Source: Egicoccus sp. AB-alg6-2 | Lineage (GTDB): Bacteria > Actinomycetota > Nitriliruptoria > Nitriliruptorales > Nitriliruptoraceae | Assembly (NCBI RefSeq): GCF_041821025.1 | Contig: NZ_JBGUAY010000004.1 | Location: 62,001 to 126,000 of the forward strand | Reading direction: 5' to 3' | Length of the DNA stretch: 64,000 bases | In this document: positions 1 to 64,000 of the stretch, piece after piece | How the letters are laid out: every line of letters begins with the position of its first letter | Position numbering within the stretch: position 1 is the first letter of the stretch | Notes under the pieces: model-generated | Database searches by the model: none | What the model was told of the DNA's origin: nothing | Seen by the model: the letters and a program-made list of their open reading frames with translations, nothing else | Made by a program: the position numbers and the translations under genes

Positions 1-1
1 G

Positions 2-537
<536 letters not shown>

Positions 538-541
<4 letters not shown>

Positions 542-2442
542 AGCGAGCCGCCACGCTCCTGCTGGCGTCGCTGGCCGCGACGCTCCTGACGCTGACCGTC
601 GCCGCGGCGCAGACGCCGGGGGGAGTGCGCATCGGCGACGTGACACTCGACGCGTTCCCGGACGTGCGGGTCGAAGTCGTGGTTCCCGGCGCGTTGGACG
701 GCGCGGACCTGACCTCCGCGTTCGCGGTCACCGAGGACGGTGTCACCCGCGAGGTCCAGCGTGTCCGACAGGCCTCCAGCGCCGACCTGCAGGTCGCGCT
801 GCTGATCGACACCAGCGGCAGCATGGGTGTCGAGGCCATGGCCGACGCACGCTTCGCAGCCGTCGGATTCCTGGACCGGTTGCCCGAGGCAGCCAGGATC
901 TCGGTCATCAGCTACGACACCGACGTCGAGGTACTGACCGGCTTCGACGGGGACCGTGACCAGCACCGCGACGCCATCGAAAGTCTGGTCGCGAACGGCA
1001 ACACCTCGCTCTACGACGCGGTGATGACCGCGATCACGACCTTCCCCGAGCCCGGGACCGACACCAAGCAGTCCATCGTCGTCCTCTCTGACGGTGCCGA
1101 CACCGTCAGCGTCGCCACGCTGGATGAGGTCACCGCCGCTCTCGAGGGCACGGGAATCGGCTTCAAGGGAATCGCCTACAAGACCGAGGAGGCCGACGAC
1201 GCCTCCATGGCAGCCATGGCCGAGGTCGCATCCGGCAGCGTCGCCGAGGCGGACGACGCCGAAGCCCTCGCCGGCATCTACGACACGTTGGCTGCCGAAC
1301 TCGTCAACCGGTTCCTCATCGACTACCGATCGGACAGCACCGGCGCGGTCGAGCTGGGCGTCGAGCTCACACAGGGCGGCGTGACCGCCTCGGACGTGCG
1401 CACAATCGAGCTGCCTACCTTGCTTCCACCGGCCGAGAGCCCGGCGCCTCCACCACCGGCCGAGGCGCCCGTCACTGGCGTCACCGTGCCGATCCCGTCG
1501 GTGTCCGCGCAGCAGCTGCTCTACGGGGGAGCGGCGTTGTGGTTCGTCGCGCTCGCGACCATCCTGGCGCTCGTACTTCGGCCACGTGAGCGCCGGGCGC
1601 AGCTGTGGGGGGCGGCGCACCGCGCCAACGCCGGTGGTGGCCGTGAGCTCGCCCAGAAGGCCACGCTGCTGGCCGAACGGACCTTGGAGCGTCGCGGCAA
1701 GCGTTCATCGCTCAACGCCGCGCTGGAGCGAGCCGGCATCGACCTGCGTCCGGGCGAGTTCGTGGTCCTGACATCGAGCGCCGTGTTCACCGCCGGCGTC
1801 GTGGGCGGTCTGCTCAACGGCCCGTTCGCCGCGCTGCTCCTGGCCGTGATGTCGGTCATCTCCGCCAAGCTGTTCGTGTCGTTCAAGACGTCGCGTCGCC
1901 AGGCGAAGTTCGCCGACCAGCTCGGCGACACGCTTCAGCTACTCGCCGGCAGCCTGCGGGCCGGCTACAGCTTCATGCAGGCCGTCGACGCCGTCGCGCG
2001 TGAGGCAGACGCGCCCTCGTCGGAGGAGTTCTCGCGCCTGGTGGTCGAATCGCGCCTCGGCCGCGACTTCGGTGATGCGCTGCACGCCATGGCCGCGCGC
2101 ATGGAGTCCGAGGACTTCGGCTGGGTGGTCCAGGCGATCGAGATCCACCGCGAGGTCGGCGGTGACCTCGCTGAGGTGCTCGACACCGTCGCTGGCACCA
2201 TCCGTGAGCGCAACCAGATCCGCCGCCAGGTCAAGGCACTCAGCGCGGAGGGACGCCTGTCGGCCTGGGTGCTTGCTGCCCTGCCCTTCGGCGTGGGCAC
2301 GATCATCTTCTTCACCAACCGCCCGTACCTGGCGGAGCTCACCAGCGGCGGGCTGCTCGGCTGGGGCCTGCTCGCAACGGCGGCGATCCTCATGTCTGTC
2401 GGCGGGCTGTGGTTGCGCGCCCTCGTCAAGCTCGAGTTCTAG
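538..2442 (+). CDS. tadB: von Willebrand A domain fused to TadB-type pilus platform protein
   Basis: A 634-residue fusion. Residues 1-25 form a signal peptide, so the VWA domain (about 85-270) should lie outside the membrane. It carries an intact MIDAS start DTSGS at 91-95 and a later SDGAD, the metal-binding pattern of ligand-binding VWA domains. A Pro-rich linker (about 300-325) leads to a membrane helix (about 330-350), then a T2SSF/GspF domain (about 440-600) and C-terminal membrane helices, as in TadB. TadB normally is the inner-membrane platform for pilin polymerisation. It overlaps tadA by 4 nt, and an AGGAG at its stop serves tadC. The VWA part could bind a pilus or cell-wall partner; that is inference. 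Confidence 0.9.
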
Positions 2443-2450
2443 GAGCGATC

Positions 2451-3377
2451 GTGCCTGTCACCGTCTACCTCGCGGCTGCGGCCGTCGCCCTGTCGGTGCC
2501 ACTGTTGTGGTGGTCCATCGCTGGGGCGCGGTCGAACAAGATGGTCGATCGCAGCGTCCTGATGGGGACCGGTGGTCCGACCGACCTGCGCGTCGCCGTC
2601 CTCCAGCAGTCGGGCATCGAGCGTGCCCGCCCGGCGTTGGGCAACCTCGGTCAACTCGCACGCCGGCTCACCCCTGTCGGCTGGTACGAGGCACTCGAGC
2701 GGCGCCTGATGCTCGCGGGACGTCCCGCCGCCTGGACGATGGAACGCGTCCTGGTCGGCAAGCTAGTCCTGGGCACGGCAGGCTTCGGGCTCGGGTTCGT
2801 CGCCTTCGCCGACAAGCGCACGGTCCTGTGGCTGCTGGTCTGGGGCGGCATGACGACGCTCGGCTACTTCGCGCCGGACCTGTTGCTGTACAGCCGGGGG
2901 ATTGAGCGCCGGGAATCGATCCAGAAGTCGCTTCCCGACACCCTCGACCAGATGACGATCGCGGTTGAGGCTGGGCTCGGCTTCGAGTCGGCGATGGCTC
3001 GCGCCGGTCGAACGGGGGAGGGCCCCTTGGCTGACGAGCTCGTGCGGACGCTGCAGGAGGTGCAGATCGGCGTGCCGCGCAGCAAGGCGCTTCGCAACCT
3101 CGCCGACCGCACCGAACAGCCCGACCTGCGCCACTTCGTCCTCGCCGTCGTCCAGGCCGAGAACTACGGCATCCCGATCGCCGAGGTCCTGCGGGTCCAG
3201 GCCGCCGAGCAGCGCATGAAGCGCCGCCAGCGCGCCGAGGAGAAGGCGATGAAGATCCCCGTCAAGATCATCTTCCCGCTCATCCTGTGCATCCTGCCGA
3301 CGCTGTTCATCGTCATCCTCGGTCCGGCCGCCATCCAGATGAGTCGCACCCTGTTCGGTGACGGCGGCGCGTTCTGA
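2451..3377 (+). CDS. tadC: TadC-type pilus platform protein (T2SSF domain)
   Basis: A 308-residue second GspF-family membrane platform protein of the tad system, partner of TadB. An N-terminal membrane helix, a pair of helices near residues 95-135, a cytoplasmic T2SSF domain with LPDTLDQMTIAVEAGLGFESA and the C-terminal helix LILCILPTLFIVILGP fit TadC. The GTG at 2451 is chosen because an AGGAG lies 5 nt upstream, overlapping the tadB stop; an in-frame start at 2409 would sit inside tadB. No missing parts seen. Confidence 0.92.
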   Translation: MPVTVYLAAAAVALSVPLLWWSIAGARSNKMVDRSVLMGTGGPTDLRVAVLQQSGIERARPALGNLGQLARRLTPVGWYEALERRLMLAGRPAAWTMERVLVGKLVLGTAGFGLGFVAFADKRTVLWLLVWGGMTTLGYFAPDLLLYSRGIERRESIQKSLPDTLDQMTIAVEAGLGFESAMARAGRTGEGPLADELVRTLQEVQIGVPRSKALRNLADRTEQPDLRHFVLAVVQAENYGIPIAEVLRVQAAEQRMKRRQRAEEKAMKIPVKIIFPLILCILPTLFIVILGPAAIQMSRTLFGDGGAF

Positions 3378-3405
3378 GCCCTCACCACCCACTCGGAGCC
3401 CGCCG

Positions 3406-4434
3406 ATGACCTACCAGGACGAGTTGAGGCTGCGGCCGCTGACTTCCTCGTCGTCGGCCAAGACGCTCAAGGAGGCCGCGTTCGACGCCTACGCCGCCGC
3501 GGCGGCGTCCGTCGGCCGTCCACGGGCCACGCCGTTGCGGACCGGCTTCGACGTGCTCGATCAGGCCCTCGGTGGGGGTTTCCGCCCGGGCGACCTCGTC
3601 GTCTTCGGCGGTGCTCCGGGGGTCGGCAAGACGATCGCGGCGCTGCAGGTCGCCCGTCGTGCCGCGGTCGACGGCCGAAGCAGTGTCTACGTCTCCTATG
3701 AACACGACCACGCCACCATGCTCGGGCGCCTGCTGGCCCTGGAGTTGGCAGAACTCCCGGAGCCCGGGCCGCTGGGTGAACTGGACCGGCTGGCGCGCGT
3801 CGCCGTCGAGGCCGCCGCCGGCTTCCGGTCGCTCCAGGACGTCCTCGACGCCGAGCCACTACTTGGTCGCGCCTACGGCCGGCTCGACAGCTACGCGGAA
3901 CGCCTCGTCCTGGTGCAGGCTTCCGGTACGGAAACCGACCTGGTCGAACTGCAACGCCTCGCCGGACAGCACCTCGACCCAGGTGGCCTGCTGGTCGTCG
4001 ACTACCTGCAGCGCGTCCCGTCCATGTACGAGGACGCGAACGACCACGTCACGGCGATTACGCAGCAACTCAAAGACCTGGCGGCACACCACCAGGTCGT
4101 CGTGCTCGCGCTGGTCGCCGCCGACTGGGACGGGCTGCGCACGGGCCGCCTGCGGATGCATCACCTGCGCGGGTCGACCGCGCTGGCCTACGAGTGCGAC
4201 GTAGCGATCCTGCTCAACGACAAGCACCAGGCCGTCGCCAAGGCACACCTCGCCTACGACACCGCCAACGCCGAGCGGTTCCGGCAGGCGGTGGTGTTCA
4301 GTGTCGAGAAGAACCGCGGCGGTCCCGCCATGGTCGACGTCGAGTTCCGCAAGGACTTCGTGCACTACCGCTTCGACCCGCGCGGCGCATACCTGCGTGA
4401 ACGGCTGGTCGACGACCGACTGGCGGGGGAGTGA
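3406..4434 (+). CDS. DnaB C-terminal-like/RecA-fold ATPase downstream of tad genes
   Basis: A 342-residue P-loop protein. Walker A is GGAPGVGKT in the context TGFDVLDQALGGGFRPGDLVVFGG, the layout of DnaB C-terminal and KaiC/RadA-type domains. Walker B is GGLLVVDYLQ. The later stretch LRGSTALAYECDVAILL resembles the DnaB motif that senses the hexamer partner (normally RGSGAIEQDAD). The primase-binding N-terminal domain of replicative DnaB is absent. It follows tadC by 28 nt on the same strand with GGAG before ATG 3406. Function is unknown: it could be a KaiC-like regulator of the tad locus or an independent helicase-like protein. Confidence 0.75.
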   Translation: MTYQDELRLRPLTSSSSAKTLKEAAFDAYAAAAASVGRPRATPLRTGFDVLDQALGGGFRPGDLVVFGGAPGVGKTIAALQVARRAAVDGRSSVYVSYEHDHATMLGRLLALELAELPEPGPLGELDRLARVAVEAAAGFRSLQDVLDAEPLLGRAYGRLDSYAERLVLVQASGTETDLVELQRLAGQHLDPGGLLVVDYLQRVPSMYEDANDHVTAITQQLKDLAAHHQVVVLALVAADWDGLRTGRLRMHHLRGSTALAYECDVAILLNDKHQAVAKAHLAYDTANAERFRQAVVFSVEKNRGGPAMVDVEFRKDFVHYRFDPRGAYLRERLVDDRLAGE

Positions 4435-4448
4435 AACCGCGCGCCCCC

Positions 4449-5126
4449 TCAGTCCGTGTCGTTGCTCCAGCCGACCTTCCGGGCCATCGCCACGGCCGAC
4501 AGCTGCGAGTTCAGCCCGAGCTTCTGCAGGACGGAGCGGATCTGGCTGCGCACCGTCGCCAGCGACACGACGGCCGACGTGGCGATCTGCTCCGCGCTGG
4601 CGCCGTCCATCAGCGACTGCAGGACGTGGCGCTCCCGCGGCGTGAGCTGCTCGAACGGGGCCATGCGCGCCTGCTGTTCGCTTCGCAGCCGACGCAGGTC
4701 GGCGAGGTACTGCTCGCGTTCACCCGGCGCGAACACCTCGCCCCGTTCGACGGCCCGCTCGACGGCTTCGACGAGCTGGTCGAACGGCTGCGCCTTCGAC
4801 ATCACCCCGATGGCGCCAGCCTCGACGCACTCGGCCAGCCGAAGACGGTCGGTGACGCCGGTCAGCATCAGCACCCGTGCGCCGCGGTCGGTCAGCTCGG
4901 GGATCAACGGGACGCTGGTACCGAGGTCGCCGCCGACGTCGAGGTCGAGCAGCGCCACGTCCACCGGCGGATCGGTGGCCGCGGCCAGGATGGCGTCGGC
5001 CGTCAGTTCGCCGCAGACCTCGACCTCGAGCCCGCGGTCGCGCAGCGCGAAGCCGAGGCTCTGCGCGAGCAGGCCGTGGTCGTCGACCACCAGCACACGT
5101 CGCCCTTGCGTCCCCGTCGTGACCAT
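4449..5126 (-). CDS. LuxR/NarL-family response regulator
   Basis: A 225-residue two-component response regulator. The receiver domain (1-125) has the acidic pair D15-D16, phosphoacceptor D61 in ALLDLD and conserved K111. The C-terminal LuxR helix-turn-helix (about 160-215) starts with LTPRERHVLQ and ends SVLQKLGLNSQLSAVAMA. It should dimerise on DNA after phosphorylation. ATG 5126 is preceded by GGGGAGGGG. It converges on the tad operon (15 nt between stops) and is divergent from the small receiver-like gene at 5204; the histidine kinase ending at 5396 is the likely partner. Targets cannot be read from the sequence. Confidence 0.92.
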   Translation of the reverse strand: MVTTGTQGRRVLVVDDHGLLAQSLGFALRDRGLEVEVCGELTADAILAAATDPPVDVALLDLDVGGDLGTSVPLIPELTDRGARVLMLTGVTDRLRLAECVEAGAIGVMSKAQPFDQLVEAVERAVERGEVFAPGEREQYLADLRRLRSEQQARMAPFEQLTPRERHVLQSLMDGASAEQIATSAVVSLATVRSQIRSVLQKLGLNSQLSAVAMARKVGWSNDTD

Positions 5127-5203
5127 GTGGGGTGTCCCCTCCCCGTCGCCGGCACGAAGTCCCCGGCGGCTCTCGGACTCTACGCCTTGCCGAGCACGGC
5201 CGC

Positions 5204-5569
5204 ATGAACCTCACGACACCGAAGCCGCGCGTGTTGGTCCGGGTGCTGCCACGCATCCTGGCCGAGACCCTGTGTGTCTCGCTGCGGGCACGGCAGGTCG
5301 ACGCCGTGGTCTGCCCGATCCCCGAACGCCGTCGCGTTGCGCGGGCGCCACAGCAGTTCAGCGTCGCCGTGACCAGCGAGCCGCTGCCGGGCGAACTACT
5401 GGCCCGCAGCGTGGTGGTGCTCGACGAGGGCGGCGTCACCCGAAGCGTCGTCCGGGACGGCCGCGAGGAGGCGTGTGACCCCGGAGGCGACCTGGCCGAC
5501 CTCCTCGCGCTGGTGGTCGGTCTCGCCGGGCAGCTGGGGGAGCCCGAACAGCTCACCGATGCCCTCTGA
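5204..5569 (+). CDS. Small receiver-like protein, probably a degenerate receiver domain
   Basis: A 121-residue protein with strongly GC-biased third codon positions, supporting real coding. Its first 30 residues, RVLVRVLPRILAETLC and on, line up with the start of the neighbouring receiver (RVLVVDDHGLLAQSLG), but the acidic pair is replaced by Arg-Val and there is no clear lysine equivalent. A beta-strand-like SVVVLDEGG follows in the middle. It may be a pseudo-receiver that binds the kinase or regulator without phosphorylation. Its 3' end is antisense to the last 174 nt of the kinase gene. ATG 5204 has no strong Shine-Dalgarno; an in-frame start at 5132 is possible. Confidence 0.6.
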   Translation: MNLTTPKPRVLVRVLPRILAETLCVSLRARQVDAVVCPIPERRRVARAPQQFSVAVTSEPLPGELLARSVVVLDEGGVTRSVVRDGREEACDPGGDLADLLALVVGLAGQLGEPEQLTDAL

Positions 5570-7090
5570 GAACCCGGGCAGTGTCAGCGCGAAACATGCG
5601 CCCGGCACACCGGGACGCTGCTCGAGACGCAGGGTGCCGCCCTGGTCGGCCATGAGTTGTGCGGACACGTACAGGCCCAGGCCACTCCCCGGACGGTGCG
5701 TACCGCTGCGGCCGCGATGGCCCCGTTCGAAGACGAGGTCGCGTTCGTCTTCCGCGATGCCTGGCCCCTGGTCCTCGACGCGCAGGACCAGGTCGGGTCC
5801 GTCCACCTCGGCACGCACGACGATCGGCCCGGTCCCGTAGCGGCGGGCGTTCTGCAGCAGGTTCTGGACCACCTCGGCGGTGTCGGTCGGGCTGCCGAAG
5901 GCGACGAGGTCGTCGCCGACGTGGTTCTCGATCCAGGCGCCGAGCGAGCGTTCGCAGGTCACGACCGCGGAGATGGCCTCCGACAAGCGGAAGCGGCCGA
6001 ACTGCGGCTCGACGACCTCGGCGGAGACCAGCTGTTGCAGCCGCGAGATCTCCGCGCTGACGGCCGCCGAGAGCCTGGCACGGTCGGCGTCGTCGAGGCG
6101 GTCGGAGTAGGCCTGCAGGGCCCGGGTCGCCCCCTCGATGGCGGTCAGCGCGTTGCGGGCCTCGTGGGCGCGTTCGGCCTGGCGGGCATGGTCGACCTCC
6201 ACCCGCGCCTCGGCGGTGCGCTTCTGCGCCTCCGCCTCGAGCAGCCGGCCACCCTGGGCGAGGTAGGCGTGGGCGAGGGCGATGGTGGCGCCCGCGATCG
6301 CCGCCAGCAGGCCCGACACCTCCAGCAGTTGGCTGGCCAGGCGGGTCATCGGCGCCTGCCCGGGCGCGGACGACAACAGGTGGCTGTAGCCGAACAGCAG
6401 GAACAGGATCCCGCTCCAGCCCAGGAACGGGCGGTCCTGGCGGTGGGACTTGCGGAAGTACAGCACGCCCATGGCGACCCATGCGAGTGCGAAGCCACGG
6501 TCGGCCAAACCACCCGCAGGCGGCGACGCTGTGCTCGCGGTGCCCGTGAGGCTGATCGCCAGCGCAGACACGGCGAGGACCCCGATCAGCATGCCGGCGA
6601 GCATGCGGCCGGGACGCAGCGTCGCATCGACGTCAGGAGCGCGCAGCCCCTCGAACACCAGCCACAGGGCCGCGAGCAACCCGCAGAAGCGGATCCAGGG
6701 AATCGGTCCGAGGTCGAGCACCGTCGAGGCGACCACCGCGTCGACCGCCACGACCGTCGCCCACACCGCCAGGGCGGTGCCGAGCCAAGCGGCCGCCGCC
6801 GCCCCGACGAGACGCCAGCGGAGATAGCAGAGCAACGCGAACAACACGGCGAAGGCGGCAGCGGTCGCGTCGAGCTGGCCGCGCAGCGTGTTGGGACGGA
6901 TGATCTGCGGCAGCGACACGGTCATGGCGAGCAACAGCAGCAGGCAGGCGAAGATGGTGCCGGCGACGACCGTGGCGGTGAGGGCCTTCGACGCGGGCTG
7001 GCCAGCGATCAGCCCGCGGCGGTCCACCCCCCGGTAGCCGCGTCCCGGTGAGGCACCGTCGTCCGACTCGTCGTTCGACCCGCTCCGCAT
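5396..7090 (-). CDS. Membrane histidine kinase with extended C-terminal tail
   Basis: A 564-residue sensor kinase. Residues about 35-275 hold seven or eight hydrophobic helices, so sensing is likely within or near the membrane. The phosphorylation site is probably H309 in AHEARNALTAIEG. The HATPase domain shows an N box (VQNLLQNARRYG), G1 (VEDQGPGIAEDE) and G2 (GSGLGLYVS). The domain finishes near ALTLPG; about 55 further residues are low-complexity and lie antisense to the gene at 5204, so the tail may be functionally irrelevant. ATG 7090 follows a GGGG-containing ribosome site. The likely partner is the response regulator at 4449. Confidence 0.88.
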   Translation of the reverse strand: MRSGSNDESDDGASPGRGYRGVDRRGLIAGQPASKALTATVVAGTIFACLLLLLAMTVSLPQIIRPNTLRGQLDATAAAFAVLFALLCYLRWRLVGAAAAAWLGTALAVWATVVAVDAVVASTVLDLGPIPWIRFCGLLAALWLVFEGLRAPDVDATLRPGRMLAGMLIGVLAVSALAISLTGTASTASPPAGGLADRGFALAWVAMGVLYFRKSHRQDRPFLGWSGILFLLFGYSHLLSSAPGQAPMTRLASQLLEVSGLLAAIAGATIALAHAYLAQGGRLLEAEAQKRTAEARVEVDHARQAERAHEARNALTAIEGATRALQAYSDRLDDADRARLSAAVSAEISRLQQLVSAEVVEPQFGRFRLSEAISAVVTCERSLGAWIENHVGDDLVAFGSPTDTAEVVQNLLQNARRYGTGPIVVRAEVDGPDLVLRVEDQGPGIAEDERDLVFERGHRGRSGTHRPGSGLGLYVSAQLMADQGGTLRLEQRPGVPGACFALTLPGFSEGIGELFGLPQLPGETDHQREEVGQVASGVTRLLAAVPDDASGDAALVEHHHAAGQ

Positions 7091-7221
7091 CGTCCCCTGC
7101 CCCCATGAGGCGGTCGGACTGGTCCCCCGTCCGACCGCGGACGGTGACGATACGGATGCAGTGGGCGAGATGTGGGCGGTTCGCGAGAATTCACGGAGAT
7201 TTCATGGCGGCCGTCCGGCCG

Positions 7222-7335
7222 TCACGAGACCCGTTTGGAGGTGACCCAGTCGGCCAGTTCCCAGGCGACCAGCGCCGCTGCGGAGAAGGTGGCGAGGATG
7301 GCGAGGAAGACGAGCAGAGCCGTCAGGGACGACAC
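7222..7335 (-). CDS. Tiny single-helix membrane protein (37 aa)
   Basis: A 37-residue gene. GTG 7335 is preceded by a near-perfect GGAGGT four bases upstream (7340-7345). The product reads MSSLTALLVFLAILATFS, continues hydrophobic to AALVAWELADW and ends SKRVS: one membrane helix with a short basic cytoplasmic end. It lies between the stem-loop after the LVIVD gene and the histidine kinase, all on the minus strand, 131 nt before the kinase start. I recognise no family. It could be a regulator of the kinase or simply a small envelope protein. Support is the ribosome site, codon bias and clear helix. Confidence 0.6.
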   Translation of the reverse strand: MSSLTALLVFLAILATFSAAALVAWELADWVTSKRVS

Positions 7336-7377
7336 GGCGACCTCCGAACGTGTGGGGGAGTGGGCGACTCCATGACG

Positions 7378-7436
7378 CGAGGATGCTGGCTGGGTCCGTT
7401 TCTAACCGACGGATCGGGCCCCAGCCAGCACCCTCG
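7378..7436 (-). terminator. Strong 17-bp stem-loop after the LVIVD-repeat gene
   Basis: The arms CGAGG-N-TGCTGGCTGGG and its complement pair over 17 positions (one G-U), with a second 5-bp hairpin TCCGT/ACGGA in the loop. It starts 8 nt after the stop of the gene at 7444. There is no T-run, as in many actinobacterial terminators. It also sits in the leader of the tiny gene at 7335, so attenuation is possible. Confidence 0.65.
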
Positions 7437-7443
7437 ACCAGGT

Positions 7444-8994
7444 TCAGGAGGTGGTTCGTGCCGGCGGGAGCACGCAGACCCCGCCGAACGGACTGGCCGC
7501 GGCACGCTCCGCCAGGTCGGTGTCGACCTGCAGCCAGGAGCTGAGGACCGGCGCGGTGACGGTTGCTGCGGTGCCGCGGTCCTCGGGCAGGTCCACCTCG
7601 AGGATCTCGGCGCCGCGGGTCGGGTCCTGGGTGTAGAGCAGGTTGGTCTTGCGTCCGGTCTGGCGGCCGTCGGCGTCGTACTCGGGCACCCACTTCGCGC
7701 CCCAGGTCTCCTGCACAGCCGTGACCCAGAAGCCGACCTGTCGGATCTCCGACGCGTCGTTGACGTCGAGGATGCGCAGTCCCTGCTGGTACCAGCCCTG
7801 CGCGACGTAGCCGTCCTGGTGATAGTCGAAGTAGTGGGCCGAGCAGAACGCTCCCGCCGGGGTCTTCACACCGGTGTCGAGCAGTTCGGTGTTCCACTGG
7901 TCGAGCGGGGTGATCGTGCCGCCGTCTTGGACGCCGTCGGGATTGATGGTCGGGTCGAGGTCGGGGACGTGCCAGGTCTGGAACGAACCTTCCGAGGCAC
8001 AGGTCGTGTCGATGTAGTCCTCCTCGGTGACGAGCAGGACGTTGCCGCGGTCGACGTGCGGTGCCCCGCTGTCGGTGACGCGGTGGCCCTTGGCGTTGCC
8101 GCGCGGATCGGACTTGCCGGGCCGCAGGCGAGGACCGGTGAACTTGTCAGCGCTCGGCCGCAGGCTGTTGTGCGAGATGAAGTTGTTCCATTCCGGGTCG
8201 CGGCCGTGGACGTCGGAGGAGTTGAGCACGACCGGCGCGGTCGGGTCGGAAACGTCGTAGCCGACGATGCCGCCGGTCCCGACCCACCAGGCCACCTCGT
8301 CGGCGTCGACGTCCCAGTCGTGGCCGATGCCGGTGGAGAAGGCCTCATTGGCCTCCATCGGCTGATCCGTGACCTGCGGCAGCAAGACCGGAGCGTCCAG
8401 GTCGGTGAGATCGACCACGTCGAACGCGGCGCCACGACCCGACGAGTACGCGTGGGTGCACGCGGTGTTCGCACAGCCGACGGTGTGGGTGTCGGAGCCG
8501 ACCTCGACGCGGGACCGGACGTAGGGGGCGGTCGGGTCGGTCACGTCGACGATGGCAATCTCGTCGTAGGTGCCGACGTTGGTCGGGTCCGCGGTCGGGG
8601 TGACGCCGACGGTGTCGAACCCGACGAGCACGAACTTCGTGCCGTCGGCGCGTTCGCCGAGCTTCACGTTCTCGTTCTGGAAGACCGCGATCGGAACCGC
8701 ACCCAGCAGGCGGGGCAGCGTGGGGTCGCTGATGTCGTAGGTGCGGACGCCGGTCAGGGTGGAGGCGTACATCACCGGCGCGTCACTGGCGAAGGCGACC
8801 GAGATGATCGAGGGGTCGGGGAGGGCGCCGACCAGGTTGACGTTCGGGCTCGGCAGGACCGTGTCCGCGGTCGCGGCGACGATGTCGGTCGTGGTGTCGA
8901 TCACCCCGCCGACGTCGCCGAGTGTGCTGCTCGGCGCCAGTGCCAACAGCATCGGCGCCACGGCGAGGGCGGCGGTGCCGCGTCGGATTCGCAT
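7444..8994 (-). CDS. Secreted LVIVD-repeat beta-propeller protein
   Basis: A 516-residue exported protein. The first 30 residues (MRIRRGTAALAVAPMLLALA) are a signal peptide. The mature part has repeated blades ending in patterns such as GVRTYDISDPTLPRLLG, IAIVDVTDPTAPYV, VGYDVSDPTAPVV and LRILDVNDASEIRQVG, typical of LVIVD repeats, which probably form a propeller. Several Cys residues (for example CANTAC) could form disulfides outside the cell. ATG 8994 is chosen for its signal peptide and GGGAG upstream; an in-frame extension to 9084 encodes an Arg-rich unlikely leader. Ligand and role are unknown. Confidence 0.85.
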   Translation of the reverse strand: MRIRRGTAALAVAPMLLALAPSSTLGDVGGVIDTTTDIVAATADTVLPSPNVNLVGALPDPSIISVAFASDAPVMYASTLTGVRTYDISDPTLPRLLGAVPIAVFQNENVKLGERADGTKFVLVGFDTVGVTPTADPTNVGTYDEIAIVDVTDPTAPYVRSRVEVGSDTHTVGCANTACTHAYSSGRGAAFDVVDLTDLDAPVLLPQVTDQPMEANEAFSTGIGHDWDVDADEVAWWVGTGGIVGYDVSDPTAPVVLNSSDVHGRDPEWNNFISHNSLRPSADKFTGPRLRPGKSDPRGNAKGHRVTDSGAPHVDRGNVLLVTEEDYIDTTCASEGSFQTWHVPDLDPTINPDGVQDGGTITPLDQWNTELLDTGVKTPAGAFCSAHYFDYHQDGYVAQGWYQQGLRILDVNDASEIRQVGFWVTAVQETWGAKWVPEYDADGRQTGRKTNLLYTQDPTRGAEILEVDLPEDRGTAATVTAPVLSSWLQVDTDLAERAAASPFGGVCVLPPARTTS

Positions 8995-9110
8995 CAATGA
9001 TTCTCCCGGTCTCGGACGGCTCTCCCAGCGGCAAACCCAACGCGCGCGCTCGGGGCGGGACACGTGTCCGTCCGGCTGCCGCACGCTCGTGCCGATGTGC
9101 CGGTCACCGT

Positions 9111-9137
9111 CCGGTTGCGATCGTCATATAACGGGCT
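9111..9137 (+). promoter_or_regulatory. Promoter-like motif copy 1 (CCGGTTGC-N3-CGTCATATAACGGGCT)
   Basis: Contains TATAAC 42 nt upstream of the start at 9174. The same arrangement, CCGGTTGC then CGTCATATAACG, recurs on the minus strand at 11691-11715. A shared promoter/operator or an inverted terminal repeat are both possible. Confidence 0.5.
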
Positions 9138-9173
9138 AGGGTGGAGCCACCGAGCCTCTCGGGGGAGTGACCG

Positions 9174-9569
9174 TTGGCGAGCAGTCGTGCGAGAACCGGC
9201 GATCGCACGCCGTCCGAGCGGCGACATGTCGGCCTCACCCTGCCAAGACGCGTGAAGCAGGCGGCCACCGAGGCCGCCTCGGTGCACGACTGGTCGGTGG
9301 GCGACTGGGTGCTGGCCGTTGCCGCCGAGTTCGGCCCCACGCTGCGGAAGCGGCTCGGCACGGTCGAGGTGCGCCGCCGCCCGAAGGTCGAGGACGCCGC
9401 CTTCGCCGCCCTGTACCTGACACCCGACGAGCGCGACGAACTCGACGACCAGGCCGTCGCCTGCGGTCTCAACCGCTCCGCCTTCGTCACCGCGGTCGCG
9501 CGCCTGGGCCTCGGGGACGAGCTCGAGGACGTCGTCACCGGACTGATCGAACGAGAGGAAGCCCCATGA
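9174..9569 (+). CDS. Hypothetical protein with two ribbon-helix-helix-like segments
   Basis: A 131-residue protein I cannot assign. TTG 9174 has GGGGGAG seven bases upstream. Two segments look alike and resemble ribbon-helix-helix DNA-binding folds: VGLTLPRRVKQAATEAASVHDWS near 20-42 (strand, helix) and LYLTPDERDELDDQAVACGLNRS near 80-102. This pattern suggests a small DNA-binding or relaxosome-accessory type protein, but no specific match is claimed. Its stop overlaps the ATG of the GlcG-like gene (ATGA), so the two form an operon behind the motif at 9111. Confidence 0.6.
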   Translation: MASSRARTGDRTPSERRHVGLTLPRRVKQAATEAASVHDWSVGDWVLAVAAEFGPTLRKRLGTVEVRRRPKVEDAAFAALYLTPDERDELDDQAVACGLNRSAFVTAVARLGLGDELEDVVTGLIEREEAP

Positions 9570-9997
9570 GCACCCTGACCCTGGAGCAGGCCCGCCGCAT
9601 CATCGACGCGGCTTTCAACGCCGGCGCCGAACACGGCTACAAGCCGCTGGCGGTGATCGTGCTGGACGCCGGGGGCCACGCCCGCGCCTTCGCCCGCCAG
9701 GACGGCGCCTCCAACCTGCGGTTCCAGATCGCCCACGGCAAGGCCTACGGCGCGCTCGGCCTGGGTGTCGGCTCCCGCGCCCTGATGCAACGCGCCGAGG
9801 AGCAGGCCTACTTCATCGCCGCCGCGACCGCGGCCGCCGGCGGCGCGCTCGTTCCCGTGCCCGGCGGTGTGCTGGTCGCCGACACCGAGGGCGAGATCAT
9901 CGGCGCCGTCGGCGTGACCGGTGACACCTCAGACCACGACGAGGTCGCCGCCGTCGCCGGCATCGAGTCCGTCGGCCTGACCGCCATCACCGGCTGA
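9566..9997 (+). CDS. GlcG/HbpS family (heme-binding-like) protein
   Basis: A 143-residue GlcG/HbpS (DUF336) protein. Hallmarks are LTLEQARRIIDAAFNAGAE, then VIVLDAGGHARAFARQDGA, RFQIAHGKAYGALG and PVPGGVLVADTEGEIIGAVGVTG, covering the whole family domain. Members bind heme or act as cofactors of corrinoid/diol enzymes; the role here is not visible. There is no signal peptide, so it should be cytoplasmic. It is translationally coupled to the preceding gene by ATGA. Confidence 0.88.
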   Translation: MSTLTLEQARRIIDAAFNAGAEHGYKPLAVIVLDAGGHARAFARQDGASNLRFQIAHGKAYGALGLGVGSRALMQRAEEQAYFIAAATAAAGGALVPVPGGVLVADTEGEIIGAVGVTGDTSDHDEVAAVAGIESVGLTAITG

Positions 9998-10036
9998 GCG
10001 TCGACGAGCGGCGAGGTTCGCTCCGTCGCGTCCCAG

Positions 10037-10447
10037 TCACGAGGAGTAGTACGCAGCGAGCGCGTCACAGAACGCGCGCCCCTCCTCGGAGAAGAAGAAT
10101 CCGTCGCAGTAGCCCGGCTCGCTGTACGTGTCGGCGATGGTTCCGAGCGGGTCGAAATCTCCGAAGGGCCAGGCCTCCGAGCGAGCGTGGGTCCTGCACG
10201 AATCTCCGTCACCGGTAGCCGGTATGCAGACGTGTTCTGTCCACGCCCGCCGGTACGCAGCCTCCACGGCGGGGTGCAGGCTCGGGACGGCGGTGCGGGG
10301 ATCCGGATCCCGCGGTGTCACCGGCGTCTCCGGCGTCTCTACCGGCTCTGGCTCCCACGGGTCGTCGGCCGTGACGGCACCGACCGTGCCAATGACGACG
10401 AGCGCAAGCATCGCGCCACCGAGAAAGCTCGCGGTCCTGACTGGCAA
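10037..10447 (-). CDS. Hypothetical exported small cysteine-containing protein
   Basis: A 136-residue protein. An N-terminal hydrophobic stretch (FLGGAMLALVVIGTVGAV) is a signal peptide or anchor, followed by a Pro/Glu-rich linker (EPEPVETPETPVTPRDPDP). The C-terminal half is aromatic and holds four Cys residues (HVC, SC, YC, FC), suggesting two disulfides in an extracellular fold. I do not recognise a family. It lies convergent to the GlcG-like gene in the short-gene patch. Confidence 0.6.
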   Translation of the reverse strand: MPVRTASFLGGAMLALVVIGTVGAVTADDPWEPEPVETPETPVTPRDPDPRTAVPSLHPAVEAAYRRAWTEHVCIPATGDGDSCRTHARSEAWPFGDFDPLGTIADTYSEPGYCDGFFFSEEGRAFCDALAAYYSS

Positions 10448-10683
10448 AGGGCGTCTCCTCGTCTCGTTCGTTGTCCAGACGCACCGCCCGACGCGGAGGT
10501 TGCATTCGATCCGAGGACGGTCGTCGAACCGGGGAGCAGCGGCCGGCGAATTCTAGGTTTACGTAATGTAGCTTATGGGGGATTGCGGCAACTGCCGAGA
10601 GGAGCTGCGAGCTCCACTGTCAGTGTCACTGAGGCGGCCGCGAAACGGCGGCGCGAAGCTGTTCGTCCTGAGAGCGGCTCTCG

Positions 10684-10996
10684 TTAGCCGGCTTCGCACC
10701 CGAAGGCGATGGCGAGTGCACCGCAGACCGCATCGAGCGTGTCGTCGTCGACGGCGCCGAGCCGCTTCGTCAGCCGGCGCTGACCGATGGTGTGCAGGCC
10801 GTCGCAGTTGATGACCGACCACGTGTCGATCCCCGCCCCGCCGTTCACCGCGACCTCGACGGTCAGCCCCCGAGCCTGGGTCGTGACCTCGGCCACGGTG
10901 ACGTTCGTGCGGACGTCGATCACCTCGTCCCGGGTGATGACCAGCACGGGGCGAGGCTTCCCGCCGACGTCCGCGAGCCAGACGTCAGCGCCTCAC
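10684..10996 (-). pseudogene. MazF/PemK-family toxin with a frameshift near its start
   Basis: The downstream part is a recognisable MazF: DVWLADVGGKPRPVLVITRDEV, later TVEVAVNG and INCDGLHTIGQRRLTKRLGAVDDDTLDAV. The expected start GTG 10996 (GTG AGG CGC, overlapping the antitoxin stop as GTGA) runs into TGA at codon four. Removing one base or adding two at about 10987 gives MRR-DVWLADVG, the usual family start. As written, translation could only start at the internal GTG 10947, losing the first beta strand. It is either a true inactivating mutation or a sequencing error. The antitoxin upstream is intact. Confidence 0.7.
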
Positions 10997-11193
10997 GCGT
11001 CGCCCCAAGCCTCGGCCCCGTCCCAGTCGGCGTCTTCGGCCTCGGGGCGGGCGAGGTAGGCGTCACGGTCACGCTCGGCGCGGCGCAGGCGGATGGCCTG
11101 GCGCAGTCCCTCCCGGGCAGCCTCGGACACGTTGATCCCGAGCTCCCGCGCTTCGGCAGCGAGCTGGTCATCGAGGATCACCGAAGTGCGCAT
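10993..11193 (-). CDS. CcdA/VapB-like antitoxin
   Basis: A 66-residue antitoxin. MRTSVILDDQLAAEARELG followed by INVSEAAREGLRQAI is a ribbon-helix-helix domain of the CcdA type, and the tail (RPEAEDADWDGAEAWGDA) is an acidic toxin-binding segment. ATG 11193 is chosen because the domain starts there; there is no Shine-Dalgarno, so it may be leaderless. It should repress its own promoter and neutralise the toxin, which is frameshifted here, leaving the antitoxin potentially orphaned. Confidence 0.8.
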   Translation of the reverse strand: MRTSVILDDQLAAEARELGINVSEAAREGLRQAIRLRRAERDRDAYLARPEAEDADWDGAEAWGDA

Positions 11194-11265
11194 ATGGCCA
11201 ACGTAGCGACGCATACCACGGTGATGCAGCATGCGTTCGCCCGTGACGGTCGAGCGACGGGTCGA

Positions 11266-11640
11266 TCAGCGATCCACGACGTCGAACCACAGGTCGCCGC
11301 CGCCCTCGGCGCGGTACGACACCGTGATCTCCTCGTCCTTGGCGATGGCGCGGGTCGACCACAGCTCGGCCGACTCGGTTTCGGGCACCAGCCACAGGTA
11401 CGCGTTCGGGTCCGCACTGTGGTTGCACATCGACGACACGCCGAGCACCAGGCCGGCCGAGCCGTCGTCGTCCCACTCGTACACGTAGTCGTCGACGATG
11501 GTTTCGCGGAGCGCGTCACGTTGCTCGGCGGCGACCACCAGGACCGGCGCCTCCATCAGCAACGTGTCCGCGGCGATCTTCCTGGTGGCGAACAGGCCGC
11601 GTCCGGCGACCGACGACTCGCGAACTTCGTACACCGACAT
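11266..11640 (-). CDS. Small SET-domain protein
   Basis: A 124-residue SET-domain protein, the fold of lysine methyltransferases that use S-adenosylmethionine. VAGRGLFATRKIAADTLLMEAP is the SET-N motif, MCNHSADPNAYLW the NHS-containing cofactor motif, and DEEITVSYRAEGG the final conserved block before the catalytic Tyr region. Bacterial stand-alone SET proteins of this size are known; the substrate is unknown. The histone-like protein at 17915 makes a lysine-rich target conceivable, but nothing here shows it. A motif at 11691-11715 lies about 57 nt upstream. Confidence 0.82.
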   Translation of the reverse strand: MSVYEVRESSVAGRGLFATRKIAADTLLMEAPVLVVAAEQRDALRETIVDDYVYEWDDDGSAGLVLGVSSMCNHSADPNAYLWLVPETESAELWSTRAIAKDEEITVSYRAEGGGDLWFDVVDR

Positions 11641-11690
11641 CCACCTCGTGACGGCTCGTGGAGCGCGAAGCCTGCCTCATCCGGTCCGTA

Positions 11691-11715
11691 AGCTCGTTAT
11701 ATGACGTGCAACCGG
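11691..11715 (-). promoter_or_regulatory. Promoter-like motif copy 2 (CCGGTTGC-N1-CGTCATATAACGAGCT)
   Basis: On the minus strand, reading toward the SET gene, with TATAAC about 57 nt before its start. It matches the copy at 9111-9137 at 15 of 16 positions in the core block plus the CCGGTTGC block, with a 2-nt spacing difference. Confidence 0.5.
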
Positions 11716-11730
11716 TGCCCCGCTGCCGGT

Positions 11731-12714
11731 TCAGTTGACGGGCAGCCCGTGCTTGGCGGCCGCCGACGCGTCGAGCAGCTTGATCGCCTCGTCGATGGTG
11801 TCGACCGGGAGCAGGCGCATCCGTCCCGGTTTGAAGTTCTCGAGCTCCCCGGCCTGGATCGCCGGGAAGAGCAGGACGTCGGCTCCCCGGTTGCGGGCGG
11901 CGGTGGCCTTGGCGAACAGTCCCCCGATGCGGGTCACTCCCCCGTCGCCCCGGATCCCGCCCGTTCCGGCGATGTGCCGGCCGTGTGCGAGGTCGTGATC
12001 GGCGGCGTCGGCGTAGGTCATCAGCGCGATCATCAGGCCGTGCGAGCGACCGAGGGCGAGGTCACGGAACCAGCCGATCGGCGCCAGTTCGGCGAACTGG
12101 CCCCCGATGCCCGCGTCGAGCTCCTCCGGTGCGAGGTCGACCACGTGGATCTGTTCGTACGGCAACAACGGACCCGGTCCCACGTAGGTCCGTCCCTCGG
12201 CGGAGCGGAAGATGACCGGCTCCTGCGCCCGCCCGACCGCTTCCTGCCATGCGGCACGATCGACCAGGTCGACGCCGTTCATCCGGGTGATGACGAGTTG
12301 CTCGGGAAGGAAGTCGAACTTCGGGTCGACGGCCTCGACGAGCAGGCCGAAGGTGACGTCGACGCCGGCACGTGCGAGGCCGACGGCCGCTGCGGCCGGC
12401 TCGTTGACCCGGGGCCGCTGGGCGCCCGCGGATGCGCGCATGTTGCGGGTGTGTCCGGTGTCGACCAGCCGGTCGGCGAGTACCTCGATCGCCATGGGCG
12501 GCCGTCCGACCGTCAGCCACGACCAGCGACCCGGTGGGTCGATGACCTCACCTTCGATGACCAGGCGGCCGTCGAGCTTCCACGCGTTGCCAGGCGGCTC
12601 CTCGTCGACCAGGTGCACCCAGGGCACCGGCGCGAGTACCAGCGCCGTGACCACCAGCAGCGTCTTCGTCGCCCGCATGCGGCGGCGTCGCGGAGCACGC
12701 TCCGAACGTCTCAT
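11731..12714 (-). CDS. PDZ/Lon-like (S16) membrane-anchored serine protease
   Basis: A 327-residue protein of the YlbL/SdrC type. An N-terminal basic segment and a membrane helix (about 17-35) anchor it. A PDZ-like middle (about 110-180) leads to an S16 Lon-type proteolytic domain with probable nucleophile S224 in LGRSHGLMIAL and general base K269 in IGGLFAKATAA, between them HIAGTGGIRGDGGVTRIGG. The canonical GPSAG is changed to GRSHG, so catalysis should be checked. ATG 12714 has GGAGG eight bases upstream; an earlier in-frame start lacks one. Confidence 0.85.
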   Translation of the reverse strand: MRRSERAPRRRRMRATKTLLVVTALVLAPVPWVHLVDEEPPGNAWKLDGRLVIEGEVIDPPGRWSWLTVGRPPMAIEVLADRLVDTGHTRNMRASAGAQRPRVNEPAAAAVGLARAGVDVTFGLLVEAVDPKFDFLPEQLVITRMNGVDLVDRAAWQEAVGRAQEPVIFRSAEGRTYVGPGPLLPYEQIHVVDLAPEELDAGIGGQFAELAPIGWFRDLALGRSHGLMIALMTYADAADHDLAHGRHIAGTGGIRGDGGVTRIGGLFAKATAARNRGADVLLFPAIQAGELENFKPGRMRLLPVDTIDEAIKLLDASAAAKHGLPVN

Positions 12715-13097
12715 ACCGTCGGCCTCCAACCGTCGGATCAGCGCCCTCCCCAAGGCGGGACAGACGGTACCCGATCGGCCAGTGTCCAGTCGGCCCGACA
12801 CCGGAAATCAACAGCATTGATCACACGGGGTCCCACCAGCGCACACGCGGAACTCGCCTCCTACCCCGATAGGAGCTGCTGGGCCGCCCGAGCCTCGGGA
12901 GCGAAGGGCGTGGTGACCGCCGGAGCAGGGGCTGACAGCGAGGCGCCGCAGGCGCCGACGCTGGCGAGCGGAGCGTGGGGTTCGGGGGCGGAACGCCCCC
13001 TGCGCAAGCGGTCAGCACGCCCGGAGCGGACGAACGAGAACGAGCCGCCCCATGCGCAGACAGGGCGGCTCGTCGGTCAGGTGGAAGTCAGGTGCGG
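12715..13097. other. Non-coding stretch with GC-rich inverted repeats
   Basis: 383 nt without a supported gene. It holds the leader of the protease gene, a 7-bp hairpin GGGGGCG/CGCCCCC at 12984-13000, dyads such as GGCGCCGCAGGCGCC, and the terminator at 13040-13073. Frames through 12840-13040 are low complexity with no ribosome site. The composition (GAGCG/CGAGC runs) resembles an extragenic repeat element. Confidence 0.5.
13040..13073 (-). terminator. Rho-independent-type terminator after the acidic small gene
   Basis: An 11-bp perfect stem (ACGAGCCGCCC pairing with GGGCGGCTCGT) with a 12-nt loop, 24 nt after the stop at 13098. On the minus strand it is followed by TCTCGTTCGTC, mildly T-rich. 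Confidence 0.75.
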
Positions 13098-13217
13098 TCA
13101 GTTCTCGTCGGTGCGGCCCTCGCCATCGGCGTCCGGCTGGTTGGTGTCGTCGGGCTGGGTTTCGGGTGCCGGTTGACCGTCGATCTCTTCGTCACTCGGC
13201 TTCGGATGGTCGGACAT
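13098..13217 (-). CDS. Very acidic 39-residue protein
   Basis: Starts at ATG 13217 with GGAGG four bases upstream and ends just before a good terminator, so it is probably translated. The product (MSDHPKPSDEEIDGQPAPE and on) has no hydrophobic core, is rich in Asp, Glu, Pro and Gln, and should be disordered. It follows the GlsB-like gene by 28 nt on the same strand. No family recognised. Confidence 0.6.
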   Translation of the reverse strand: MSDHPKPSDEEIDGQPAPETQPDDTNQPDADGEGRTDEN

Positions 13218-13245
13218 GGTGCCTCCGATGCTGGTCGCGTTTCGG

Positions 13246-13521
13246 TCAGGCGCGACGGCGGTTGTCGGCACGATCCGTCCGGCCGGTGCGCTCGACGATG
13301 AACAGCACGATGAGCACACCGATGATGGAACCGAGGAGTCCGGCGGTGCCCAGCTGCAGGCCCTCGCCGCTGACCAGCGAGGCCAGGACCCCGCCGACGA
13401 CCGAGCCCACCATCCCGAGCAGGGCGGTGGCGACGAAACCCATCTTCTGACGTCCGGGCATGACGAGCCGGCCGAGGTAGCCGGCGATGATGCCCAACAG
13501 GATGAAGGCGATGATCCCCAT
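13246..13521 (-). CDS. GlsB/YeaQ/YmgE family stress-response membrane protein
   Basis: A 91-residue membrane protein with three hydrophobic helices: MGIIAFILLGIIAGYLGRL, FVATALLGMVGSVVGGVLA and LGSIIGVLIVLFIVE. The family signature GxxAGxLxRxxxPG and G(F/L)xxTxxxGxxGxxxGG is present. Members are induced by general or osmotic stress; the exact function is unknown. ATG 13521 is preceded by GGAG. It probably shares a transcript with the acidic 39-residue gene. Confidence 0.88.
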   Translation of the reverse strand: MGIIAFILLGIIAGYLGRLVMPGRQKMGFVATALLGMVGSVVGGVLASLVSGEGLQLGTAGLLGSIIGVLIVLFIVERTGRTDRADNRRRA

Positions 13522-13664
13522 GGATTGCTCCTTGTCGATCCGTGCCGACAGGATGACGAGGGGCGAGCCCCGGAGCGAGTACCGGGTACCGGTCGTTGGC
13601 CGGTCATCGGTGCGATGCTGGCCGGCTGGTCACCGACCGTCGCGGCCGGCCGCAGGCGTGGCGG

Positions 13665-14474
13665 TCAGTCGATACGGCGGTAGCGGCGGACCGACGCGGG
13701 CACGGCGATGGCCAGGATCGCCAGTGCCCACGTCAGCGTGAGCAGCACCGGCCGCAGCGTCGGCCCCCCGATGGACAGGGCCCGCGAGGCGTCGGCGGCC
13801 ACGGTCACCGGACTGTTCGCCGCGAAGCCCTGCAGCCAGGACGGCATGGTTTCGACCGGGACGAAGATGGAACTGGCAAAGACCAGCGGGAAGACGGCCA
13901 CGAACCCGGCGGTCTGCGCGGCTTCGGCGCCCGGTACGGCGAGCGCGACGTAGGTGAAGATCCAGCTGAGCACGAACCCGAACAGTCCGACGACCGCCAG
14001 CGCGGCGAGCGCCGCCAGCGGGCCCTCGGTGAAGCGGAACCCGAGGACATAGCCGACGGCGGTCATGAGCAGCAGCACGGCGAGGTTGCGTGTCAGGTCG
14101 GCGAAGGTGCGCCCGGCGAGGACCGCGTACCGCGACATCGGCATGGAACGGAAGCGGTCGATGACGCCGCGCTCGAGGTCCTCGGCCAGCCCGACCGCGG
14201 TCTGGGTGGAGCGGAAGGCGGCCGACTGCACGAAGATCCCTGGCAGCAGGAAGTCGATGTAGTCCACGCCCTCGGGCAGGGCGCCCGCGGCCACGCCGCC
14301 GAACACGGCGGAGAAGAGCACGACGAACATCACGGGCTGGATGGTGGAGAACACCAGCAGGCGAGGTTGGCGCAGGAAGTGGCGCAGGTTTCGCTTGGTG
14401 ACCGTCCAGGCGTCCCGGGCGGCGAGTCTGGCGCCGCCGTGGTCGAGCGGCTGCGCCGGCGAGGATGCGCTCAC
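13665..14474 (-). CDS. ABC-2 type exporter permease (DrrB-like)
   Basis: A 269-residue ABC-2 permease with six membrane helices. The conserved block VDYIDFLLPGIFVQS, followed by TAVGLAEDLERGVIDRFRSMPMSR, is diagnostic of the DrrB daunorubicin-resistance family. With the ATPase upstream it forms a two-gene exporter for a lipid, drug or polymer. GTG 14474 overlaps the ATPase stop as GTGA, so the subunits are coupled. The substrate is unknown. Confidence 0.9.
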   Translation of the reverse strand: MSASSPAQPLDHGGARLAARDAWTVTKRNLRHFLRQPRLLVFSTIQPVMFVVLFSAVFGGVAAGALPEGVDYIDFLLPGIFVQSAAFRSTQTAVGLAEDLERGVIDRFRSMPMSRYAVLAGRTFADLTRNLAVLLLMTAVGYVLGFRFTEGPLAALAALAVVGLFGFVLSWIFTYVALAVPGAEAAQTAGFVAVFPLVFASSIFVPVETMPSWLQGFAANSPVTVAADASRALSIGGPTLRPVLLTLTWALAILAIAVPASVRRYRRID

Positions 14475-15469
14475 GAGGCCAACTCCTGGTCGGGGTCCTG
14501 GTCGTCGGGTGGGAGCGCGGGGCCGTCGGGGGGCGGGTCGCCGGCACGGTCGCCGGTGAGCTCGAGGAAGACGTCGTCGAGGGTCGGCCGACGCAGGCCG
14601 ACGTCGCGGACGGCCACGTCGGCTTCCCGCAACCGGGTGGCGACGTCGGCGAGCACCCGCAGGGCCTCGTCCTCCTCGACGTGGACGAGCAGTCGTCGCG
14701 GCTCGGGTGCGCGTTCGGCGCCGGGCAGCGCCTGCAGCGCCGCCTCGATGTCGGTGTCGGGTTGCAGCAGCACGTCGACGACCTGCCCGCCGATGCGGTC
14801 CTTGAGCTGGTCGCCGGTCCCCTGGGCGATGATCCGGCCGGCGTCGATCACCGCGATCCGGTCGGCGAGCACGTCGGCTTCCTCGAGGTACTGCGTGGTG
14901 AGCAGCAACGTGGTGCCCTCGCGGACCAGCTCGCGGGTGACGTCCCAGATCGCGTTGCGGCTGCGCGGGTCGAGGCCGGTGGTCGGCTCGTCGAGGAACA
15001 GCAGTTGCGGTGAGACGAGCAGGCTCGAGGCCAGGTCCAGCCGTCGCCGCATTCCGCCGGAGTAGGTGCGGGCCGGACGGTCACCGGCGGTGGCGAGGTC
15101 GAACCGCTCGAGCAGTTCGTCGGCCCGGCGGCGCGCGTCGCGGACCGGCAGGTGAAACAGTTCGCCGAACATGCGCAGGTTCTCGCGGCCGGTGAGCAGC
15201 TCGTCGACCGCGGCGTACTGGCCGGTCAACCCGATCAGGCGCCGCACCCGCGACGCCTCCTCGACGACGTCGTGCCCGAACACCTCGGCGCGCCCGCCGT
15301 CCGGCGGCAACAGCGTGGCCAGCACGCGCACGAGGGTCGTCTTGCCGGCTCCGTTGGGCCCGAGGAGCCCCAGGACCTCGCCGCGGGCGACCTCGAGGTC
15401 GACGCCGGCGAGCGCTTCGTCACCGCCGAAACGCTTTCGGACCTGTTCGACGCGGACCGCGGTACTCAT
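14471..15469 (-). CDS. ABC exporter ATPase (DrrA-like)
   Basis: A 332-residue ATPase. Walker A is GPNGAGKTT, the signature YSGGMRRRLDLA, and Walker B LLFLDEPTTGLD with the H-loop in LLLTTQYLEEAD. The C-terminal extension after 220 (LLVHVEEDEALRVLADVA...) and the ending DDVFLELTG match the DrrA family. ATG 15469 opens MSTAVRVEQVRKRFGG; the longer in-frame extension upstream is antisense-like. Powers the permease encoded directly downstream. Confidence 0.92.
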   Translation of the reverse strand: MSTAVRVEQVRKRFGGDEALAGVDLEVARGEVLGLLGPNGAGKTTLVRVLATLLPPDGGRAEVFGHDVVEEASRVRRLIGLTGQYAAVDELLTGRENLRMFGELFHLPVRDARRRADELLERFDLATAGDRPARTYSGGMRRRLDLASSLLVSPQLLFLDEPTTGLDPRSRNAIWDVTRELVREGTTLLLTTQYLEEADVLADRIAVIDAGRIIAQGTGDQLKDRIGGQVVDVLLQPDTDIEAALQALPGAERAPEPRRLLVHVEEDEALRVLADVATRLREADVAVRDVGLRRPTLDDVFLELTGDRAGDPPPDGPALPPDDQDPDQELAS

Positions 15470-15512
15470 GCGGTGAGTGCTCCGGGTAGGGACGACCGCC
15501 CCGTCGCCGTCG

Positions 15513-16169
15513 TCACAGCCGCTCGCGTGCGTAGGCGGTCGCCAGGCTGTCGGCATACTCGTTCCACCGGTTGCCGGCGTGGGCCTTGATCCAGCGCAGT
15601 TCCAGCTCCGGACGCGCCGAGACGGCCTCGTACAGGGGCTGCACGAGGTCGAGGTTCTCGACCGGGCCGGTCTTGCGCCGCCAGCCCCGCTTCGCCCAGC
15701 CGGCGGCCCATTCGTTGACGGTGCGGACGGCGAGGTTGGAGTCGCTGTAGACGGTCGCAGGGGTACCGGCGGGCACGAGTTCGATGCCACGCAACAGGGC
15801 GGTCAGCTCCATGCGGTTGTTGGTGGTGTGTGGCTCGGACCCGTGGTCGGTGGCGATGACCTCGCCGTCGACCACGTACACCGCCCCCCAGCCACCGGGC
15901 CCGGGGTTGGGGCTGGCGGAGCCGTCGGTGAACACGCCGGTGTCGGGACCGTCGCGGTACTTGTCGAGCACCTCGGCCAGCGTGAGCTGTTCCTCACCGG
16001 CGAACCTCGCACGCGACCGACTGCCCGAACGTGGCGCGGACCGACTGCTCCCCCGGTAGCAACGGGTGCACGTCCTGGGCGTCCACCCGGGAAAGCGCGC
16101 CAGGAGTTCGGCGGAGGGCACGAAGGTGTCCCCGCAGGAGCTGCAGCGAAGGGGCGTGGTCTCGGACAT
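15513..16169 (-). CDS. rnhA: Ribonuclease HI with an N-terminal zinc-finger-like extension
   Basis: A 218-residue protein. The C-terminal 145 residues are RNase HI, which cuts RNA in RNA-DNA hybrids: catalytic D in VFTDGSASPNPGPGGWG, E in NNRMELTALL, D in VYSDSNLAV, His in IKAHAGNRWNEYAD with the last acidic residue. The first 60 residues carry CSSC and CTRC separated by about 25 residues, which could bind zinc, then a Ser/Arg-rich linker. This front part is not the usual HBD hybrid-binding domain. Close upstream of the DrrA-like gene but with a separate start. Confidence 0.9.
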   Translation of the reverse strand: MSETTPLRCSSCGDTFVPSAELLARFPGWTPRTCTRCYRGSSRSAPRSGSRSRARFAGEEQLTLAEVLDKYRDGPDTGVFTDGSASPNPGPGGWGAVYVVDGEVIATDHGSEPHTTNNRMELTALLRGIELVPAGTPATVYSDSNLAVRTVNEWAAGWAKRGWRRKTGPVENLDLVQPLYEAVSARPELELRWIKAHAGNRWNEYADSLATAYARERL

Positions 16170-16206
16170 GGTGCGCGAGCCTACTGACCCGGCGCGACCA
16201 GCCGGA

Positions 16207-16470
16207 CTACAGCCGCTGTTCGGTGACCAGCAGGCGCGAGCCGAAGACGTCGCGTGTGTACCGGCTGGGCAGACCGCGGTCGATCAGGAACTCGGCCGGT
16301 TCGGCCTCGAGGTCGAACCCGACCGTCATCGAGCAGGTCTCGCAGCGGTACTTGCCGAGGCCGATCATGCCCCCGATGAGGTGCTGCTCACCGTCGCAGC
16401 GGGTGCAGGAGCGGGTAGCGGGCACGTCGGCAAGGGCCGTACCGCCAGCGGGAAACGTCGTCTCGTCCAT
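16207..16470 (-). CDS. Small zinc-ribbon protein
   Basis: An 87-residue protein with two CxxC pairs, CTRC near residue 22 and CETC near 43, separated by a Gly-rich loop (HLIGGMIGLGKYR): a zinc-ribbon. The C-terminal half (PSRYTRDVFGSRLLVTEQRL) has no match I know. It precedes rnhA by 37 nt on the same strand and may be co-transcribed. Function unknown. Confidence 0.65.
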   Translation of the reverse strand: MDETTFPAGGTALADVPATRSCTRCDGEQHLIGGMIGLGKYRCETCSMTVGFDLEAEPAEFLIDRGLPSRYTRDVFGSRLLVTEQRL

Positions 16471-16568
16471 GGCTCCAGCCTACCTGCCGCTGCCGGCCCT
16501 CCCGTGCATCGACTGCGTCCGGAGGTCCCGGGTCCATCAGAGCTACTACCGAGCTCGCACCGTACTGC

Positions 16569-17780
16569 TCACACGGGCGCTTCGGAGGCAACTCGCGTGA
16601 CCAGTACTCGTCCCCCGTCGTCCGTTCTGACCAGTTCGATACGCCAACCGGCCGGCCCGCGCGGTGGCCGCCCCAGCGCGCGCCACCATGCGGGCGTGTC
16701 CAGCGGCAGGCCGTGGCTGGCGAACTCGACCGCGTCGACGTCCCGCGTCCGCAGCCACGTTCGGACCGGCTTCGGTCGTGGCGGCAGCACGGCATGGATC
16801 TCGCGGTGGTCGTACCAGGGGCTCGGCGTGGGGACGTCGTCCGCGGTCAGCAGTGCCCGTGTCTCGGCCACGCGGCGCGCACCGATCTCGGCGCCGATCT
16901 CGTCGTGAAGCCGGGCGCGGACGGCGGCCGGTGCGACCTCGATCAGCACGCCGCCGACCTCGCCGACCGGGCGGCGCAGGCGCGGTGCGTCCGTGTGCCG
17001 TGGGCGCGTGTGTCCGCCGGGGAGCAGCGTGGCACGGGCGGCGACCCCGGCGGTGCGCAGGGCGCCGGTCCATGCGACCGATTCCCGCAGCGTGCCGGCG
17101 AACTGCACGAACTCCAGTTCGGCGGCTGGAGGCAGCTCGGGATCATCGAGGTCGACCGCGGGCGAGAGCACGACCGCGAGTCCGCGCGACGAGGCGTGCC
17201 TCGCCACCAACGCGCCGACGGGTGGCAGGTGTTCGGCGAGTCGACGGATACGCCGACCGTCGGCGCGGCGGCGACCCGGGTCGGCATGGACGAGGGCACC
17301 GTCGGGGACCTCGACCGCGAGTGCATCGCCGGGCCGCGTCACCACGTCGAGGTCGAGCGCCCGGGCGTTGTGCTCGAGCAGTACCAGCCGCGCTTCGTCG
17401 AGGTCGACCGCCGTCACCGTCGCGCCGTTCTCAGCCGCCGCCAGCGCGTCACCTCCGAGACCGCTGCACAGGTCCCACACCGCCTGCCCGGCGAGTCGCC
17501 GTGTCCGCCATGCGCTGACCTCGGGATCGCTCGCCTGCTCGAGCCCTTCGCGGGTGAACAGCAACCGTTCCGCCTGTGGCCAACGGTCGCGGGCGCGTCG
17601 TCGTGCGCTGGCAGCGGCCACGACCGCTGCGGTCCGCGGCGCCGTCAGGCCCTGTCCGCGCAGCGCCGCCACCACCGCCACCTCGGTCGCGCCGGCGTCG
17701 AGTTCTGCCGTCGTCGACGCGACCAGTGCACGGCCGACGTCGACCAACCAGCGCGCCGTCCCGACATTCAGTTCTTCCAC
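16569..17780 (-). CDS. SAM-dependent methyltransferase with THUMP-like C-terminal domain
   Basis: A 403-residue class I methyltransferase. Motif I is VWDLCSGLGGDALAAA, motif II VTAVDLDEAR, and ALVHADPGRRRADGRR stands where the NPPY-type catalytic motif normally lies (DP.RR variant known in this actinobacterial family). The C-terminus (from about 330, REIHAVLPPRPKPVRTWLR) resembles the THUMP-like domain of this family. Probably modifies RNA, but the substrate is unproven. GTG/ATG choice near 17780 is fixed by MEELNVGTARW. Confidence 0.8.
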   Translation of the reverse strand: MEELNVGTARWLVDVGRALVASTTAELDAGATEVAVVAALRGQGLTAPRTAAVVAAASARRRARDRWPQAERLLFTREGLEQASDPEVSAWRTRRLAGQAVWDLCSGLGGDALAAAENGATVTAVDLDEARLVLLEHNARALDLDVVTRPGDALAVEVPDGALVHADPGRRRADGRRIRRLAEHLPPVGALVARHASSRGLAVVLSPAVDLDDPELPPAAELEFVQFAGTLRESVAWTGALRTAGVAARATLLPGGHTRPRHTDAPRLRRPVGEVGGVLIEVAPAAVRARLHDEIGAEIGARRVAETRALLTADDVPTPSPWYDHREIHAVLPPRPKPVRTWLRTRDVDAVEFASHGLPLDTPAWWRALGRPPRGPAGWRIELVRTDDGGRVLVTRVASEAPV

Positions 17781-17914
17781 GAAGCCGCGTTCCTGCTCGA
17801 TTGGCCGGCCAGATGGACCGAGACCGGTACTAGGAGGGTTGCACAGGTTTCTCTACAGTCTCCGCCGTGTACCGCCGTGGGGTGGTACGGCACCCGATGG
17901 GAGGCACGAACCCG

Positions 17915-18316
17915 ATGGCATCCGCCAAGAAGACCGCAGCCAAGAAGACGGCCGCCAAGTCGTCGGCCAAGAAGACCGCCGCGAAGAAGACCGCGGCCAC
18001 GTCGACGGCGAAGAAGACCGCAGCGAAGAAGACCGCGGCCACGTCGACGGGCAAGAAGACCGCCGCGAAGAAGACGGCCGCGAAGAAGACCGCGGCCAAG
18101 TCGTCGGCGAAGAAGACCGCAGCACGGGCGACGAGCACCGGCGGTGAGAACCTCATCGTCACCTCGAAGCTGCGTGAAGCGGTGCGGTCCCAGGACGTGC
18201 GCATGTCCTCGGATCTCGTCGAGGCCCTCAACGCCCACGTGCACGAGGTACTCACGCGCGCCGTCGCCCGGGCCAAGGGCAACGGTCGCGGCACGGTGCG
18301 CCCGAACGACCTGTAA
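17915..18316 (+). CDS. Histone-fold protein with lysine/alanine-repeat (H1-like) N-terminal tail
   Basis: A 133-residue predicted DNA-binding protein. Residues 1-72 are repeats of KKTAA broken by KSSA and TSTA/TSTG, with 22 lysines in 70 residues, like eukaryotic H1 tails or the tail of mycobacterial HupB. Residues 78-133 look like a single histone fold: IVTSKLREAVRSQDVRMSSD, a helix EALNAHVHEVLTRAVARA, and the ending GNGRGTVRPNDL, matching the R-x-S-x-D and GR-x-T-(I/V)-x-x-(D)-(I/L) signatures of archaeal and bacterial histones. No HU domain is present. ATG 17915 has GGGAGG upstream (an in-frame ATG 17897 overlaps it). Monocistronic: a strong terminator follows. Probably compacts the nucleoid. 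Confidence 0.75.
   Translation: MASAKKTAAKKTAAKSSAKKTAAKKTAATSTAKKTAAKKTAATSTGKKTAAKKTAAKKTAAKSSAKKTAARATSTGGENLIVTSKLREAVRSQDVRMSSDLVEALNAHVHEVLTRAVARAKGNGRGTVRPNDL
17924..18124 (+). repeat. Degenerate tandem repeat coding KKTAA units
   Basis: Short repeats of the type AAGAAGACCGC(A/G)GC within the histone-like gene, about twelve KKTAA-type units. They vary in third positions (AAG AAG ACC/ACG GCC/GCG/GCA), so selection on the protein is likelier than slippage alone. Confidence 0.85.
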
Positions 18317-18339
18317 CACCGGGCGAACCGCTCGACGCC

Positions 18340-18381
18340 AGGGGATGGCGTGCGACCCGCATCGGGTCCACGCCATCCCCT
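18340..18381 (+). terminator. Strong terminator after the histone-like gene
   Basis: A 13-bp perfect stem (AGGGGATGGCGTG and complement) with an inner GACCC/GGGTC stem, 24 nt after the TAA, followed by GTTCGTTGC. It isolates the histone-like gene from the PAC2 gene. Confidence 0.85.
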
Positions 18382-18463
18382 GTTCGTTGCGGGGAACCGC
18401 CCTGCGCGTGGGGGACGCAAGGTGGGGGCAGGGGGACGAGGGCGCGCCGCTACGTTTGGGCGC

Positions 18464-19363
18464 ATGGAACTCCTGCGACTCGACCCCGCCACCGACGACC
18501 TCGGGCCCGACCCCGTGCTGGTGCTCTCGTTCGACGGCTGGACCGACGCCGGTGAGGGCGGCACGGCGGCCGCGGATGCACTGCGCCAGGTCGCCGACCC
18601 GATCCGGATCGGTAGCTTCGACGGTGACGCGCTCTACGACTACCGCGACCGCCGCCCCCAGCTGAGCATCGACCGCGGGGTACTCGCGCAGCCCGTGTGG
18701 CCGGAGTTGACCGTCGAGGCGTTGCGTCCGTCCAGCGGTCCGGCGCTGATCCTGGTGACCGGCGCCGAACCCGACCTCGCCTGGCAGAAGCTCGGCCGTG
18801 ACCTGGTCGCGCTCGCCCGCCACTTCGGTGCCACCCGCTACGTCGGCCTGGGTGCGGTACCGGGCCCGATCCCCCACACCCGCCCCGTGCAGGTCCTGGC
18901 CACCTCCAACGACCTGCAGCTGCTCGAGCGCATGGGACGGCCCCACGAACCGCTGGTCGTGCCGTCGTCGTGCCAGTCGGCGATGGAGGCGCTGCTGGCG
19001 TCGGCCGGCATCACCACGCTCGGCCTGTGGGCACGCATCCCCCACTACATCGCCGGCGACTACCCCGACGGCGCCCGGGCGCTGCTCGAGCGCTTCACCG
19101 GCTACCTCGGCACACCGGTCGACCTGAGCCAGTTCGACGAGGCGGCCAGCGACAACCGTGCCAAGCTCGACCTGGCTGCCGCCTCCTCCGAGGAGGTCAC
19201 CGAGCACGTCCGCCAGCTCGAGCGCCTCTACGACGCCGAGGTCGAGGCCGAACGGCTCGCGGAGGGCGGCACCTCGGGCAGCGAACTGAGCGAGGTGCCG
19301 GTGCCCTCGGCGGACGAGCTGGCCGCGGAGATCGAGCGCTTCCTCAGCGGCCGGACGGAGTGA
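18464..19363 (+). CDS. PAC2 family protein (proteasome-assembly-chaperone-like)
   Basis: A 299-residue PAC2 (DUF75) protein. Family landmarks are VLVLSFDGWTDAGEGGTAA near 20, FDGDALYDYRDRRP with LILVTGAEPD, VGLGAVPGPIPHTRPV, and LWARIPHYIAG with YPDGARALLERF. PAC2 homologues assemble eukaryotic and archaeal proteasomes; actinobacterial members have no proven role but fit a proteasome-bearing genome. Its stop is 3 nt from the convergent dehydrogenase stop. Start ATG 18464 opens MELLRLDPA. Confidence 0.88.
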   Translation: MELLRLDPATDDLGPDPVLVLSFDGWTDAGEGGTAAADALRQVADPIRIGSFDGDALYDYRDRRPQLSIDRGVLAQPVWPELTVEALRPSSGPALILVTGAEPDLAWQKLGRDLVALARHFGATRYVGLGAVPGPIPHTRPVQVLATSNDLQLLERMGRPHEPLVVPSSCQSAMEALLASAGITTLGLWARIPHYIAGDYPDGARALLERFTGYLGTPVDLSQFDEAASDNRAKLDLAAASSEEVTEHVRQLERLYDAEVEAERLAEGGTSGSELSEVPVPSADELAAEIERFLSGRTE

Positions 19364-19366
19364 CGC

Positions 19367-20917
19367 TCAGAGGGTGAAGTCGAGGTCCGCCTCCATCTCG
19401 GCCACGTCCATCTGCGCCTTCTGCAGCTTGCCGCTGAAGTCCCAGTTCATGCTCTGCCAGCGGGTCACCTGGTCCAGCATCCAGATCCCGGACTGTCGTG
19501 CGCCGTTGCCCGACTTGCCGTTGCCGCCGAAGGGCAGGTGTGCCTCGGCGCCGGACGTGGAGTTGTTCACGCTGACCATGCCGGCCGAGACCTGCTCGCG
19601 GAACCGGAACGCGGACGTCGGGTCGTTGGTGTAGATCGCCGAGGACAGTCCGTACCCGTGGCCGTTGGCGAGCGCGATCGCCTCGTCGAAGCCGTCGAAC
19701 GTCGCGACCGGGACGACGGGGCCGAACGTCTCGTTGCGGTACAGGGCGTCCTCGGCGGTGACGCCGTCGACGATGACGGGGTGCTCGAACAACCCCTTGG
19801 ACGCGTCGCCGACGAATCCGTCACGGGGGTTGTCGGCCGTGATGCGTCCGAGCCCCTGCGAGCCCGACGTGCGGTGGTGGGGCTGGATCTCGCCGAGCCA
19901 CTTCTCGAAGCCGTCGGCGAACCGCTGCGAGATCATCGGGCCGAACAGCACCGGCTCGTACGGGTCGCCGACCGCCGCAGCCTCGACCGCGCGGGTGAAG
20001 CGCTCCAGGAAGGTGGCGTGGACCGACTCGTGGACGATCGCCACCCCGAGTGAGGTGCAACGCTGACCGGCCGTGCCGAAGCCGGAGAACAACGCGCCCT
20101 CCACCGCGAGGTCGAGGTCGGCGTCGGGCATTACGACCAGCGGGTTCTTGCCGCCGAGCTCCAGGGTCGGCGTCACCAGGTGCCGGCCGCACAGGGCCGC
20201 GATGTCCCGACCCACGGCGGACGAGCCCGTGAAGCCGACCTTGTGCAGGTGGCCGGCTTCGAGCGCCTGTTCCAGCCCGGCTGCCGTCTCCTGCCCGTCG
20301 GCGACGACGAGCTGGACGACGCCGGCCGGGATGCCCGCGGCCTCGATGCAACGCACGAAGGCGTCGGCGATCGCGGGTGCATACTCGGCGGGCTTCCACA
20401 CCACCGTGTTGCCCGCGAGCAGGGCCGGCACGAGGTACCACGAGGGCACGGCGATCGGGAAGTTGCCGGCCGTGATGACGGCCATCGTGCCGACCGGCTC
20501 ACGGAAGGTGAAGAGCTGCTTGTCCGGCATTTCGCTCGGCACGGTCTGGCCGTACAGGCGTCGCCCTTCGGAGGCGAAGAAGACGCAGGTGTCGATGACC
20601 TCCTGCACCTCGCCAAGCGCCTCGGCGTACGGCTTGCCGATCTCGCGGGTCACGAGCCGCGCGAGCGCCTCCTTGTTGTTGGCGACGATGCGTCCGAGGT
20701 CACCGATGGCGCCGCCGCGTACGGGGGCGGGCGTGGCGGCCCAGCCGTCCTGTGCCGCGGCTGCGGCGGCGGCCGCCTTCAGGAACGTGTCTGCCGTCGC
20801 GAGGTTGACGCGCCCGATGACGTCGTCGAGGTCACCCGGACTGCGCAGTTCGACCACCTCGCCACCGTCGACGGTCTCGCCGTTGATGCGTGAGCCGAGT
20901 TCGTGCAGGGTCGCCAT
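19367..20917 (-). CDS. Aldehyde dehydrogenase, probable aminoadipate-semialdehyde (piperideine-6-carboxylate) dehydrogenase
   Basis: A 516-residue NAD(P)-dependent aldehyde dehydrogenase. The catalytic Cys is in GTAGQRCTSLG, the general-base Glu in TLELGGKNPLV, with FTGSSAVGRDIA for cofactor binding and the NETFGPVVPV motif. Lying directly downstream of lysine 6-aminotransferase, it most likely oxidises alpha-aminoadipate semialdehyde to aminoadipate. ATG 20917 (MATLHELGSRING) has GGAG upstream; the longer in-frame leader is Arg-rich and unlikely. The C-terminus WDFSGKLQKAQMD is unusual but intact. Confidence 0.88.
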   Translation of the reverse strand: MATLHELGSRINGETVDGGEVVELRSPGDLDDVIGRVNLATADTFLKAAAAAAAAQDGWAATPAPVRGGAIGDLGRIVANNKEALARLVTREIGKPYAEALGEVQEVIDTCVFFASEGRRLYGQTVPSEMPDKQLFTFREPVGTMAVITAGNFPIAVPSWYLVPALLAGNTVVWKPAEYAPAIADAFVRCIEAAGIPAGVVQLVVADGQETAAGLEQALEAGHLHKVGFTGSSAVGRDIAALCGRHLVTPTLELGGKNPLVVMPDADLDLAVEGALFSGFGTAGQRCTSLGVAIVHESVHATFLERFTRAVEAAAVGDPYEPVLFGPMISQRFADGFEKWLGEIQPHHRTSGSQGLGRITADNPRDGFVGDASKGLFEHPVIVDGVTAEDALYRNETFGPVVPVATFDGFDEAIALANGHGYGLSSAIYTNDPTSAFRFREQVSAGMVSVNNSTSGAEAHLPFGGNGKSGNGARQSGIWMLDQVTRWQSMNWDFSGKLQKAQMDVAEMEADLDFTL

Positions 20918-20952
20918 GATGCTGGGCCTTTCTCCGGCGCACGGCCGTCGAG

Positions 20953-22266
20953 TCAGGAGAGGTCGGTCAGGACGCGGTCGAGCGCCGCGACGCCGTGCTC
21001 GAGTTCGTCCTCGGTCACGGTCAGCGTGGGACGGAAGCGCAGGGTCCGTTCGCCACAGCCGAGCAGGAACACGTGCTCGTCGGCGAACAGCCGCGCGGTG
21101 ACGGTGTCGCGCGTAGCGGCGTCCGGCAGGTCGAGCGCGCACATGAGTCCGCGGCCACGGACGCCGCCGACCATCGGGTGGCGCTGCGCCAATCCGTGGA
21201 GCCGGTCGAGCAGGACCTCGCCGAGCTTCGCGGCACGTTCGACGAGACCGTCACGTTCGATCACCTGCAGCATCACGGTGGCGCGCACGATGTCGGCGAG
21301 CCCGCCACCGAACGTGGAGTTGATCCGCGACGAGGTGCGGAACACGTGGCCGTCGACCTCGTCGAGTCGACCGCCGGCCATGACGCCGCACACGTGCGTC
21401 TTCTTGCCGAACGCCACGACGTCGGGGGTCAACCCGAGCTGCTGGTAGGCCCACGGCGTGCCCGTCAGCCCGACGCCGGTCTGCACCTCGTCACAGACGA
21501 ACAGCGCGTCGTGTTCGTGGGCGAGCTCCTGCAACTGCTGCAGGAACCGCGGCGAGAGGTGACGGTCGCCACCCTCGCCCTGGATCGGCTCGACCAGGAT
21601 GCAGGCGATGTCGTGCGGTGCGGCGGCGAAGGCCTCCCGGGCCTGCCGCAGCGCTTGATCCTCGGCGGCGAGGTTGGCGTCGGCGTTCGGCCCGAGCGGG
21701 AACGCGAGCGCCGGCGTGTCGATCCGTGGCCAGGCGAACTTCGGGAAGCGGGCCACCTTGTTGGGGTCGGTGTTGGTCAGGCTCATGGTGTAGCCGGTGC
21801 GCCCGTGGAACGCGCCCGACAGGTGCAGGACCTGCATGCCGAGCGCCGGGTCGCGGCCGGCTGCCTCGTTGTGGCGTGACTTGAAGTCGAAGGCGGTCTT
21901 GATCGCGTTCTCGACCGCGAGCCCGCCGCCCTCCACCAGGAACAGGTACGGCAGCGACGGATCACCGAGGACGCGCTCGAACGCGTCGACGAACGCCGCC
22001 AGTTCGACCGTGTACACGTCGGAGTTGGACGGCTTGTGCGTGGCCGCCCGTGCCAGCGACGCTTGCGTGTCCGCCGCGGTCAGCGCCGGGTGGTTCATGC
22101 CCAGCGCGTTGGACGCGAAGAACGTGAACAGGTCGAGGTAGCTCGTGCCGGTCCGCGCGTCGACCAGGCGTGCGCCGGCGCTGGCGTCGAGGTCCAGCAC
22201 GAAGTCGTAGCCGTCCACGAGCATGTGGCGACCCAGGACCTCCTGGACGCGGTCCGGCGTGATCAT
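20953..22266 (-). CDS. lat: L-lysine 6-aminotransferase
   Basis: A 437-residue class III PLP aminotransferase. MITPDRVQEVLGRHMLVDGYDFVLD and YLDLFTFFASNALGMNHPAL match the lysine epsilon-aminotransferase family (M. tuberculosis Rv3290c type). The PLP lysine is in VVAFGKKTHVCG, with SGAFHGRTGYTMSLTNT and EPIQGEGGD as fold landmarks. It transfers the lysine epsilon-amino group to 2-oxoglutarate, giving aminoadipate semialdehyde for the dehydrogenase 35 nt downstream. ATG 22266 follows GGGAG. Such genes are often stationary-phase or stress induced in relatives. Confidence 0.9.
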   Translation of the reverse strand: MITPDRVQEVLGRHMLVDGYDFVLDLDASAGARLVDARTGTSYLDLFTFFASNALGMNHPALTAADTQASLARAATHKPSNSDVYTVELAAFVDAFERVLGDPSLPYLFLVEGGGLAVENAIKTAFDFKSRHNEAAGRDPALGMQVLHLSGAFHGRTGYTMSLTNTDPNKVARFPKFAWPRIDTPALAFPLGPNADANLAAEDQALRQAREAFAAAPHDIACILVEPIQGEGGDRHLSPRFLQQLQELAHEHDALFVCDEVQTGVGLTGTPWAYQQLGLTPDVVAFGKKTHVCGVMAGGRLDEVDGHVFRTSSRINSTFGGGLADIVRATVMLQVIERDGLVERAAKLGEVLLDRLHGLAQRHPMVGGVRGRGLMCALDLPDAATRDTVTARLFADEHVFLLGCGERTLRFRPTLTVTEDELEHGVAALDRVLTDLS

Positions 22267-22357
22267 CGAGCTCCCTTCGAAGGCGTGCCGCGACGCTAGA
22301 CCCCTCCCCTCGCCCGGCGGCGGACGCATCGGCCCCCCGACCGATAGGCGCACGCGT

Positions 22358-23473
22358 TCAGCCGCGGAGTTGCTCGACGACGTGATCGACGCATGCGGTG
22401 TAGGCCTCGACGTCGGCCAGATCGACCGCCGGGAACATGCCGAGCCGCAGCTGGTTGCGTCCGAGCTTGCGGTAGGCGTCGGTGTCGAGGATGCCGTTGG
22501 CACGCAGCACGGCGTTCACCTCGTCGGCGCTGATCGTGTCGTCGAGGTCGATGGTGGCGACCACCAGCGAGCGCGCCTCGGCCTCGGCGACGAAGGGCTG
22601 GGCCCACGCGCGCGACTCGGCCCAGCGGTAGACGGCGTCGGCCTTGCGCCGCTGCTCGGCGACCACCCCGTCGAGCCCGCCGAAGGTCGCGTTCATCCAG
22701 TCGACCTGCTCCGCCGCGAGGAACACCGTGGAGACGCTGGGGGTGTTGTAGGTCTGGTGCTTGCGGCTGTTGTCCAGCGCGGTCGCGAGGTCGAGGAACG
22801 TCGGCACGTAACGATCGCTCTCGGCGATCCGCACGATGCGTTCGACGGCGGCCGGCGAGAGGATCGCCACCACGAGCCCGCCTTCGGACGCGAACCCCTT
22901 CTGCAGGCTGAAGTAGTACACGTCGGTGGCGGCGAGGTCGACAGGTAGCCCCCCGGCACCGGAGGTGGCATCCACCACGACCAGGGCGTCGTCGACCCGG
23001 CGGGGCTGCTGCATGACCCCCGTGGAGGTCTCGTTGTGGGTGAACGCCTGCACGTCGCAACCCTCGGCGGGTGATGGTGCGGGCACCGACCCGGGGTCGA
23101 CCTTCACCACGTCGGGGTCGTCGAGCCACGGCGCCGCGGCCGTCGCGGCGGCGAATTTGCCGCTGAACTCGCCGAACACGTAGTGGCGTGCGCGACGTTC
23201 GACGATGCCGAACGCGGCCGCGTCCCAGAACGCCGTCGCGCCGCCGACCGACAGCAGGATCTCGTAGCCGTCGGGGAGGTCGAACAGCGTGGCCAGGCCC
23301 TCCTGGAGGCGCCGGACCTGGTCCTTCACCCGCGGCTGCCGATGGGAGGTGCCCAACAGCTGGTCACCGACCTCCGCGAGACGTGCCAGCGCCTCCGGGC
23401 GCACCTTGGAGGGGCCGCAGCCGAAGCGCCCGTCGGCGGGCAACAGCTCGGAGGGCAGGACGAGATCGGACAT
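22358..23473 (-). CDS. serC: Phosphoserine aminotransferase
   Basis: A 371-residue class V PLP aminotransferase of the actinobacterial SerC type. FGCGPSKVRPEAL opens the domain; LGTSHRQPRVKDQVR, SVGGATAFWDAA, HNETSTGVM and the PLP lysine in YYFSLQKGFASEGG follow. It makes phosphoserine from phosphohydroxypyruvate for serine synthesis. ATG 23473 starts MSDLVLPSELLP. It lies 91 nt downstream of nothing on the same strand and is divergent from the aspartate aminotransferase gene, sharing a 146-nt promoter region. Confidence 0.93.
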   Translation of the reverse strand: MSDLVLPSELLPADGRFGCGPSKVRPEALARLAEVGDQLLGTSHRQPRVKDQVRRLQEGLATLFDLPDGYEILLSVGGATAFWDAAAFGIVERRARHYVFGEFSGKFAAATAAAPWLDDPDVVKVDPGSVPAPSPAEGCDVQAFTHNETSTGVMQQPRRVDDALVVVDATSGAGGLPVDLAATDVYYFSLQKGFASEGGLVVAILSPAAVERIVRIAESDRYVPTFLDLATALDNSRKHQTYNTPSVSTVFLAAEQVDWMNATFGGLDGVVAEQRRKADAVYRWAESRAWAQPFVAEAEARSLVVATIDLDDTISADEVNAVLRANGILDTDAYRKLGRNQLRLGMFPAVDLADVEAYTACVDHVVEQLRG

Positions 23474-23619
23474 GGGGCGTGCCTCCGGGCGCAGGGCGGT
23501 CGGCGACGCACCGACCGGGGCGGACGAGTCAACCCGCTCCGCCGAGATGACGCCAACCGCACGGTGGATAGGCTCGCAACCGGCCTCCGCCCCACCGATC
23601 CCCCCGAAGTGAGCTTGCC

Positions 23620-24810
23620 GTGGCCCTCTCCCGCCGCATCGCCGAGATGGAAGCGTCACCGACCATGGCGGTCGACGCCAAGGCCAAGGCCCTGAAGGCC
23701 GCCGGGGAACCGGTCATCGGCTTCGGCGCCGGCGAGCCCGACTTCCCCACGCCCGCCAACATCGTCGAGGCGGCCCGGCGTGCCGCCGCCGACCCGGCCA
23801 CGCACCGCTACTCCCCCGCCGGCGGACTGCCGGCCCTCAAGGAGGCGATCGTCCGGCGGACCGCCGAGGACTCGGGCATCGAGGTCGACCCCGGGCAGAT
23901 CACGGTCACCAACGGCGGCAAGCACGCGCTGTACAACGTGTTCATGACACTCGTCGATCCTGGTGACGAGGTGCTCGTCCCCGCGCCGTACTGGGTCAGC
24001 TACCCGGAGCAGGTCAAGCTGGCCGGTGGCACGCCGGTCGCCGTGCCGACGACCAAGGACACCGGGTTCCGTGCCGGCGTCGAGCTGCTCGAACGGCACC
24101 GCACGCCACGCACCAAGGCCCTGGTCTTCGTCTCGCCCTCCAACCCCACCGGTGCGGTCTACCCGCGCGACGAGATCGAGGCGGTCGGTCGCTGGGCGGC
24201 CGAGCACGGGATCTGGGTCATCACCGACGAGATCTACCAGCACCTGGTCTACGGGGACGCCAGCTTCGCCTCGCTGCCGGCACTCGTACCCGAGGCCGCC
24301 GAGCGCACCGTCCTGGTCAACGGCGTCGCCAAGACCTACGCGATGACGGGATGGCGGATCGGCTGGTCGATCGCCCCCATCGAGGTGGCGAAGGGCATCG
24401 ACAAGCTGCAGAGCCAGGTCACGTCGAACGTCGCCAACATCGCGCAGCACGCCGCCATCGAGGCGCTCACCGGTCCGCAGGACGCCGTGGCGACGATGCG
24501 TGAGGCGTTCGACCGTCGGCGACGGTTCGCCGTCGAACGCCTCTCGGAGATCCCCGGGGTCGAGGTCGTCGAACCCGAGGGCGCGTTCTACGTGTTCCCC
24601 TCCTTCGAGGGCGTCCTCGGCGGCGCGTTCGCCGGTCGGCGCATCGAGACCACCCTCGAGCTCGCCGAGGTCCTGCTCGAGGAGGCCAAGGTCGCGCTGG
24701 TGCCCGGCGAGGCCTTCGGCGCGCCGGGGTACGCCCGACTGTCGTACGCGCTCGGTGACGACGACCTCGCCGAGGGCATCGACCGCATCGCGAAGTTCCT
24801 GGCCGGCTGA
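23620..24810 (+). CDS. aspC: Aspartate aminotransferase (class I)
   Basis: A 396-residue class I aminotransferase of the Thermus-type (Igamma) aspartate group. Motifs: [54 protein letters not shown], and the PLP lysine in [16 protein letters not shown]; the substrate-binding Arg lies in ARLSYALG. It interconverts aspartate and oxaloacetate. The GTG start at 23620 ([16 protein letters not shown]) fits the family start exactly. Divergent from serC. Confidence 0.92.
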
Positions 24811-24824
24811 CCGGCCAGCGCTAC

Positions 24825-25004
24825 TCAGCCGTCGACGTCGTCGCGCACGATGCGGCGCACCAGCGGCCAGGCGAGCACGCCGGCCAGCCAGGCGGTCACC
24901 GTGGGTGTGCCCTGTCGGCGGAGCAGCAGCGCGGTCCGCAGTCCCATGCCGACGTAGAGCAGCAGGCCGAGCACGACGACGGCGACGAGCCAGTTGGTCG
25001 TCAT
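24825..25004 (-). CDS. Small two-helix membrane protein after the importer permease
   Basis: A 59-residue protein. MTTNWLVAVVVLGLLLYVGMG is a membrane helix; TVTAWLAGVLAWPLVRRIV may be a second, and the end is charged. ATG 25004 overlaps the permease stop (ATGA), so it is translated with the BMP importer. Unknown family; perhaps an accessory part of the importer or an unrelated small membrane protein. Confidence 0.7.
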   Translation of the reverse strand: MTTNWLVAVVVLGLLLYVGMGLRTALLLRRQGTPTVTAWLAGVLAWPLVRRIVRDDVDG

Positions 25005-26287
25005 TCCTTCTCGTAGGGCTGGCCGTCGGCTGCCGGTGCCCGGAGCCGCCCGATCAGTCCGGCGACGACGAAGATGGTGACGACGTAGGGCGCGGTGAGC
25101 AGCACCTCGGACGGCACCGGCACCCGCAGCAGCTGCAGCGACACGGCCAGCGCCTCGGCGAACCCGAAGATCAGGGCGGCGCCGAAGGCGCCCACGGGGC
25201 TGTAGCGGCCGACCAGCATGGCCGCCAGGGCGATGAAGCCGCGCCCGCCGGTCATCTCGCGCGAGAAGGACCCGGTCGCGTCCAGCGTGAAGTAGGCCCC
25301 GCCGATCCCGGCGGCGACCCCACCGAGCAGCACGGCCTTGTAGCGGGTCGCCAGCACCTTGATGCCGACCGTGTCGGCCGCCTTGGGGTGCTCGCCGACC
25401 GAGCGCAGCCGCAGGCCCCAGCGGGTCTGGAACAGCGCGTACTGCAGGACCAGCACCGCGGCCAGCATGGTGAACACCAGCACGGAGTGGCGGAAGAACA
25501 CCGGCCCGATCAGCGGCAGGTCGCTCAGGAACGGCACCGTGACCGTCGGGAAGCGGGTGGGCGAGTTGAGCTGCGGGTTGGGCACGAGCAGCTGCGTCGT
25601 CAGGAACGAGGTCATCCCGGTGACCAGGACGATCAACACCACGCCGACCACGATCTGGTCCGCCTTGAAGCGGATCGACAGGCCCGCGAGCATGAGCGCG
25701 ACGACGACGCCGGCCGCGATGCCGCCGGCGAGCCCGACCCACGGGCTGGTCGCGAGCGAGGCGAACACGGCGGCCGCGAAGGCGCCCGCGAGGAACTGCC
25801 CCTCGATGGCGATGTTGATCACGCCGGCACGCTCGCACAGCACGCCGGCCAGGGCGCCCAGCGCGATCGGTGTGGCGCGGCTGACGGTGGCGCGCAGCAG
25901 ACCGACGAGGTTGAGCTGGCCGCCGGCGGCCGCCCACGACAGGAAGGCGACGACGAACAGCACGGCGACCACGCCGACCACGAGCACGCTGCGACGGCCG
26001 AAGCCGGCGGTGAACTGCCGGACCGCGATGGCCAGCACCGCGCCGGCGAGGACGAGCACGACCGGGACGACGCTGACGCGCAGGTTCGGCAGCTCGAACA
26101 ACTGCCCCGCGCGGGCGTCGTTGAGGATGAAGGTCGCCGTCTCGCCGCGCGGCGTGCGGGCGAACACCAGCCCCATCACCGCGACGCACAGCACCGAGAA
26201 GATGCCGAAGTTGCGGTTGCGGCGCCGCAGGCGCTGCTCGGCCAGGGACGGTGCGGCCACCGTGTGCGTGTCGGTCGCGGTGCTCAC
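25001..26287 (-). CDS. BMP-type ABC importer permease 2 (nucleoside importer-like)
   Basis: A 428-residue BPD_transp_2 permease like PnrE/YufQ. About ten membrane helices; TPIALGALAGVLCERAGVINIAIEGQFLAGA is the conserved family block, then LRSVGEHPKAADTVGIKV. GTG 26287 overlaps the stop of permease 1 (GTGA). With the other permease, ATPase and lipoprotein it forms an importer whose family takes up nucleosides (or other sugars). The N-terminal extension before the first helix is somewhat long. Confidence 0.9.
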   Translation of the reverse strand: MSTATDTHTVAAPSLAEQRLRRRNRNFGIFSVLCVAVMGLVFARTPRGETATFILNDARAGQLFELPNLRVSVVPVVLVLAGAVLAIAVRQFTAGFGRRSVLVVGVVAVLFVVAFLSWAAAGGQLNLVGLLRATVSRATPIALGALAGVLCERAGVINIAIEGQFLAGAFAAAVFASLATSPWVGLAGGIAAGVVVALMLAGLSIRFKADQIVVGVVLIVLVTGMTSFLTTQLLVPNPQLNSPTRFPTVTVPFLSDLPLIGPVFFRHSVLVFTMLAAVLVLQYALFQTRWGLRLRSVGEHPKAADTVGIKVLATRYKAVLLGGVAAGIGGAYFTLDATGSFSREMTGGRGFIALAAMLVGRYSPVGAFGAALIFGFAEALAVSLQLLRVPVPSEVLLTAPYVVTIFVVAGLIGRLRAPAADGQPYEKE

Positions 26288-27585
26288 GAGCCCCACCCCT
26301 TCGCGACCTGCCCGGTGGCGAGGTCGTCGGCCTTGACGCGGAAGATGGCCCGGACCAGGCCCGGCGCCGCGATGAACACGATGATCAGCGCCTGGATGAC
26401 CAGCACGAGGTCGAGCGAGGTGCCGGTCTGCGCCTGCATCGACCGGCCACCGGCACGCAGCGCCCCGAACAGCAGGCCGGCTGCGACCGTCCCGCCGATG
26501 CGACCGCGACCGAGGAGCGCGACCGTGATGCCGTCGAAGCCGAGTCCGGCCGAGAACCCGATGGTGAGGCGGTGCTGGAGACCGAGGATGAGCGCGGCGC
26601 CGGCGGCCCCGGCCAGGGCGCCGCCCGTCGCCATCGCGCTGATGACGGTCCGATCGGGGTTCATCCCGGCGGTGCGCGCCGCCTCGGCGTTGAGACCGAC
26701 GGCGTTGAGCTCGAAGCCACGGGTCGAGCGTTCCACGAGCCAGAACACGAAGACGGCGAGCGCGAGCGCCATCAGCAGCGAGGTGTTGACACGCAGGCCG
26801 TCGAGGAAGCGGGGGAACTGCGCCGAGGTCTCGACGGTCTTCGAGATCGGGTCGGCCCGGTCGGGCCGGCGGAACAGCGCCGTGCTGATCATCCAGGCGC
26901 TGACCAGGCGGGCGATGTTGTTGAGCATGATGGTCGAGATGACCTCGTGCGCTCCGGTGCGGGCCTTGAGGGCACCCGGCAGCCAGCCGTACAGCCAGCC
27001 GCCGGCGATGCCGGCGGCCGCGGCCAGCGGCAGGTGGAGCACCAGCGGCAGACCGGTGACGGAGAACCCGACCAGTCCGGCGACCATGCCGCCGGCGATG
27101 AGCTGGCCCTCGGCACCGATGTTGAACAACCCCGCCCGCAGCGGCACGGCGACGGCGAGGCCGGTCAGGATCAGCGGGGTCGCCGACACCAACGTCTCGG
27201 AGATCTGCGCCCGTCCACCGAGCGAACCGCGGAACAGCGCCAGGTAGGCCGCGCTCACGACCTCCCACGAAGCCCGGAAGGCGTCACCGGGCCGGGCGAA
27301 GAAGTACCCGAAGGTCTCGCGGACGGACGGTTCGGTCAGGGCGATGATCACGCCGCCGATCACGATGGCGGCGACGAACGACAGGATCGTCACCAGCACG
27401 CTCGTACCGGTGAGCGCCGCCACGAGCCGCTGGCCGAATCCGGCGCCCGGGTCGAGGTGGGGGGTCGCGGCCTCGCGTTCCTTGGCGGCCTCGATCTCCT
27501 GACGGGCGACCTCCTCCTCGGAGAGCGTCACCGCCCCGTGCTCGGCCGGCTCCCCGGCGGGCCCGTCCTCGTGTCGGTCGGTCAT
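26284..27585 (-). CDS. BMP-type ABC importer permease 1 (nucleoside importer-like)
   Basis: A 433-residue permease like PnrD/YufP. A charged N-terminal region of about 55 residues (EEEVARQEIEAAKEREA) precedes the helices. Family block: ATPLILTGLAVAVPLRAGLFNIGAEGQLIAG, then VGLNAEAARTAGMNPDRTV. ATG 27585 overlaps the ATPase stop (ATGA). Pairs with permease 2 to form the transmembrane channel. Confidence 0.9.
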   Translation of the reverse strand: MTDRHEDGPAGEPAEHGAVTLSEEEVARQEIEAAKEREAATPHLDPGAGFGQRLVAALTGTSVLVTILSFVAAIVIGGVIIALTEPSVRETFGYFFARPGDAFRASWEVVSAAYLALFRGSLGGRAQISETLVSATPLILTGLAVAVPLRAGLFNIGAEGQLIAGGMVAGLVGFSVTGLPLVLHLPLAAAAGIAGGWLYGWLPGALKARTGAHEVISTIMLNNIARLVSAWMISTALFRRPDRADPISKTVETSAQFPRFLDGLRVNTSLLMALALAVFVFWLVERSTRGFELNAVGLNAEAARTAGMNPDRTVISAMATGGALAGAAGAALILGLQHRLTIGFSAGLGFDGITVALLGRGRIGGTVAAGLLFGALRAGGRSMQAQTGTSLDLVLVIQALIIVFIAAPGLVRAIFRVKADDLATGQVAKGWGS

Positions 27586-29111
27586 CGTGGTTCTCCGCTG
27601 AGGACCTCGTCGGGATCGGCGCCGGCCATCATGCGACCGACCGCCTCCTTGCTCACGGGCATCGGGAACGGCCCGACCAGCTTGCCGTGGAACATCACCG
27701 CGACCCGGTCGGCCAGGGCGAGCACCTCGTCGAGCTCGGACGAGACGAGCACGACCGCGGTGCCCTTGTCCCGCTTGGCGACCAGTTCGCGGTGGATGTA
27801 CTCGATGGAGCCGACGTCGACGCCGCGGGTCGGCTGCGACGCGACCAGCAGGTCGATCGGGCGGTCGAACTCACGGGCCACGACCAGTTTCTGCTGGTTG
27901 CCACCCGACAGCGTTCCGGCCGGCGTCGAGGTCGACGGGGTGCGCACGTCGTAGGCCTCGACGAGCCGGCGGGCGTGCCGGTCGATCTCGCGGAACTGCT
28001 GGGTCGCGTGCTTGGCAAACGGCTCGGCGTCCCACAGGTTGAGCACGAGGTTCTCGGCGACGCTGAAGTCCGCGACCAGACCGTCGCGGCCCCGGTCCTC
28101 GGGCACGTGGCCGACGCCGCCGCGCAGTACTTCTTTGCGTGTTCGTCCGGCGATCGGCTCCCCCGCGACGGTTACCTCGCCCGACAGGATCGTCTCGAGG
28201 CCCGTCAGCGCCCGCACGAGCGGCGTCTGGCCGTTGCCCTCGACCCCGGCGATGGCCACGATCTCGCCGCGGCGCACCTCGAGGGACACGTCGTCGACCA
28301 GCGTGGTCCCGGCGAGGTCCTGCACCACGAGGTTGCGCACGTCGAGCACGACGTCCTCGGGCTGCGCCGGTGGCTTGTCGACGACCAGTTCGACCGGACG
28401 CCCGACCATGAGGTTGGCCAGGTCCTGTTCGGACGCGGTGCGCGGGTCGGCCGTCCCCACGATCCTGCCGCGACGCAGCACGCTGATCTCGTCGGCGATG
28501 TCGCGGTGCTCGCGCAGCTTGTGCGAGATGAAGATGACCGAGCGCCCCTCCGCGGTGAACCCGCGGATGGCCGCGAACAGATCGTCCGCCTCCTGGGGTG
28601 TGAGCACGGCCGTCGGTTCGTCGAGGATGAGCAGACGGGCGTCGCGGTAGAGCGCCTTGAGGATCTCGACCCGCTGCTGGACGCCGACCGGAAGGTCCTC
28701 GACGACGGCGTCGGGGTCGACGGGAAGTCCGGAGCGTTCCGCGAGCTCGCGCACCTCGCGGGAGGCACGGGCGCGGTCGAGCCTTCCGAGCTGGCGGGTG
28801 TGTTCGACGCCCAGCAGGATGTTCTCGGCGACGGTGAACACCGGGACCAGCATGAAGTGTTGGTGGACCATGCCGATGCCGGCGGCGATCGCGTCACCGG
28901 GTCCGTCGAGGTCGAGGGTCTTTCCGTCGACGAGGATCTCGCCCTCGTCGGCCCGGTACAGGCCGTAGAGGATGTTCATCAGCGTCGACTTGCCGGCGCC
29001 GTTCTCGCCGAGCAGGCCGTGGACCTGTCCGGGTTCGACGACCAGGTCGACGGCGTCGTTGGCGACGACGCCCGGGAACCGCTTGGTGATGCCGCGGAGC
29101 TCGAGATGCAC
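27582..29111 (-). CDS. BMP-type ABC importer ATPase (two ATPase domains)
   Basis: A 509-residue double ATPase. First domain: Walker A GENGAGKST, Walker B LLILDEPTAVLTPQE; second domain: degenerate Walker A GVEGNGQTP, signature LSGGNQQKLVVAREFDRP and LVASQPTRGVD. This asymmetric pattern is normal for sugar/nucleoside importer ATPases (RbsA/PnrC type). ATG 29111 opens MHLELRGITKRFPGVVAND. It lies behind the terminator-like hairpin at 29185, downstream of the lipoprotein gene. Confidence 0.93.
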   Translation of the reverse strand: MHLELRGITKRFPGVVANDAVDLVVEPGQVHGLLGENGAGKSTLMNILYGLYRADEGEILVDGKTLDLDGPGDAIAAGIGMVHQHFMLVPVFTVAENILLGVEHTRQLGRLDRARASREVRELAERSGLPVDPDAVVEDLPVGVQQRVEILKALYRDARLLILDEPTAVLTPQEADDLFAAIRGFTAEGRSVIFISHKLREHRDIADEISVLRRGRIVGTADPRTASEQDLANLMVGRPVELVVDKPPAQPEDVVLDVRNLVVQDLAGTTLVDDVSLEVRRGEIVAIAGVEGNGQTPLVRALTGLETILSGEVTVAGEPIAGRTRKEVLRGGVGHVPEDRGRDGLVADFSVAENLVLNLWDAEPFAKHATQQFREIDRHARRLVEAYDVRTPSTSTPAGTLSGGNQQKLVVAREFDRPIDLLVASQPTRGVDVGSIEYIHRELVAKRDKGTAVVLVSSELDEVLALADRVAVMFHGKLVGPFPMPVSKEAVGRMMAGADPDEVLSGEPR

Positions 29112-29184
29112 GCGCGTCTCCTCGAGGAGGCGGTGGCCGGCTGGCGTGGCCCGGGACGCTAGCGCCCGTCGGGCCGTGAGGACG

Positions 29185-29219
29185 GCCGAGGGTGCCCGCG
29201 ACTCGCGGGCACCCTCGGC
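29185..29219 (-). terminator. 16-bp hairpin between the lipoprotein and transporter genes
   Basis: A perfect 16-bp stem (GCCGAGGGTGCCCGCG and complement) with a 3-nt loop, 39 nt after the lipoprotein stop. Probably a partial terminator that gives more lipoprotein mRNA than transporter mRNA; it could also protect the 3' end. Confidence 0.8.
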
Positions 29220-29257
29220 TCGTGACGGTCGGAACCGTCACCCGTGGTCACGGGGTG

Positions 29258-30403
29258 TTACTGGTAGTCCGCCGGGTCGACCGAGATCTCGCCGTCGATG
29301 ATGCCCTGGCGGAGCTCCTCGATGGCGTCACGGACCTCCTGGGGCACCCGGTCCTCGTTGTCGTGGAACGGGGCCAGGCCGACGCCGTCGTTCTCGAGCG
29401 TGCCGACGACGATGCCGCCCTCCCAGTTGCCGTCGACCGCGGCCTGGACGCTGTCGAACACCGCGACGTCCATGTTCTTCATGACCGAGGTCAGCATCAA
29501 CGAGCCGTACTGGGTCGACTCGTAGCCGTCGGTGTCGACCCAGACGATCAGGCCTTCCCCGAAGTCCTCGATGGCTGCGGCAGTGCCGAGGCCGACCGGA
29601 CCGGCGACGGGCATGATGATGTCCGCACCGGCCTGCAGCAGCTGGTCGGTGAAGTTGCGGCCGTCGTCCTGCGACTCGAAGTTGCCGGTGAACAGGCCGT
29701 CGCTGCCGTCCCAGCCCTCGACCTGGACGTCGGTGCCGTTCTCCTGGTTGTAGTAGCGCACGCCGGCCAGGAAGCCGTCCATGAACACGGTCACCGGCGG
29801 GATGTTGATACCGCCGTAGGTGCCGACGATGCCGCTCTCGGTGGTGCCGGCCGCCGCGTAACCGGCCAGGAAGGCGGCTTCCTCGGTGCCGAAGACGAGC
29901 TCACGCAGGTTGTCGTAGTCGGCGTCGTAGGCGTAGTCCACGATCGCGAAGTTCTGGTCCGGGTTCGCCTGTGCGGCGGCCTCGGTTGCCTCGCCGAGCA
30001 GGAAGCCGACCGTCACGATCAGGTCGCACTCCTGGTTGACGAACTCCTGGATGTTGGGCTCGAAGTCGGCCTCGGAGGTCGACTCCAGCACGTCAGCGGT
30101 GATTCCGAGCTCCTGCTCGGCACGCTGCATGCCCTCCCACGCGGTCTGGTTGAACGACTGGTCGTCCACGCCGCCCTGGTCGGTGACGAGGCAGCCACGG
30201 AAGTCGGTCTCCTCGGCCGGTTCCTCGGCGGGCTCGTCGGTCTCGCCGTCGGTTTCGCCGTCGGTCTCACCGTCGGTCTCGCCCTCGGGAGCCTCGGGTT
30301 CGGCGACCTCGGGGGTGTCCTCCTCGGGTGCCTCACCACAGGCCGTGAGCGCGAGCGCTCCGGCGAGAGCAGCCGCGAACAAGCGGCGGGTGGTCTTCTG
30401 CAT
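29258..30403 (-). CDS. BMP-family substrate-binding lipoprotein
   Basis: A 381-residue lipoprotein. Signal peptide and lipobox LTAC (Cys about 22) anchor it outside. A Glu/Asp/Pro-rich linker with four GETD units (about 41-56) follows. The binding domain begins FRGCLVTDQGGVDDQSFNQTAWEG, the BMP/PnrA signature (Asp-x-x-x-F-N), and holds IVTVGFLLGEATEAAA and PVAGPVGLGTAAA. PnrA proteins bind purine nucleosides. First gene of the importer operon; ATG 30403 has AGGA upstream. Ligand not provable from sequence. Confidence 0.92.
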   Translation of the reverse strand: MQKTTRRLFAAALAGALALTACGEAPEEDTPEVAEPEAPEGETDGETDGETDGETDEPAEEPAEETDFRGCLVTDQGGVDDQSFNQTAWEGMQRAEQELGITADVLESTSEADFEPNIQEFVNQECDLIVTVGFLLGEATEAAAQANPDQNFAIVDYAYDADYDNLRELVFGTEEAAFLAGYAAAGTTESGIVGTYGGINIPPVTVFMDGFLAGVRYYNQENGTDVQVEGWDGSDGLFTGNFESQDDGRNFTDQLLQAGADIIMPVAGPVGLGTAAAIEDFGEGLIVWVDTDGYESTQYGSLMLTSVMKNMDVAVFDSVQAAVDGNWEGGIVVGTLENDGVGLAPFHDNEDRVPQEVRDAIEELRQGIIDGEISVDPADYQ

Positions 30404-30640
30404 GAAGAATCCTGTCCTTCCCTGCCGGGAGGGGTCTCATACCGGCGAACGGGGTCGAATCACGAAGGCAGGCACCGCCGCGCCGAGTTCGTGGACCCGA
30501 CCGGGCCGGAACGGGCGGAGGCCGCGACTGCCGTGGCGGATCGTACTACCCACGTCGTAGGAATCGCTGCAGGTTTCCGACGCCGAGCGCCGAACGCGCC
30601 CAGTCGCCAGCGGTGGCCACACCGCCGGGACGGCGTCCGA

Positions 30641-31546
30641 TCAGGGCTGGGCCGGCGCCGGGCAGTCGACGCGTGCCGGCGTCGCGGCGGAGAGCGCGTC
30701 GATCTGCTCGGGCGTGAGCGGACCGGCGGCGCTCGCCAGTGCCTCGCGGTCGACGCACACCACGGTGCTGCTGCGCGCGCGGGCCTGCGAGCCGGGCGAG
30801 GTGGTGGCGAACCGTTCGGTCGTCACCAGCACGGTCGGGGTGGCCTGCGACAACAGCTTGAGCACCAGCGGCCGGACCTCGGCGTCGAAGTCGTCGGCGG
30901 CGGCGGCACGCAGGTCCAGGGCGACCTGCAGGTCCGGTTCGGCGGGCCCGAGGGCCCGGAGCTGGGTGTAGCCGGTGTGCAGGCGGCCACGGCCGACCAG
31001 GACCTGCTCGAGCCCGCGCTCCGCGGCCCCGCGCAGCTCGTCGGCACCGGTGGCGACGCCGTCGGGGTCGTCGGTGTCGTTGGGGAACTCGAGGTCGTGG
31101 GCCTCCCAGGCGGCCAGCGGACCGAGCCCGCTCCAGACGTCGAGCCAGCCGCGGGCGACGAGCGCGACGGCGGCGCCGAGCTCGGTGTCGGTGTCGTCGG
31201 CGGCCACGAACAGGCGGCGCAACCTCGGCTCCAGGGGGTCGAGGACCGCGCGCGTCGCGCCGGCGTCGCCCTCGAGGCGGCCCCAGGTGGCGCTGTCGTC
31301 GAACTCGACGCCGCTCGGCGCGGGATCCTGCGGCAGCGCGGCCTCGAGTTCGCCGAGCTCGGCGAGCAGGTCGGTCACGCCGAGTGCACCGTCCTCGGCC
31401 GCATCGTCGCCGTCACCGGTGGTTCCGGGCGCGTCGGCCGAGACCTCCGCGGCGAACTGCGCCGGCACGGCCCCTCCCCCGACCAGGACGACGGCCAGGA
31501 GCACGCCGACGCCCAGCAGGGCGAGGACACCGCTGAGGACCTTCAC
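30641..31546 (-). CDS. Hypothetical membrane-anchored/secreted protein
   Basis: A 301-residue protein. MKVLSGVLALLGVGVLLAVVLVGG is a signal anchor, and an acidic linker (DGDDAAEDGA) follows. The rest is Ala/Leu-rich and probably alpha-helical, with Cys residues only near the end. GTG 31546 has GGAGT upstream. It lies between ahcY and the importer operon, separated from ahcY's end by that gene's terminator. No family recognised. Confidence 0.6.
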   Translation of the reverse strand: MKVLSGVLALLGVGVLLAVVLVGGGAVPAQFAAEVSADAPGTTGDGDDAAEDGALGVTDLLAELGELEAALPQDPAPSGVEFDDSATWGRLEGDAGATRAVLDPLEPRLRRLFVAADDTDTELGAAVALVARGWLDVWSGLGPLAAWEAHDLEFPNDTDDPDGVATGADELRGAAERGLEQVLVGRGRLHTGYTQLRALGPAEPDLQVALDLRAAAADDFDAEVRPLVLKLLSQATPTVLVTTERFATTSPGSQARARSSTVVCVDREALASAAGPLTPEQIDALSAATPARVDCPAPAQP

Positions 31547-31565
31547 GACCACTCCTGACACGACG

Positions 31566-31601
31566 CTGGCCGGACCCGCGGAACGAAGCGGGTCCGGCCA
31601 G
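31566..31601 (-). terminator. Terminator after ahcY
   Basis: A 14-bp perfect stem (CTGGCCGGACCCGC and complement) with an 8-nt loop, 61 nt after the ahcY stop on the minus strand. Confidence 0.8.
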
Positions 31602-31662
31602 ATCATCGGCAGGTGGGGTCCGACCTTGAGCGCGCCGGTCGAACGCGCCCGGGCACCGCGCG

Positions 31663-33012
31663 TCAGTAGCGGTAGGCCTCGTCCTTGAACGGGCCGTCGA
31701 CGTCCACCCCGAGGTAGTCCGCCTGGTCGGCGGAGAGCGTGGTCAGCCGCGCACCGATCTTGTCGAGGTGCAGGCGTGCCACCTCCTCGTCGAGTCGCTT
31801 CGGCAGCACGTAGACCTCGTGCTTGTAGTCGCCGCTGTTGCGCCACAGCTCGATCTGGGCCAGCACCTGGTTGGTGAACGACGTCGACATCACGAACGAG
31901 CTGTGGCCGGTCGCGTTGCCGAGGTTCACCAGGCGCCCCTCGGACAGCAGAATCACGCTGTTGCCGCTCGGCAGGTGTACGAGGTCGACCTGCGGCTTGA
32001 TGTTGGTCCATTCGTACTCGCGCAGCGCCGACGTCTCGATCTCGGTGTCGAAGTGCCCGATGTTGCACAGGATCGCGTGATCCTTCATCTGCAGGACGTG
32101 GTCGCGGGTCACGATGCTCATGTTGCCCGTCGCGGTGACCACGATGTCGGCCTCCCCGATGACGTCCTCCATGCGCACGACCCGGTAGCCCTCCATCGCC
32201 GCCTGCAGGGCGTTGATGGGGTCGATCTCGGTGACGTACACGGTCGCGCCGAGGCCGTCGAGCGCCTGGGCGCAGCCCTTGCCGACGTCCCCGTAGCCGG
32301 CGACGACCGCGACCTTGCCGGCGATCATCACGTCGGTGCCGCGCTTGAGCCCGTCGATGAGCGATTCGCGGCAGCCGTACAGGTTGTCGAACTTGGACTT
32401 GGTGACCGAGTCGTTGACGTTGAGGGCGGGCATGCGCAGCAGCCCGCGCTTCTGCAGGCTGCGCAGCGTCTTGATGCCCGTCGTGGTCTCCTCGGAGACG
32501 CCGACGATGTCGCCCAGCAGGTCGGGGCGGTGGTCGTGGACGTAGCCGGTCAGGTCACCGCCGTCGTCGAGCAGCAGCGTCGGGCCCGAGCCGTCCGGCC
32601 ACGCCAGGGACTGCTCGATGCACCACCAGTACTCCTCCTCGGTCTCGCCCTTCCATGCGAAGACGGGCGTGCCCGCGGCGGCGACGGCCGCCGCGGCCTC
32701 GTCCTGGGTCGAGAAGATGTTGCAGGACGACCAGCGCACGTCGGCGCCCAGGGCCTGCAGCGTCTCGATCAGGACGGCCGTCTGGACCGTCATGTGCAGG
32801 CAGCCCGCGATCCGGGCGCCGGCGAGGGGCTGCTCGTCGGCGTAGCGCTCGCGAAGCGCCATCAGGCCGGGCATCTCGTACTCGGCCAGTCCGATCTCCT
32901 TGCGGCCCCACTCGGCGAGATCGAGATCACGCACCTCGAAGTCGCGGTCGGGATAGCGGCGCTCGATGGCGCTGCTGTCGGGCGCGGGTGGGGTCGGCAG
33001 GGATTCGGACAC
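31663..33012 (-). CDS. ahcY: Adenosylhomocysteinase
   Basis: A 449-residue enzyme that splits S-adenosylhomocysteine into adenosine and homocysteine, closing the methylation cycle. Conserved [19 protein letters not shown] (catalytic Lys/Asp) and the NAD motif [13 protein letters not shown] are present, with [11 protein letters not shown]-like [11 protein letters not shown] and the C-terminal DEAYRY that enters the neighbouring subunit. GTG 33012 is chosen because AGGAG lies upstream; the first ATG at 33039 lacks one. I saw no SAH riboswitch in the 129-nt leader. Confidence 0.95.
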
Positions 33013-33141
33013 GACGGATACTCCTGAAGATCTCGACACCCGACGGGGGCAGCGGTCGGGTGGCAGGCACGCGGGACGTCGGCGTGACGTTCCCGGGTCG
33101 CGCGGAGCGCGGGAGGGAGGGTCGGACTCGACCGCCTCGGA

Positions 33142-33987
33142 CTACGAGTGTGCCCCACCGGGCCCGCTGCGCGCCACCGCCGCGCCTGGACCGTCGGCGC
33201 GGTGCCCCAGAAGCCGTGCGACGGGCAGTTCCGCGGTGGGCAGGCGCACGTCGTCGTCGGCGACCGCGTGGAGGCGCTCGAGGAACCGGTCGCGGGCGAC
33301 GTCGCGGGCACCGAGCCCCTCGAGATGAGGGGTCGTGAGCTGCACGTCGAGCAGCACGCCGCCTGCCGCAGCGAACCGGTGCAGCAGGTCGAGCAAGGCG
33401 ACCTTCGAGGCGTCGGCGACGCGGTGGAACATCGACTCGCCGGTGAAGACCCCACCGACCTGGACGCCGTAGACGCCGCCGACCAGACGTCCGGCGTCCC
33501 AGACCTCGAGGCTGTGCGCCCAGCCGAGTTCGTGCAGTCGGGTGTAGGCGCGTGCCATCGCACCGGTGATCCAGGTGCCGCCCTCACCGCGGGCCTCGCC
33601 ACATGCCGCGACCACGGCCGGAAACGAGGCGTCCACCGTCGTCGTCCAGCCGCACGTGCGCAGCCGGCGGCGCAACGACCGGCTGACGTGGAACGCGCCG
33701 ACCGGCAGCACCCCACGCGGGTCCGGCGAGAACCACGGCAGCGGGACGCCCGGGTGCGGCCAGGGAAAGATGCCGCGTCGGTAGGCGTCCACCAGCGTTC
33801 CTGGCGCGAGGTCCGCGCCGACGCCGACGACCCCGTCCTCGTCGGCCTCGTGCGGGTCCGGAAGGACCCATGCCGAGGCGGGCACCGCCTGCGGCGCCCG
33901 GGCCAGACCGGCCTCGGCGCCGCTGCCGGCGCGCCGCCCGAGCCAGCGCCGCTCACCGGCGCGGTCCCCGCTGTGCGCTCCCGCCAT
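33142..33987 (-). CDS. aat: Leucyl/phenylalanyl-tRNA-protein transferase
   Basis: A 281-residue enzyme that adds Leu or Phe to N-terminal Arg/Lys, making N-degrons for ClpS/ClpAP-type proteolysis. GTLVDAYRRGIFPWP, PLPWFSPDPRGVLP, GTWITGAMARAYTRLHELGWAHSLEVW and GGVFTGESMFHRVADASKVAL are family hallmarks. The first 35 residues are Arg-rich and probably not conserved; a start nearer SAWVLPDPHEADED is possible. clpS lies 4 kb away at 37645. Confidence 0.93.
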   Translation of the reverse strand: MAGAHSGDRAGERRWLGRRAGSGAEAGLARAPQAVPASAWVLPDPHEADEDGVVGVGADLAPGTLVDAYRRGIFPWPHPGVPLPWFSPDPRGVLPVGAFHVSRSLRRRLRTCGWTTTVDASFPAVVAACGEARGEGGTWITGAMARAYTRLHELGWAHSLEVWDAGRLVGGVYGVQVGGVFTGESMFHRVADASKVALLDLLHRFAAAGGVLLDVQLTTPHLEGLGARDVARDRFLERLHAVADDDVRLPTAELPVARLLGHRADGPGAAVARSGPGGAHS

Positions 33988-34109
33988 GCTGCCCCCGACA
34001 CCGGTCCGGGCGACGCTAGCAGCCGGGCGGTACGTCGGTGGGTGCCAACGACGCGGACCGACGCCGCAGGCCGACTACCGTTCGCGGCCTTGCGAGGGAG
34101 GACATCGGC

Positions 34110-34988
34110 GTGCGACTGCACCTCGTGGACGGCACCTACGAGCTGTTCCGCGCCCACTTCTCGAAACGTCCCGACCGCACCGACGTGCACGGTCGCGACG
34201 TCAAGGCGACCGTGGGGCTGGTCAACGGCCTGCTGCAGCTGCTCGAGGACGGCGACGAGCAGGTGACCCATCTCGCGGTCGCGTTCGACAACCCGATCGA
34301 GAGCTGGCGCAACGTCCGCTTCCCGGCCTACAAGGACAGCACCGGCGTCGACGAGTCCCTGCTCGCGCAGTTCGACGGCGTCGAGGCGGCGGTCCGGGCG
34401 CTCGGGGTGACGGTGTTCTCGATGCGCGAGCAGGAGGCGGACGACGCGCTCGGCGCCGCGGCCCTGCGGTTCGTCGACGAGGTCGAGCAGGTCCGGATCC
34501 TGACGCCGGACAAGGACCTCGGCCAGGTGGTCCGTGGCGATCGCATCGTGCAGGTCGACCGGCTGCGCGACAAGCTCTACGACGAGGCCGGGGTGCGCGA
34601 ACGCCTGGGTGTCCCGCCGGCCTCGGTGCCCGACCTGCTCGCCCTGGTCGGCGACACCGCGGACAGCATCCCGGGGCTGAAGGGGTTCGGCAAGGTCGGC
34701 GCGGCCGCGGTGCTGACCCGGTACGGCCACCTCGAGGACATCCCGGCCGACGGCGCCACCTGGGACGTCGACGTACGCGGGGCATCGCGCCTGGCCGCCA
34801 CGCTGGTCGAGAGGCGCGACGAGGCGCTGCTGTACCGCGAGTTGGCCACGCTGGTCACCGACCTGGACCTCGCGGTGTCGCTCGACGACCTGCGTTGGCG
34901 CGGCGCCGACCGCGAGGCGTGGTCGGCGTGGTGCGACGAGGTCGACTCCGACTCCCTGCGCGGACGTCCCGCGTCGTGGTCGGCGTGA
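34110..34988 (+). CDS. Stand-alone 5'-3' exonuclease (Pol I 5' nuclease-like)
   Basis: A 292-residue FEN/Pol I 5'-nuclease. RLHLVDGTYELFRAHF, then AFDNPIESWRNVRFPAYK, the acidic cluster EQEADDALGAAAL and ILTPDKDLGQVVRGDR, and the helix-hairpin-helix LVGDTADSIPGLKGFGKVGAAAVL. It probably removes RNA primers or flaps. No polymerase domain. GTG 34110 has GGGAGGAC eight bases upstream. The stop overlaps the murJ GTG (GTGA). Confidence 0.9.
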   Translation: MRLHLVDGTYELFRAHFSKRPDRTDVHGRDVKATVGLVNGLLQLLEDGDEQVTHLAVAFDNPIESWRNVRFPAYKDSTGVDESLLAQFDGVEAAVRALGVTVFSMREQEADDALGAAALRFVDEVEQVRILTPDKDLGQVVRGDRIVQVDRLRDKLYDEAGVRERLGVPPASVPDLLALVGDTADSIPGLKGFGKVGAAAVLTRYGHLEDIPADGATWDVDVRGASRLAATLVERRDEALLYRELATLVTDLDLAVSLDDLRWRGADREAWSAWCDEVDSDSLRGRPASWSA

Positions 34989-36679
34989 GCGAACCCTCCG
35001 AGCCGCACGAGGACGTCCCGCCCGAGCAGGCCGACGACCTCCGCCGCAGTTCGACCCTGGTCGGCGCGGGGATCCTGCTCTCGCGCATCGCCGGCCTGGT
35101 ACGCGAGTCGGCCACCGCCGCCTTCCTCGGCACCGGCGTCGGCGCCGACGCGCTTCGCGCCGCGCTCAAGATCCCCAATCTGATGCAGAACCTGCTCGGC
35201 GAAGGGGTCCTGTCGGCGTCGTTCATCCCGGCGTACGCGAAGCTGGTGTCCGAGGGGCGCGAGGAGGAGGCGGGGCGACTCGCCGGCGCGGTCGCCGGTC
35301 TGCTGATGGTCGTCACCAGCGTCCTGGTCCTGGCCGGAACCGTGTTCGCGCGGCCGATCGCCCGGGTGGTGACCCCCGGCTGGAGCGACGGCAGCGACCA
35401 TTTCGAGCTCACGGTCACGCTCGTGCGCATCTTCACCCCGGGCGTCGGCCTGCTGGTGCTCTCCGCCTGGTGTCTCGGCGTGCTCAATGCCCACCGGCGG
35501 TTCTTCCTGTCCTACGTCGCTCCCGTGGCCTGGAACGCCGCCATCATCGTCCTGCTCGTCGCGGTCGGCCTGTCCACCTCCGACGAGCTGACGATCGCAC
35601 AGGCCTTCGCCTGGGGCGCGGTCATCGGGTCGGTGCTGCAGTTCGCGGTTCAACTGCCGAGCGTGCTCCGCCTGACGAAGGACCTGCGGCTGTCGACGTC
35701 GCTGGCCGTGCCCGGGGTGCGCGAGGTCGTGCGCCGCTTCGGGCAGGTGGTCGCCGGTCGCGGCGGCGTCCAACTCGCCGCCTACGTCGACGTCATGGTG
35801 GCGTCCCTGCTCGCCGCAGGAGCGATGGCCGCGCTCGGCTTCGCCCAGATCCTGTATCTGCTGCCCATCAGCCTGTTCGGCATGGCGATCGCCGCCGCCG
35901 AGCTGCCGACGCTGTCCACCCTCGACCATCGTGACCGCGCGCTGGTGGTCGAGCGGGTGGACGCCGGCCTCGGCCGTGTCGCGTTCTTCGTGGTTCCCAG
36001 CACGGTCGCCTTCGTGCTCGCGGGCGACCTCGTCGTCGCGGTCGTGTTCCAGCGCGGCAACTTCGGCGCGGACGCGTCGGCGCAGGTCGGGTTCATCCTC
36101 GCCGTGTACAGCCTCGGCATGCTCGCCTCGACCAGTTCGCGCCTGCTGCAGTCGTCGCTGTACGGCGTCGGGGACACCCGGACACCGGCGATCTACGCCG
36201 TCCTACGGGTCGTCGTCTCGCTGGCGGTCGGCATCGCGATCATGTTCCCGGTCGACGCCTTCCAGCTCACCTCCGAGGGCTTCGCGCTGGCAGGCGAACT
36301 GGCCTGGCAGCCCGCCCCCGAGGCGCTACGGGAAGCGGACGGAAGCCTGTTCCGGCTCGGCGCCGCGGGGCTCGCGTTCGGCGCGGCCGTCGGCGCCTGG
36401 TTCGAGTTGCTGCTGCTCCGCATCCGACTGCGCATCGTGTTCGGACGCGTGCGGCTCGGTGGCCCGCATGCGGGCCGCATCGCGCTGGCGGCCGTCGTCG
36501 CCGCGGTGGTGGCGCTCGCGATGCGTCCGTTGCTCGATGCGTTGGCCTGGCCCGCGACCTTCGAGGGCCTGCTCGCACTCGCCGCCATCGGCGTCGCGTA
36601 CCTGGCCTCGGCCCGGCTGGTCGGCGTCCCCGAGGCCCGCGAGCTGACGGGTCGCCTGGAGCGCCTCGTCCGGCGGTGA
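34985..36679 (+). CDS. murJ: Lipid II flippase MurJ
   Basis: A 564-residue MOP-superfamily protein with about 14 membrane helices. RRSSTLVGAGILLSRIAGLVRE and GVGADALRAALKIPNLMQNLLGEGVLSASFIP are diagnostic MurJ/MviN motifs. It flips lipid II for peptidoglycan synthesis. GTG 34985 overlaps the exonuclease stop (GTGA), which is unusual for murJ contexts (often near trxB/parB) and means coupling with the exonuclease. The C-terminal intracellular pseudokinase of mycobacterial MviN is absent. Confidence 0.94.
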   Translation: MSEPSEPHEDVPPEQADDLRRSSTLVGAGILLSRIAGLVRESATAAFLGTGVGADALRAALKIPNLMQNLLGEGVLSASFIPAYAKLVSEGREEEAGRLAGAVAGLLMVVTSVLVLAGTVFARPIARVVTPGWSDGSDHFELTVTLVRIFTPGVGLLVLSAWCLGVLNAHRRFFLSYVAPVAWNAAIIVLLVAVGLSTSDELTIAQAFAWGAVIGSVLQFAVQLPSVLRLTKDLRLSTSLAVPGVREVVRRFGQVVAGRGGVQLAAYVDVMVASLLAAGAMAALGFAQILYLLPISLFGMAIAAAELPTLSTLDHRDRALVVERVDAGLGRVAFFVVPSTVAFVLAGDLVVAVVFQRGNFGADASAQVGFILAVYSLGMLASTSSRLLQSSLYGVGDTRTPAIYAVLRVVVSLAVGIAIMFPVDAFQLTSEGFALAGELAWQPAPEALREADGSLFRLGAAGLAFGAAVGAWFELLLLRIRLRIVFGRVRLGGPHAGRIALAAVVAAVVALAMRPLLDALAWPATFEGLLALAAIGVAYLASARLVGVPEARELTGRLERLVRR

Positions 36680-37116
36680 GGCGCCGGTATGGTGCCGTCC
36701 GGCGACGCCGCGCGCGCACGACGGCGCCAGCGCCCGCGAAGAAAGCTGATGCCGTGCCCTCGGTGTGGGACCTCTACCTCGACGCGGACGACGCGGCGCT
36801 GCTGTTCGCCGCGATCGTCACCCTCGAACGCCACCGCTGGGTCCGCGAACCACTCCCCCTCGAGGACGCCGTCGCGCTGCGGCAACGCTTCGACGTGATC
36901 GCCGGGATCGCGGGCGAGGACGCGGTCTACTGGGGTCGCGAGGCCGAGGACCGTCGGGAGGCCGCAACGGTCGACGGCGGACGCTGGGGCACGCCGCAGC
37001 TCGCGCAGGTCATGAGCGAGACCGCCGAGGACCTCTCCGCCGGCTCGCGCAAGGTCGAGGTCGCCGTGTTGGCCGCCGCCGAGGACCTCGCGGCGCGCCT
37101 GGCCGGGCGCAACTGA
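36676..37116 (+). CDS. Hypothetical cytoplasmic protein
   Basis: A 146-residue protein starting at GTG 36676, overlapping murJ stop as GTGA; an in-frame GTG 36754 (VPSVWDLYLDADD) is an alternative start and might be truer, since the first 25 residues are Arg/Ala-rich. The core is helical and acidic (DLYLDADDAALLFAAIVTLER) with a charged middle. Convergent with DUF2017. No family recognised. Confidence 0.6.
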   Translation: MRRRYGAVRRRRARTTAPAPAKKADAVPSVWDLYLDADDAALLFAAIVTLERHRWVREPLPLEDAVALRQRFDVIAGIAGEDAVYWGREAEDRREAATVDGGRWGTPQLAQVMSETAEDLSAGSRKVEVAVLAAAEDLAARLAGRN

Positions 37117-37120
37117 CGCG

Positions 37121-37648
37121 TCACGCGTCGTCGTCGGCCCCACCGTAGTGGGCGACCGAGGCCGGATCGAGCACGGCCAGCAGCTGTTCCTGCAGCCAGG
37201 CGAGGTGGTCCATGACCGCCAGCCGGTAGGCGACGGGATCCTCGGGGTCGACGTCGTCCCGCTCGAGGTCCTCGATCCCGATCCTGGCACCGATGGCCAG
37301 GCGCAGGTCGTTGATGACGCCGAGGACGAGCGCCGCCTCCTCGGCGGTCAGCCGCACCCGCAGATGGCCGCGGTGCTCGACGCCACGGTCGAGCAGGCTG
37401 GTGAGCTCCTCGAGACCCACCAGGCGCGCCTGCAGGAGGTCGTCGTACAGCAGCCGCCGCAGCTCGTGGTCGGCCTGCTCGTCACCGCTCACGGCGGTCG
37501 GGAACAGCCGTCGTACGATCGGATCGTCGTGGTCGCCGCCGAGCAGCGACTCGCGCAGCCCGTCGCGGACCGAGTGCAGCAGTTCGACCTCGACCGGTTC
37601 GAGCTGCATCCGGATCGTCTCGCCCTGGCGCTTGAAGGCGCGGGTCAC
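37121..37648 (-). CDS. DUF2017 family protein, partner gene of clpS
   Basis: A 175-residue DUF2017 protein, mostly helical, found next to clpS in actinobacteria. MTRAFKRQGETIRMQLEPVEVELLHSV opens the family; the stretch LTAEEAALVLGVINDLRLAIGARIGI lies in the middle. Its start overlaps the clpS stop (ATGA), so the two are co-expressed. Role unknown, perhaps in ClpS-linked proteolysis. Confidence 0.85.
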   Translation of the reverse strand: MTRAFKRQGETIRMQLEPVEVELLHSVRDGLRESLLGGDHDDPIVRRLFPTAVSGDEQADHELRRLLYDDLLQARLVGLEELTSLLDRGVEHRGHLRVRLTAEEAALVLGVINDLRLAIGARIGIEDLERDDVDPEDPVAYRLAVMDHLAWLQEQLLAVLDPASVAHYGGADDDA

Positions 37649-37950
37649 GAGGAACGCTGCATCGTCGCCTGCAGGCCGTAGCCGTGCAGCTGCTGGACGT
37701 AGAGCTCGGCCTGCTCGCGTGGCTCCGAGGCGACCAGCGCCTTGCCTTTCTGGTGCACCTCGAGCATCAGCTTGCGGGCGACGTCCTCGGAGAACCCGAA
37801 CACGCGGCGGAAGACGAACACGACGTAGGACATCAGGTTGACCGGGTCGTCCCAGACGATGACGTCCCAGGGGCGGTCGCGGTGGGCGACGTCCTCAAGT
37901 TGCTGCTCACGGTCCTTGACCGGGGTCGCAGCCGGGCCGGCGAGCCGCAC
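37645..37950 (-). CDS. clpS: ClpS adaptor for N-degron proteolysis
   Basis: A 101-residue ClpS. WDVIVWDDPVNLMSYVVFVF and HQKGKALVASEPREQAELY are the substrate-pocket and Clp-binding motifs (D-D-P-V-N and H/K). It delivers substrates with N-terminal Leu, Phe, Trp or Tyr to a ClpA/C-type unfoldase. GTG 37950 has a strong GGAGGTGGAG upstream; a longer in-frame leader is GC-artifact. Functionally linked with aat at 33142. Confidence 0.93.
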   Translation of the reverse strand: MRLAGPAATPVKDREQQLEDVAHRDRPWDVIVWDDPVNLMSYVVFVFRRVFGFSEDVARKLMLEVHQKGKALVASEPREQAELYVQQLHGYGLQATMQRSS

Positions 37951-38068
37951 CCCTCCACCTCCGGTCACCGGGCGTGCGTTCCCGGCGACGGTACCCCGGA
38001 GACGACGACGACCGCCGCCGATCGTGCCGGCGACGGTCGTGGAGGACACGGCTGCGCGTGTCGTGGTC

Positions 38069-38377
38069 TCAGCGGCGACGGCGACGCGCCATACGGCGCT
38101 GACGCTCGCGCTCCTCGAGCTCTTCCCACGACGGCGGGGGCGCCATCGTGCGACCCACGGGGTTGTCGGCGGGCGCCTGCTTGGTGACGGTGACGGCGGT
38201 CGCGGCACGGCGGCCACCTTCGCTCTCACCGACCTCGAACTCGACCTCGTCACCCGAGCGCAGAGCGGCGCCGCCGTTGACCTGGTCGCCGGCGACGTAG
38301 AGCTCGTCGCCGTCAGCGGTGGTGACGAAGCCGAAGTTGCGGTCGGCGTTGAAGACCTTGACGCGTCCGGTGGGCAT
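38069..38377 (-). CDS. Cold-shock-domain protein with Arg-rich tail
   Basis: A 102-residue protein. Residues 1-65 are a CSD OB-fold with RNP1-like NFGFVT and start MPTGRVKVFNADRNFGF; LRSGDEVEFEVGESEGG completes it. The tail (SWEELEERERQRRMARRRRR) is basic and coiled-coil-like, longer than in CspA. Binds single-stranded nucleic acid, probably as RNA chaperone. The tail is an unusual addition. Confidence 0.85.
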   Translation of the reverse strand: MPTGRVKVFNADRNFGFVTTADGDELYVAGDQVNGGAALRSGDEVEFEVGESEGGRRAATAVTVTKQAPADNPVGRTMAPPPSWEELEERERQRRMARRRRR

Positions 38378-38543
38378 GGGCAGGGCTACCTCGGTGGGAG
38401 ATGAAGTCGAAGATGTCGGCGGGGGGTCCGCTCTGGTGGAGCGACGCAGACCGCACCGCGGAACGGCGGCACGCCAGGGCACCGCGAGTGCGGCAGCGTA
38501 GCGGCTCGCAGCAGGTGACGCGCACGCACACTCCCGGTGGCGG

Positions 38544-38834
38544 TCAGCCGTGCGCCGCCGCCCACGCCCGACCGGCGTCCTCGACCTCCTCGAACGCGCC
38601 GCCGCGGAGCGCCTCGATCGGGGTGCGCCCATCGAGCCGCTTCTGGGGCTGGGTGAACCAGCGGGCGGTGGCGGACTCGTCGACCCAGCCCTGCAGGACC
38701 CGCAGCACGTCGAGGGCGACCTCGACCGGGTGCCGTTCGTGGTCGAGGTCGGCCTCGTGCAACGTGTCGACGGCGTCGTCGCCGATGATGGCCCGAAGCT
38801 CGAGTTCGTCGTCCAGTGGATCGTCGCGGTACAC
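38544..38834 (-). CDS. MbcA/ParS/Xre-type antitoxin-like protein (DUF2384)
   Basis: A 96-residue protein with the DUF2384 C-terminal domain: WVDESATARWFTQPQKRLDGRTPIEALRGG, matching the RWL..PNPxLGGRTPLD core of MbcA/ParS antitoxins. In those systems it partners a RES-domain NAD-degrading toxin. No RES gene lies next to it; the upstream neighbour is a coiled-coil protein. GTG 38834 (VYRDDPLDD) is the likely start, with GAAAGG upstream. Could be an orphan antitoxin or regulator. Confidence 0.65.
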   Translation of the reverse strand: MYRDDPLDDELELRAIIGDDAVDTLHEADLDHERHPVEVALDVLRVLQGWVDESATARWFTQPQKRLDGRTPIEALRGGAFEEVEDAGRAWAAAHG

Positions 38835-38844
38835 CGCCGGCCTT

Positions 38845-39174
38845 TCAGCCGCCCTGACGCAGGCGGTCGTGCTCACGTTCGCAGTCGGCGACGAACTCCT
38901 CGGCGGCGACCACGCGGTCGGGCAGCCGTGACTGCTCGTCGGCGATGACCGCGATGCGCGCACGGACCGCGTCGAGCAGCGGTTGCTCGGTGTGCCGCAG
39001 CGCCCGGCGCAGGCGCTGGTCGACCGGGTCGGCCAGTGCCTCGCCCTCGCTGACGAAACGGCGCAGCCGTCGGATCTCGTCGTGCAGGTACTCCTCGTAG
39101 CGGTGCAGCGACGCGAGATCCTCGCGCGCCCGAAGCAACGTGAAGTAGGCGGCCTCGGTCTCGTCGCGGGGCAT
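38845..39174 (-). CDS. Hypothetical helical protein (109 aa)
   Basis: A 109-residue charged alpha-helical protein (MPRDETEAAYFTLLRARED and on; many Arg/Glu heptads; end FVADCEREHDRLRQGG) predicted to form coiled coils. It follows the SRPBCC gene by 2 nt and precedes the DUF2384 gene by 10 nt on the same strand, forming an operon. No family recognised; it could be a partner of either. Confidence 0.6.
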   Translation of the reverse strand: MPRDETEAAYFTLLRAREDLASLHRYEEYLHDEIRRLRRFVSEGEALADPVDQRLRRALRHTEQPLLDAVRARIAVIADEQSRLPDRVVAAEEFVADCEREHDRLRQGG

Positions 39175-39176
39175 GG

Positions 39177-39611
39177 TCAGGCCTGCGCCTCGGCCCGGGA
39201 CTTGAGGCCTCGCAGCCCCTGGTCGAGGATCTGCTTGGCGGCGCGCTTCTTGAGGAATCCGGGCAGGGGCAGGTCGACGTCCGCCTCGAGCAGGTAGCGC
39301 ACGCGCGTACCGCCGTCGGTCTGCGCCAGCTCGTAGGCACCGTCGAGCTGCGAGATCGTCTCGCCCTCGATCAGGGTCCACCGCACGTCGTAGTCGTCGT
39401 AGGTGTAGCGCAGGGTGTAGGCCACCTCGGCGACCCTGGCGTCGACCCGGAAGCGCGCCGTCTCCGGGTAGCCGTCGCCGTCCGTGGTCAGCACCTCGGC
39501 CTCGAGCACGCCCTCGGCCCATTCGGGATAGGCGGCGAGGTCGGTGATGGTGTTCCACACCGTGTCGATCGGAGCCGCGACGTTGGCTTCGTCGCTGACG
39601 CGCTCGCCCAT
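39177..39611 (-). CDS. SRPBCC (polyketide cyclase/START-like) protein
   Basis: A 144-residue SRPBCC-fold protein. Family starts like VAAPIDTVWNTITDLAAYPEWAEGV, with RFRVDARVAEVAYTLRY in the middle and GGTRVRYLLEADVDLPLPGFL near the C-terminus, typical of the ligand-binding cavity proteins of the polyketide cyclase/dehydrase family. Ligand and role unknown; likely cytoplasmic. ATG 39611 selected; the longer reading frame upstream is antisense-type. Confidence 0.85.
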   Translation of the reverse strand: MGERVSDEANVAAPIDTVWNTITDLAAYPEWAEGVLEAEVLTTDGDGYPETARFRVDARVAEVAYTLRYTYDDYDVRWTLIEGETISQLDGAYELAQTDGGTRVRYLLEADVDLPLPGFLKKRAAKQILDQGLRGLKSRAEAQA

Positions 39612-39676
39612 TGCCGTTCGCACTTTCGCCGACGTTTCCGTGGTGTGCCTGCGAAGCGTCGCAGACGGCGACGAGC

Positions 39677-40720
39677 CTACCGGTGGGTCGCGGACCGGTC
39701 GTCGGTGGCCAACTCGTCGGCGATGCGGGCGACACCCGCCTCGAGCTCGCGCAGGGTCCGGACGTCCCGCACGACCTGGCGACGCAGCTGCTGCAGTTGC
39801 TCGACCGCCGGACCGAGCAGCTCGTCGGACCCGCCCTCCTGCCACGCGGGGCACAGGGCGCGGAAGTCGCACCAGTCGCACAGCCGGTTGGGGGTGGGCT
39901 CGTAGCGCTCCTCGCGGACCGCGCGCGCGGTGGCGAGCACCGCCTCGCGCGCCGCGTCGAGGTCGAGGTCCTCGAGCGGCACCGTGATCACCACGCCCGG
40001 GACGACGAAGTCGAGCGACACCGTGGCGGGCAGGACGCCGAACAGGTGCCGGCAGGCGAGCGCGTAGATCGCCAGCTGCAGCGACTGCGCCACCCGTTCG
40101 CGGTTCTTGACCTTGCGGTTGGTCTTGTAGTCGACGACGTGGAAGCGCCCCTCGTCGTCGACGTCGACCCGGTCGATGGAACCGACCACGGTCGCCTCGA
40201 AACCGATCGGCAGCTCGAACCAGACCTCGGTGTCGGCGGGCAGCCGGTAGGTCGGCGCCGCGCGCCGGTGGTAGCGGCGCAGGATGTCCTGGGCGTGGCG
40301 GTAGAAGGCGAGTTGTTCGTCGCGTGGCAGGTGCGCGAACCCGGAACTGTCCCATCGTGCGTAGAGGAAGCCGAGCAGCTCGTTCTCGGTCGGGCACGAC
40401 GGCAGCTTGCGGTCGTAGAAGTCCTCGAGCGCGGCGTGGATGGAGGTGCCGAACGACAGGTGCGGGCCGGGCCGGCCCGGCAACTTGTCGACATAGGCAT
40501 ACCGGAAGCGCCGCGGGCAGTTCTCGTAGGCGTCGACGCGCGAGAACGACAGGCGGACCCGGCCCTCGGCGTCGATCAGCGGCGGCGAATCGGGCTCGAG
40601 CTCACCGAAGGTGCCGGGCGGCGCCCCTTCGACGTCGAGCAGCCGCAGCGCCCCGTCCGGACCCTCGGGCACCACAGGGCCCGTCGTCGCTGCCGTCTCG
40701 TCCACCGTCGTCTCACCCAT
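39677..40720 (-). CDS. PD-(D/E)XK nuclease, RecB/Cas4-like
   Basis: A 347-residue PDDEXK_1-type nuclease. VRLSFSRVDAYENCPRRFRYAYVDKL opens the domain; GSIDRVDVDDEGRFHVVDYKTN holds the catalytic D and D-x-K; RLCDWCDFRALCPAW with the early Cys gives the likely four-Cys iron-sulfur site. Such proteins act in repair. ATG 40720 begins MGETTVDET. No CRISPR array or cas genes are near, so it is repair-type. Confidence 0.88.
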   Translation of the reverse strand: MGETTVDETAATTGPVVPEGPDGALRLLDVEGAPPGTFGELEPDSPPLIDAEGRVRLSFSRVDAYENCPRRFRYAYVDKLPGRPGPHLSFGTSIHAALEDFYDRKLPSCPTENELLGFLYARWDSSGFAHLPRDEQLAFYRHAQDILRRYHRRAAPTYRLPADTEVWFELPIGFEATVVGSIDRVDVDDEGRFHVVDYKTNRKVKNRERVAQSLQLAIYALACRHLFGVLPATVSLDFVVPGVVITVPLEDLDLDAAREAVLATARAVREERYEPTPNRLCDWCDFRALCPAWQEGGSDELLGPAVEQLQQLRRQVVRDVRTLRELEAGVARIADELATDDRSATHR

Positions 40721-40806
40721 GACCCGAGGGTAACCACCAACCGTGACCCCACCGGTCATTTCCCGGGCCGCTGTGGACGCCGGCGACGCCGACGCCGGCC
40801 GGGTCC

Positions 40807-41580
40807 CTACCGGTGTGCGGCCACGATCGCCAGCACCTCGTCGTGCAGGTGGCCGTTGGTGCTCAGGGCGTCCCCGCCGTCGGCGGTACGGGTGCCGTCC
40901 AGCGAGGTGAAGCGCCCGCCGGCCGCCTCCACGACCGCTTTGACCGCGACGAGGTCCCACAGGTTGACCTCGGCCTCGATGGCGATGTCGGTGCTACCGG
41001 ACGCGACGAGGCAGTGCTGCCAGAAGTCGCCGTACCCGCGCTGGCGACCGGTGCGGGCGGCGAGCTCCGCCACGAGGTCGCCGTGGCCCTTGTCACGGAA
41101 GTAGTCCAGGCCGCCGAACGCGATCTCGGCGCTGGCGAGATCGGCGACGTCGCTGACCTGGATCGGATGGCCGTTGTGGTCGGCGCCGACACCGACCACG
41201 CCCGCCCAGCGTGACCGAAGGGCCGGTGCCGAGACCACGCCGAGGACGTCGTCGTCGTCGACCCGCAGACCGATCAGCGTGGCGAAGACCGGGTTGCCCT
41301 TCACGAAGTTGCTGGTGCCGTCGATGGGGTCGATCACCCACGTCGGGGCTCCGGCCGGCCCCGCCAGCCCGTCCTCCTCCCCCAGCACCGCGTGATCGGG
41401 GAAGCGGCGCCGGATCGCTTCACGCAGCGTCCGCTCGACCTCGACGTCGACCGCGGTCACCCAGGTGCCGTCCGCCTTGGTGTCGGCGTGCTGGCGGCCG
41501 CCGAACGCCGCACCGGTACGGGCGTCGGCGAGGTCGGCCAGGTCGTGCGCGAAGGCGAGCTCGGCGTCGAGCCGGGTCAC
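40807..41580 (-). CDS. Inositol monophosphatase family enzyme, probable histidinol-phosphatase
   Basis: A 257-residue Mg-dependent phosphatase. LGEEDGLAG (E-E), WVIDPIDGTSNFVKG (DPxDGT) and the late LWDLVAVKAVVEAAGGRF (WD) are the three metal-binding motifs. The N-terminus (DLADARTGAAFG, KADGTWVTAVDVEVE) fits the HisN histidinol-phosphatase branch best. GTG 41580 overlaps the upstream stop (GTGA). Confidence 0.9.
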   Translation of the reverse strand: MTRLDAELAFAHDLADLADARTGAAFGGRQHADTKADGTWVTAVDVEVERTLREAIRRRFPDHAVLGEEDGLAGPAGAPTWVIDPIDGTSNFVKGNPVFATLIGLRVDDDDVLGVVSAPALRSRWAGVVGVGADHNGHPIQVSDVADLASAEIAFGGLDYFRDKGHGDLVAELAARTGRQRGYGDFWQHCLVASGSTDIAIEAEVNLWDLVAVKAVVEAAGGRFTSLDGTRTADGGDALSTNGHLHDEVLAIVAAHR

Positions 41581-42044
41581 CAGTCGAAGGACATGTCGTC
41601 GAAGCGCAGGATGATGTCGTTGGGCTGCACGGTGAGGGTGACCTCTTCGCGCGGCACCCACAGCGGGATGCACGGACCCTGTCCGGCGTGGCCCATCAGG
41701 CAGATCTGCAGCTGACCCTCGGCGTCGAGGCCGATGATCTGCCGCGCGTAGCTGAGCAGCTCGTGGAACTCGGCGGCACCGGCACGGCGCTTCTGGAACG
41801 CGGTGGCCCAGCGCGACTCCGAACGACCGTAGTTGGCGATCACCTGGTCGGGGTTGAGCTTGGTGATGCCGTTGAGCGACCGAACGGTCTTGAGCGCCTT
41901 GTCGGCCTTGGGGGTCTTGCCGACCCGGACGGCCGCGTCTGGCGTCGCGAGACGGCCGGGCAGGTCCTCGAGCTCGAAGTTGCCCGCCGCCTGGGCGGCC
42001 TTCTGCCGCTCGACGGGGACCTGGACCTCGATCTTGGTGGCCAC
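41577..42044 (-). CDS. Hypothetical conserved-looking protein (155 aa)
   Basis: A 155-residue protein without a recognised family. GTG 42044 has AAGGAAG upstream. It starts with basic/glutamine-rich MATKIEVQVPVERQKAAQAAG and has a beta-rich second half (QLQICLMGHAGQGPCIPLWV, EEVTLTVQPNDIILRF). Two Cys residues. It is coupled to the phosphatase by GTGA. Its length and bias look real. Confidence 0.6.
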   Translation of the reverse strand: MATKIEVQVPVERQKAAQAAGNFELEDLPGRLATPDAAVRVGKTPKADKALKTVRSLNGITKLNPDQVIANYGRSESRWATAFQKRRAGAAEFHELLSYARQIIGLDAEGQLQICLMGHAGQGPCIPLWVPREEVTLTVQPNDIILRFDDMSFDW

Positions 42045-42145
42045 CTTGGGCTTCCTTTGCGACGCGGGGACGTGACCGAGCAGGGTAGCTGCCGCGCCCT
42101 CGGGCGGCCGCTCGGCGCACGGCACGTCGTCGTCGGCCCCGGTCC

Positions 42146-43345
42146 TCACCGTCCCGCGCGCACCGCGTCCAGCCCGTGGAGGAACTGCAGACCGGGGTGG
42201 TAGGTGAGGTCGTGGTCGGACTCGTACAACACCAGCATGACGGGCCCAGAGGCACGCGCGAACACGACCTCGGGGTCGTCATCGGCGAACAGCGGCTCGA
42301 TGCCGAGCTCCCCGGCCAGATCATCGGGCAACTCGTGGCCGCGCACGGTCTCGGCGACGTCGTCCCCCAGGCGATGTTCCTCGTCGGCGAGCTGGTCGAA
42401 CGCCCGCACGCTGTGGTCGGGCGGCACCAGCTCGTCCTGCAGCCCGTGTGCGAGGTAGACCGGGACGCCACCGTCGCGGGCACCGTCGAGGTGCGCCCTG
42501 GGGCTGCGGTGGAGGCACGCCTCCTCGGCGGCGGGATCCTCCGAGGGGTCTCCTCCGCACGACGACTCGAGCCACTCGGCGTAGTCGTCCTCGGGGAACT
42601 GCTCGGCGGTGTGCCGGTGCCAGTCCACGAGGTCGTAGTTGGCCGCCCAGGCGACCGCACCGGACACGCAGTCCCGATGTCTTCCCGCCAGCAGGAGCGC
42701 GAGCATCCCGCCGCCGGAGAACCCGATCGTGTAGACGCGCCCGGGGTCGACGCCGCCCTCCTCGACGGCGAAGTCGATGGCATCCACCACGTCCTGCACG
42801 GCGAGGTCGGAGCCGGTTGCCTCGGGATTGTCGTTCGCGCCGCGGAAGTCGGGATGCAACAGCCCCCAACCCTGCTCCTGCGCCCAGCGTCCGAACGGGA
42901 TGTCGAGGTGCTGCAGGTAGGGCGTGCTCCAGGTGTGCAGCGCCACGAGCAGTGGCGCGCCCTCGTCGGAGGGAGGCAGCCACAGCAGCGGTTGCTCGGC
43001 CCCGTCCGCGCTCGAGGTGATCGTGACGTCCTCGATGCCCGGCACCTCCTCCTGCCATCGCTGGAGCCCCTCGGCGCCGAAGTCGTCGACGTAGTCGCTC
43101 GCGTCGCCGACCCCCTCGAGACGGGGTGCCTCGGCGGCCGCTTCCACGATGGCGGCGGCATCGGGCGGAGCGCCGTCCGGCCCGCGTGCATCGCCTTCCG
43201 CGGCCTCGTCGCCCGCCCCGGGCGTCTGCCCGTGCGGGCCGTCCCCGCCGTCGGCATCGCACGCCGCGAGCACCACCGCGGCCGCGACGACGGCGGCGGC
43301 GAACCCACGGCCCGGTCGACGGCGGCGGAGGGGACGCGGGTACAT
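42146..43345 (-). CDS. Secreted alpha/beta-hydrolase lipoprotein
   Basis: A 399-residue exported hydrolase. Signal peptide with lipobox-like LAAC (Cys about 29) and an acidic linker follow. Nucleophile in IGFSGGGML (G-x-S-x-G), acid in GLQDELVPP and likely His in ESDHDLTYHPG; oxyanion region LLVALHTWST. The S9/PHB-depolymerase-like fold suggests an esterase or peptidase. ATG 43345 has GGAAG upstream. Substrate unknown. Confidence 0.85.
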   Translation of the reverse strand: MYPRPLRRRRPGRGFAAAVVAAAVVLAACDADGGDGPHGQTPGAGDEAAEGDARGPDGAPPDAAAIVEAAAEAPRLEGVGDASDYVDDFGAEGLQRWQEEVPGIEDVTITSSADGAEQPLLWLPPSDEGAPLLVALHTWSTPYLQHLDIPFGRWAQEQGWGLLHPDFRGANDNPEATGSDLAVQDVVDAIDFAVEEGGVDPGRVYTIGFSGGGMLALLLAGRHRDCVSGAVAWAANYDLVDWHRHTAEQFPEDDYAEWLESSCGGDPSEDPAAEEACLHRSPRAHLDGARDGGVPVYLAHGLQDELVPPDHSVRAFDQLADEEHRLGDDVAETVRGHELPDDLAGELGIEPLFADDDPEVVFARASGPVMLVLYESDHDLTYHPGLQFLHGLDAVRAGR

Positions 43346-43465
43346 CGAGCTTCCTGGTGTCGACGTCTTCCCGGGATACGGGCGGAGCCGTGACCCCGCC
43401 GGCCGGGACCCCCGACGATCGACCCTCCGGTGCGCTGGTGGCACGGGTGCAGGTGCGAAACGTCG

Positions 43466-43495
43466 ACCGGGGGCCGGCACGAGCCGACCCCCGGT
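43466..43495 (-). terminator. Terminator after tRNA-Glu
   Basis: An 8-bp ACCGGGGG/CCCCCGGT stem with an inner CGGC/GCCG stem, 9 nt beyond the tRNA 3' end on the minus strand. Confidence 0.75.
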
Positions 43496-43504
43496 CTGTG
43501 CGCG

Positions 43505-43577
43505 TAGCCCCGACGGGATTCGAACCCGCGTCACCACCTTGAAAGGGTGGGATCCTAGGCCGCTGGACGACGGGGCC
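43505..43577 (-). tRNA. tRNA-Glu (UUC)
   Basis: Read on the minus strand, a 73-nt cloverleaf: acceptor GGCCCCG pairs with CGGGGCT (G1-U72 wobble, as usual for actinobacterial tRNA-Glu), anticodon arm CCACC-CTTTCAA-GGTGG gives anticodon TTC, and the T-arm is GCGGG-TTCGAAT-CCCGT. CCA is not encoded. It serves GAA/GAG codons. Confidence 0.95.
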
Positions 43578-43596
43578 CCGATGCGCGGGCGGGAGG

Positions 43597-44391
43597 CTAT
43601 CGCGTCGAGGGGGACGGCGGCGACGCGCCGCCGCGGCGCTCCCGCACCACCGAGTCGGGATGCACCTCTCCCGGCCGTCGCGAAAGGGTGCGCGTGCCGA
43701 GGCTCCAGGCGGGGACGCGCCAGGCCGCCTCGACGACGACACGTCGCGACAGCTTGCTCGCACCCTCGCGTCGTTCGACGAAGGTGATGGGCACCTCGCG
43801 GATGGTGAACCCGGCGCGCCAGGCCCGCAACGCCGTCTCGACCTGGAATGCGTACCCGTCCGAGGTGAGCTCGTCGACCGCGATGGCCTGCAGGACCGCC
43901 GCCCGGAAAGCGCGGTAGCCGCTGGTGGCGTCGCGGACCGGCAGGCCGGTCATCCCGCGGACGTAGCGGTTGCCCCAGGTCGAGAGCGCCAGCCGGCCCG
44001 AGGTCCAGCGTCGGACGTCGCCTCCCGCGACGTAGCGGGAGCCGATGACCACGTCGGCCCCGGCCAGCGCCGACAGCAGCGCCGGCAGCTCGGCCGGGTC
44101 GTGTGACAGGTCGGCATCCATCTCGACCAGGACGTCGTAGCCGTGATCGAGTCCCCACCGCAGCCCGGCCCGGTAGGCGGGTCCGAGGCCGGCCTTCGCC
44201 GGCCGGTGCAGCACGTGGACGGACGTGTCCGCCGCCGCGAGGGCGTCGGCGACGTCGCCGGTGCCGTCCGGGCTGGCGTCGTCGACGACCAGGACGTCGG
44301 GTGCGGCGGCCCCGGTGCGCACGGCGGCGACCAGTTCGGCGATGGTGCCGCGCTCCTCGTAGGTCGGGACGACGACCAGCACGCGCGTCAT
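43597..44391 (-). CDS. ppm1: Polyprenol monophosphomannose synthase
   Basis: A 264-residue GT2 glycosyltransferase. VVVPTYEERGTIAELV, VLVVDDASPDGTGDVA, VEMDADLSHDPAELP (DxD) and VIGSRYVAGGDVRRW are the DPM1/Ppm1 hallmarks, with ATSGYRAFRAAVL. It makes polyprenyl-phosphomannose for lipomannan/protein mannosylation. ATG 44391 overlaps the lnt stop. In M. tuberculosis Ppm1 is fused behind Lnt; here the two are separate. Confidence 0.92.
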   Translation of the reverse strand: MTRVLVVVPTYEERGTIAELVAAVRTGAAAPDVLVVDDASPDGTGDVADALAAADTSVHVLHRPAKAGLGPAYRAGLRWGLDHGYDVLVEMDADLSHDPAELPALLSALAGADVVIGSRYVAGGDVRRWTSGRLALSTWGNRYVRGMTGLPVRDATSGYRAFRAAVLQAIAVDELTSDGYAFQVETALRAWRAGFTIREVPITFVERREGASKLSRRVVVEAAWRVPAWSLGTRTLSRRPGEVHPDSVVRERRGGASPPSPSTR

Positions 44392-45974
44392 GCCACCGGC
44401 TCCCGGGTCCTGGCCCCGGCCAGGCGACGCTGCCCGAACGCCAGGAGCAGCAGCAGGAGCACCCCGACCCTGGTGGCCCAGCCGACGACGTCGCCGATGA
44501 CGAGGTAGGGCGTGAGCCCGTCCACGAGCGGCACGTCCATGCGGATGCTGGTCTGGGTGAACAGCGGGGTCGTCTGTTCGACCTGGCCGTCGGGTCCGAC
44601 GAACGCCGACGCGCCCGACAGGGCCGCGTGCACGACCCACCGGCCGGTCTCGACCGCCCGCAGCCGACTCTGGGCCAGGTGCTGGTAGGGCTCGGCACTC
44701 TCGCCGTAGGAGGCGTCGGTGGTGGCCGCGATGATGATCCGCGCCGGCGTGTCCTGTGCCAGCACGTTCGTCCGCGTCACCCCGGTGAACAGCGTCTCGA
44801 AACAGATGAGCACGGCGACGGGGACGTCGCCGACCTCGACCAGGTGCGGTTCGGGGTGCGGCAGGATGTCGCGCGGGATCTGGCGCAACGGCGGGAACCA
44901 GTCGAGGTAGGTCCGCATCGGGATGTATTCCCCGAAGGGCACCACCCGGCGCTTGTCGTAGCGGCCGACGGGCGCGCCGTCCCCGTCGACGAGCAGCTGG
45001 GTGCGCCAGAATCCCGTCCGCGGATCGGGACCGTCGAGGTTCATCCCGGCCAGCAGGTACCGCGACGTCGCCGCCGACTCCTCGAGCAGCGGCAGGAACC
45101 GGGCGCCCCGCTCGGTGAAAGGATCGGTGTCGATGCTCGCCTCGGGCCACACGGTCAGCTCCGGCGGCGGACCGCTCTCCGTAGCCGCGAGGGTCTGGTC
45201 GCGCATCTGGGTCGTGATCCGCAACGACGGCTCGGCGACGTCCTCCTCCCAGTGACGGATGTCGTTGCCCTGCACGGCCAGGACGTCGAGGCTGCCCGTG
45301 CTGGCGGGTGGCTCGATGGTCGCCAGGACGGACACCAGCAGCGCGGCGACCAGCACCAGCACCGGCACACGGGCACCGGCGACGGCGTGCTCGACCGGCC
45401 CGGACTCGCGTGCGAGCAGCCCCTGAGCGGTGTCACGCACCACGACGTAGGCGGCCGCGCCGATCAGGACCACGAGCAGCGTGATCCCACGGCCGCCGAC
45501 GAGCCGGGCGACCGGCATCAGCCACGAGCCGTCCACGTGCGCGTAGGCGATGGCGCCCCAGTCGAAACCGTTGAGCGGCCAGATGGCCCGCCAGGCCTCC
45601 ACACCGGCCCATCCGACGGCGGTGGCCACGGGCAGCCAGACGCTCCGCAGCAACGGCCGGACGACGACGGCGAGCACTCCGAAGAAGGCGGCCTGCACGG
45701 TGGCGAGCAGGCCCCAGGCGAGGTAGCCGGCCGGCAGGACCAGCCACGACAGCATCGGCGCGAAGGTCGCCAGGCCGCTGAGCAACCCGAGCCGGAACGG
45801 TCGGGGACGCCGGCCCTGCGCCCGCGCGGTCGAGACGTCGTGCTCGAGTGCGGCCAGCAGCAGTGCCGGGGCGAGGAAGCTGACCCACCACCACGCCAGC
45901 GGCGGGTGCGACGCGAGGACCGCGAGCCCGGCGGCCGCCGCGAGCGCGGGAGCCACGAGCGGGGCCACGGCCAC
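44388..45974 (-). CDS. lnt: Apolipoprotein N-acyltransferase
   Basis: A roughly 528-residue enzyme that adds the third acyl chain to lipoproteins. Six to eight membrane helices (SFLAPALLLAAL, LSWLVLPAGYLAWGLLATVQ, and others), then a nitrilase domain with E in TVWPEASIDTDPF, K in RYDKRRVVPFGEYIP and Cys in VLICFETLF. The start is unclear: the frame opens before the DUF4193 stop, and GTG 45974 or 45968 are the nearest candidates with no Shine-Dalgarno. C-terminus is a helix. Confidence 0.9.
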   Translation of the reverse strand: MAVAPLVAPALAAAAGLAVLASHPPLAWWWVSFLAPALLLAALEHDVSTARAQGRRPRPFRLGLLSGLATFAPMLSWLVLPAGYLAWGLLATVQAAFFGVLAVVVRPLLRSVWLPVATAVGWAGVEAWRAIWPLNGFDWGAIAYAHVDGSWLMPVARLVGGRGITLLVVLIGAAAYVVVRDTAQGLLARESGPVEHAVAGARVPVLVLVAALLVSVLATIEPPASTGSLDVLAVQGNDIRHWEEDVAEPSLRITTQMRDQTLAATESGPPPELTVWPEASIDTDPFTERGARFLPLLEESAATSRYLLAGMNLDGPDPRTGFWRTQLLVDGDGAPVGRYDKRRVVPFGEYIPMRTYLDWFPPLRQIPRDILPHPEPHLVEVGDVPVAVLICFETLFTGVTRTNVLAQDTPARIIIAATTDASYGESAEPYQHLAQSRLRAVETGRWVVHAALSGASAFVGPDGQVEQTTPLFTQTSIRMDVPLVDGLTPYLVIGDVVGWATRVGVLLLLLLAFGQRRLAGARTREPVA

Positions 45975-45985
45975 CGCGCGCGGCT

Positions 45986-46435
45986 TCAGGCGCAGTCGCG
46001 ACAGAACATGCGCTCCGGGTCGGCGAGCTGGGTCTCGAGCTTGGCCATGTAGCACGAGCGGCAGACGAACTCGCCCTCGCGGACGCCGTCGATCTCGTCG
46101 TCGTCGTCCTCGTCGTCGTCGCCCGCCACGGCAGCGACGATCTCGTCCTCGTCGTCGTCGAAGGTGACGGTCGCGGGCAGGGCCGCGACCTCTTCCTCGT
46201 CGTCGTCGCCCTCGTCGTCGGTGGGTGTCGGGACGGTCAGTTCCTCGTCCCCCTCGAGCGTGTCGTCCTCGAGCTCCTCGTCCCCGTCGCCGTCGAGGTC
46301 GTCCTCGAAGGCATCGTCTTCGAGAACGTCGCCGTCGGCGTCGTCGTCGGCGAAGGCGTCGTCGTCGACCTCGGTCGCGTCGACCTCGTCGAGGAGGACC
46401 TCGTCCTCGCCGGAGGTGCTCTTGCGCGCTGCCAC
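45986..46435 (-). CDS. DUF4193 family protein with long acidic stretch
   Basis: A 149-residue DUF4193 protein. The C-terminal block FVCRSCYMAKLETQLADPER ending CRDCA gives two Cys pairs for zinc. Before it lie about 110 residues mostly Asp/Glu (DDDEDEIVAAVAGDDDEDDDDE), far more than the common family members of about 100 residues. GTG 46435 has GGAGT upstream. Essential-type gene in related actinobacteria; role unknown. The acidic region could bind basic proteins or metals. Confidence 0.8.
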   Translation of the reverse strand: MAARKSTSGEDEVLLDEVDATEVDDDAFADDDADGDVLEDDAFEDDLDGDGDEELEDDTLEGDEELTVPTPTDDEGDDDEEEVAALPATVTFDDDEDEIVAAVAGDDDEDDDDEIDGVREGEFVCRSCYMAKLETQLADPERMFCRDCA

Positions 46436-46913
46436 GGACGTACTCCTGCGCCGGTCCAACGTCCTGGACGGGACGTGCGGGCGCGCTTCGTACCAGAGCG
46501 CCACCCCGCGCGCAAGATGATCGCGGCGGTGGCACGTACTCCGGAGGGTCCGGCCGCTGACGGCTCGGACCCTCCGGATGATCGGGCGTGACACGCCGCC
46601 GTTGGGGCCGTGGCGCGATCGGTACGGCTGACCGGCCACGTTGTCTACTGAGCGGGTGCACGCCGCAGCGTGCAACTTCCCAAGAGGGTCCTCGGCCGTG
46701 GCGCCGGGGAACGAGTCCCGCGGTCCGCCTCGGCCGGCCGCCCACTCCCCTGGAAGGTCCGCAGCGCCGCCGCTGGAAGGCAAGCAACCAGCGAGGGCGC
46801 CCGCCGTCAAGCGGATCGCGGCGCGTGACCGGCCGGGTTGCGCATGCCGCGCGGTTGCTCCACGGAAGGTGCACGAATCGAGCGGATGGCCGACACGGCG
46901 CCGCGGGATGTGC
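46436..46913. other. 478-nt gap with structured sequence but no supported gene
   Basis: No open frame here has a ribosome site and family resemblance. Many short dyads occur (GCACGC-TGCG-GCGTGC near 46660-46675, CGCTGG/CCAGCG near 46770-46790). The strong hairpin at 46540-46578 lies 336 nt beyond the amidohydrolase stop. A non-coding RNA or decayed gene is possible. I could not match RNase P RNA, tmRNA, SRP RNA or a riboswitch. Confidence 0.5.
46540..46578 (-). terminator. 13-bp terminator-like hairpin
   Basis: Perfect 13-bp stem (TCCGGAGGGTCCG and complement) with a GCCG/CGGC inner pairing, upstream of the DUF4193 gene and facing either way. It could end transcription from the amidohydrolase gene or from an RNA in the gap. 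Confidence 0.65.
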
Positions 46914-48509
46914 TCAGACCTCGCGGCCGGGCGCCACGGGCAGGGGCGCGTCGCCGTGGGCGACGCGACCGTTGACGACCGTCAGGATGCACCTGGCGTC
47001 CCGGGGATCGTCCGCGGCGTACGGGTCGCCCTCGAACGCCGCGAGGTCGGCGCGCATCCCGGCGCGCACGACGCCGACCCAGCGTTCCTGGCGGGCCGCG
47101 TGCCGTCCCCCGAGGGTGGACATCGAGACGGCCTCGAGTCGGGTGACCTCGTGCTCGGGATGATGTCGGTGCTCGGCCGCCCACACACTGCCCCACGGAT
47201 TCATGGTGGTGACGTTGGTGTCGGAGCCGAAGGCCAGACCGATCCCGCGGTCGGCCAGCGCACGATACGGATTCGACCAGGCCGCACGCTCCGGGCCCAG
47301 TCGCGAGGCGTACATGCCCTCGCTGCCGCCCCAGCGGTGTTCGAACATCGGCTGGGCGGAGACCACCAGTCCGAGTTCGGCCAGGTCGTCGAACAGGTCG
47401 GGCGGGAGCACCTCGCCGTGCTCGAGGCGGTGACGCAGGCGTCGGATCTCGTCGGTGCCGCCACCGTCGAGACGGTCGGCGACCGCGCGCCAGCAACGCA
47501 CGACCTGGCGGATCGCGGCGTCTCCGATCGCGTGCACGCCGGTCTGCAGGCCGGCGCGCGTGGCGTCCTCGAACCAGTCGGTGAGCGTGCCGTCGTCGAG
47601 TTCGAGGTGTCCCGAGGTCGCCGGTCGGTCGGCGTACGGCGCGCACAGGGCGGCCGTGTGCGAACCGAGCGAGCCGTCGAGGAACAGGTCGCCACCGGCC
47701 TGGCGCAGGTCACGCGCAACGGGGATCTCGAGGTCCAGACCGCCCCAGTAGGGCAGCACCTCGATGGGCCAGTCCCCCGTCACCCAGGCGTCGAAGTCGT
47801 CGAGCCCCATGACGTCGGGTCCGCCCATCTCGTGGACGGACGCCACGCCGAGGGCGGCCGCGTGCAGGACCGCGGCCCGCCGTGCGGCGTCGAGCTCCTC
47901 GGCGGCCATGGCGCCGACGCTCCAACGACGCACGATGTGGTTGGCCTCGCGCCGCAGGAGTCCGGTCGGCACCCCGTCGGCATCACGTTCGACGCCCTCG
48001 GCACGGGCCAGCGGCGCCGACGCGAGCGTGTTGCGGTCCACGAGGCTCGCGTGCCCGTCGACGCGCGAGAGGAACAGGGCCGCACCCGCTGAGGCCTCGG
48101 CCAGCTGGTCGGGATCCGGCAGCCGGTCGGGGTAGGTATGGGGGTCGAAGCCGTGACCCCACAGCACCCGGCCGGTGTGCTGGCTGGCGTAGCTGCCGAC
48201 GGCGTGCAGCAGCTCTTCGCCGCTGCGTGCGCCCGACAGGTCCAGCCCGGTGAGGCCGAGGCCCGTGGGCGTCAGGTGGACGTGGGCGTCGACGAAGGCA
48301 GGGCCCACCACACCGCCGTCGAGATCCAGCCGGTGCTCGTGGGGCGGTGCCTGCCGCGGGTCGTCGCCGACCCACACGACCCGGCTCCCCCGTACGAGGA
48401 CGGCCCGCGCGGCCTGACGGGCATGTCCCAGCGTGATGACCCGATCGGCGACCAGCAGGGTCCCGCGCGTCGGGGACGGGGCGCGTCCGACGTTGGAAGG
48501 CGTGTCCAC
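46914..48509 (-). CDS. Amidohydrolase (YtcJ-like)
   Basis: A 531-residue metal-dependent hydrolase of amidohydrolase family 3. LLVADRVITLGHARQAARAVLVRG opens, GPAFVDAHVHLTPTGLGLTGLDLSGA carries the HxH motif, THAIGD-type VHAIGDAAIRQV, HRLEHGEVLPPD and FGSDTNVTTMNPWGSV complete the metal site. It probably cleaves an amide or cyclic nitrogen compound. GTG 48509 chosen (VDTPSNVGR). Substrate unknown. Confidence 0.9.
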   Translation of the reverse strand: MDTPSNVGRAPSPTRGTLLVADRVITLGHARQAARAVLVRGSRVVWVGDDPRQAPPHEHRLDLDGGVVGPAFVDAHVHLTPTGLGLTGLDLSGARSGEELLHAVGSYASQHTGRVLWGHGFDPHTYPDRLPDPDQLAEASAGAALFLSRVDGHASLVDRNTLASAPLARAEGVERDADGVPTGLLRREANHIVRRWSVGAMAAEELDAARRAAVLHAAALGVASVHEMGGPDVMGLDDFDAWVTGDWPIEVLPYWGGLDLEIPVARDLRQAGGDLFLDGSLGSHTAALCAPYADRPATSGHLELDDGTLTDWFEDATRAGLQTGVHAIGDAAIRQVVRCWRAVADRLDGGGTDEIRRLRHRLEHGEVLPPDLFDDLAELGLVVSAQPMFEHRWGGSEGMYASRLGPERAAWSNPYRALADRGIGLAFGSDTNVTTMNPWGSVWAAEHRHHPEHEVTRLEAVSMSTLGGRHAARQERWVGVVRAGMRADLAAFEGDPYAADDPRDARCILTVVNGRVAHGDAPLPVAPGREV

Positions 48510-48612
48510 GGGGGCGCTGCGACCTCTCGGATGTCGGCGGCGAGCCGGCGTGCCCGGCGGCGGATGCCGCGATGGTAGGCACCGCGGCGCACGGATGCCG
48601 TCATCGGCTGCG

Positions 48613-48945
48613 TCACAGGGCGCGGCTGGCTCCCCCCACCAGGACGAGCAGCAACCCGGCCAGGACGAACAGTCCCAGCGAGGTCAGTGGACGCCGCACG
48701 GACACCGGCCGTTGGCGGGCCTCGTCGACCAGGCTCAGCACCGCGAGGTGGATCGCGCCGAGCACGCAGCCGACCACGAGCCCGAGCAGGACCCCGATCA
48801 GGCCGGATCCCCCCGGGGCGCCGATGACCCCGAGACCGGCGGCCGCGACGATGCCGAGGACGGCGCCGGCGCCGACCAGCCGCAGGGCCGACCGCATGCG
48901 CCGGCGGTCGTGGGACCGACCGTCGGACTCGGTGGCGTCAGCCAC
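48613..48945 (-). CDS. Hypothetical three-helix membrane protein
   Basis: A 110-residue protein with helices at LRLVGAGAVLGIVAAAGLGVIG, GVLLGLVVGCVLGAIHLAVLS and LFVLAGLLLVLVGGAS and a charged N-terminus. GTG 48945 overlaps the acyl-CoA dehydrogenase stop by 8 nt, so it is likely co-transcribed. No family recognised. Confidence 0.65.
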   Translation of the reverse strand: MADATESDGRSHDRRRMRSALRLVGAGAVLGIVAAAGLGVIGAPGGSGLIGVLLGLVVGCVLGAIHLAVLSLVDEARQRPVSVRRPLTSLGLFVLAGLLLVLVGGASRAL

Positions 48946-50083
48946 GGGAACCGGTGAGCTTGCGTCCGATCACCAGCCGCTGGATCTGGTTGGTGCCCTC
49001 GACGATCTGCAGCACCTTCGCCTCGCGCATGTAGCGCTCGACGGGGAAGTCCGTCGTGTAGCCGTATCCGCCGAGGACCTGCACGGCGTCGGTCGTGGTC
49101 TGCATCGTCGCGTCGGTCGCGAACAGCTTGCTCATCGCCGCGACCTTGCTCACGTCGTAGCCGTGGTCGCGCCGGTCCGCGGCCGACTGGTACAGGGTGC
49201 GCGACGCCTCGGTGCGGGTCGCCATGTCGGCCAGCATGAAGCTCACGCCCTGGAACGAGGCGATCGGCTGCCCGAACTGCTCCCGCTCCCGTGCGTAGGC
49301 GAGCGCGGTGTCCAACGCCGCCTGTGCGACCCCGGTGGCGCACGCCGCGATGCCCAGGCGACCGCCGTCGAGCGACGCCATCGCGATACGGAACCCGGTG
49401 CCCTCCTCGCCGCCGACGAGCCGGTCGGCGGGAACCGGCGCGTCGTCGAACACCAGCTGCGCGGTCGGCGACGCCCACATCCCCATCTTCTGCTCCGGCG
49501 CGGCCACCGTCAGCCCCGGCTGGTCGGCGTCGACGACGAACGCCGAGATGCCGCGCGCACCCTCGCCCCCGGTGCGCGCCATGACCAGGTAGCGGTCCGC
49601 GATGCCGCCGTGGGTCACCCAGGCCTTGACCCCGTCGAGGCGGTAGACCTCGCCGTCGCGTCGCGCGACGGTGGTCATCGCCGCGGCGTCCGACCCCGAC
49701 CCGGGCTCCGACAGCGAGTAGGCACCGAGCATGCGCCCGGTCACCAGGTCGGGCACGAGACGCCCGCGCTGCTCCGACGTCGCATGGGCCTCGATGCCCC
49801 AGGTCGACAGGGTGTGGACCGACAACCCGAGCCCGAGTGCGAGCAGGCCCCGCGACAGCTCCTCGACGACCATCAGGTAGGTCGCGAACGGCAGCCCGGA
49901 ACCGCCGACGTCCTCGCCGAACGGCAGGCCGGTCAGGTCCATGCGTGCGAGTTGGTCGAACAGCGGACGCGGGAACTCGTGCGCCTGCTCGTACTGGGAG
50001 GCCTGCGGCGCGACGGCCTCGCGGGTGAACCCCTCGACGAGTTCGAGCAGCGCCTGCTGCTCCTCGGGAAGACGGTGGATCAT
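48938..50083 (-). CDS. Acyl-CoA dehydrogenase
   Basis: A 381-residue flavoprotein that introduces a double bond in acyl-CoA. GAYSLSEPGSGSDAAAM (FAD-binding), GVKAWVTHGGIADRYLVMAR, and the catalytic Glu region QIVEGTNQIQRLVIGRKL are present. ATG 50083 overlaps the GNAT gene stop by ATGA. Specificity (short chain, branched) is not evident. Confidence 0.93.
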   Translation of the reverse strand: MIHRLPEEQQALLELVEGFTREAVAPQASQYEQAHEFPRPLFDQLARMDLTGLPFGEDVGGSGLPFATYLMVVEELSRGLLALGLGLSVHTLSTWGIEAHATSEQRGRLVPDLVTGRMLGAYSLSEPGSGSDAAAMTTVARRDGEVYRLDGVKAWVTHGGIADRYLVMARTGGEGARGISAFVVDADQPGLTVAAPEQKMGMWASPTAQLVFDDAPVPADRLVGGEEGTGFRIAMASLDGGRLGIAACATGVAQAALDTALAYAREREQFGQPIASFQGVSFMLADMATRTEASRTLYQSAADRRDHGYDVSKVAAMSKLFATDATMQTTTDAVQVLGGYGYTTDFPVERYMREAKVLQIVEGTNQIQRLVIGRKLTGSRG

Positions 50084-50535
50084 GATCCCTCGGTCGTTTC
50101 GGGACGGTGGCGGGCGGTGTCGGGGGTCAGCGACATCAGCACGCGCCGGGGGACGTAGCCGAGCGCCTCGAGGAAGCGCTGCCCGCCCTCGTTGTCGGCG
50201 GCGACGGAGATCTCCACGACCGGAACCCGGGTCTGCTGCGCCCAGGCCTGGATGCCGAGCAACAGGGCTTCGCCGACGCCACGTCGGCGCGCGTCGGCGC
50301 GGGTGAAGATGGGGCCGACGGTGCAGCCGGTGGGGCGCAGCGTGCCGGCGGCGTAGCCGAGCGCGCGCCCGTCGTCGGCGTCCGCGGCGAGCCAGAAGAT
50401 CCCGCCCTGCGGCAGCGGGGCGTTGCCGGGCTCGCCGTACAACGACTCCTGTTCGGTGCGGTACTCGATGGCCAGCGGCCGGATCTCCTCGATCCGGGCG
50501 CGACGGACCTCGACCCCGCCTGGCGTCTGCGTCAT
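50080..50535 (-). CDS. GNAT-family acetyltransferase
   Basis: A 151-residue acetyl-CoA-dependent N-acetyltransferase. GPIFTRADARRRGVGEALL is motif A for acetyl-CoA and VPVVEISVAADNEGGQRFLEALGYVP the later strand. Substrate unknown. ATG 50535 has GAGGG upstream. Precedes acyl-CoA dehydrogenase in one operon. Confidence 0.85.
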   Translation of the reverse strand: MTQTPGGVEVRRARIEEIRPLAIEYRTEQESLYGEPGNAPLPQGGIFWLAADADDGRALGYAAGTLRPTGCTVGPIFTRADARRRGVGEALLLGIQAWAQQTRVPVVEISVAADNEGGQRFLEALGYVPRRVLMSLTPDTARHRPETTEGS

Positions 50536-50569
50536 CTGCTCTGCCCTCTGTCGCCGTCGGACGCGGTGG

Positions 50570-51688
50570 TCAGCACACCACGATCCCGCGCGGGCGGTGG
50601 TTGACCCGTTCGACGCCGTCCTCGGTGACGACGACGATGTCCTCGATGCGGGCGCCGTACCGCCCGGGTACGTAGATCCCCGGTTCGACGGAGAAGGCCA
50701 TCCCGGACGTGATCGGTTCGCGGTTGCCACCGACGATCCAGGGCTCCTCGTGCTCCTCGACCCCGATGCCGTGCCCGGTGCGGTGGATGAACTGCTCGCC
50801 GTAGCCGGCGTCACGGATCACCGAACGGGCCGCCTCGTCGATCGACTCGGCGGTGACGCCGGGGCGTACCGACTGCACGGAGGCCTCCTGGGCCGCCTCG
50901 AGCACCGCGTGGAGCTCCGCGTAGCCGTCGGGAGCGTGTCCGAGCACGTAGTCGCGGGTCATGTCCGAGCAGTAGCCGTTGCGGGTACCGCCGATGTCCA
51001 CCACGACCGCGTCGCCGGTCGCGAGGACCCGGTCCCCCGTCTCGTGATGCGGCGAGGCGCCGTTCGGTCCGGACGCCACGATGACGAAGTTGATCTCGTC
51101 GTGGTCTTCGAGGATCAGTTCCCCGATGTCACGTCCGACCTCGGCCTCCGTGCGGCCCGGTCGGAGCAGGTCGGGGACGGCGGCGTGCACGGCGTCGATG
51201 GCCGCGCCGACGTCAAGGAGCGCCGCGATCTCGGCCTCGGTCTTGCGTAGCCGCAACTCGCGCATGATCCGCGAGCCGGGCACCCAGCTGGCCGTCGGCA
51301 TCGCGTCCTGCAACGCCAGGGTGAACGACGTCCACAGGCGGTCCTGCAGCGCCAGGCGACCGGTGTCGGCACCGGTACTGCGCAGCAGCTCGCGTACCAG
51401 CGCGATCGGGTCGTCGGTCTCGCCCCACGGTCGCAACGGTGCGACCCGGTCGGCGCCGCTGTCCTGCGCACGGGCCGCCTCGAGCCCGGGAACGACCAGC
51501 GACGGCTCGCCCTCGGCGGGGACGACCAACAACGTCAGTCGTTCGAGCGGGAGCGCGTGGTAGCCGACGAGGTAGCGCAGGTCGGCGCTGGGACCCACCA
51601 ACAGGGCGTCGACACCCGCGTCCCGCATGGCCTGCTGCGCACGTACCACCCGCTCGGTCGCCGGGTCGACGCTGGCTTCGCTGGTCAC
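50570..51688 (-). CDS. M24 Xaa-Pro aminopeptidase-like enzyme
   Basis: A 372-residue metallopeptidase. The C-terminal pita-bread domain has the metal ligands: D in VVVDIGGTRNGYCSDMTRDY, H in HRTGHGIGVEEHEEPW, E in FSVEPGIY and E in RIEDIVVV. The N-terminal creatinase-like domain begins with VDALLVGPSADLRYLVGY. Probably removes residues before proline. GTG 51688 start chosen (VTSEASVDP); stands alone with 93 nt upstream. Confidence 0.9.
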   Translation of the reverse strand: MTSEASVDPATERVVRAQQAMRDAGVDALLVGPSADLRYLVGYHALPLERLTLLVVPAEGEPSLVVPGLEAARAQDSGADRVAPLRPWGETDDPIALVRELLRSTGADTGRLALQDRLWTSFTLALQDAMPTASWVPGSRIMRELRLRKTEAEIAALLDVGAAIDAVHAAVPDLLRPGRTEAEVGRDIGELILEDHDEINFVIVASGPNGASPHHETGDRVLATGDAVVVDIGGTRNGYCSDMTRDYVLGHAPDGYAELHAVLEAAQEASVQSVRPGVTAESIDEAARSVIRDAGYGEQFIHRTGHGIGVEEHEEPWIVGGNREPITSGMAFSVEPGIYVPGRYGARIEDIVVVTEDGVERVNHRPRGIVVC

Positions 51689-51781
51689 CGTTCCTCCTCG
51701 TTCGGGCGCCGAGTCTAGGCGCCGACAGGGAGGGCGTCGTCCGGCGGGAGCGCGAGCGGGAGAACACGGGCGGACGTCGGA

Positions 51782-52711
51782 TCAGAGCTTGAGGCGCAAC
51801 ACCCGGTGCAGCAGGTCGAAGCTGGCCGGGGTGCGCCCCAGGACCTCGCCGTCCGCCTCGACGACGAGCGGACGATCCGCAGCCACCTCCACGCGGGTCG
51901 ACTGCCATTCGCGCACGTCGCTGCGGCCGAGATGGGTCCCCTTGCGCAGCTGCGGGGCTGCCCGCAGGACGTCGATGGGCGCGCCCCCCCACGACTGCAC
52001 GTTGAAGAGGTCGTCGTAGGGCAGTGCCCGCGGCGCCACCTGCAGGCCGCCGCCGAAGAACTGTCCGTTGGCGACCACCACGTTGCACAGCGGTTCGGTG
52101 CGCGTGCCCTGGTCGACCGTGACGGTCGTGTCGACGCGGCGGAAGCGGACGACCGCCCCGACGATCGCGGCGGCGTAGCGGGCCGTGCCGAGCCGCCGCG
52201 GAAGTCGGTTGGCCAGCGCGGTCACCGAGCCGCCGTAGCCGGCCTCGGCGACGTTGGCGAACAGCACGGTCCGCGGCGTCCCGTCGGGCCCGACGAGGCG
52301 GACCCGGCCGAGGTCGATCGGCAGGGTCTGCTCGCCGAGCAGGTGGTCGGCCATCACCTCCGGAGCCCGATCGAGCCCGAAGGTGCGCACGAAGTCACAG
52401 CCGGTACCACCCGCGACCACCCCGAGCACGGGATCGTCCCCGCGCACGGCGCCCGTCCCCGCGTCGACCAGGCCGTTGACCACCTCCTGCACCGTGCCGT
52501 CGCCGCCGACGGCGACCACGTAGCGCCGCCCGTCGTCGACGACCGCTGCGCGTGCGAGCTCGGTGGCGTGACCACGTCCGTCGGTGACGACCACGTCGTG
52601 TGCCAGTCCGCGGGCATGGAGTGCGGCCGTCAGTCGCGGCAGCACGCCCTCGCGGCCGCCACCGGCACTCGGATTGGCGATGAGCAGCGGCGGACCGAGC
52701 GGTGGGGACAC
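51782..52711 (-). CDS. Diacylglycerol/lipid kinase family protein
   Basis: A 309-residue DAGK-catalytic protein. PPLLIANPSAGGGREGV, AVGGDGTVQEVVNGLV (GGDGT nucleotide motif) and VLGVVAGGTGCDFVRTFG; the C-terminal beta-domain includes EADGEVLGRTPASFDLLH. It phosphorylates diacylglycerol or a related lipid. GTG 52711 is the start; no membrane helix. Confidence 0.9.
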   Translation of the reverse strand: MSPPLGPPLLIANPSAGGGREGVLPRLTAALHARGLAHDVVVTDGRGHATELARAAVVDDGRRYVVAVGGDGTVQEVVNGLVDAGTGAVRGDDPVLGVVAGGTGCDFVRTFGLDRAPEVMADHLLGEQTLPIDLGRVRLVGPDGTPRTVLFANVAEAGYGGSVTALANRLPRRLGTARYAAAIVGAVVRFRRVDTTVTVDQGTRTEPLCNVVVANGQFFGGGLQVAPRALPYDDLFNVQSWGGAPIDVLRAAPQLRKGTHLGRSDVREWQSTRVEVAADRPLVVEADGEVLGRTPASFDLLHRVLRLKL

Positions 52712-52779
52712 GGGGCGGGCGACTCCAGACGAGGGAGGCGGGAGGGTAATCGTCCCGCCGGACCCCCGAGGACGATCGC

Positions 52780-55533
52780 TCAGGCTTCGACGATGCCGCG
52801 CCGCAACGCGTCGACGGCGTCGGCCGCGTTGGTCGACAGCGGGTCCCCGCCGACGCTGCGCAGCTGCCCCACCAGGTCGGCGACCTGCTTGACGTTCCGA
52901 ACGAAGTCGCCGCCGGTGAGGTCGAGACCGCCGAGGGCCTCGTCGAGGTCGTCGCCGGAGGCCCAGCGGTAGGCAGGCGCGACGAAGCCCGCGTCGAGGT
53001 CACGGAGCGGGCGGACGCCGGCGTCCCGTTCGTGGCCGCGCAACTCCTCGGCGAGCTCCTGCAGTTCCTCGACGGCCTCGTAGATGGCCAGCGTTGGTAG
53101 TTCGGGCCGCTCGGTCGGGTCGCCGCCGCGTGGCTCGTAGAGGAACAACGACGCGATGCCGGCCACCTCGGCGGGATCGAGGTCGTCGAGCACACCGCGA
53201 CGGATCGCCTCGGCCACCAGCAGGTCGACCTCGCTGTAGATCCCGGCCAGGCGCAACCCCTCGTCGGTGGGGGCGATCCCGTCCTCGGCGTCCTCGAGGT
53301 AGCCGAGTCGGGTCAGTACCCGCAGGATCCGATGGAGCTGACGCACCAAGGACCCGGTCGCGCGCTCGATCGAGCGGCGCAGCGTCGCGGCCTGGTCGAG
53401 CAGGTCGTCGGCCCGGTACTGCCACCGCTCGTGCTCGGCCCGGTCCGGGCAGCCGTGACAGGGGTGCAGGCGCACCTGTTCGCGCAGCTCCCGGACCTCC
53501 TCGGACGGCCCGGCGTCCGCCGGCCGCGGGGTCGGGCGCTGCTCGTCGTCGATGCCCGGCGGTTCGAGGCCGCGCAGCAGCAGCGCGATGTCGCGGCGGT
53601 ATTCCTTTTGGCGCGGGTTGCCCTTGCCCGGCAGGCGGATCCGCTCGACGGGCACCGGCGGTCCGTCGAGTTCGCGCGGGCCGACCTTGGTCAGCGCACG
53701 CTCGTCGGTGACGACCTGCAGCAACGGGGTGCCCTTCTTGGTCATGTGCACCCCGACCACCGCGACCAGCCCGCGTCGACCGGTCCAGGGCAGGTGCAGC
53801 ACGTCGCCGGGCGACAGGGCCGCGATACCGGCGCGGACCTGGTCCTCGGCCGCTCGGCGACGCGCCTTCGCCTCGCTCTTCTCGAGCCGGCTGAGGGAGC
53901 GACGCAGGTCCCAGTACGCCGCCCAGTCCCCCAGCTCGCAGGTCAGGTGCCGGCCGTAGCCGGCCAGTGCCTCGTCGAGCTCGGTCAGCTTCTCGGCACT
54001 GCGAACGACCGACTCGTCCGCCTCGAACTGCGCGAACGACGCGCCGAGCAGCGCCTCGGCCTGGACCAGGTCGTGGCGCCGCAGCAGGTTGACGGCCATG
54101 TTGTACGACGGCGCGAACGAGCTGCGAAGCGGGTAGGTGCGGGTGCCGACCAGCCCGGCGACGGTCGGGAAGTCGAGGTCGCGCTGGTAGAGCACCACGG
54201 CGTGGCCGACGGTGTCGATCCCGCGCCGGCCGGCACGGCCGGTGAGCTGGGTGTACTCCCCCGGTGTGAGGAGCACGTGCGACTCGCCGTTCCACTTCTC
54301 GAGCCGCTCGATGACGACCGTCCGGGCCGGCATGTTGATGCCCAGCGCCAGCGTCTCGGTCGCCACGACCACCTTGAGCAGCCCGCGCTGGAACAGGACC
54401 TCGACGGTCTCCTTGAAGGCGGGGACCATGCCGGCGTGGTGCGCAGCGATGCCGTCGAGCAGTGCGGCCCGCCAGCGGTCGAAGCCCAGCACCCGCAGGT
54501 CGCCGGCCGGCAGGTCGCCCAGCATCGTGTCGACCGTCGCGGCGATCTCGTCGCGTTCGTGGCGGTCGGTCAGGCGCACGCCGGCCTGGGTCAGTTGCGC
54601 CACCGCGTCCTCGCAGCCCTGCCGCGAGAAGACGAACAGGATCGCCGGGAGCCAGCCCCGGTGCGCGAGTTCCTCGACGACGTGGGGTCGCGACGGCCAT
54701 CGCAACCGGACGTCGGGACCCATGCGCCGGCCCTTGTTGCTGACGCGGTTGCGCGTGCGCGCCCGACGTTCGAGCATCACCACGTCGGGATTGGGGACGC
54801 CGCCCAGTGCCTGGGCCGCCCGCTCCCGGTGCTCGCGGCTGGCGCCGCCCTTGCGGCCGGCGCGGAAGGTGTCGTAGACCTTGTCGTTGACGAAGTAGTG
54901 GTGACGGAGCGGGACGGGACGCGCCTCTTCGATGACCACCTCGCAGTGATCACGCACCTCGTCGAGCCAGCGGCCGAACTCCTCGGCGTTGCTGACGGTG
55001 GCCGACAGCGCCGCCAACTGCACCGACGACGGCAACTGGACGATGACCTCCTCCCACACCGCGCCCCGCGAGCGGTCGGCGAGGTAGTGCACCTCGTCGA
55101 GCACGACGTGCCGCAGCCCGCGCAGCGTCGGCGAGGCCTCGTAGATCATGTTGCGCAGGACCTCGGTGGTCATCACGACGACCGGCGCCTCGCCGTTCAC
55201 CGACCGGTCGCCGGTCAGCAGGCCGACCTTGTCGTCGCCGTAGCGCTGGACCAGGTCGCGGTACTTCTGGTTCGACAGCGCCTTGATGGGGGTGGTGTAG
55301 AAGCACTTGCCACCGTGGTGGAGGGCCTCGTGGCAGGCGAACTCGCCCACCACCGTCTTGCCGGCGCCGGTGGGAGCGGCGACGAGCACGGATCGTCCGC
55401 CCAGCAGTGCCTCGATGGCACGCACCTGGAAGTCGTCGGGCGCGAACCCCAGCTCGTCGAGGAAGCTGGCCACCACCGGGTCCTCGAGCACGGGCCGCCG
55501 AACCTCGTCGTCGTGCGCCATGGCGTCGGCCAC
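52780..55533 (-). CDS. helY: Ski2/Mtr4-like RNA helicase HelY
   Basis: A 917-residue DExH helicase. Walker A APTGAGKTVVGEF, Walker B VVLDEVHYLAD, SATVSN, the LNMPARTVV block GINMPARTVVIERLEKWNG and QLTGRAGRRGID. The C-terminal DSHCT domain includes CHGCPDRAEHERW with clustered Cys, as in mycobacterial HelY. GTG 55533 has GGGAA upstream; an in-frame ATG 55521 is an alternative. Processes structured RNA; exact role undetermined. Confidence 0.93.
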   Translation of the reverse strand: MADAMAHDDEVRRPVLEDPVVASFLDELGFAPDDFQVRAIEALLGGRSVLVAAPTGAGKTVVGEFACHEALHHGGKCFYTTPIKALSNQKYRDLVQRYGDDKVGLLTGDRSVNGEAPVVVMTTEVLRNMIYEASPTLRGLRHVVLDEVHYLADRSRGAVWEEVIVQLPSSVQLAALSATVSNAEEFGRWLDEVRDHCEVVIEEARPVPLRHHYFVNDKVYDTFRAGRKGGASREHRERAAQALGGVPNPDVVMLERRARTRNRVSNKGRRMGPDVRLRWPSRPHVVEELAHRGWLPAILFVFSRQGCEDAVAQLTQAGVRLTDRHERDEIAATVDTMLGDLPAGDLRVLGFDRWRAALLDGIAAHHAGMVPAFKETVEVLFQRGLLKVVVATETLALGINMPARTVVIERLEKWNGESHVLLTPGEYTQLTGRAGRRGIDTVGHAVVLYQRDLDFPTVAGLVGTRTYPLRSSFAPSYNMAVNLLRRHDLVQAEALLGASFAQFEADESVVRSAEKLTELDEALAGYGRHLTCELGDWAAYWDLRRSLSRLEKSEAKARRRAAEDQVRAGIAALSPGDVLHLPWTGRRGLVAVVGVHMTKKGTPLLQVVTDERALTKVGPRELDGPPVPVERIRLPGKGNPRQKEYRRDIALLLRGLEPPGIDDEQRPTPRPADAGPSEEVRELREQVRLHPCHGCPDRAEHERWQYRADDLLDQAATLRRSIERATGSLVRQLHRILRVLTRLGYLEDAEDGIAPTDEGLRLAGIYSEVDLLVAEAIRRGVLDDLDPAEVAGIASLFLYEPRGGDPTERPELPTLAIYEAVEELQELAEELRGHERDAGVRPLRDLDAGFVAPAYRWASGDDLDEALGGLDLTGGDFVRNVKQVADLVGQLRSVGGDPLSTNAADAVDALRRGIVEA

Positions 55534-55649
55534 TGTCGGTTCCCCTGGCTCGTCGGACGTGCCGCGCCACACGGGCGGCGGCCACGCAAGGCTAAGGGCT
55601 GGTGCGGACCGGTCGCGACCGGCGGCACCGACACCCGGCCGGCCCGAGG

Positions 55650-56318
55650 TCAGCCCGAGGTGTCCAGGGAGGGGAAATCGGGCAGGTCGGGCAACGGTGC
55701 GACCGGCGCCGCTCCCCCGTCGAGGTCGTGGATGCCGGCCCGCGCCGACTGCACCACCTGTTCGCCGCGCATGCGCAGTCGGGCCACCTCGGTGAGCAGA
55801 CCGGCCCGGCGGTCCTCGTCCTGGATCGTCGCGGCCCGACCGAGCACGACGACGGCGTCGCGGGACAGGGTGATGCCCGTGATGAACTGTCGCTGCACGG
55901 GGCGGCCCTCGGGCGCCACGTCGACGGCGGCGAGCTGGCCCAGCACGTTGTCGTAGGCCACGAGCCACCGCTCCAGGCCTTCGGTCACGGCGGTCGGGTC
56001 TCCATCGTTGCGCAGCGCCACCATCGCCTCGCTGACGGCGGGCGCGTCGCCACCGGACGAGCTCCAGATCCCGTCGGCGTCGAAGACCAGCGGCAGTGCC
56101 TGCTGCTCCAACTGCAGGCGCACGCCGGGACCGGACTCGGGCGCGGTCTCCCGTCCGATCAGGAAGCCGGCCACCAGCGCGAGCGCGGTGAGGACGAGGG
56201 CGCGGCCCATGCCGGCGCGCCGGGCGCGGTAGACCACGCGGCGCAGGCGCATCATGGTCGAGTCGCCGAACTCGCCGGTGTGCCCCGTCAGTCCCGGGGT
56301 CTTCTCGGGTGCGCTCAT
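55650..56318 (-). CDS. Hypothetical signal-anchored protein behind tatC
   Basis: A 222-residue protein with a cytoplasmic basic N-terminal part and a single anchor helix ALVLTALALVAGFLIGRET; the rest is extracytoplasmic and helical (LTEVARLRMRGEQVVQSARAGIHDLDGG) ending Pro/Asp-rich. ATG 56318 overlaps the tatC stop (ATGA). No family recognised; the Tat-operon position may be incidental. Confidence 0.65.
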   Translation of the reverse strand: MSAPEKTPGLTGHTGEFGDSTMMRLRRVVYRARRAGMGRALVLTALALVAGFLIGRETAPESGPGVRLQLEQQALPLVFDADGIWSSSGGDAPAVSEAMVALRNDGDPTAVTEGLERWLVAYDNVLGQLAAVDVAPEGRPVQRQFITGITLSRDAVVVLGRAATIQDEDRRAGLLTEVARLRMRGEQVVQSARAGIHDLDGGAAPVAPLPDLPDFPSLDTSG

Positions 56319-57100
56319 GGCTCGCTCCGACGCCGGCGGGCACGCTCGATCAGCCGTGCCGCCAGAATCGAGAACTCGTAGAACAGGATCATCGGGCCGG
56401 CCATGAGCAACAGGGTCACCGCATCGGTGGTCGGCGTGATGATGGCGGCGGCGATGACGATGAGGACCACCGCGTAGGGCCGCCACTGGCGCAACATGTG
56501 CGACTTCACGGCCCCGACCAGCGCGAGGAAGATCAGGACCAGCGGGAGTTCGAAGACGAGGCCGAACGCGACCGAGGTGGTCAGGAAGAACGACAGGTAC
56601 TCGTTTGCCGACAGCAGGGTCTCGATGTCGGGACCACCGATCCCGAGCAGGATGCGCAGCCCCTGCGGGATCACGAGGTAGGCGAACCCGATGCCGAGCG
56701 CGAACATGACCTGACTGAGCACCACGAACGGCAGCGCGTACCGCCGCTCGGAGCGGGTCAGCCCGGGCGTGATGAACCGCCACAACTGGTAGAAGATCAC
56801 CGGCCCGCCGACGAACAACCCGATCACCACCGCCGTCTTCATCCGAACCGAGAACGGCTCGAGCGGTCGCAGGGCAACCAGGTTGCACGACGCCTCGGGA
56901 CGGATGACGGCCAGCGCCTGGCAGTAGGGCTCGGTCAACGCCTGCAGCACCCAGGGGAAGACGATGTAGCCGACGACCGTGCCGACGGCGAGAGCGAGCA
57001 ACGCCCGGAAGAGCCGCGTCCGCAGTTCGGCGAGATGCTCGAACAGCGTCATCTCACCGGCGGTGTCCGCCTCGGCGATGGCGTCAGGACTCCGGGTCAC
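56315..57100 (-). CDS. tatC: Twin-arginine translocase subunit TatC
   Basis: A 261-residue six-helix protein that recognises RR signal peptides and, with TatA, exports folded proteins. [48 protein letters not shown] and [15 protein letters not shown] are diagnostic. GTG 57100 overlaps tatA by 17 nt and gives the usual short cytoplasmic leader; ATG 57052 would start directly at MTLF. No TatB is seen. Confidence 0.93.
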
Positions 57101-57302
57101 GGGGCGTGGCAGGCGGGCGCTCCTCGTGGGCCCTCGACTCCTCGCGGGCCCGGGATTCGGCGTCCGCCTCGTCGGAGGCCTTGCGGAACTCCTTGATGCT
57201 CTTGCCGACCGAACCGGCGAGGTCCGGCAGCTTCTTGGCACCGAAGAGCAGCAGGACGATGAAGAGGATGACCAGGAGTTCCCAACCGCCCGGGAAGGTC
57301 AT
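57084..57302 (-). CDS. tatA: Twin-arginine translocase subunit TatA
   Basis: A 72-residue single-helix protein: [31 protein letters not shown] with the conserved FG hinge, then an amphipathic helix and a charged tail. Forms the protein-conducting part with TatC directly downstream. ATG 57302 begins MTFPGG. Confidence 0.93.
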
Positions 57303-57356
57303 GCGATTTCCTGCCGTCGTGGATGCTGGCGGACACGTGCGCTCGCGGAAACGAGT

Positions 57357-57596
57357 CTAGCCGTTCGCGTCCCGACCGAGACGGGACAGGGCCTCGCCGA
57401 CGCGGTCGAGCTCGGACGTCGTCAGCTCGGCATCCTGTTGCAGTTGCGCCAGCGTCGGCCCGATGCGGCGTTCGATGTCACGGATCTCACCGGCCATGCG
57501 CGCGAGGCGACGTACCAGCACCACCACGACCACCACGAGGGCGAGCAGGGTCGCGAGCAGGACGCCGACCACGACAAAGACGACGGGCGCGGGCAT
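57357..57596 (-). CDS. Small single-helix membrane protein with coiled-coil tail
   Basis: A 79-residue protein: anchor MPAPVVFVVVGVLLATLLALV and a cytoplasmic helical tail (LARMAGEIRDIERRIGPTLAQLQQDAELTTSELDR) likely a coiled coil. ATG 57596 has GAGG upstream. Directly before tatA (54 nt). No family recognised. Confidence 0.65.
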   Translation of the reverse strand: MPAPVVFVVVGVLLATLLALVVVVVVLVRRLARMAGEIRDIERRIGPTLAQLQQDAELTTSELDRVGEALSRLGRDANG

Positions 57597-57636
57597 GGGG
57601 CCTCGACGGTGGCGGTCGCGGGTGCGCGACATGGAA

Positions 57637-57666
57637 CGGGGCGCCCCCCTGCTGGGAGGCGCCCCG
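57637..57666 (-). terminator. Terminator after the zinc-ribbon gene
   Basis: A 9-bp CGGGGCGCC/GGCGCCCCG stem with a 12-nt loop, 25 nt beyond the stop at 57692. Confidence 0.75.
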
Positions 57667-57691
57667 GAGTCTAGGCCGGTGCCGCGACGGG

Positions 57692-58054
57692 TCAGGAAGC
57701 GAGCAGCCGCTCGAACCAGTCGTCGCCGGCCAGCAGCTCGTGCAGGTCGAGCAGGTCGTCGGCGGTGAGCCGCGGCGCGTCGGCCGGCGCCTCGGGGTGG
57801 GGCGGCAGCAGCAGCTCGAGCAGCTGGTCGATGTCGCCGAACTCCTCGATCGGGACGTCGCCGTTGCTGAGCAGCTGCGCGATGCGCTCGTCGGCCGGCT
57901 TGGTGACCAGTTCGTCGCAGTCGGGGCACAGGAAGCGGTAGGTGCTGCCCTCGCCGACGAGTCCGTCGGGAGCGCGGACGATGCGCAACGTGACCTCGGG
58001 CGGCGTCAGGTCGACTTCGCCGCAACCGGGGCAGTTCGCGCGGATCCTGGTCAT
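57692..58054 (-). CDS. Small zinc-ribbon protein (120 aa)
   Basis: A 120-residue protein with CPGC near 8 and CPDC near 43, a zinc-ribbon, followed by a helical acidic tail (LELLLPPHPEAPADAPRLTADDLLDLHELLAGDDWFERL). ATG 58054 with GGAGG four bases upstream. Ends at a terminator. Function unknown; not in the proteasome operon. Confidence 0.7.
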   Translation of the reverse strand: MTRIRANCPGCGEVDLTPPEVTLRIVRAPDGLVGEGSTYRFLCPDCDELVTKPADERIAQLLSNGDVPIEEFGDIDQLLELLLPPHPEAPADAPRLTADDLLDLHELLAGDDWFERLLAS

Positions 58055-58157
58055 GTCGGGCCTCCTTCGGCGCCAGTGACCAACCTTTCGGCCGGACATG
58101 ACCTCGAATTCAGGTGATCAACCCACAAATCCCCCGAAGGTGGGCGGCCTTGACTAG

Positions 58158-59084
58158 TCAGCGTTGATAGCGGGCGAGCGCCTCGGATGCAAGCGCGGCC
58201 ACGTCGTGCCGCAGCGTCTCGGGGGCCAGCACGCGCGCCTCACCGGCCGCGGTCAGCACCACTCGGGCGAGCCAGCCGGGCGCGTCGGTGCGCAGACGCA
58301 CGATGGCGCCGCCGTCCGGCAGGTCCTCGACCGAGTCGGGGGTGACGGCGTCGAGTACCCACCGTCCTGCGACCGACAGTTCGAGTTCGACCTCGAGGTC
58401 GTCGGGGCCGGGAGCATACCCGGGCGGTGGCAACTGCTCGGGAGCGGCCACCGCGCGCGGCTGATCGCTGACCTCGAGCTGCGCGACACGGTCGAGGCGG
58501 AACGTGCGCGGCGCCTCGACGTCCACGTCGTGGGCGCGCAGGTACCAGAGCCCGTCGGCGACCTGCAGCGTCCAGGGATCGACGGTGCGCCACTGAGGGA
58601 ACTCGTCGGCCCGACCCTGGTAGAGCAGCCGTACGCGGCGCTCGTCGGCGATCGCGCGCCGCAGCCCGGGCACCACCGCGTGGTCGCCGGGTCGTAGCAC
58701 GTCGGCGACGGTCTCGGGGATGCCGAGGGCGGCACGGACCTTGTCGACCGCGGTGCGCAGGGCCGGCAACTCGTCGCCGAGCGCCTCGGTGACCGCGTCG
58801 AGCGTGAGCACCAGTCGCAACGCCTCGCGCGCCGTCGGACGCATCGGTCGCTTCAGCTCGTCGGCCATTTGGACCACCACGCGGTCGCCGACGATGTCGA
58901 CCTCGAACAGGTCGCCGCCTCCCAGGCCCGGCAGGCCACAGAAGTCGAGGTGTCCCAGGTCGCGACGGATCGTCGCCTCGCTGACCCCGAACGCGCTGGC
59001 GGTCTCCTCGATCGACGCCCCCGGACGCTCGAGCAGCCACGGCACCAACGTCAGCATCCGCGCCACATCCCCCGCCGCGCTCAT
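58158..59084 (-). CDS. pafC: WYL-domain transcription regulator PafC
   Basis: A 308-residue HTH + WYL regulator. N-terminal winged helix (IEETASAFGVSEATIRRDLGHL), WYL core GLWYLRAHDVDVEAPRTFRLDRV. With PafB it forms the DNA-damage activator PafBC of actinobacteria. Its start overlaps pafB stop (ATGA). Direct targets are not visible in this window. Confidence 0.9.
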   Translation of the reverse strand: MSAAGDVARMLTLVPWLLERPGASIEETASAFGVSEATIRRDLGHLDFCGLPGLGGGDLFEVDIVGDRVVVQMADELKRPMRPTAREALRLVLTLDAVTEALGDELPALRTAVDKVRAALGIPETVADVLRPGDHAVVPGLRRAIADERRVRLLYQGRADEFPQWRTVDPWTLQVADGLWYLRAHDVDVEAPRTFRLDRVAQLEVSDQPRAVAAPEQLPPPGYAPGPDDLEVELELSVAGRWVLDAVTPDSVEDLPDGGAIVRLRTDAPGWLARVVLTAAGEARVLAPETLRHDVAALASEALARYQR

Positions 59085-60166
59085 GTTTCCTCCCGCCCGC
59101 CACCCCGGGCGTCTCGCTCGCTGCGCTCGCTCGTTGCCTCGCCCGACTCCTCCCGCCCGCCACCCCGGGCGTCTCGCTCGCTGCGCTCGCTCGTTGCCTC
59201 GCCCGACTCCTCCCGCCCGCCACCCCGGGCGTCTCGCTCGCTGCGCTCGGTGAGGCGTCGAAGAGCGTCGACGACCTCACCGCGCAGCTGCGCGGGTTCG
59301 AGCACCTCGACGTCGGCGCCGAGACCCAGCAGCCACGAGCGGTCGCGGACCGGATCCAGGTCCGGCAGTCGGAGCACCGGCTGGCCGGCGTGCACCCGCC
59401 CCGTGTCGACGCCGCCACGCAGCTCGACCGCCCAGCGCGCCGCGGGACGCACCGCCAGTTCCACGTCGGTGCGCTCCCCCTCGGGGCCCGACACCGCCGA
59501 CGCCGGGTCGAATCCCTCCGGCACCCGGTAGCCGCCCGGTCCACCGGCTTCGCGGGCGCGGCCGACGAAACGGTCGAGCCGGAAGGCCCGGACCGCGTCG
59601 CGGTCGTGGTCGCGTCCCACGAGGTACCAGGCGCCTCGGCGCTGGACGATCGCGTAGGGGTCGACGGTCCGCTCCGCGGTGTCCCCACCGGCGGTCCGGT
59701 ACGGAAAGCGCACCGGCGTGCGCGAGACCACCGCGTCGGCGACGGCGTCGACGGGGTCTGGTGCGAGGCTGACACGCGTCGTCGGCGAGGTCGCCAGCTC
59801 GGAGGGGTCGGGAGCGCGGGCGGCGAGCTTCGCCAACGCCAGGTGTGCCCCCTCGCTGCCGGTGAGCTGCACCGCCAACGACAGGGCCGCCACCTCCTCG
59901 GCGGTGAGGTCGACGTCGGCGAGCTCGTAGGTGGAGCGGTCGACGACGTAGCCGAGCTCGTCGCCGAAGGCGACCTCGCGGGTCTCGATCGGGACCCCGA
60001 GGCGCCGCAGGTCGTCCTTGTCGCGCTCGAACATCCGGCGTGACGACTCCGAATCGCCCTGGCGGTAGTACCCGGTCCGCTGCCGGATCTCGGCCAGCGT
60101 CATCGGCCGGCGGGTCTCGAGCAACGCGACGGTCAGATTCACCAGACGTTCGACCTTCGCCGTCAC
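59081..60166 (-). CDS. pafB: WYL-domain transcription regulator PafB with repeat tail
   Basis: A 361-residue partner of PafC: winged helix TLAEIRQRTGYYRQGDSESSRRMFERDKDDLRRLGVP, WYL region RRGAWYLVGRDHDRDAVRAFRLDR. Length exceeds usual PafB by about 50 residues owing to three copies of an SERSERDARGGGREESGEAT-type unit at the C-terminus, encoded by 60-bp perfect direct repeats. Overlaps pafC by ATGA, so the repeat ends exactly at the pafC start. Confidence 0.9.
   Translation of the reverse strand: MTAKVERLVNLTVALLETRRPMTLAEIRQRTGYYRQGDSESSRRMFERDKDDLRRLGVPIETREVAFGDELGYVVDRSTYELADVDLTAEEVAALSLAVQLTGSEGAHLALAKLAARAPDPSELATSPTTRVSLAPDPVDAVADAVVSRTPVRFPYRTAGGDTAERTVDPYAIVQRRGAWYLVGRDHDRDAVRAFRLDRFVGRAREAGGPGGYRVPEGFDPASAVSGPEGERTDVELAVRPAARWAVELRGGVDTGRVHAGQPVLRLPDLDPVRDRSWLLGLGADVEVLEPAQLRGEVVDALRRLTERSERDARGGGREESGEATSERSERDARGGGREESGEATSERSERDARGGGREET
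59088..59249 (-). repeat. 60-bp perfect tandem repeat, 2.7 copies
   Basis: Positions 59101-59160 and 59161-59220 are identical, and 59221-59249 repeats the first 29 bases; to the left it extends 13 bases to 59088. The unit encodes 20 residues at the end of pafB (Ser-Glu-Arg-rich). Identity with no substitution points to recent duplication. Confidence 0.97.
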
Positions 60167-60242
60167 CTCGACCCGCCCCTCGTCGCCCCGCCGGCCACGC
60201 CGGCGCCTCGATCGGGCGGCAGGGTAGTGGCGACGGCGTGGT

Positions 60243-61601
60243 TCACATGGCCGCGATCAGCTTGTCGACCCGCTCGTCCTCGTAGCGGAACGGGTCCTTG
60301 CACAGCACGGTGCGCTGGGCCTGGTCGTTGAGCTTGAGGTGGACCCAGTCGACGGTGTAGTCGCGGCGCTTGGCCTTGGCGTGGGTGATGAACCGGCCGC
60401 GCAGGGCCGCACGCGTCGTCGCCGGTGGGTGGGTGATCGCATGCTCGATCTCGGCGTCGTCGAGCAGTCGCTGCGCGCGCCCCTGGCGGGCCAGCAGGTA
60501 GTAGAGCCCGCGGTCGCGGACGACGTCGTGGTAGGCGAGGTCGAGCATCTGGACCCGGGCGTGGGACAGCGGCAACTCGTGCTTGGCCCGGTAGGACTCG
60601 ATCATGCGGTACTTGGCGACCCAGTCGAGCTGGCGGCCGAGCGACATCGGGTCGTCGACGAGGTGCTCGAGCACGTGTCGCCACTCGCTGACGACCCGCT
60701 TGGCCTCGTCGTCGGCGTCGTGGGACGCCTCGACGAACCGCTCCACCCGCTCGAGGTAGACCTGCTGGATCTCGAGCGCCGACATCTCACGGCCGTTGGC
60801 GAGCCGGATCCGGCGCGTGCCGGTCAGGTCGTGGCTGATCTCCCGGATGGCACGGATCGGATTGTCGAGGGTCAGATCGCGGATGACCGCCTGCTCCTCG
60901 AGCATCCGCAGCACCAGGTCGCAGGTCGCGACCTTGAGCCAGGTCGTGTACTCCGACATGTTCGAGTCGCCCACGATGACGTGGAGGCGCCGGTAGCGCT
61001 CGGCGTCCGCGTGCGGTTCGTCGCGCGTGTTGATGATGGGGCGCGATCTGGTCGTGGCCGACGACACGCCCTCCCAGATGTGTTCCGCGCGCTGCGAAAG
61101 GCTGAACACCGCACCTCGCGGCGTCTGCAGCACCTTGCCCGCGCCGGAGAACACCTGACGGGTCACCAGGAACGGGATCAGCGCCTCGGCGAGCCGCTGG
61201 AACTCGCCGACCCGGGCCACGAGGTAGTTCTCGTGGCAGCCGTAGGAGTTGCCGGCCGAGTCGGTGTTGTTCTTGAACAGCGAGATCGTTCCCGAGATGC
61301 CTTCCTCGTGCAGCCGCTGTTCGGCGGACAGCACCAGGTCCTCGACGATGCGCTCCCCCGCCTTGTCGTGCATGACGGCCTGGCGCGGGCTGTCGCACTC
61401 GGGGGTGGCGTACTCGGGGTGAGAGCCGACGTCGAGGTAGAGCCGCGCACCGTTCTCGAGGAAGACGTTCGACGAGCGCCCCCAGGAGACGACGCGACGG
61501 AACAGGTACCGGGCGACCTCGTCGGGGCTGAGGCGTCGCTGGCCCTGGAACGTGCAGGTCACCCCGTACTCGTTCTCGATCCCGAAGATCCGTCGGCGCA
61601 C
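60243..61601 (-). CDS. pafA: Pup-protein ligase PafA
   Basis: A 452-residue ligase that attaches Pup to target lysines. [20 protein letters not shown] (catalytic Glu in the E-N-E-Y-G region), [36 protein letters not shown], and [22 protein letters not shown]; the C-terminal [26 protein letters not shown] binds the Pup/ATP site. It lacks the Dop-specific insertion and the start fits PafA rather than Dop. Follows prcA by 74 nt. Confidence 0.96.
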
Positions 61602-61675
61602 GCGGCCCTCATCTCACTCGCAGGAATGCCGCGATGGTGCCCGATCCGGACCGCCGGCGTGCGCAGCGGGAACCG

Positions 61676-62368
61676 TCATCCCTCCAGGGCGGCGCGCAAT
61701 GACTCGTCGCGTAGCCGGAAGAACCGCCGGCGGGGCCGGGTGACGTCGAGTCCGGACACCTCGAGGTCCGCCGGCTCGATGGCGCGTCCCGCGGCCCCCG
61801 CGAGCGCCTGCACGCTGGTGCGCACCGCCGCGTCACGGTCCATGCCAGGTGCCCAGCGCTCCTCGAGGGCCTGCTCGATCGGCTCGGTCTCGCCACCGAT
61901 GACGACGAAACGGTGTTCGTCCACGATCGAGCCGTCGTAGAGGATGTGGTAGAGCTCGAGCTCACCGCCGTCGGAGCCGTGTCCGACCTCGGCGATGAGC
62001 AGCTCGACCTCGTAGGGCTTGGCCTCGCCGCCCATGAAGATGGCGCCGAGCGCCTGCGAATACGCGTTGGCGAGCGCCTTGGCCGTGACGTCCTCCCGGG
62101 CGTACTGGTAGCCCTTGACGTCGGCGAGACGGATCCCGGCGACGCGCATGGACTCGAACTCGTTGTAGCGCCCGACGGCGGCGAAACCGATCCGGTCGTA
62201 GATCTCCGAGGTCTTGTGCAGCGAACGCGAGGCGTTCTCGCTGACGAACACCACCCCGTCGGCGTACTCCACGGCGACCAGGGCACGGCCACGGGCGATG
62301 CCCTTGCGGGCGTATTCGGCCCGGTCCTTCATGAACTGTTCGGGGGCGACGTAGTACGGACTGGCCAC
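61676..62368 (-). CDS. prcA: Proteasome alpha subunit
   Basis: A 230-residue 20S alpha subunit. MKDRAEYARKGIARGRALVAVEY is the gate-forming N-terminal segment, and the proteasome fold follows. No catalytic Thr, as expected. GTG 62368. It stacks on PrcB rings, with Mpa ATPase docking. Tail contains RRRFFRLRDESLRAALEG; the usual GQYL Mpa-docking tail is not evident. Confidence 0.94.
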   Translation of the reverse strand: MASPYYVAPEQFMKDRAEYARKGIARGRALVAVEYADGVVFVSENASRSLHKTSEIYDRIGFAAVGRYNEFESMRVAGIRLADVKGYQYAREDVTAKALANAYSQALGAIFMGGEAKPYEVELLIAEVGHGSDGGELELYHILYDGSIVDEHRFVVIGGETEPIEQALEERWAPGMDRDAAVRTSVQALAGAAGRAIEPADLEVSGLDVTRPRRRFFRLRDESLRAALEG

Positions 62369-62412
62369 GGATCAGACCTTCCTGCGGTGCTCGGAGGTAG
62401 CGGGTCGGCGGA

Positions 62413-63252
62413 TCAGCCGCGCGCTCGACGGCGCTCGACGGTCGCCTCGACGTGCGCGGCGACCTGCTCCTCGGTCAGCTCGCGGTAGCCGGCGCGGTCG
62501 ATGTGGGCCACGATCGGGTAGATGCGGCGGATCAGGTCCGGTCCCCCGGTCGCACTGTCCTCCTCGGCCGCGTCGAAGAGCGCCTCGACGGCGACGGCGG
62601 CGGCCGATTCGAGGTCGCCGTCCGCATCGACGAGCCGCTTGAGGGTCGCCCTGGCCGCCAGGGAGCCGGACCCGGTCGCCGCGTGGGTGGTGGCGCGGTA
62701 GCGGCCCCCCGCGGGGTCGTACTCGAAGATGCGACCCTCGCCGGTGCGAGGGTCGACCCCCGCGAACAGCGGGACGACGACCAGGCCCTGCATCGCCAGC
62801 GGCAGGTTGGCGCGCACCAGGCCGGCGAGCTTGTTGGACTTGCCCTCGAGGGAGAGCGGCTCGCCCTCGACCTTCTCGTAGTGCTCGAGCTCGGTCGCGA
62901 AGATGCGGGCCAGCTCCATCGCCGGGCCGGCCGTGCCGCTGATCCCGACCGCCGACCAGTCGTCCGCGGGGAAGATCTTGCGCATGTCGGTGCGCGAGAT
63001 CAGGTTGCCGGCGGTCGCCCGACGGTCACCCGCGATCACCACGCCCTGCGCCGAGCGCACCGCGAGCACCGTCGTACCGTCCACGAGCCGCTCCCGCAGG
63101 TGCTCGTGCATCGTCCCGTTGAGGGCCGGTGGCACGGCGTCGGGTGCCTGGCGACGCAACGCCTCGAAGAAGGAGCTGCCGCGGGCGTCGAACGGTGATG
63201 GCAGGCCGGCAAGCAACTCGTCGGCTCGGAACGTCAACGCGCACTCCTCCAT
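62413..63252 (-). CDS. prcB: Proteasome beta subunit
   Basis: A 279-residue 20S beta precursor. A propeptide of about 57 residues ends at DG, then catalytic TTVLAVRSAQGVVIAGDRRATAGN. Self-cleavage gives Thr1. ATG 63252 lies right after a weak region without a Shine-Dalgarno. Followed by prcA after 44 nt; the upstream region is divergent to a membrane protein gene, with no pup between. Confidence 0.94.
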   Translation of the reverse strand: MEECALTFRADELLAGLPSPFDARGSSFFEALRRQAPDAVPPALNGTMHEHLRERLVDGTTVLAVRSAQGVVIAGDRRATAGNLISRTDMRKIFPADDWSAVGISGTAGPAMELARIFATELEHYEKVEGEPLSLEGKSNKLAGLVRANLPLAMQGLVVVPLFAGVDPRTGEGRIFEYDPAGGRYRATTHAATGSGSLAARATLKRLVDADGDLESAAAVAVEALFDAAEEDSATGGPDLIRRIYPIVAHIDRAGYRELTEEQVAAHVEATVERRRARG

Positions 63253-63459
63253 ACCGGGGACCCGGCAGCGTAGGCCCGGGCGGCTGGCGGCGTGCGGATC
63301 CTGCGTCGGGACGTCGGCGAGGGGCGGCCCACACCGGCGAGTGCGCTTTGCGCAGCGGGCACGGCCGATGCGAGGAGCGCACATAGGCTGCAGCGCCCTC
63401 CGCCGTCGGTCGTTGGTTTCGAACGGCTGCGGGGAGGCATGCCGAGTCCGGAGCAGTGC

Positions 63460-64000
63460 GTGAACGATCATCCCGAGCCCGCGGAGGATCGCCTCGACGT
63501 CCTGGGGCTGACACGTCCCACCTCGACGTTGCGTCGCGGGATGCTCTTCGCCACGGCCGCTGCCGCCGCACTCGCGTTCATGGTCTTCCTGGCCGTCGGA
63601 CCGGCACTGCCGAGCATCGTCACCGCCGTCCCGGCCGTGGTCACCTTCGCGATCGTCGCCGGGATCGCCTCGGCGTGGTTGCTGCAGGTCTACGACGAGA
63701 TCGACCACGACCCGGCCCTGTGCTGGATGGTGGCGGGCATCCTCGTCGCGGCGGTGGGGCTCGGGCTGGTCGTGCTGGGGTTCCCGACCCTGCTCCCCGA
63801 CGGTGGGCCGCTGGGTACCGGTCCGTCCGAGGTGGCAGCGCTGTACCTGACCTGGAAGACGGTGCTGGCGACGATGGCGATCCTCGCGCTCTCGCCGGTC
63901 GCCGCGGACCAGCGCTGGCGCCGGGGTGTGATCGCGGTCGCGCTCACGGTCACCTTCGTGGCGGCCTGGGGTGATGCCGGACCCGGCGTCCTGGTCGAGC
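63460..64000 (+). CDS. Multi-helix membrane protein, 3'-truncated by the window
   Basis: The reading frame runs open from GTG 63460 to the window end (180 codons). GGAG lies six bases upstream; an in-frame ATG 63439 is possible. Helices: LFATAAAAALAFMVFLAVG, VVTFAIVAGIASAWLLQV, WMVAGILVAAVGLGLVVLG, TVLATMAILALSP and RGVIAVALTVTFVAAW. The layout (four to six N-terminal helices) fits sensors such as GGDEF/HK proteins, but no signalling domain is seen. Confidence 0.65.
   Translation, partial: MNDHPEPAEDRLDVLGLTRPTSTLRRGMLFATAAAAALAFMVFLAVGPALPSIVTAVPAVVTFAIVAGIASAWLLQVYDEIDHDPALCWMVAGILVAAVGLGLVVLGFPTLLPDGGPLGTGPSEVAALYLTWKTVLATMAILALSPVAADQRWRRGVIAVALTVTFVAAWGDAGPGVLVE

Follow-up and report, generated by a model that had tools for sequence, protein, structure and literature searches.

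Some 93% of bacterial genomes contain HU, and fewer than 2% a histone fold (PMC10627809). The closest described system is HLp of Leptospira perolatii (9qt0, 9qt1, 9qt2), a 63-residue protein whose tetramer wraps DNA (PMC12701072). In HLp, R49, N53, and R55 build the face-to-face (FtF) tetramer, and R55 and D62 form the "RD clamp" (PMC12701072). The histone of Leptospira interrogans is abundant, enriched in the nucleoid, and probably essential (PMC12701072, PMC10627809). HTkC of Thermococcus kodakarensis (9f2c) has the same fold and tetramer class, while HBb (Bd0055) of Bdellovibrio (8fvx, 8cmp, and 9ezz) shares the alpha3 histone fold but belongs to the bacterial-dimer class, lacking the FtF tetramer residues and any lysine tail. 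Alpha3 histones are recognized in the literature by a shortened alpha2, and positively charged N-terminal tails on bacterial FtF cores have already been described (Schwab et al. 2024, PMC11390915). The main text of that paper does not name Actinomycetota; the main texts searched mention no actinobacterial histones, supplementary tables may list some, and a literature search on Nitriliruptor and histone returned no relevant paper.

The window, a stretch of 64,000 nucleotides, contains a gene for a protein of this kind, the features of which are collected in Table 1. The translation begins MASAKKTAAKK and ends GNGRGTVRPNDL. The ATG start was supported by the GGGAGG site and by conservation of the start, MA-x-AKK, in relatives. 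All Lys codons are AAG, and the third-position G+C content of 91% is as expected for a resident of a 71% G+C genome. The first-pass annotation had counted 22 Lys among residues 1-70 and pointed to an R-x-S-S-D motif (here RMSSD) and to the C-terminal sequence, all of which were borne out by the translation and a recount. It had also assigned the gene to an actinobacterium, in agreement with the nearest named relatives, which belong to Nitriliruptoria, Actinomycetota.

Table 1. Features of the tailed histone gene and its surroundings (positions within the window)
Feature	Position	Strand	Basis
CDS of tailed FtF-type alpha3 histone, 133 aa (predicted)	17915..18316	+	ORF list and translation, GGGAGG site, conserved start
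Ribosome-binding site GGGAGG, 10 nt 5' of ATG	17899..17904	+	Sequence
N-terminal H1-like tail, residues 1-77	17915..18145	+	Composition; predicted to lack secondary structure
Histone fold, residues 78-133	18146..18313	+	Sequence search and predicted structure
Predicted helix alpha1, residues 83-92	18161..18190	+	Model, block pLDDT >90
Predicted helix alpha2, residues 101-122, shorter than in HMf	18215..18280	+	Model; PMC11390915
Truncated one-turn alpha3, residues 130-132	18302..18310	+	Model
Hairpin 3' of the histone gene, probable terminator, weak T-tract	18339..18382	+	Folding
Conserved upstream neighbor, methyltransferase with THUMP-like C-terminus (MTase)	16569..17780	-	Locus comparison
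Conserved downstream neighbor, PAC2 family protein	18464..19363	+	Locus comparison

The gene stands alone between the divergent methyltransferase gene and the PAC2 gene, in keeping with its earlier description as monocistronic. A strong terminator had also been proposed. The downstream hairpin has a 14-bp stem with an extra inner stem, and the region folds at -57 kcal/mol (z -6.5), but it is without a good U-tract and was not listed by a consensus terminator scan; a strong terminator at this position is therefore no more than plausible. A sigma-70 scan found no promoter, but such a scan is uninformative in this G+C-rich phylum.

To identify the C-terminal domain, the core was compared with solved histones by sequence and by predicted structure. 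With phmmer it matched HLp (9qt0, E 3.8e-6), HTkC (9f2c, 9.5e-5), and HBb (8fvx, 1.3e-3), and a family profile built from 14 relatives found HLp at E 1e-16. AlphaFold2 modeled the single chain with a confident histone fold (core pLDDT 91-95), consisting of a 10-residue alpha1, a 22-residue alpha2, and a one-turn alpha3, and gave the tail no secondary structure. The top Foldseek match of the core model was HLp (TM 0.94-0.95 by target), with an rmsd of 0.8 A over 56-57 residues. VIA-align likewise placed HLp first (Z 7.8-8.1), and in both comparisons HTkC and HBb ranked next, above the HMf-type histones (Z 5.2-5.4 in VIA-align). The core is about 36% identical to that of HLp and 32-34% identical to that of HTkC. 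HLp shares the fold, the short alpha2, the one-turn alpha3, the R-x3-N-x-R residues, and the RD clamp, but it has a short N-terminus in place of the 77-residue lysine-repeat tail; HTkC is archaeal and also tailless.

The residues R119, N123, R125, T127, D132, and L133 were invariant in an alignment of 33 sequences spanning Actinomycetota, Myxococcota, Planctomycetota, and archaea. R119, N123, and R125 correspond to R49, N53, and R55 of the HLp tetramer, and D132 to the partner of R55 in the R55-D62 clamp, so that the core carries the tetramer and RD-clamp residues as R-x3-N-x-R-x-T-x4-D. Because these residues are present and invariant, the core is predicted to belong to the alpha3 FtF histones rather than to the archaeal nucleosomal type, and a face-to-face homotetramer that binds or wraps DNA would be expected by analogy with HLp.

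The comparison with other histone classes pointed in the same direction. Alpha3 histones have an alpha3 of 3-4 residues and an alpha2 that falls short of the nucleosomal one by four to five residues, as seen in the model, and FtF histones add the dimer-dimer R and N and the RxTxxxxD motif, all of which are present. A full-length alpha2 and an alpha3 of about 10 residues, typical of nucleosomal HMf-type histones, are absent, the protein ending one turn into alpha3. Bacterial-dimer histones such as HBb lack the FtF R and N, whereas both residues occur here. The DUF1931 pseudodimers have two folds per chain (138 positions in Pfam PF09123), whereas this core is a single fold and its DUF1931 match (E 0.024 over 35 residues) fell below the cut-off, as did the NCBIfam archaea_histone match (E 0.0064). 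Pfam CBFD_NFYB_HMF gave no match. The earlier suggestion of a tailed bacterial histone was thus upheld by sequence search, predicted structure, and conservation, and its profile-search test was answered by the bacterial histones and not by CBFD_NFYB_HMF; the archaeal HMf-type signatures from which it had started gave way to the FtF alpha3 type. Its remark that the central helix appeared about four residues shorter than in HMfB was correct and describes the alpha3 hallmark (PMC11390915).

Of the 36 genomes sampled from the window's order, 32 carry the family, compared with 0 of 30 from other orders of Nitriliruptoria; the four histone-less genomes of the order were 61-88% complete. In a survey of the phylum by an even draw of 396 genomes, credible matches were confined to the window's order, a weak match in one further genome (G179, E 8e-4, profile positions 10-40 alone) having been set aside. 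Within Actinomycetota, the histone family is therefore specific to one order of the class Nitriliruptoria. The named relatives are metagenome-assembled genomes (MAGs) called Nitriliruptoraceae or Nitriliruptorales and the strain Salsipaludibacter albus AS10. Since the closest proteins outside the phylum are from Myxococcales, a Planctomycetia MAG, and DPANN archaea, the family probably entered the order by transfer. The tree of the 56-residue core was poorly resolved, with tailed and tailless copies parting roughly, the long branches of G020t and G035 wandering, and three archaeal rows falling inside the tailless group, and for this reason neither a donor nor an order of duplication is claimed. 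Separately, FtF-type relatives (L118 and L119) were found on two IMG/VR contigs filed as viral, 619 kb and 139 kb long, which may come from giant phages or be cellular DNA filed wrongly.

The distribution of HU (PF00216) was the reverse of that of the histones: it was found in 27 of 30 genomes of the other orders versus 0 of 36 in the histone-bearing order, one match on a foreign contig being set aside. That match (G024:C218, L094) lies on a contig of 43% G+C with unrelated content in a MAG of a high-G+C lineage and is most likely contamination. A class-specific HU profile, searched at E values up to 10 against 15 genomes of the order, gave a convincing match on the same contig alone. The search did recover actinobacterial IHF, in 57 of 66 genomes and in both groups, and this speaks against a technical failure as the cause of the missing HU. 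Lsr2 was found in none of the sampled genomes of the class and is hence uninformative. Fisher tests of the histone and HU tables gave p ~1e-15, but the genomes are related and the exchange was probably one evolutionary event, so the tables do not count as independent support for a function; the pattern is a clade-wide swap rather than a correlation seen repeatedly. In Myxococcota and Planctomycetota, carriers of FtF histones retain HU, so its loss is not forced by having a histone. On the gene content of the sampled genomes, histones probably replaced HU in this order of Nitriliruptoria, with actinobacterial IHF retained. Leptospira is a known parallel, being likewise without HU (PMC12701072).

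The window's genome also encodes a tailless histone of 58 residues (G000:C9, L002). In most of the order, this gene is flanked by the DNA-repair genes lhr and nei (L002, L019, L039, and others), and this placement hints at a tie of the tailless histone to DNA repair. The tailed gene was found upstream of the same PAC2 gene in 14/14 genomes read, including one from another family (G035), and adjoins the same methyltransferase in 13 of these, the contig ending first in the remaining one (G023). The tailed and tailless histones are two ancient paralogues at fixed addresses. Further variants were also observed. One genome (G006) has four histones (L010, L032, L038, and L040), one with an acidic and arginine-rich rather than lysine-rich N-terminus. 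In G035, a 125-residue ORF (G035:C15; L031, with L083) contains two tandem alpha3 folds, each with R-x3-N-x-R-x-T-V-R-P-x-D-L, and matches Pfam DUF1931 at E 2.8e-9; it is possibly an FtF-like doublet keeping DNA- and tetramer-related residues, the model being of low confidence (mean pLDDT 60.5).

Six genomes from two genera have, at the MTase-PAC2 locus, lysine-rich ORFs that consist of a tail with no histone fold (L097, L098, L099, L112, L117, and L116, in G011, G022, G014, G027, G029, and G033). They start MA-x-AKK and are 57-143 residues long in five genomes, the one in G033 lying near a contig end. In ten genomes the methyltransferase gene adjoins PAC2 with nothing lysine-rich between, in two the locus is rearranged, and in four it was unreadable. 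Among the 32 genomes with a readable locus, therefore, 12 are without the tailed gene and 6 have the tail without the fold. In a PAC2 tree rooted with the sister orders, the early branches carry the fused form, two clades that diverge later contain the tail-only forms, and G002, with its empty locus, is placed within the window's own genus. These placements favor an ancestral fusion of tail and fold, from which the fold or the entire gene was lost later, although the PAC2 tree is a gene tree with some weak forks in its backbone and the reverse order is also possible.

Since several relatives have lost it, the tailed copy is not essential across the order and looks accessory beside its near-universal tailless paralogue; the high level of production proposed in the first-pass annotation is conjectural. 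It is possible, though less likely than not, that the tailed protein is a specialized, minor DNA-binding factor, for example in repair or stress, and that the tailless paralogue is the architectural one. The missing or fold-less copies at 18 of the readable loci, the near-universal tailless gene, and the location of that gene among repair genes all speak for this, while against it the tailed gene seems to go back to the ancestor of the order and is kept in most of its deep lineages, and one genome (G006) has up to three extended copies.

The tail (residues 1-77) is composed largely of Ala (26), Lys (22), Thr (16), and Ser (8) and has a net charge of +23. Residues 3-72 matched NCBIfam hist_H1_lk_Burk at E 1.5e-8, with 35.1 bits against a cut-off of 80, and the tail matched Hc2 with 19.2 bits against a cut-off of 40, so that neither curated threshold was reached. 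The likeness to H1-like models is compositional, and repeat composition alone is no proof of kinship. Hc2, the Burkholderia H1-like proteins, AlgP, and the HupB tail share the lysine/alanine repeat chemistry but have no histone fold. Descent from HupB was considered and found no support, as the HU proteins examined from sister orders have no lysine tail. Low complexity arising by accident does not account for the tail, since it is kept in 14 genomes at one locus, another family of the order included. The combination of H1 and core-histone traits noted in the first-pass annotation is present, but it is not without precedent, given the charged-tail FtF histones of PMC11390915.

It is unlikely that the main target of the tail is not DNA but, for example, RNA or polyphosphate granules, with the fold merely oligomerizing it: tail-only proteins do persist at the locus in six genomes, and AlgP, which is H1-like, acts on polyphosphate granule spacing (PMC9239181), but relatives of the fused fold wrap or bend DNA (PMC12701072, PMC11317129). 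A low-complexity ORF that arose by chance and resembles histones spuriously, for which the frequency of lysine repeats in actinobacterial proteins and the unreached Pfam and NCBIfam cut-offs might be cited, is refuted by the similarity to solved bacterial histones in both sequence and fold, the conservation at a fixed locus, and the invariant functional residues.

The tailed protein is thus very probably a nucleoid FtF alpha3 histone with a long, disordered, lysine-rich N-terminal tail. By analogy with HLp, the 56-residue core would most likely dimerize through the histone handshake, and the dimers would most likely join face to face, forming a tetramer able to bend or wrap DNA. Like the H1 and HupB tails, the tail most likely makes electrostatic contacts with DNA beyond the core and may add affinity, bridging, or compaction. 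The net charge of the core (residues 78-133) is just +2, a point against a DNA-packaging reading. The tailed histone would work alongside the tailless paralogue of the lhr-histone-nei locus, and together the histones may hold in this order the architectural place that HU has in its sister orders. Because it is near-universal while the tailed copy was repeatedly lost, the basic role would fit the tailless histone better, and added compaction or bridging the tailed one.

The tailed architecture is a variant of the charged-tail bacterial FtF histones already described. Neither a family-wide, long tail of the KKTAA type nor a tail-only state at the same locus appears in the passages of Schwab et al. 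2024 consulted (PMC11390915), and as far as the search goes, a histone-bearing order without HU and a series of fused, tail-only, and empty states at one locus are undescribed. The clade includes at least one named strain (Salsipaludibacter albus); across the clade HU was not found and FtF histones are near-universal, with the reverse in the sister orders, which makes the replacement of HU by histones testable outside Leptospira. The tailed, tailless, and tail-only forms provide natural experiments on the function of histone tails. More tentatively, and as a serious possibility only, histones may have displaced HU as the main architects of the chromosome in a whole order of Actinomycetota, with a two-part chromatin made of a tailless FtF histone and a fusion of an FtF histone with an H1-like module that also occurs standalone. 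If true, bacteria would have arrived independently at a chromatin comparable to that built from core and linker histones.
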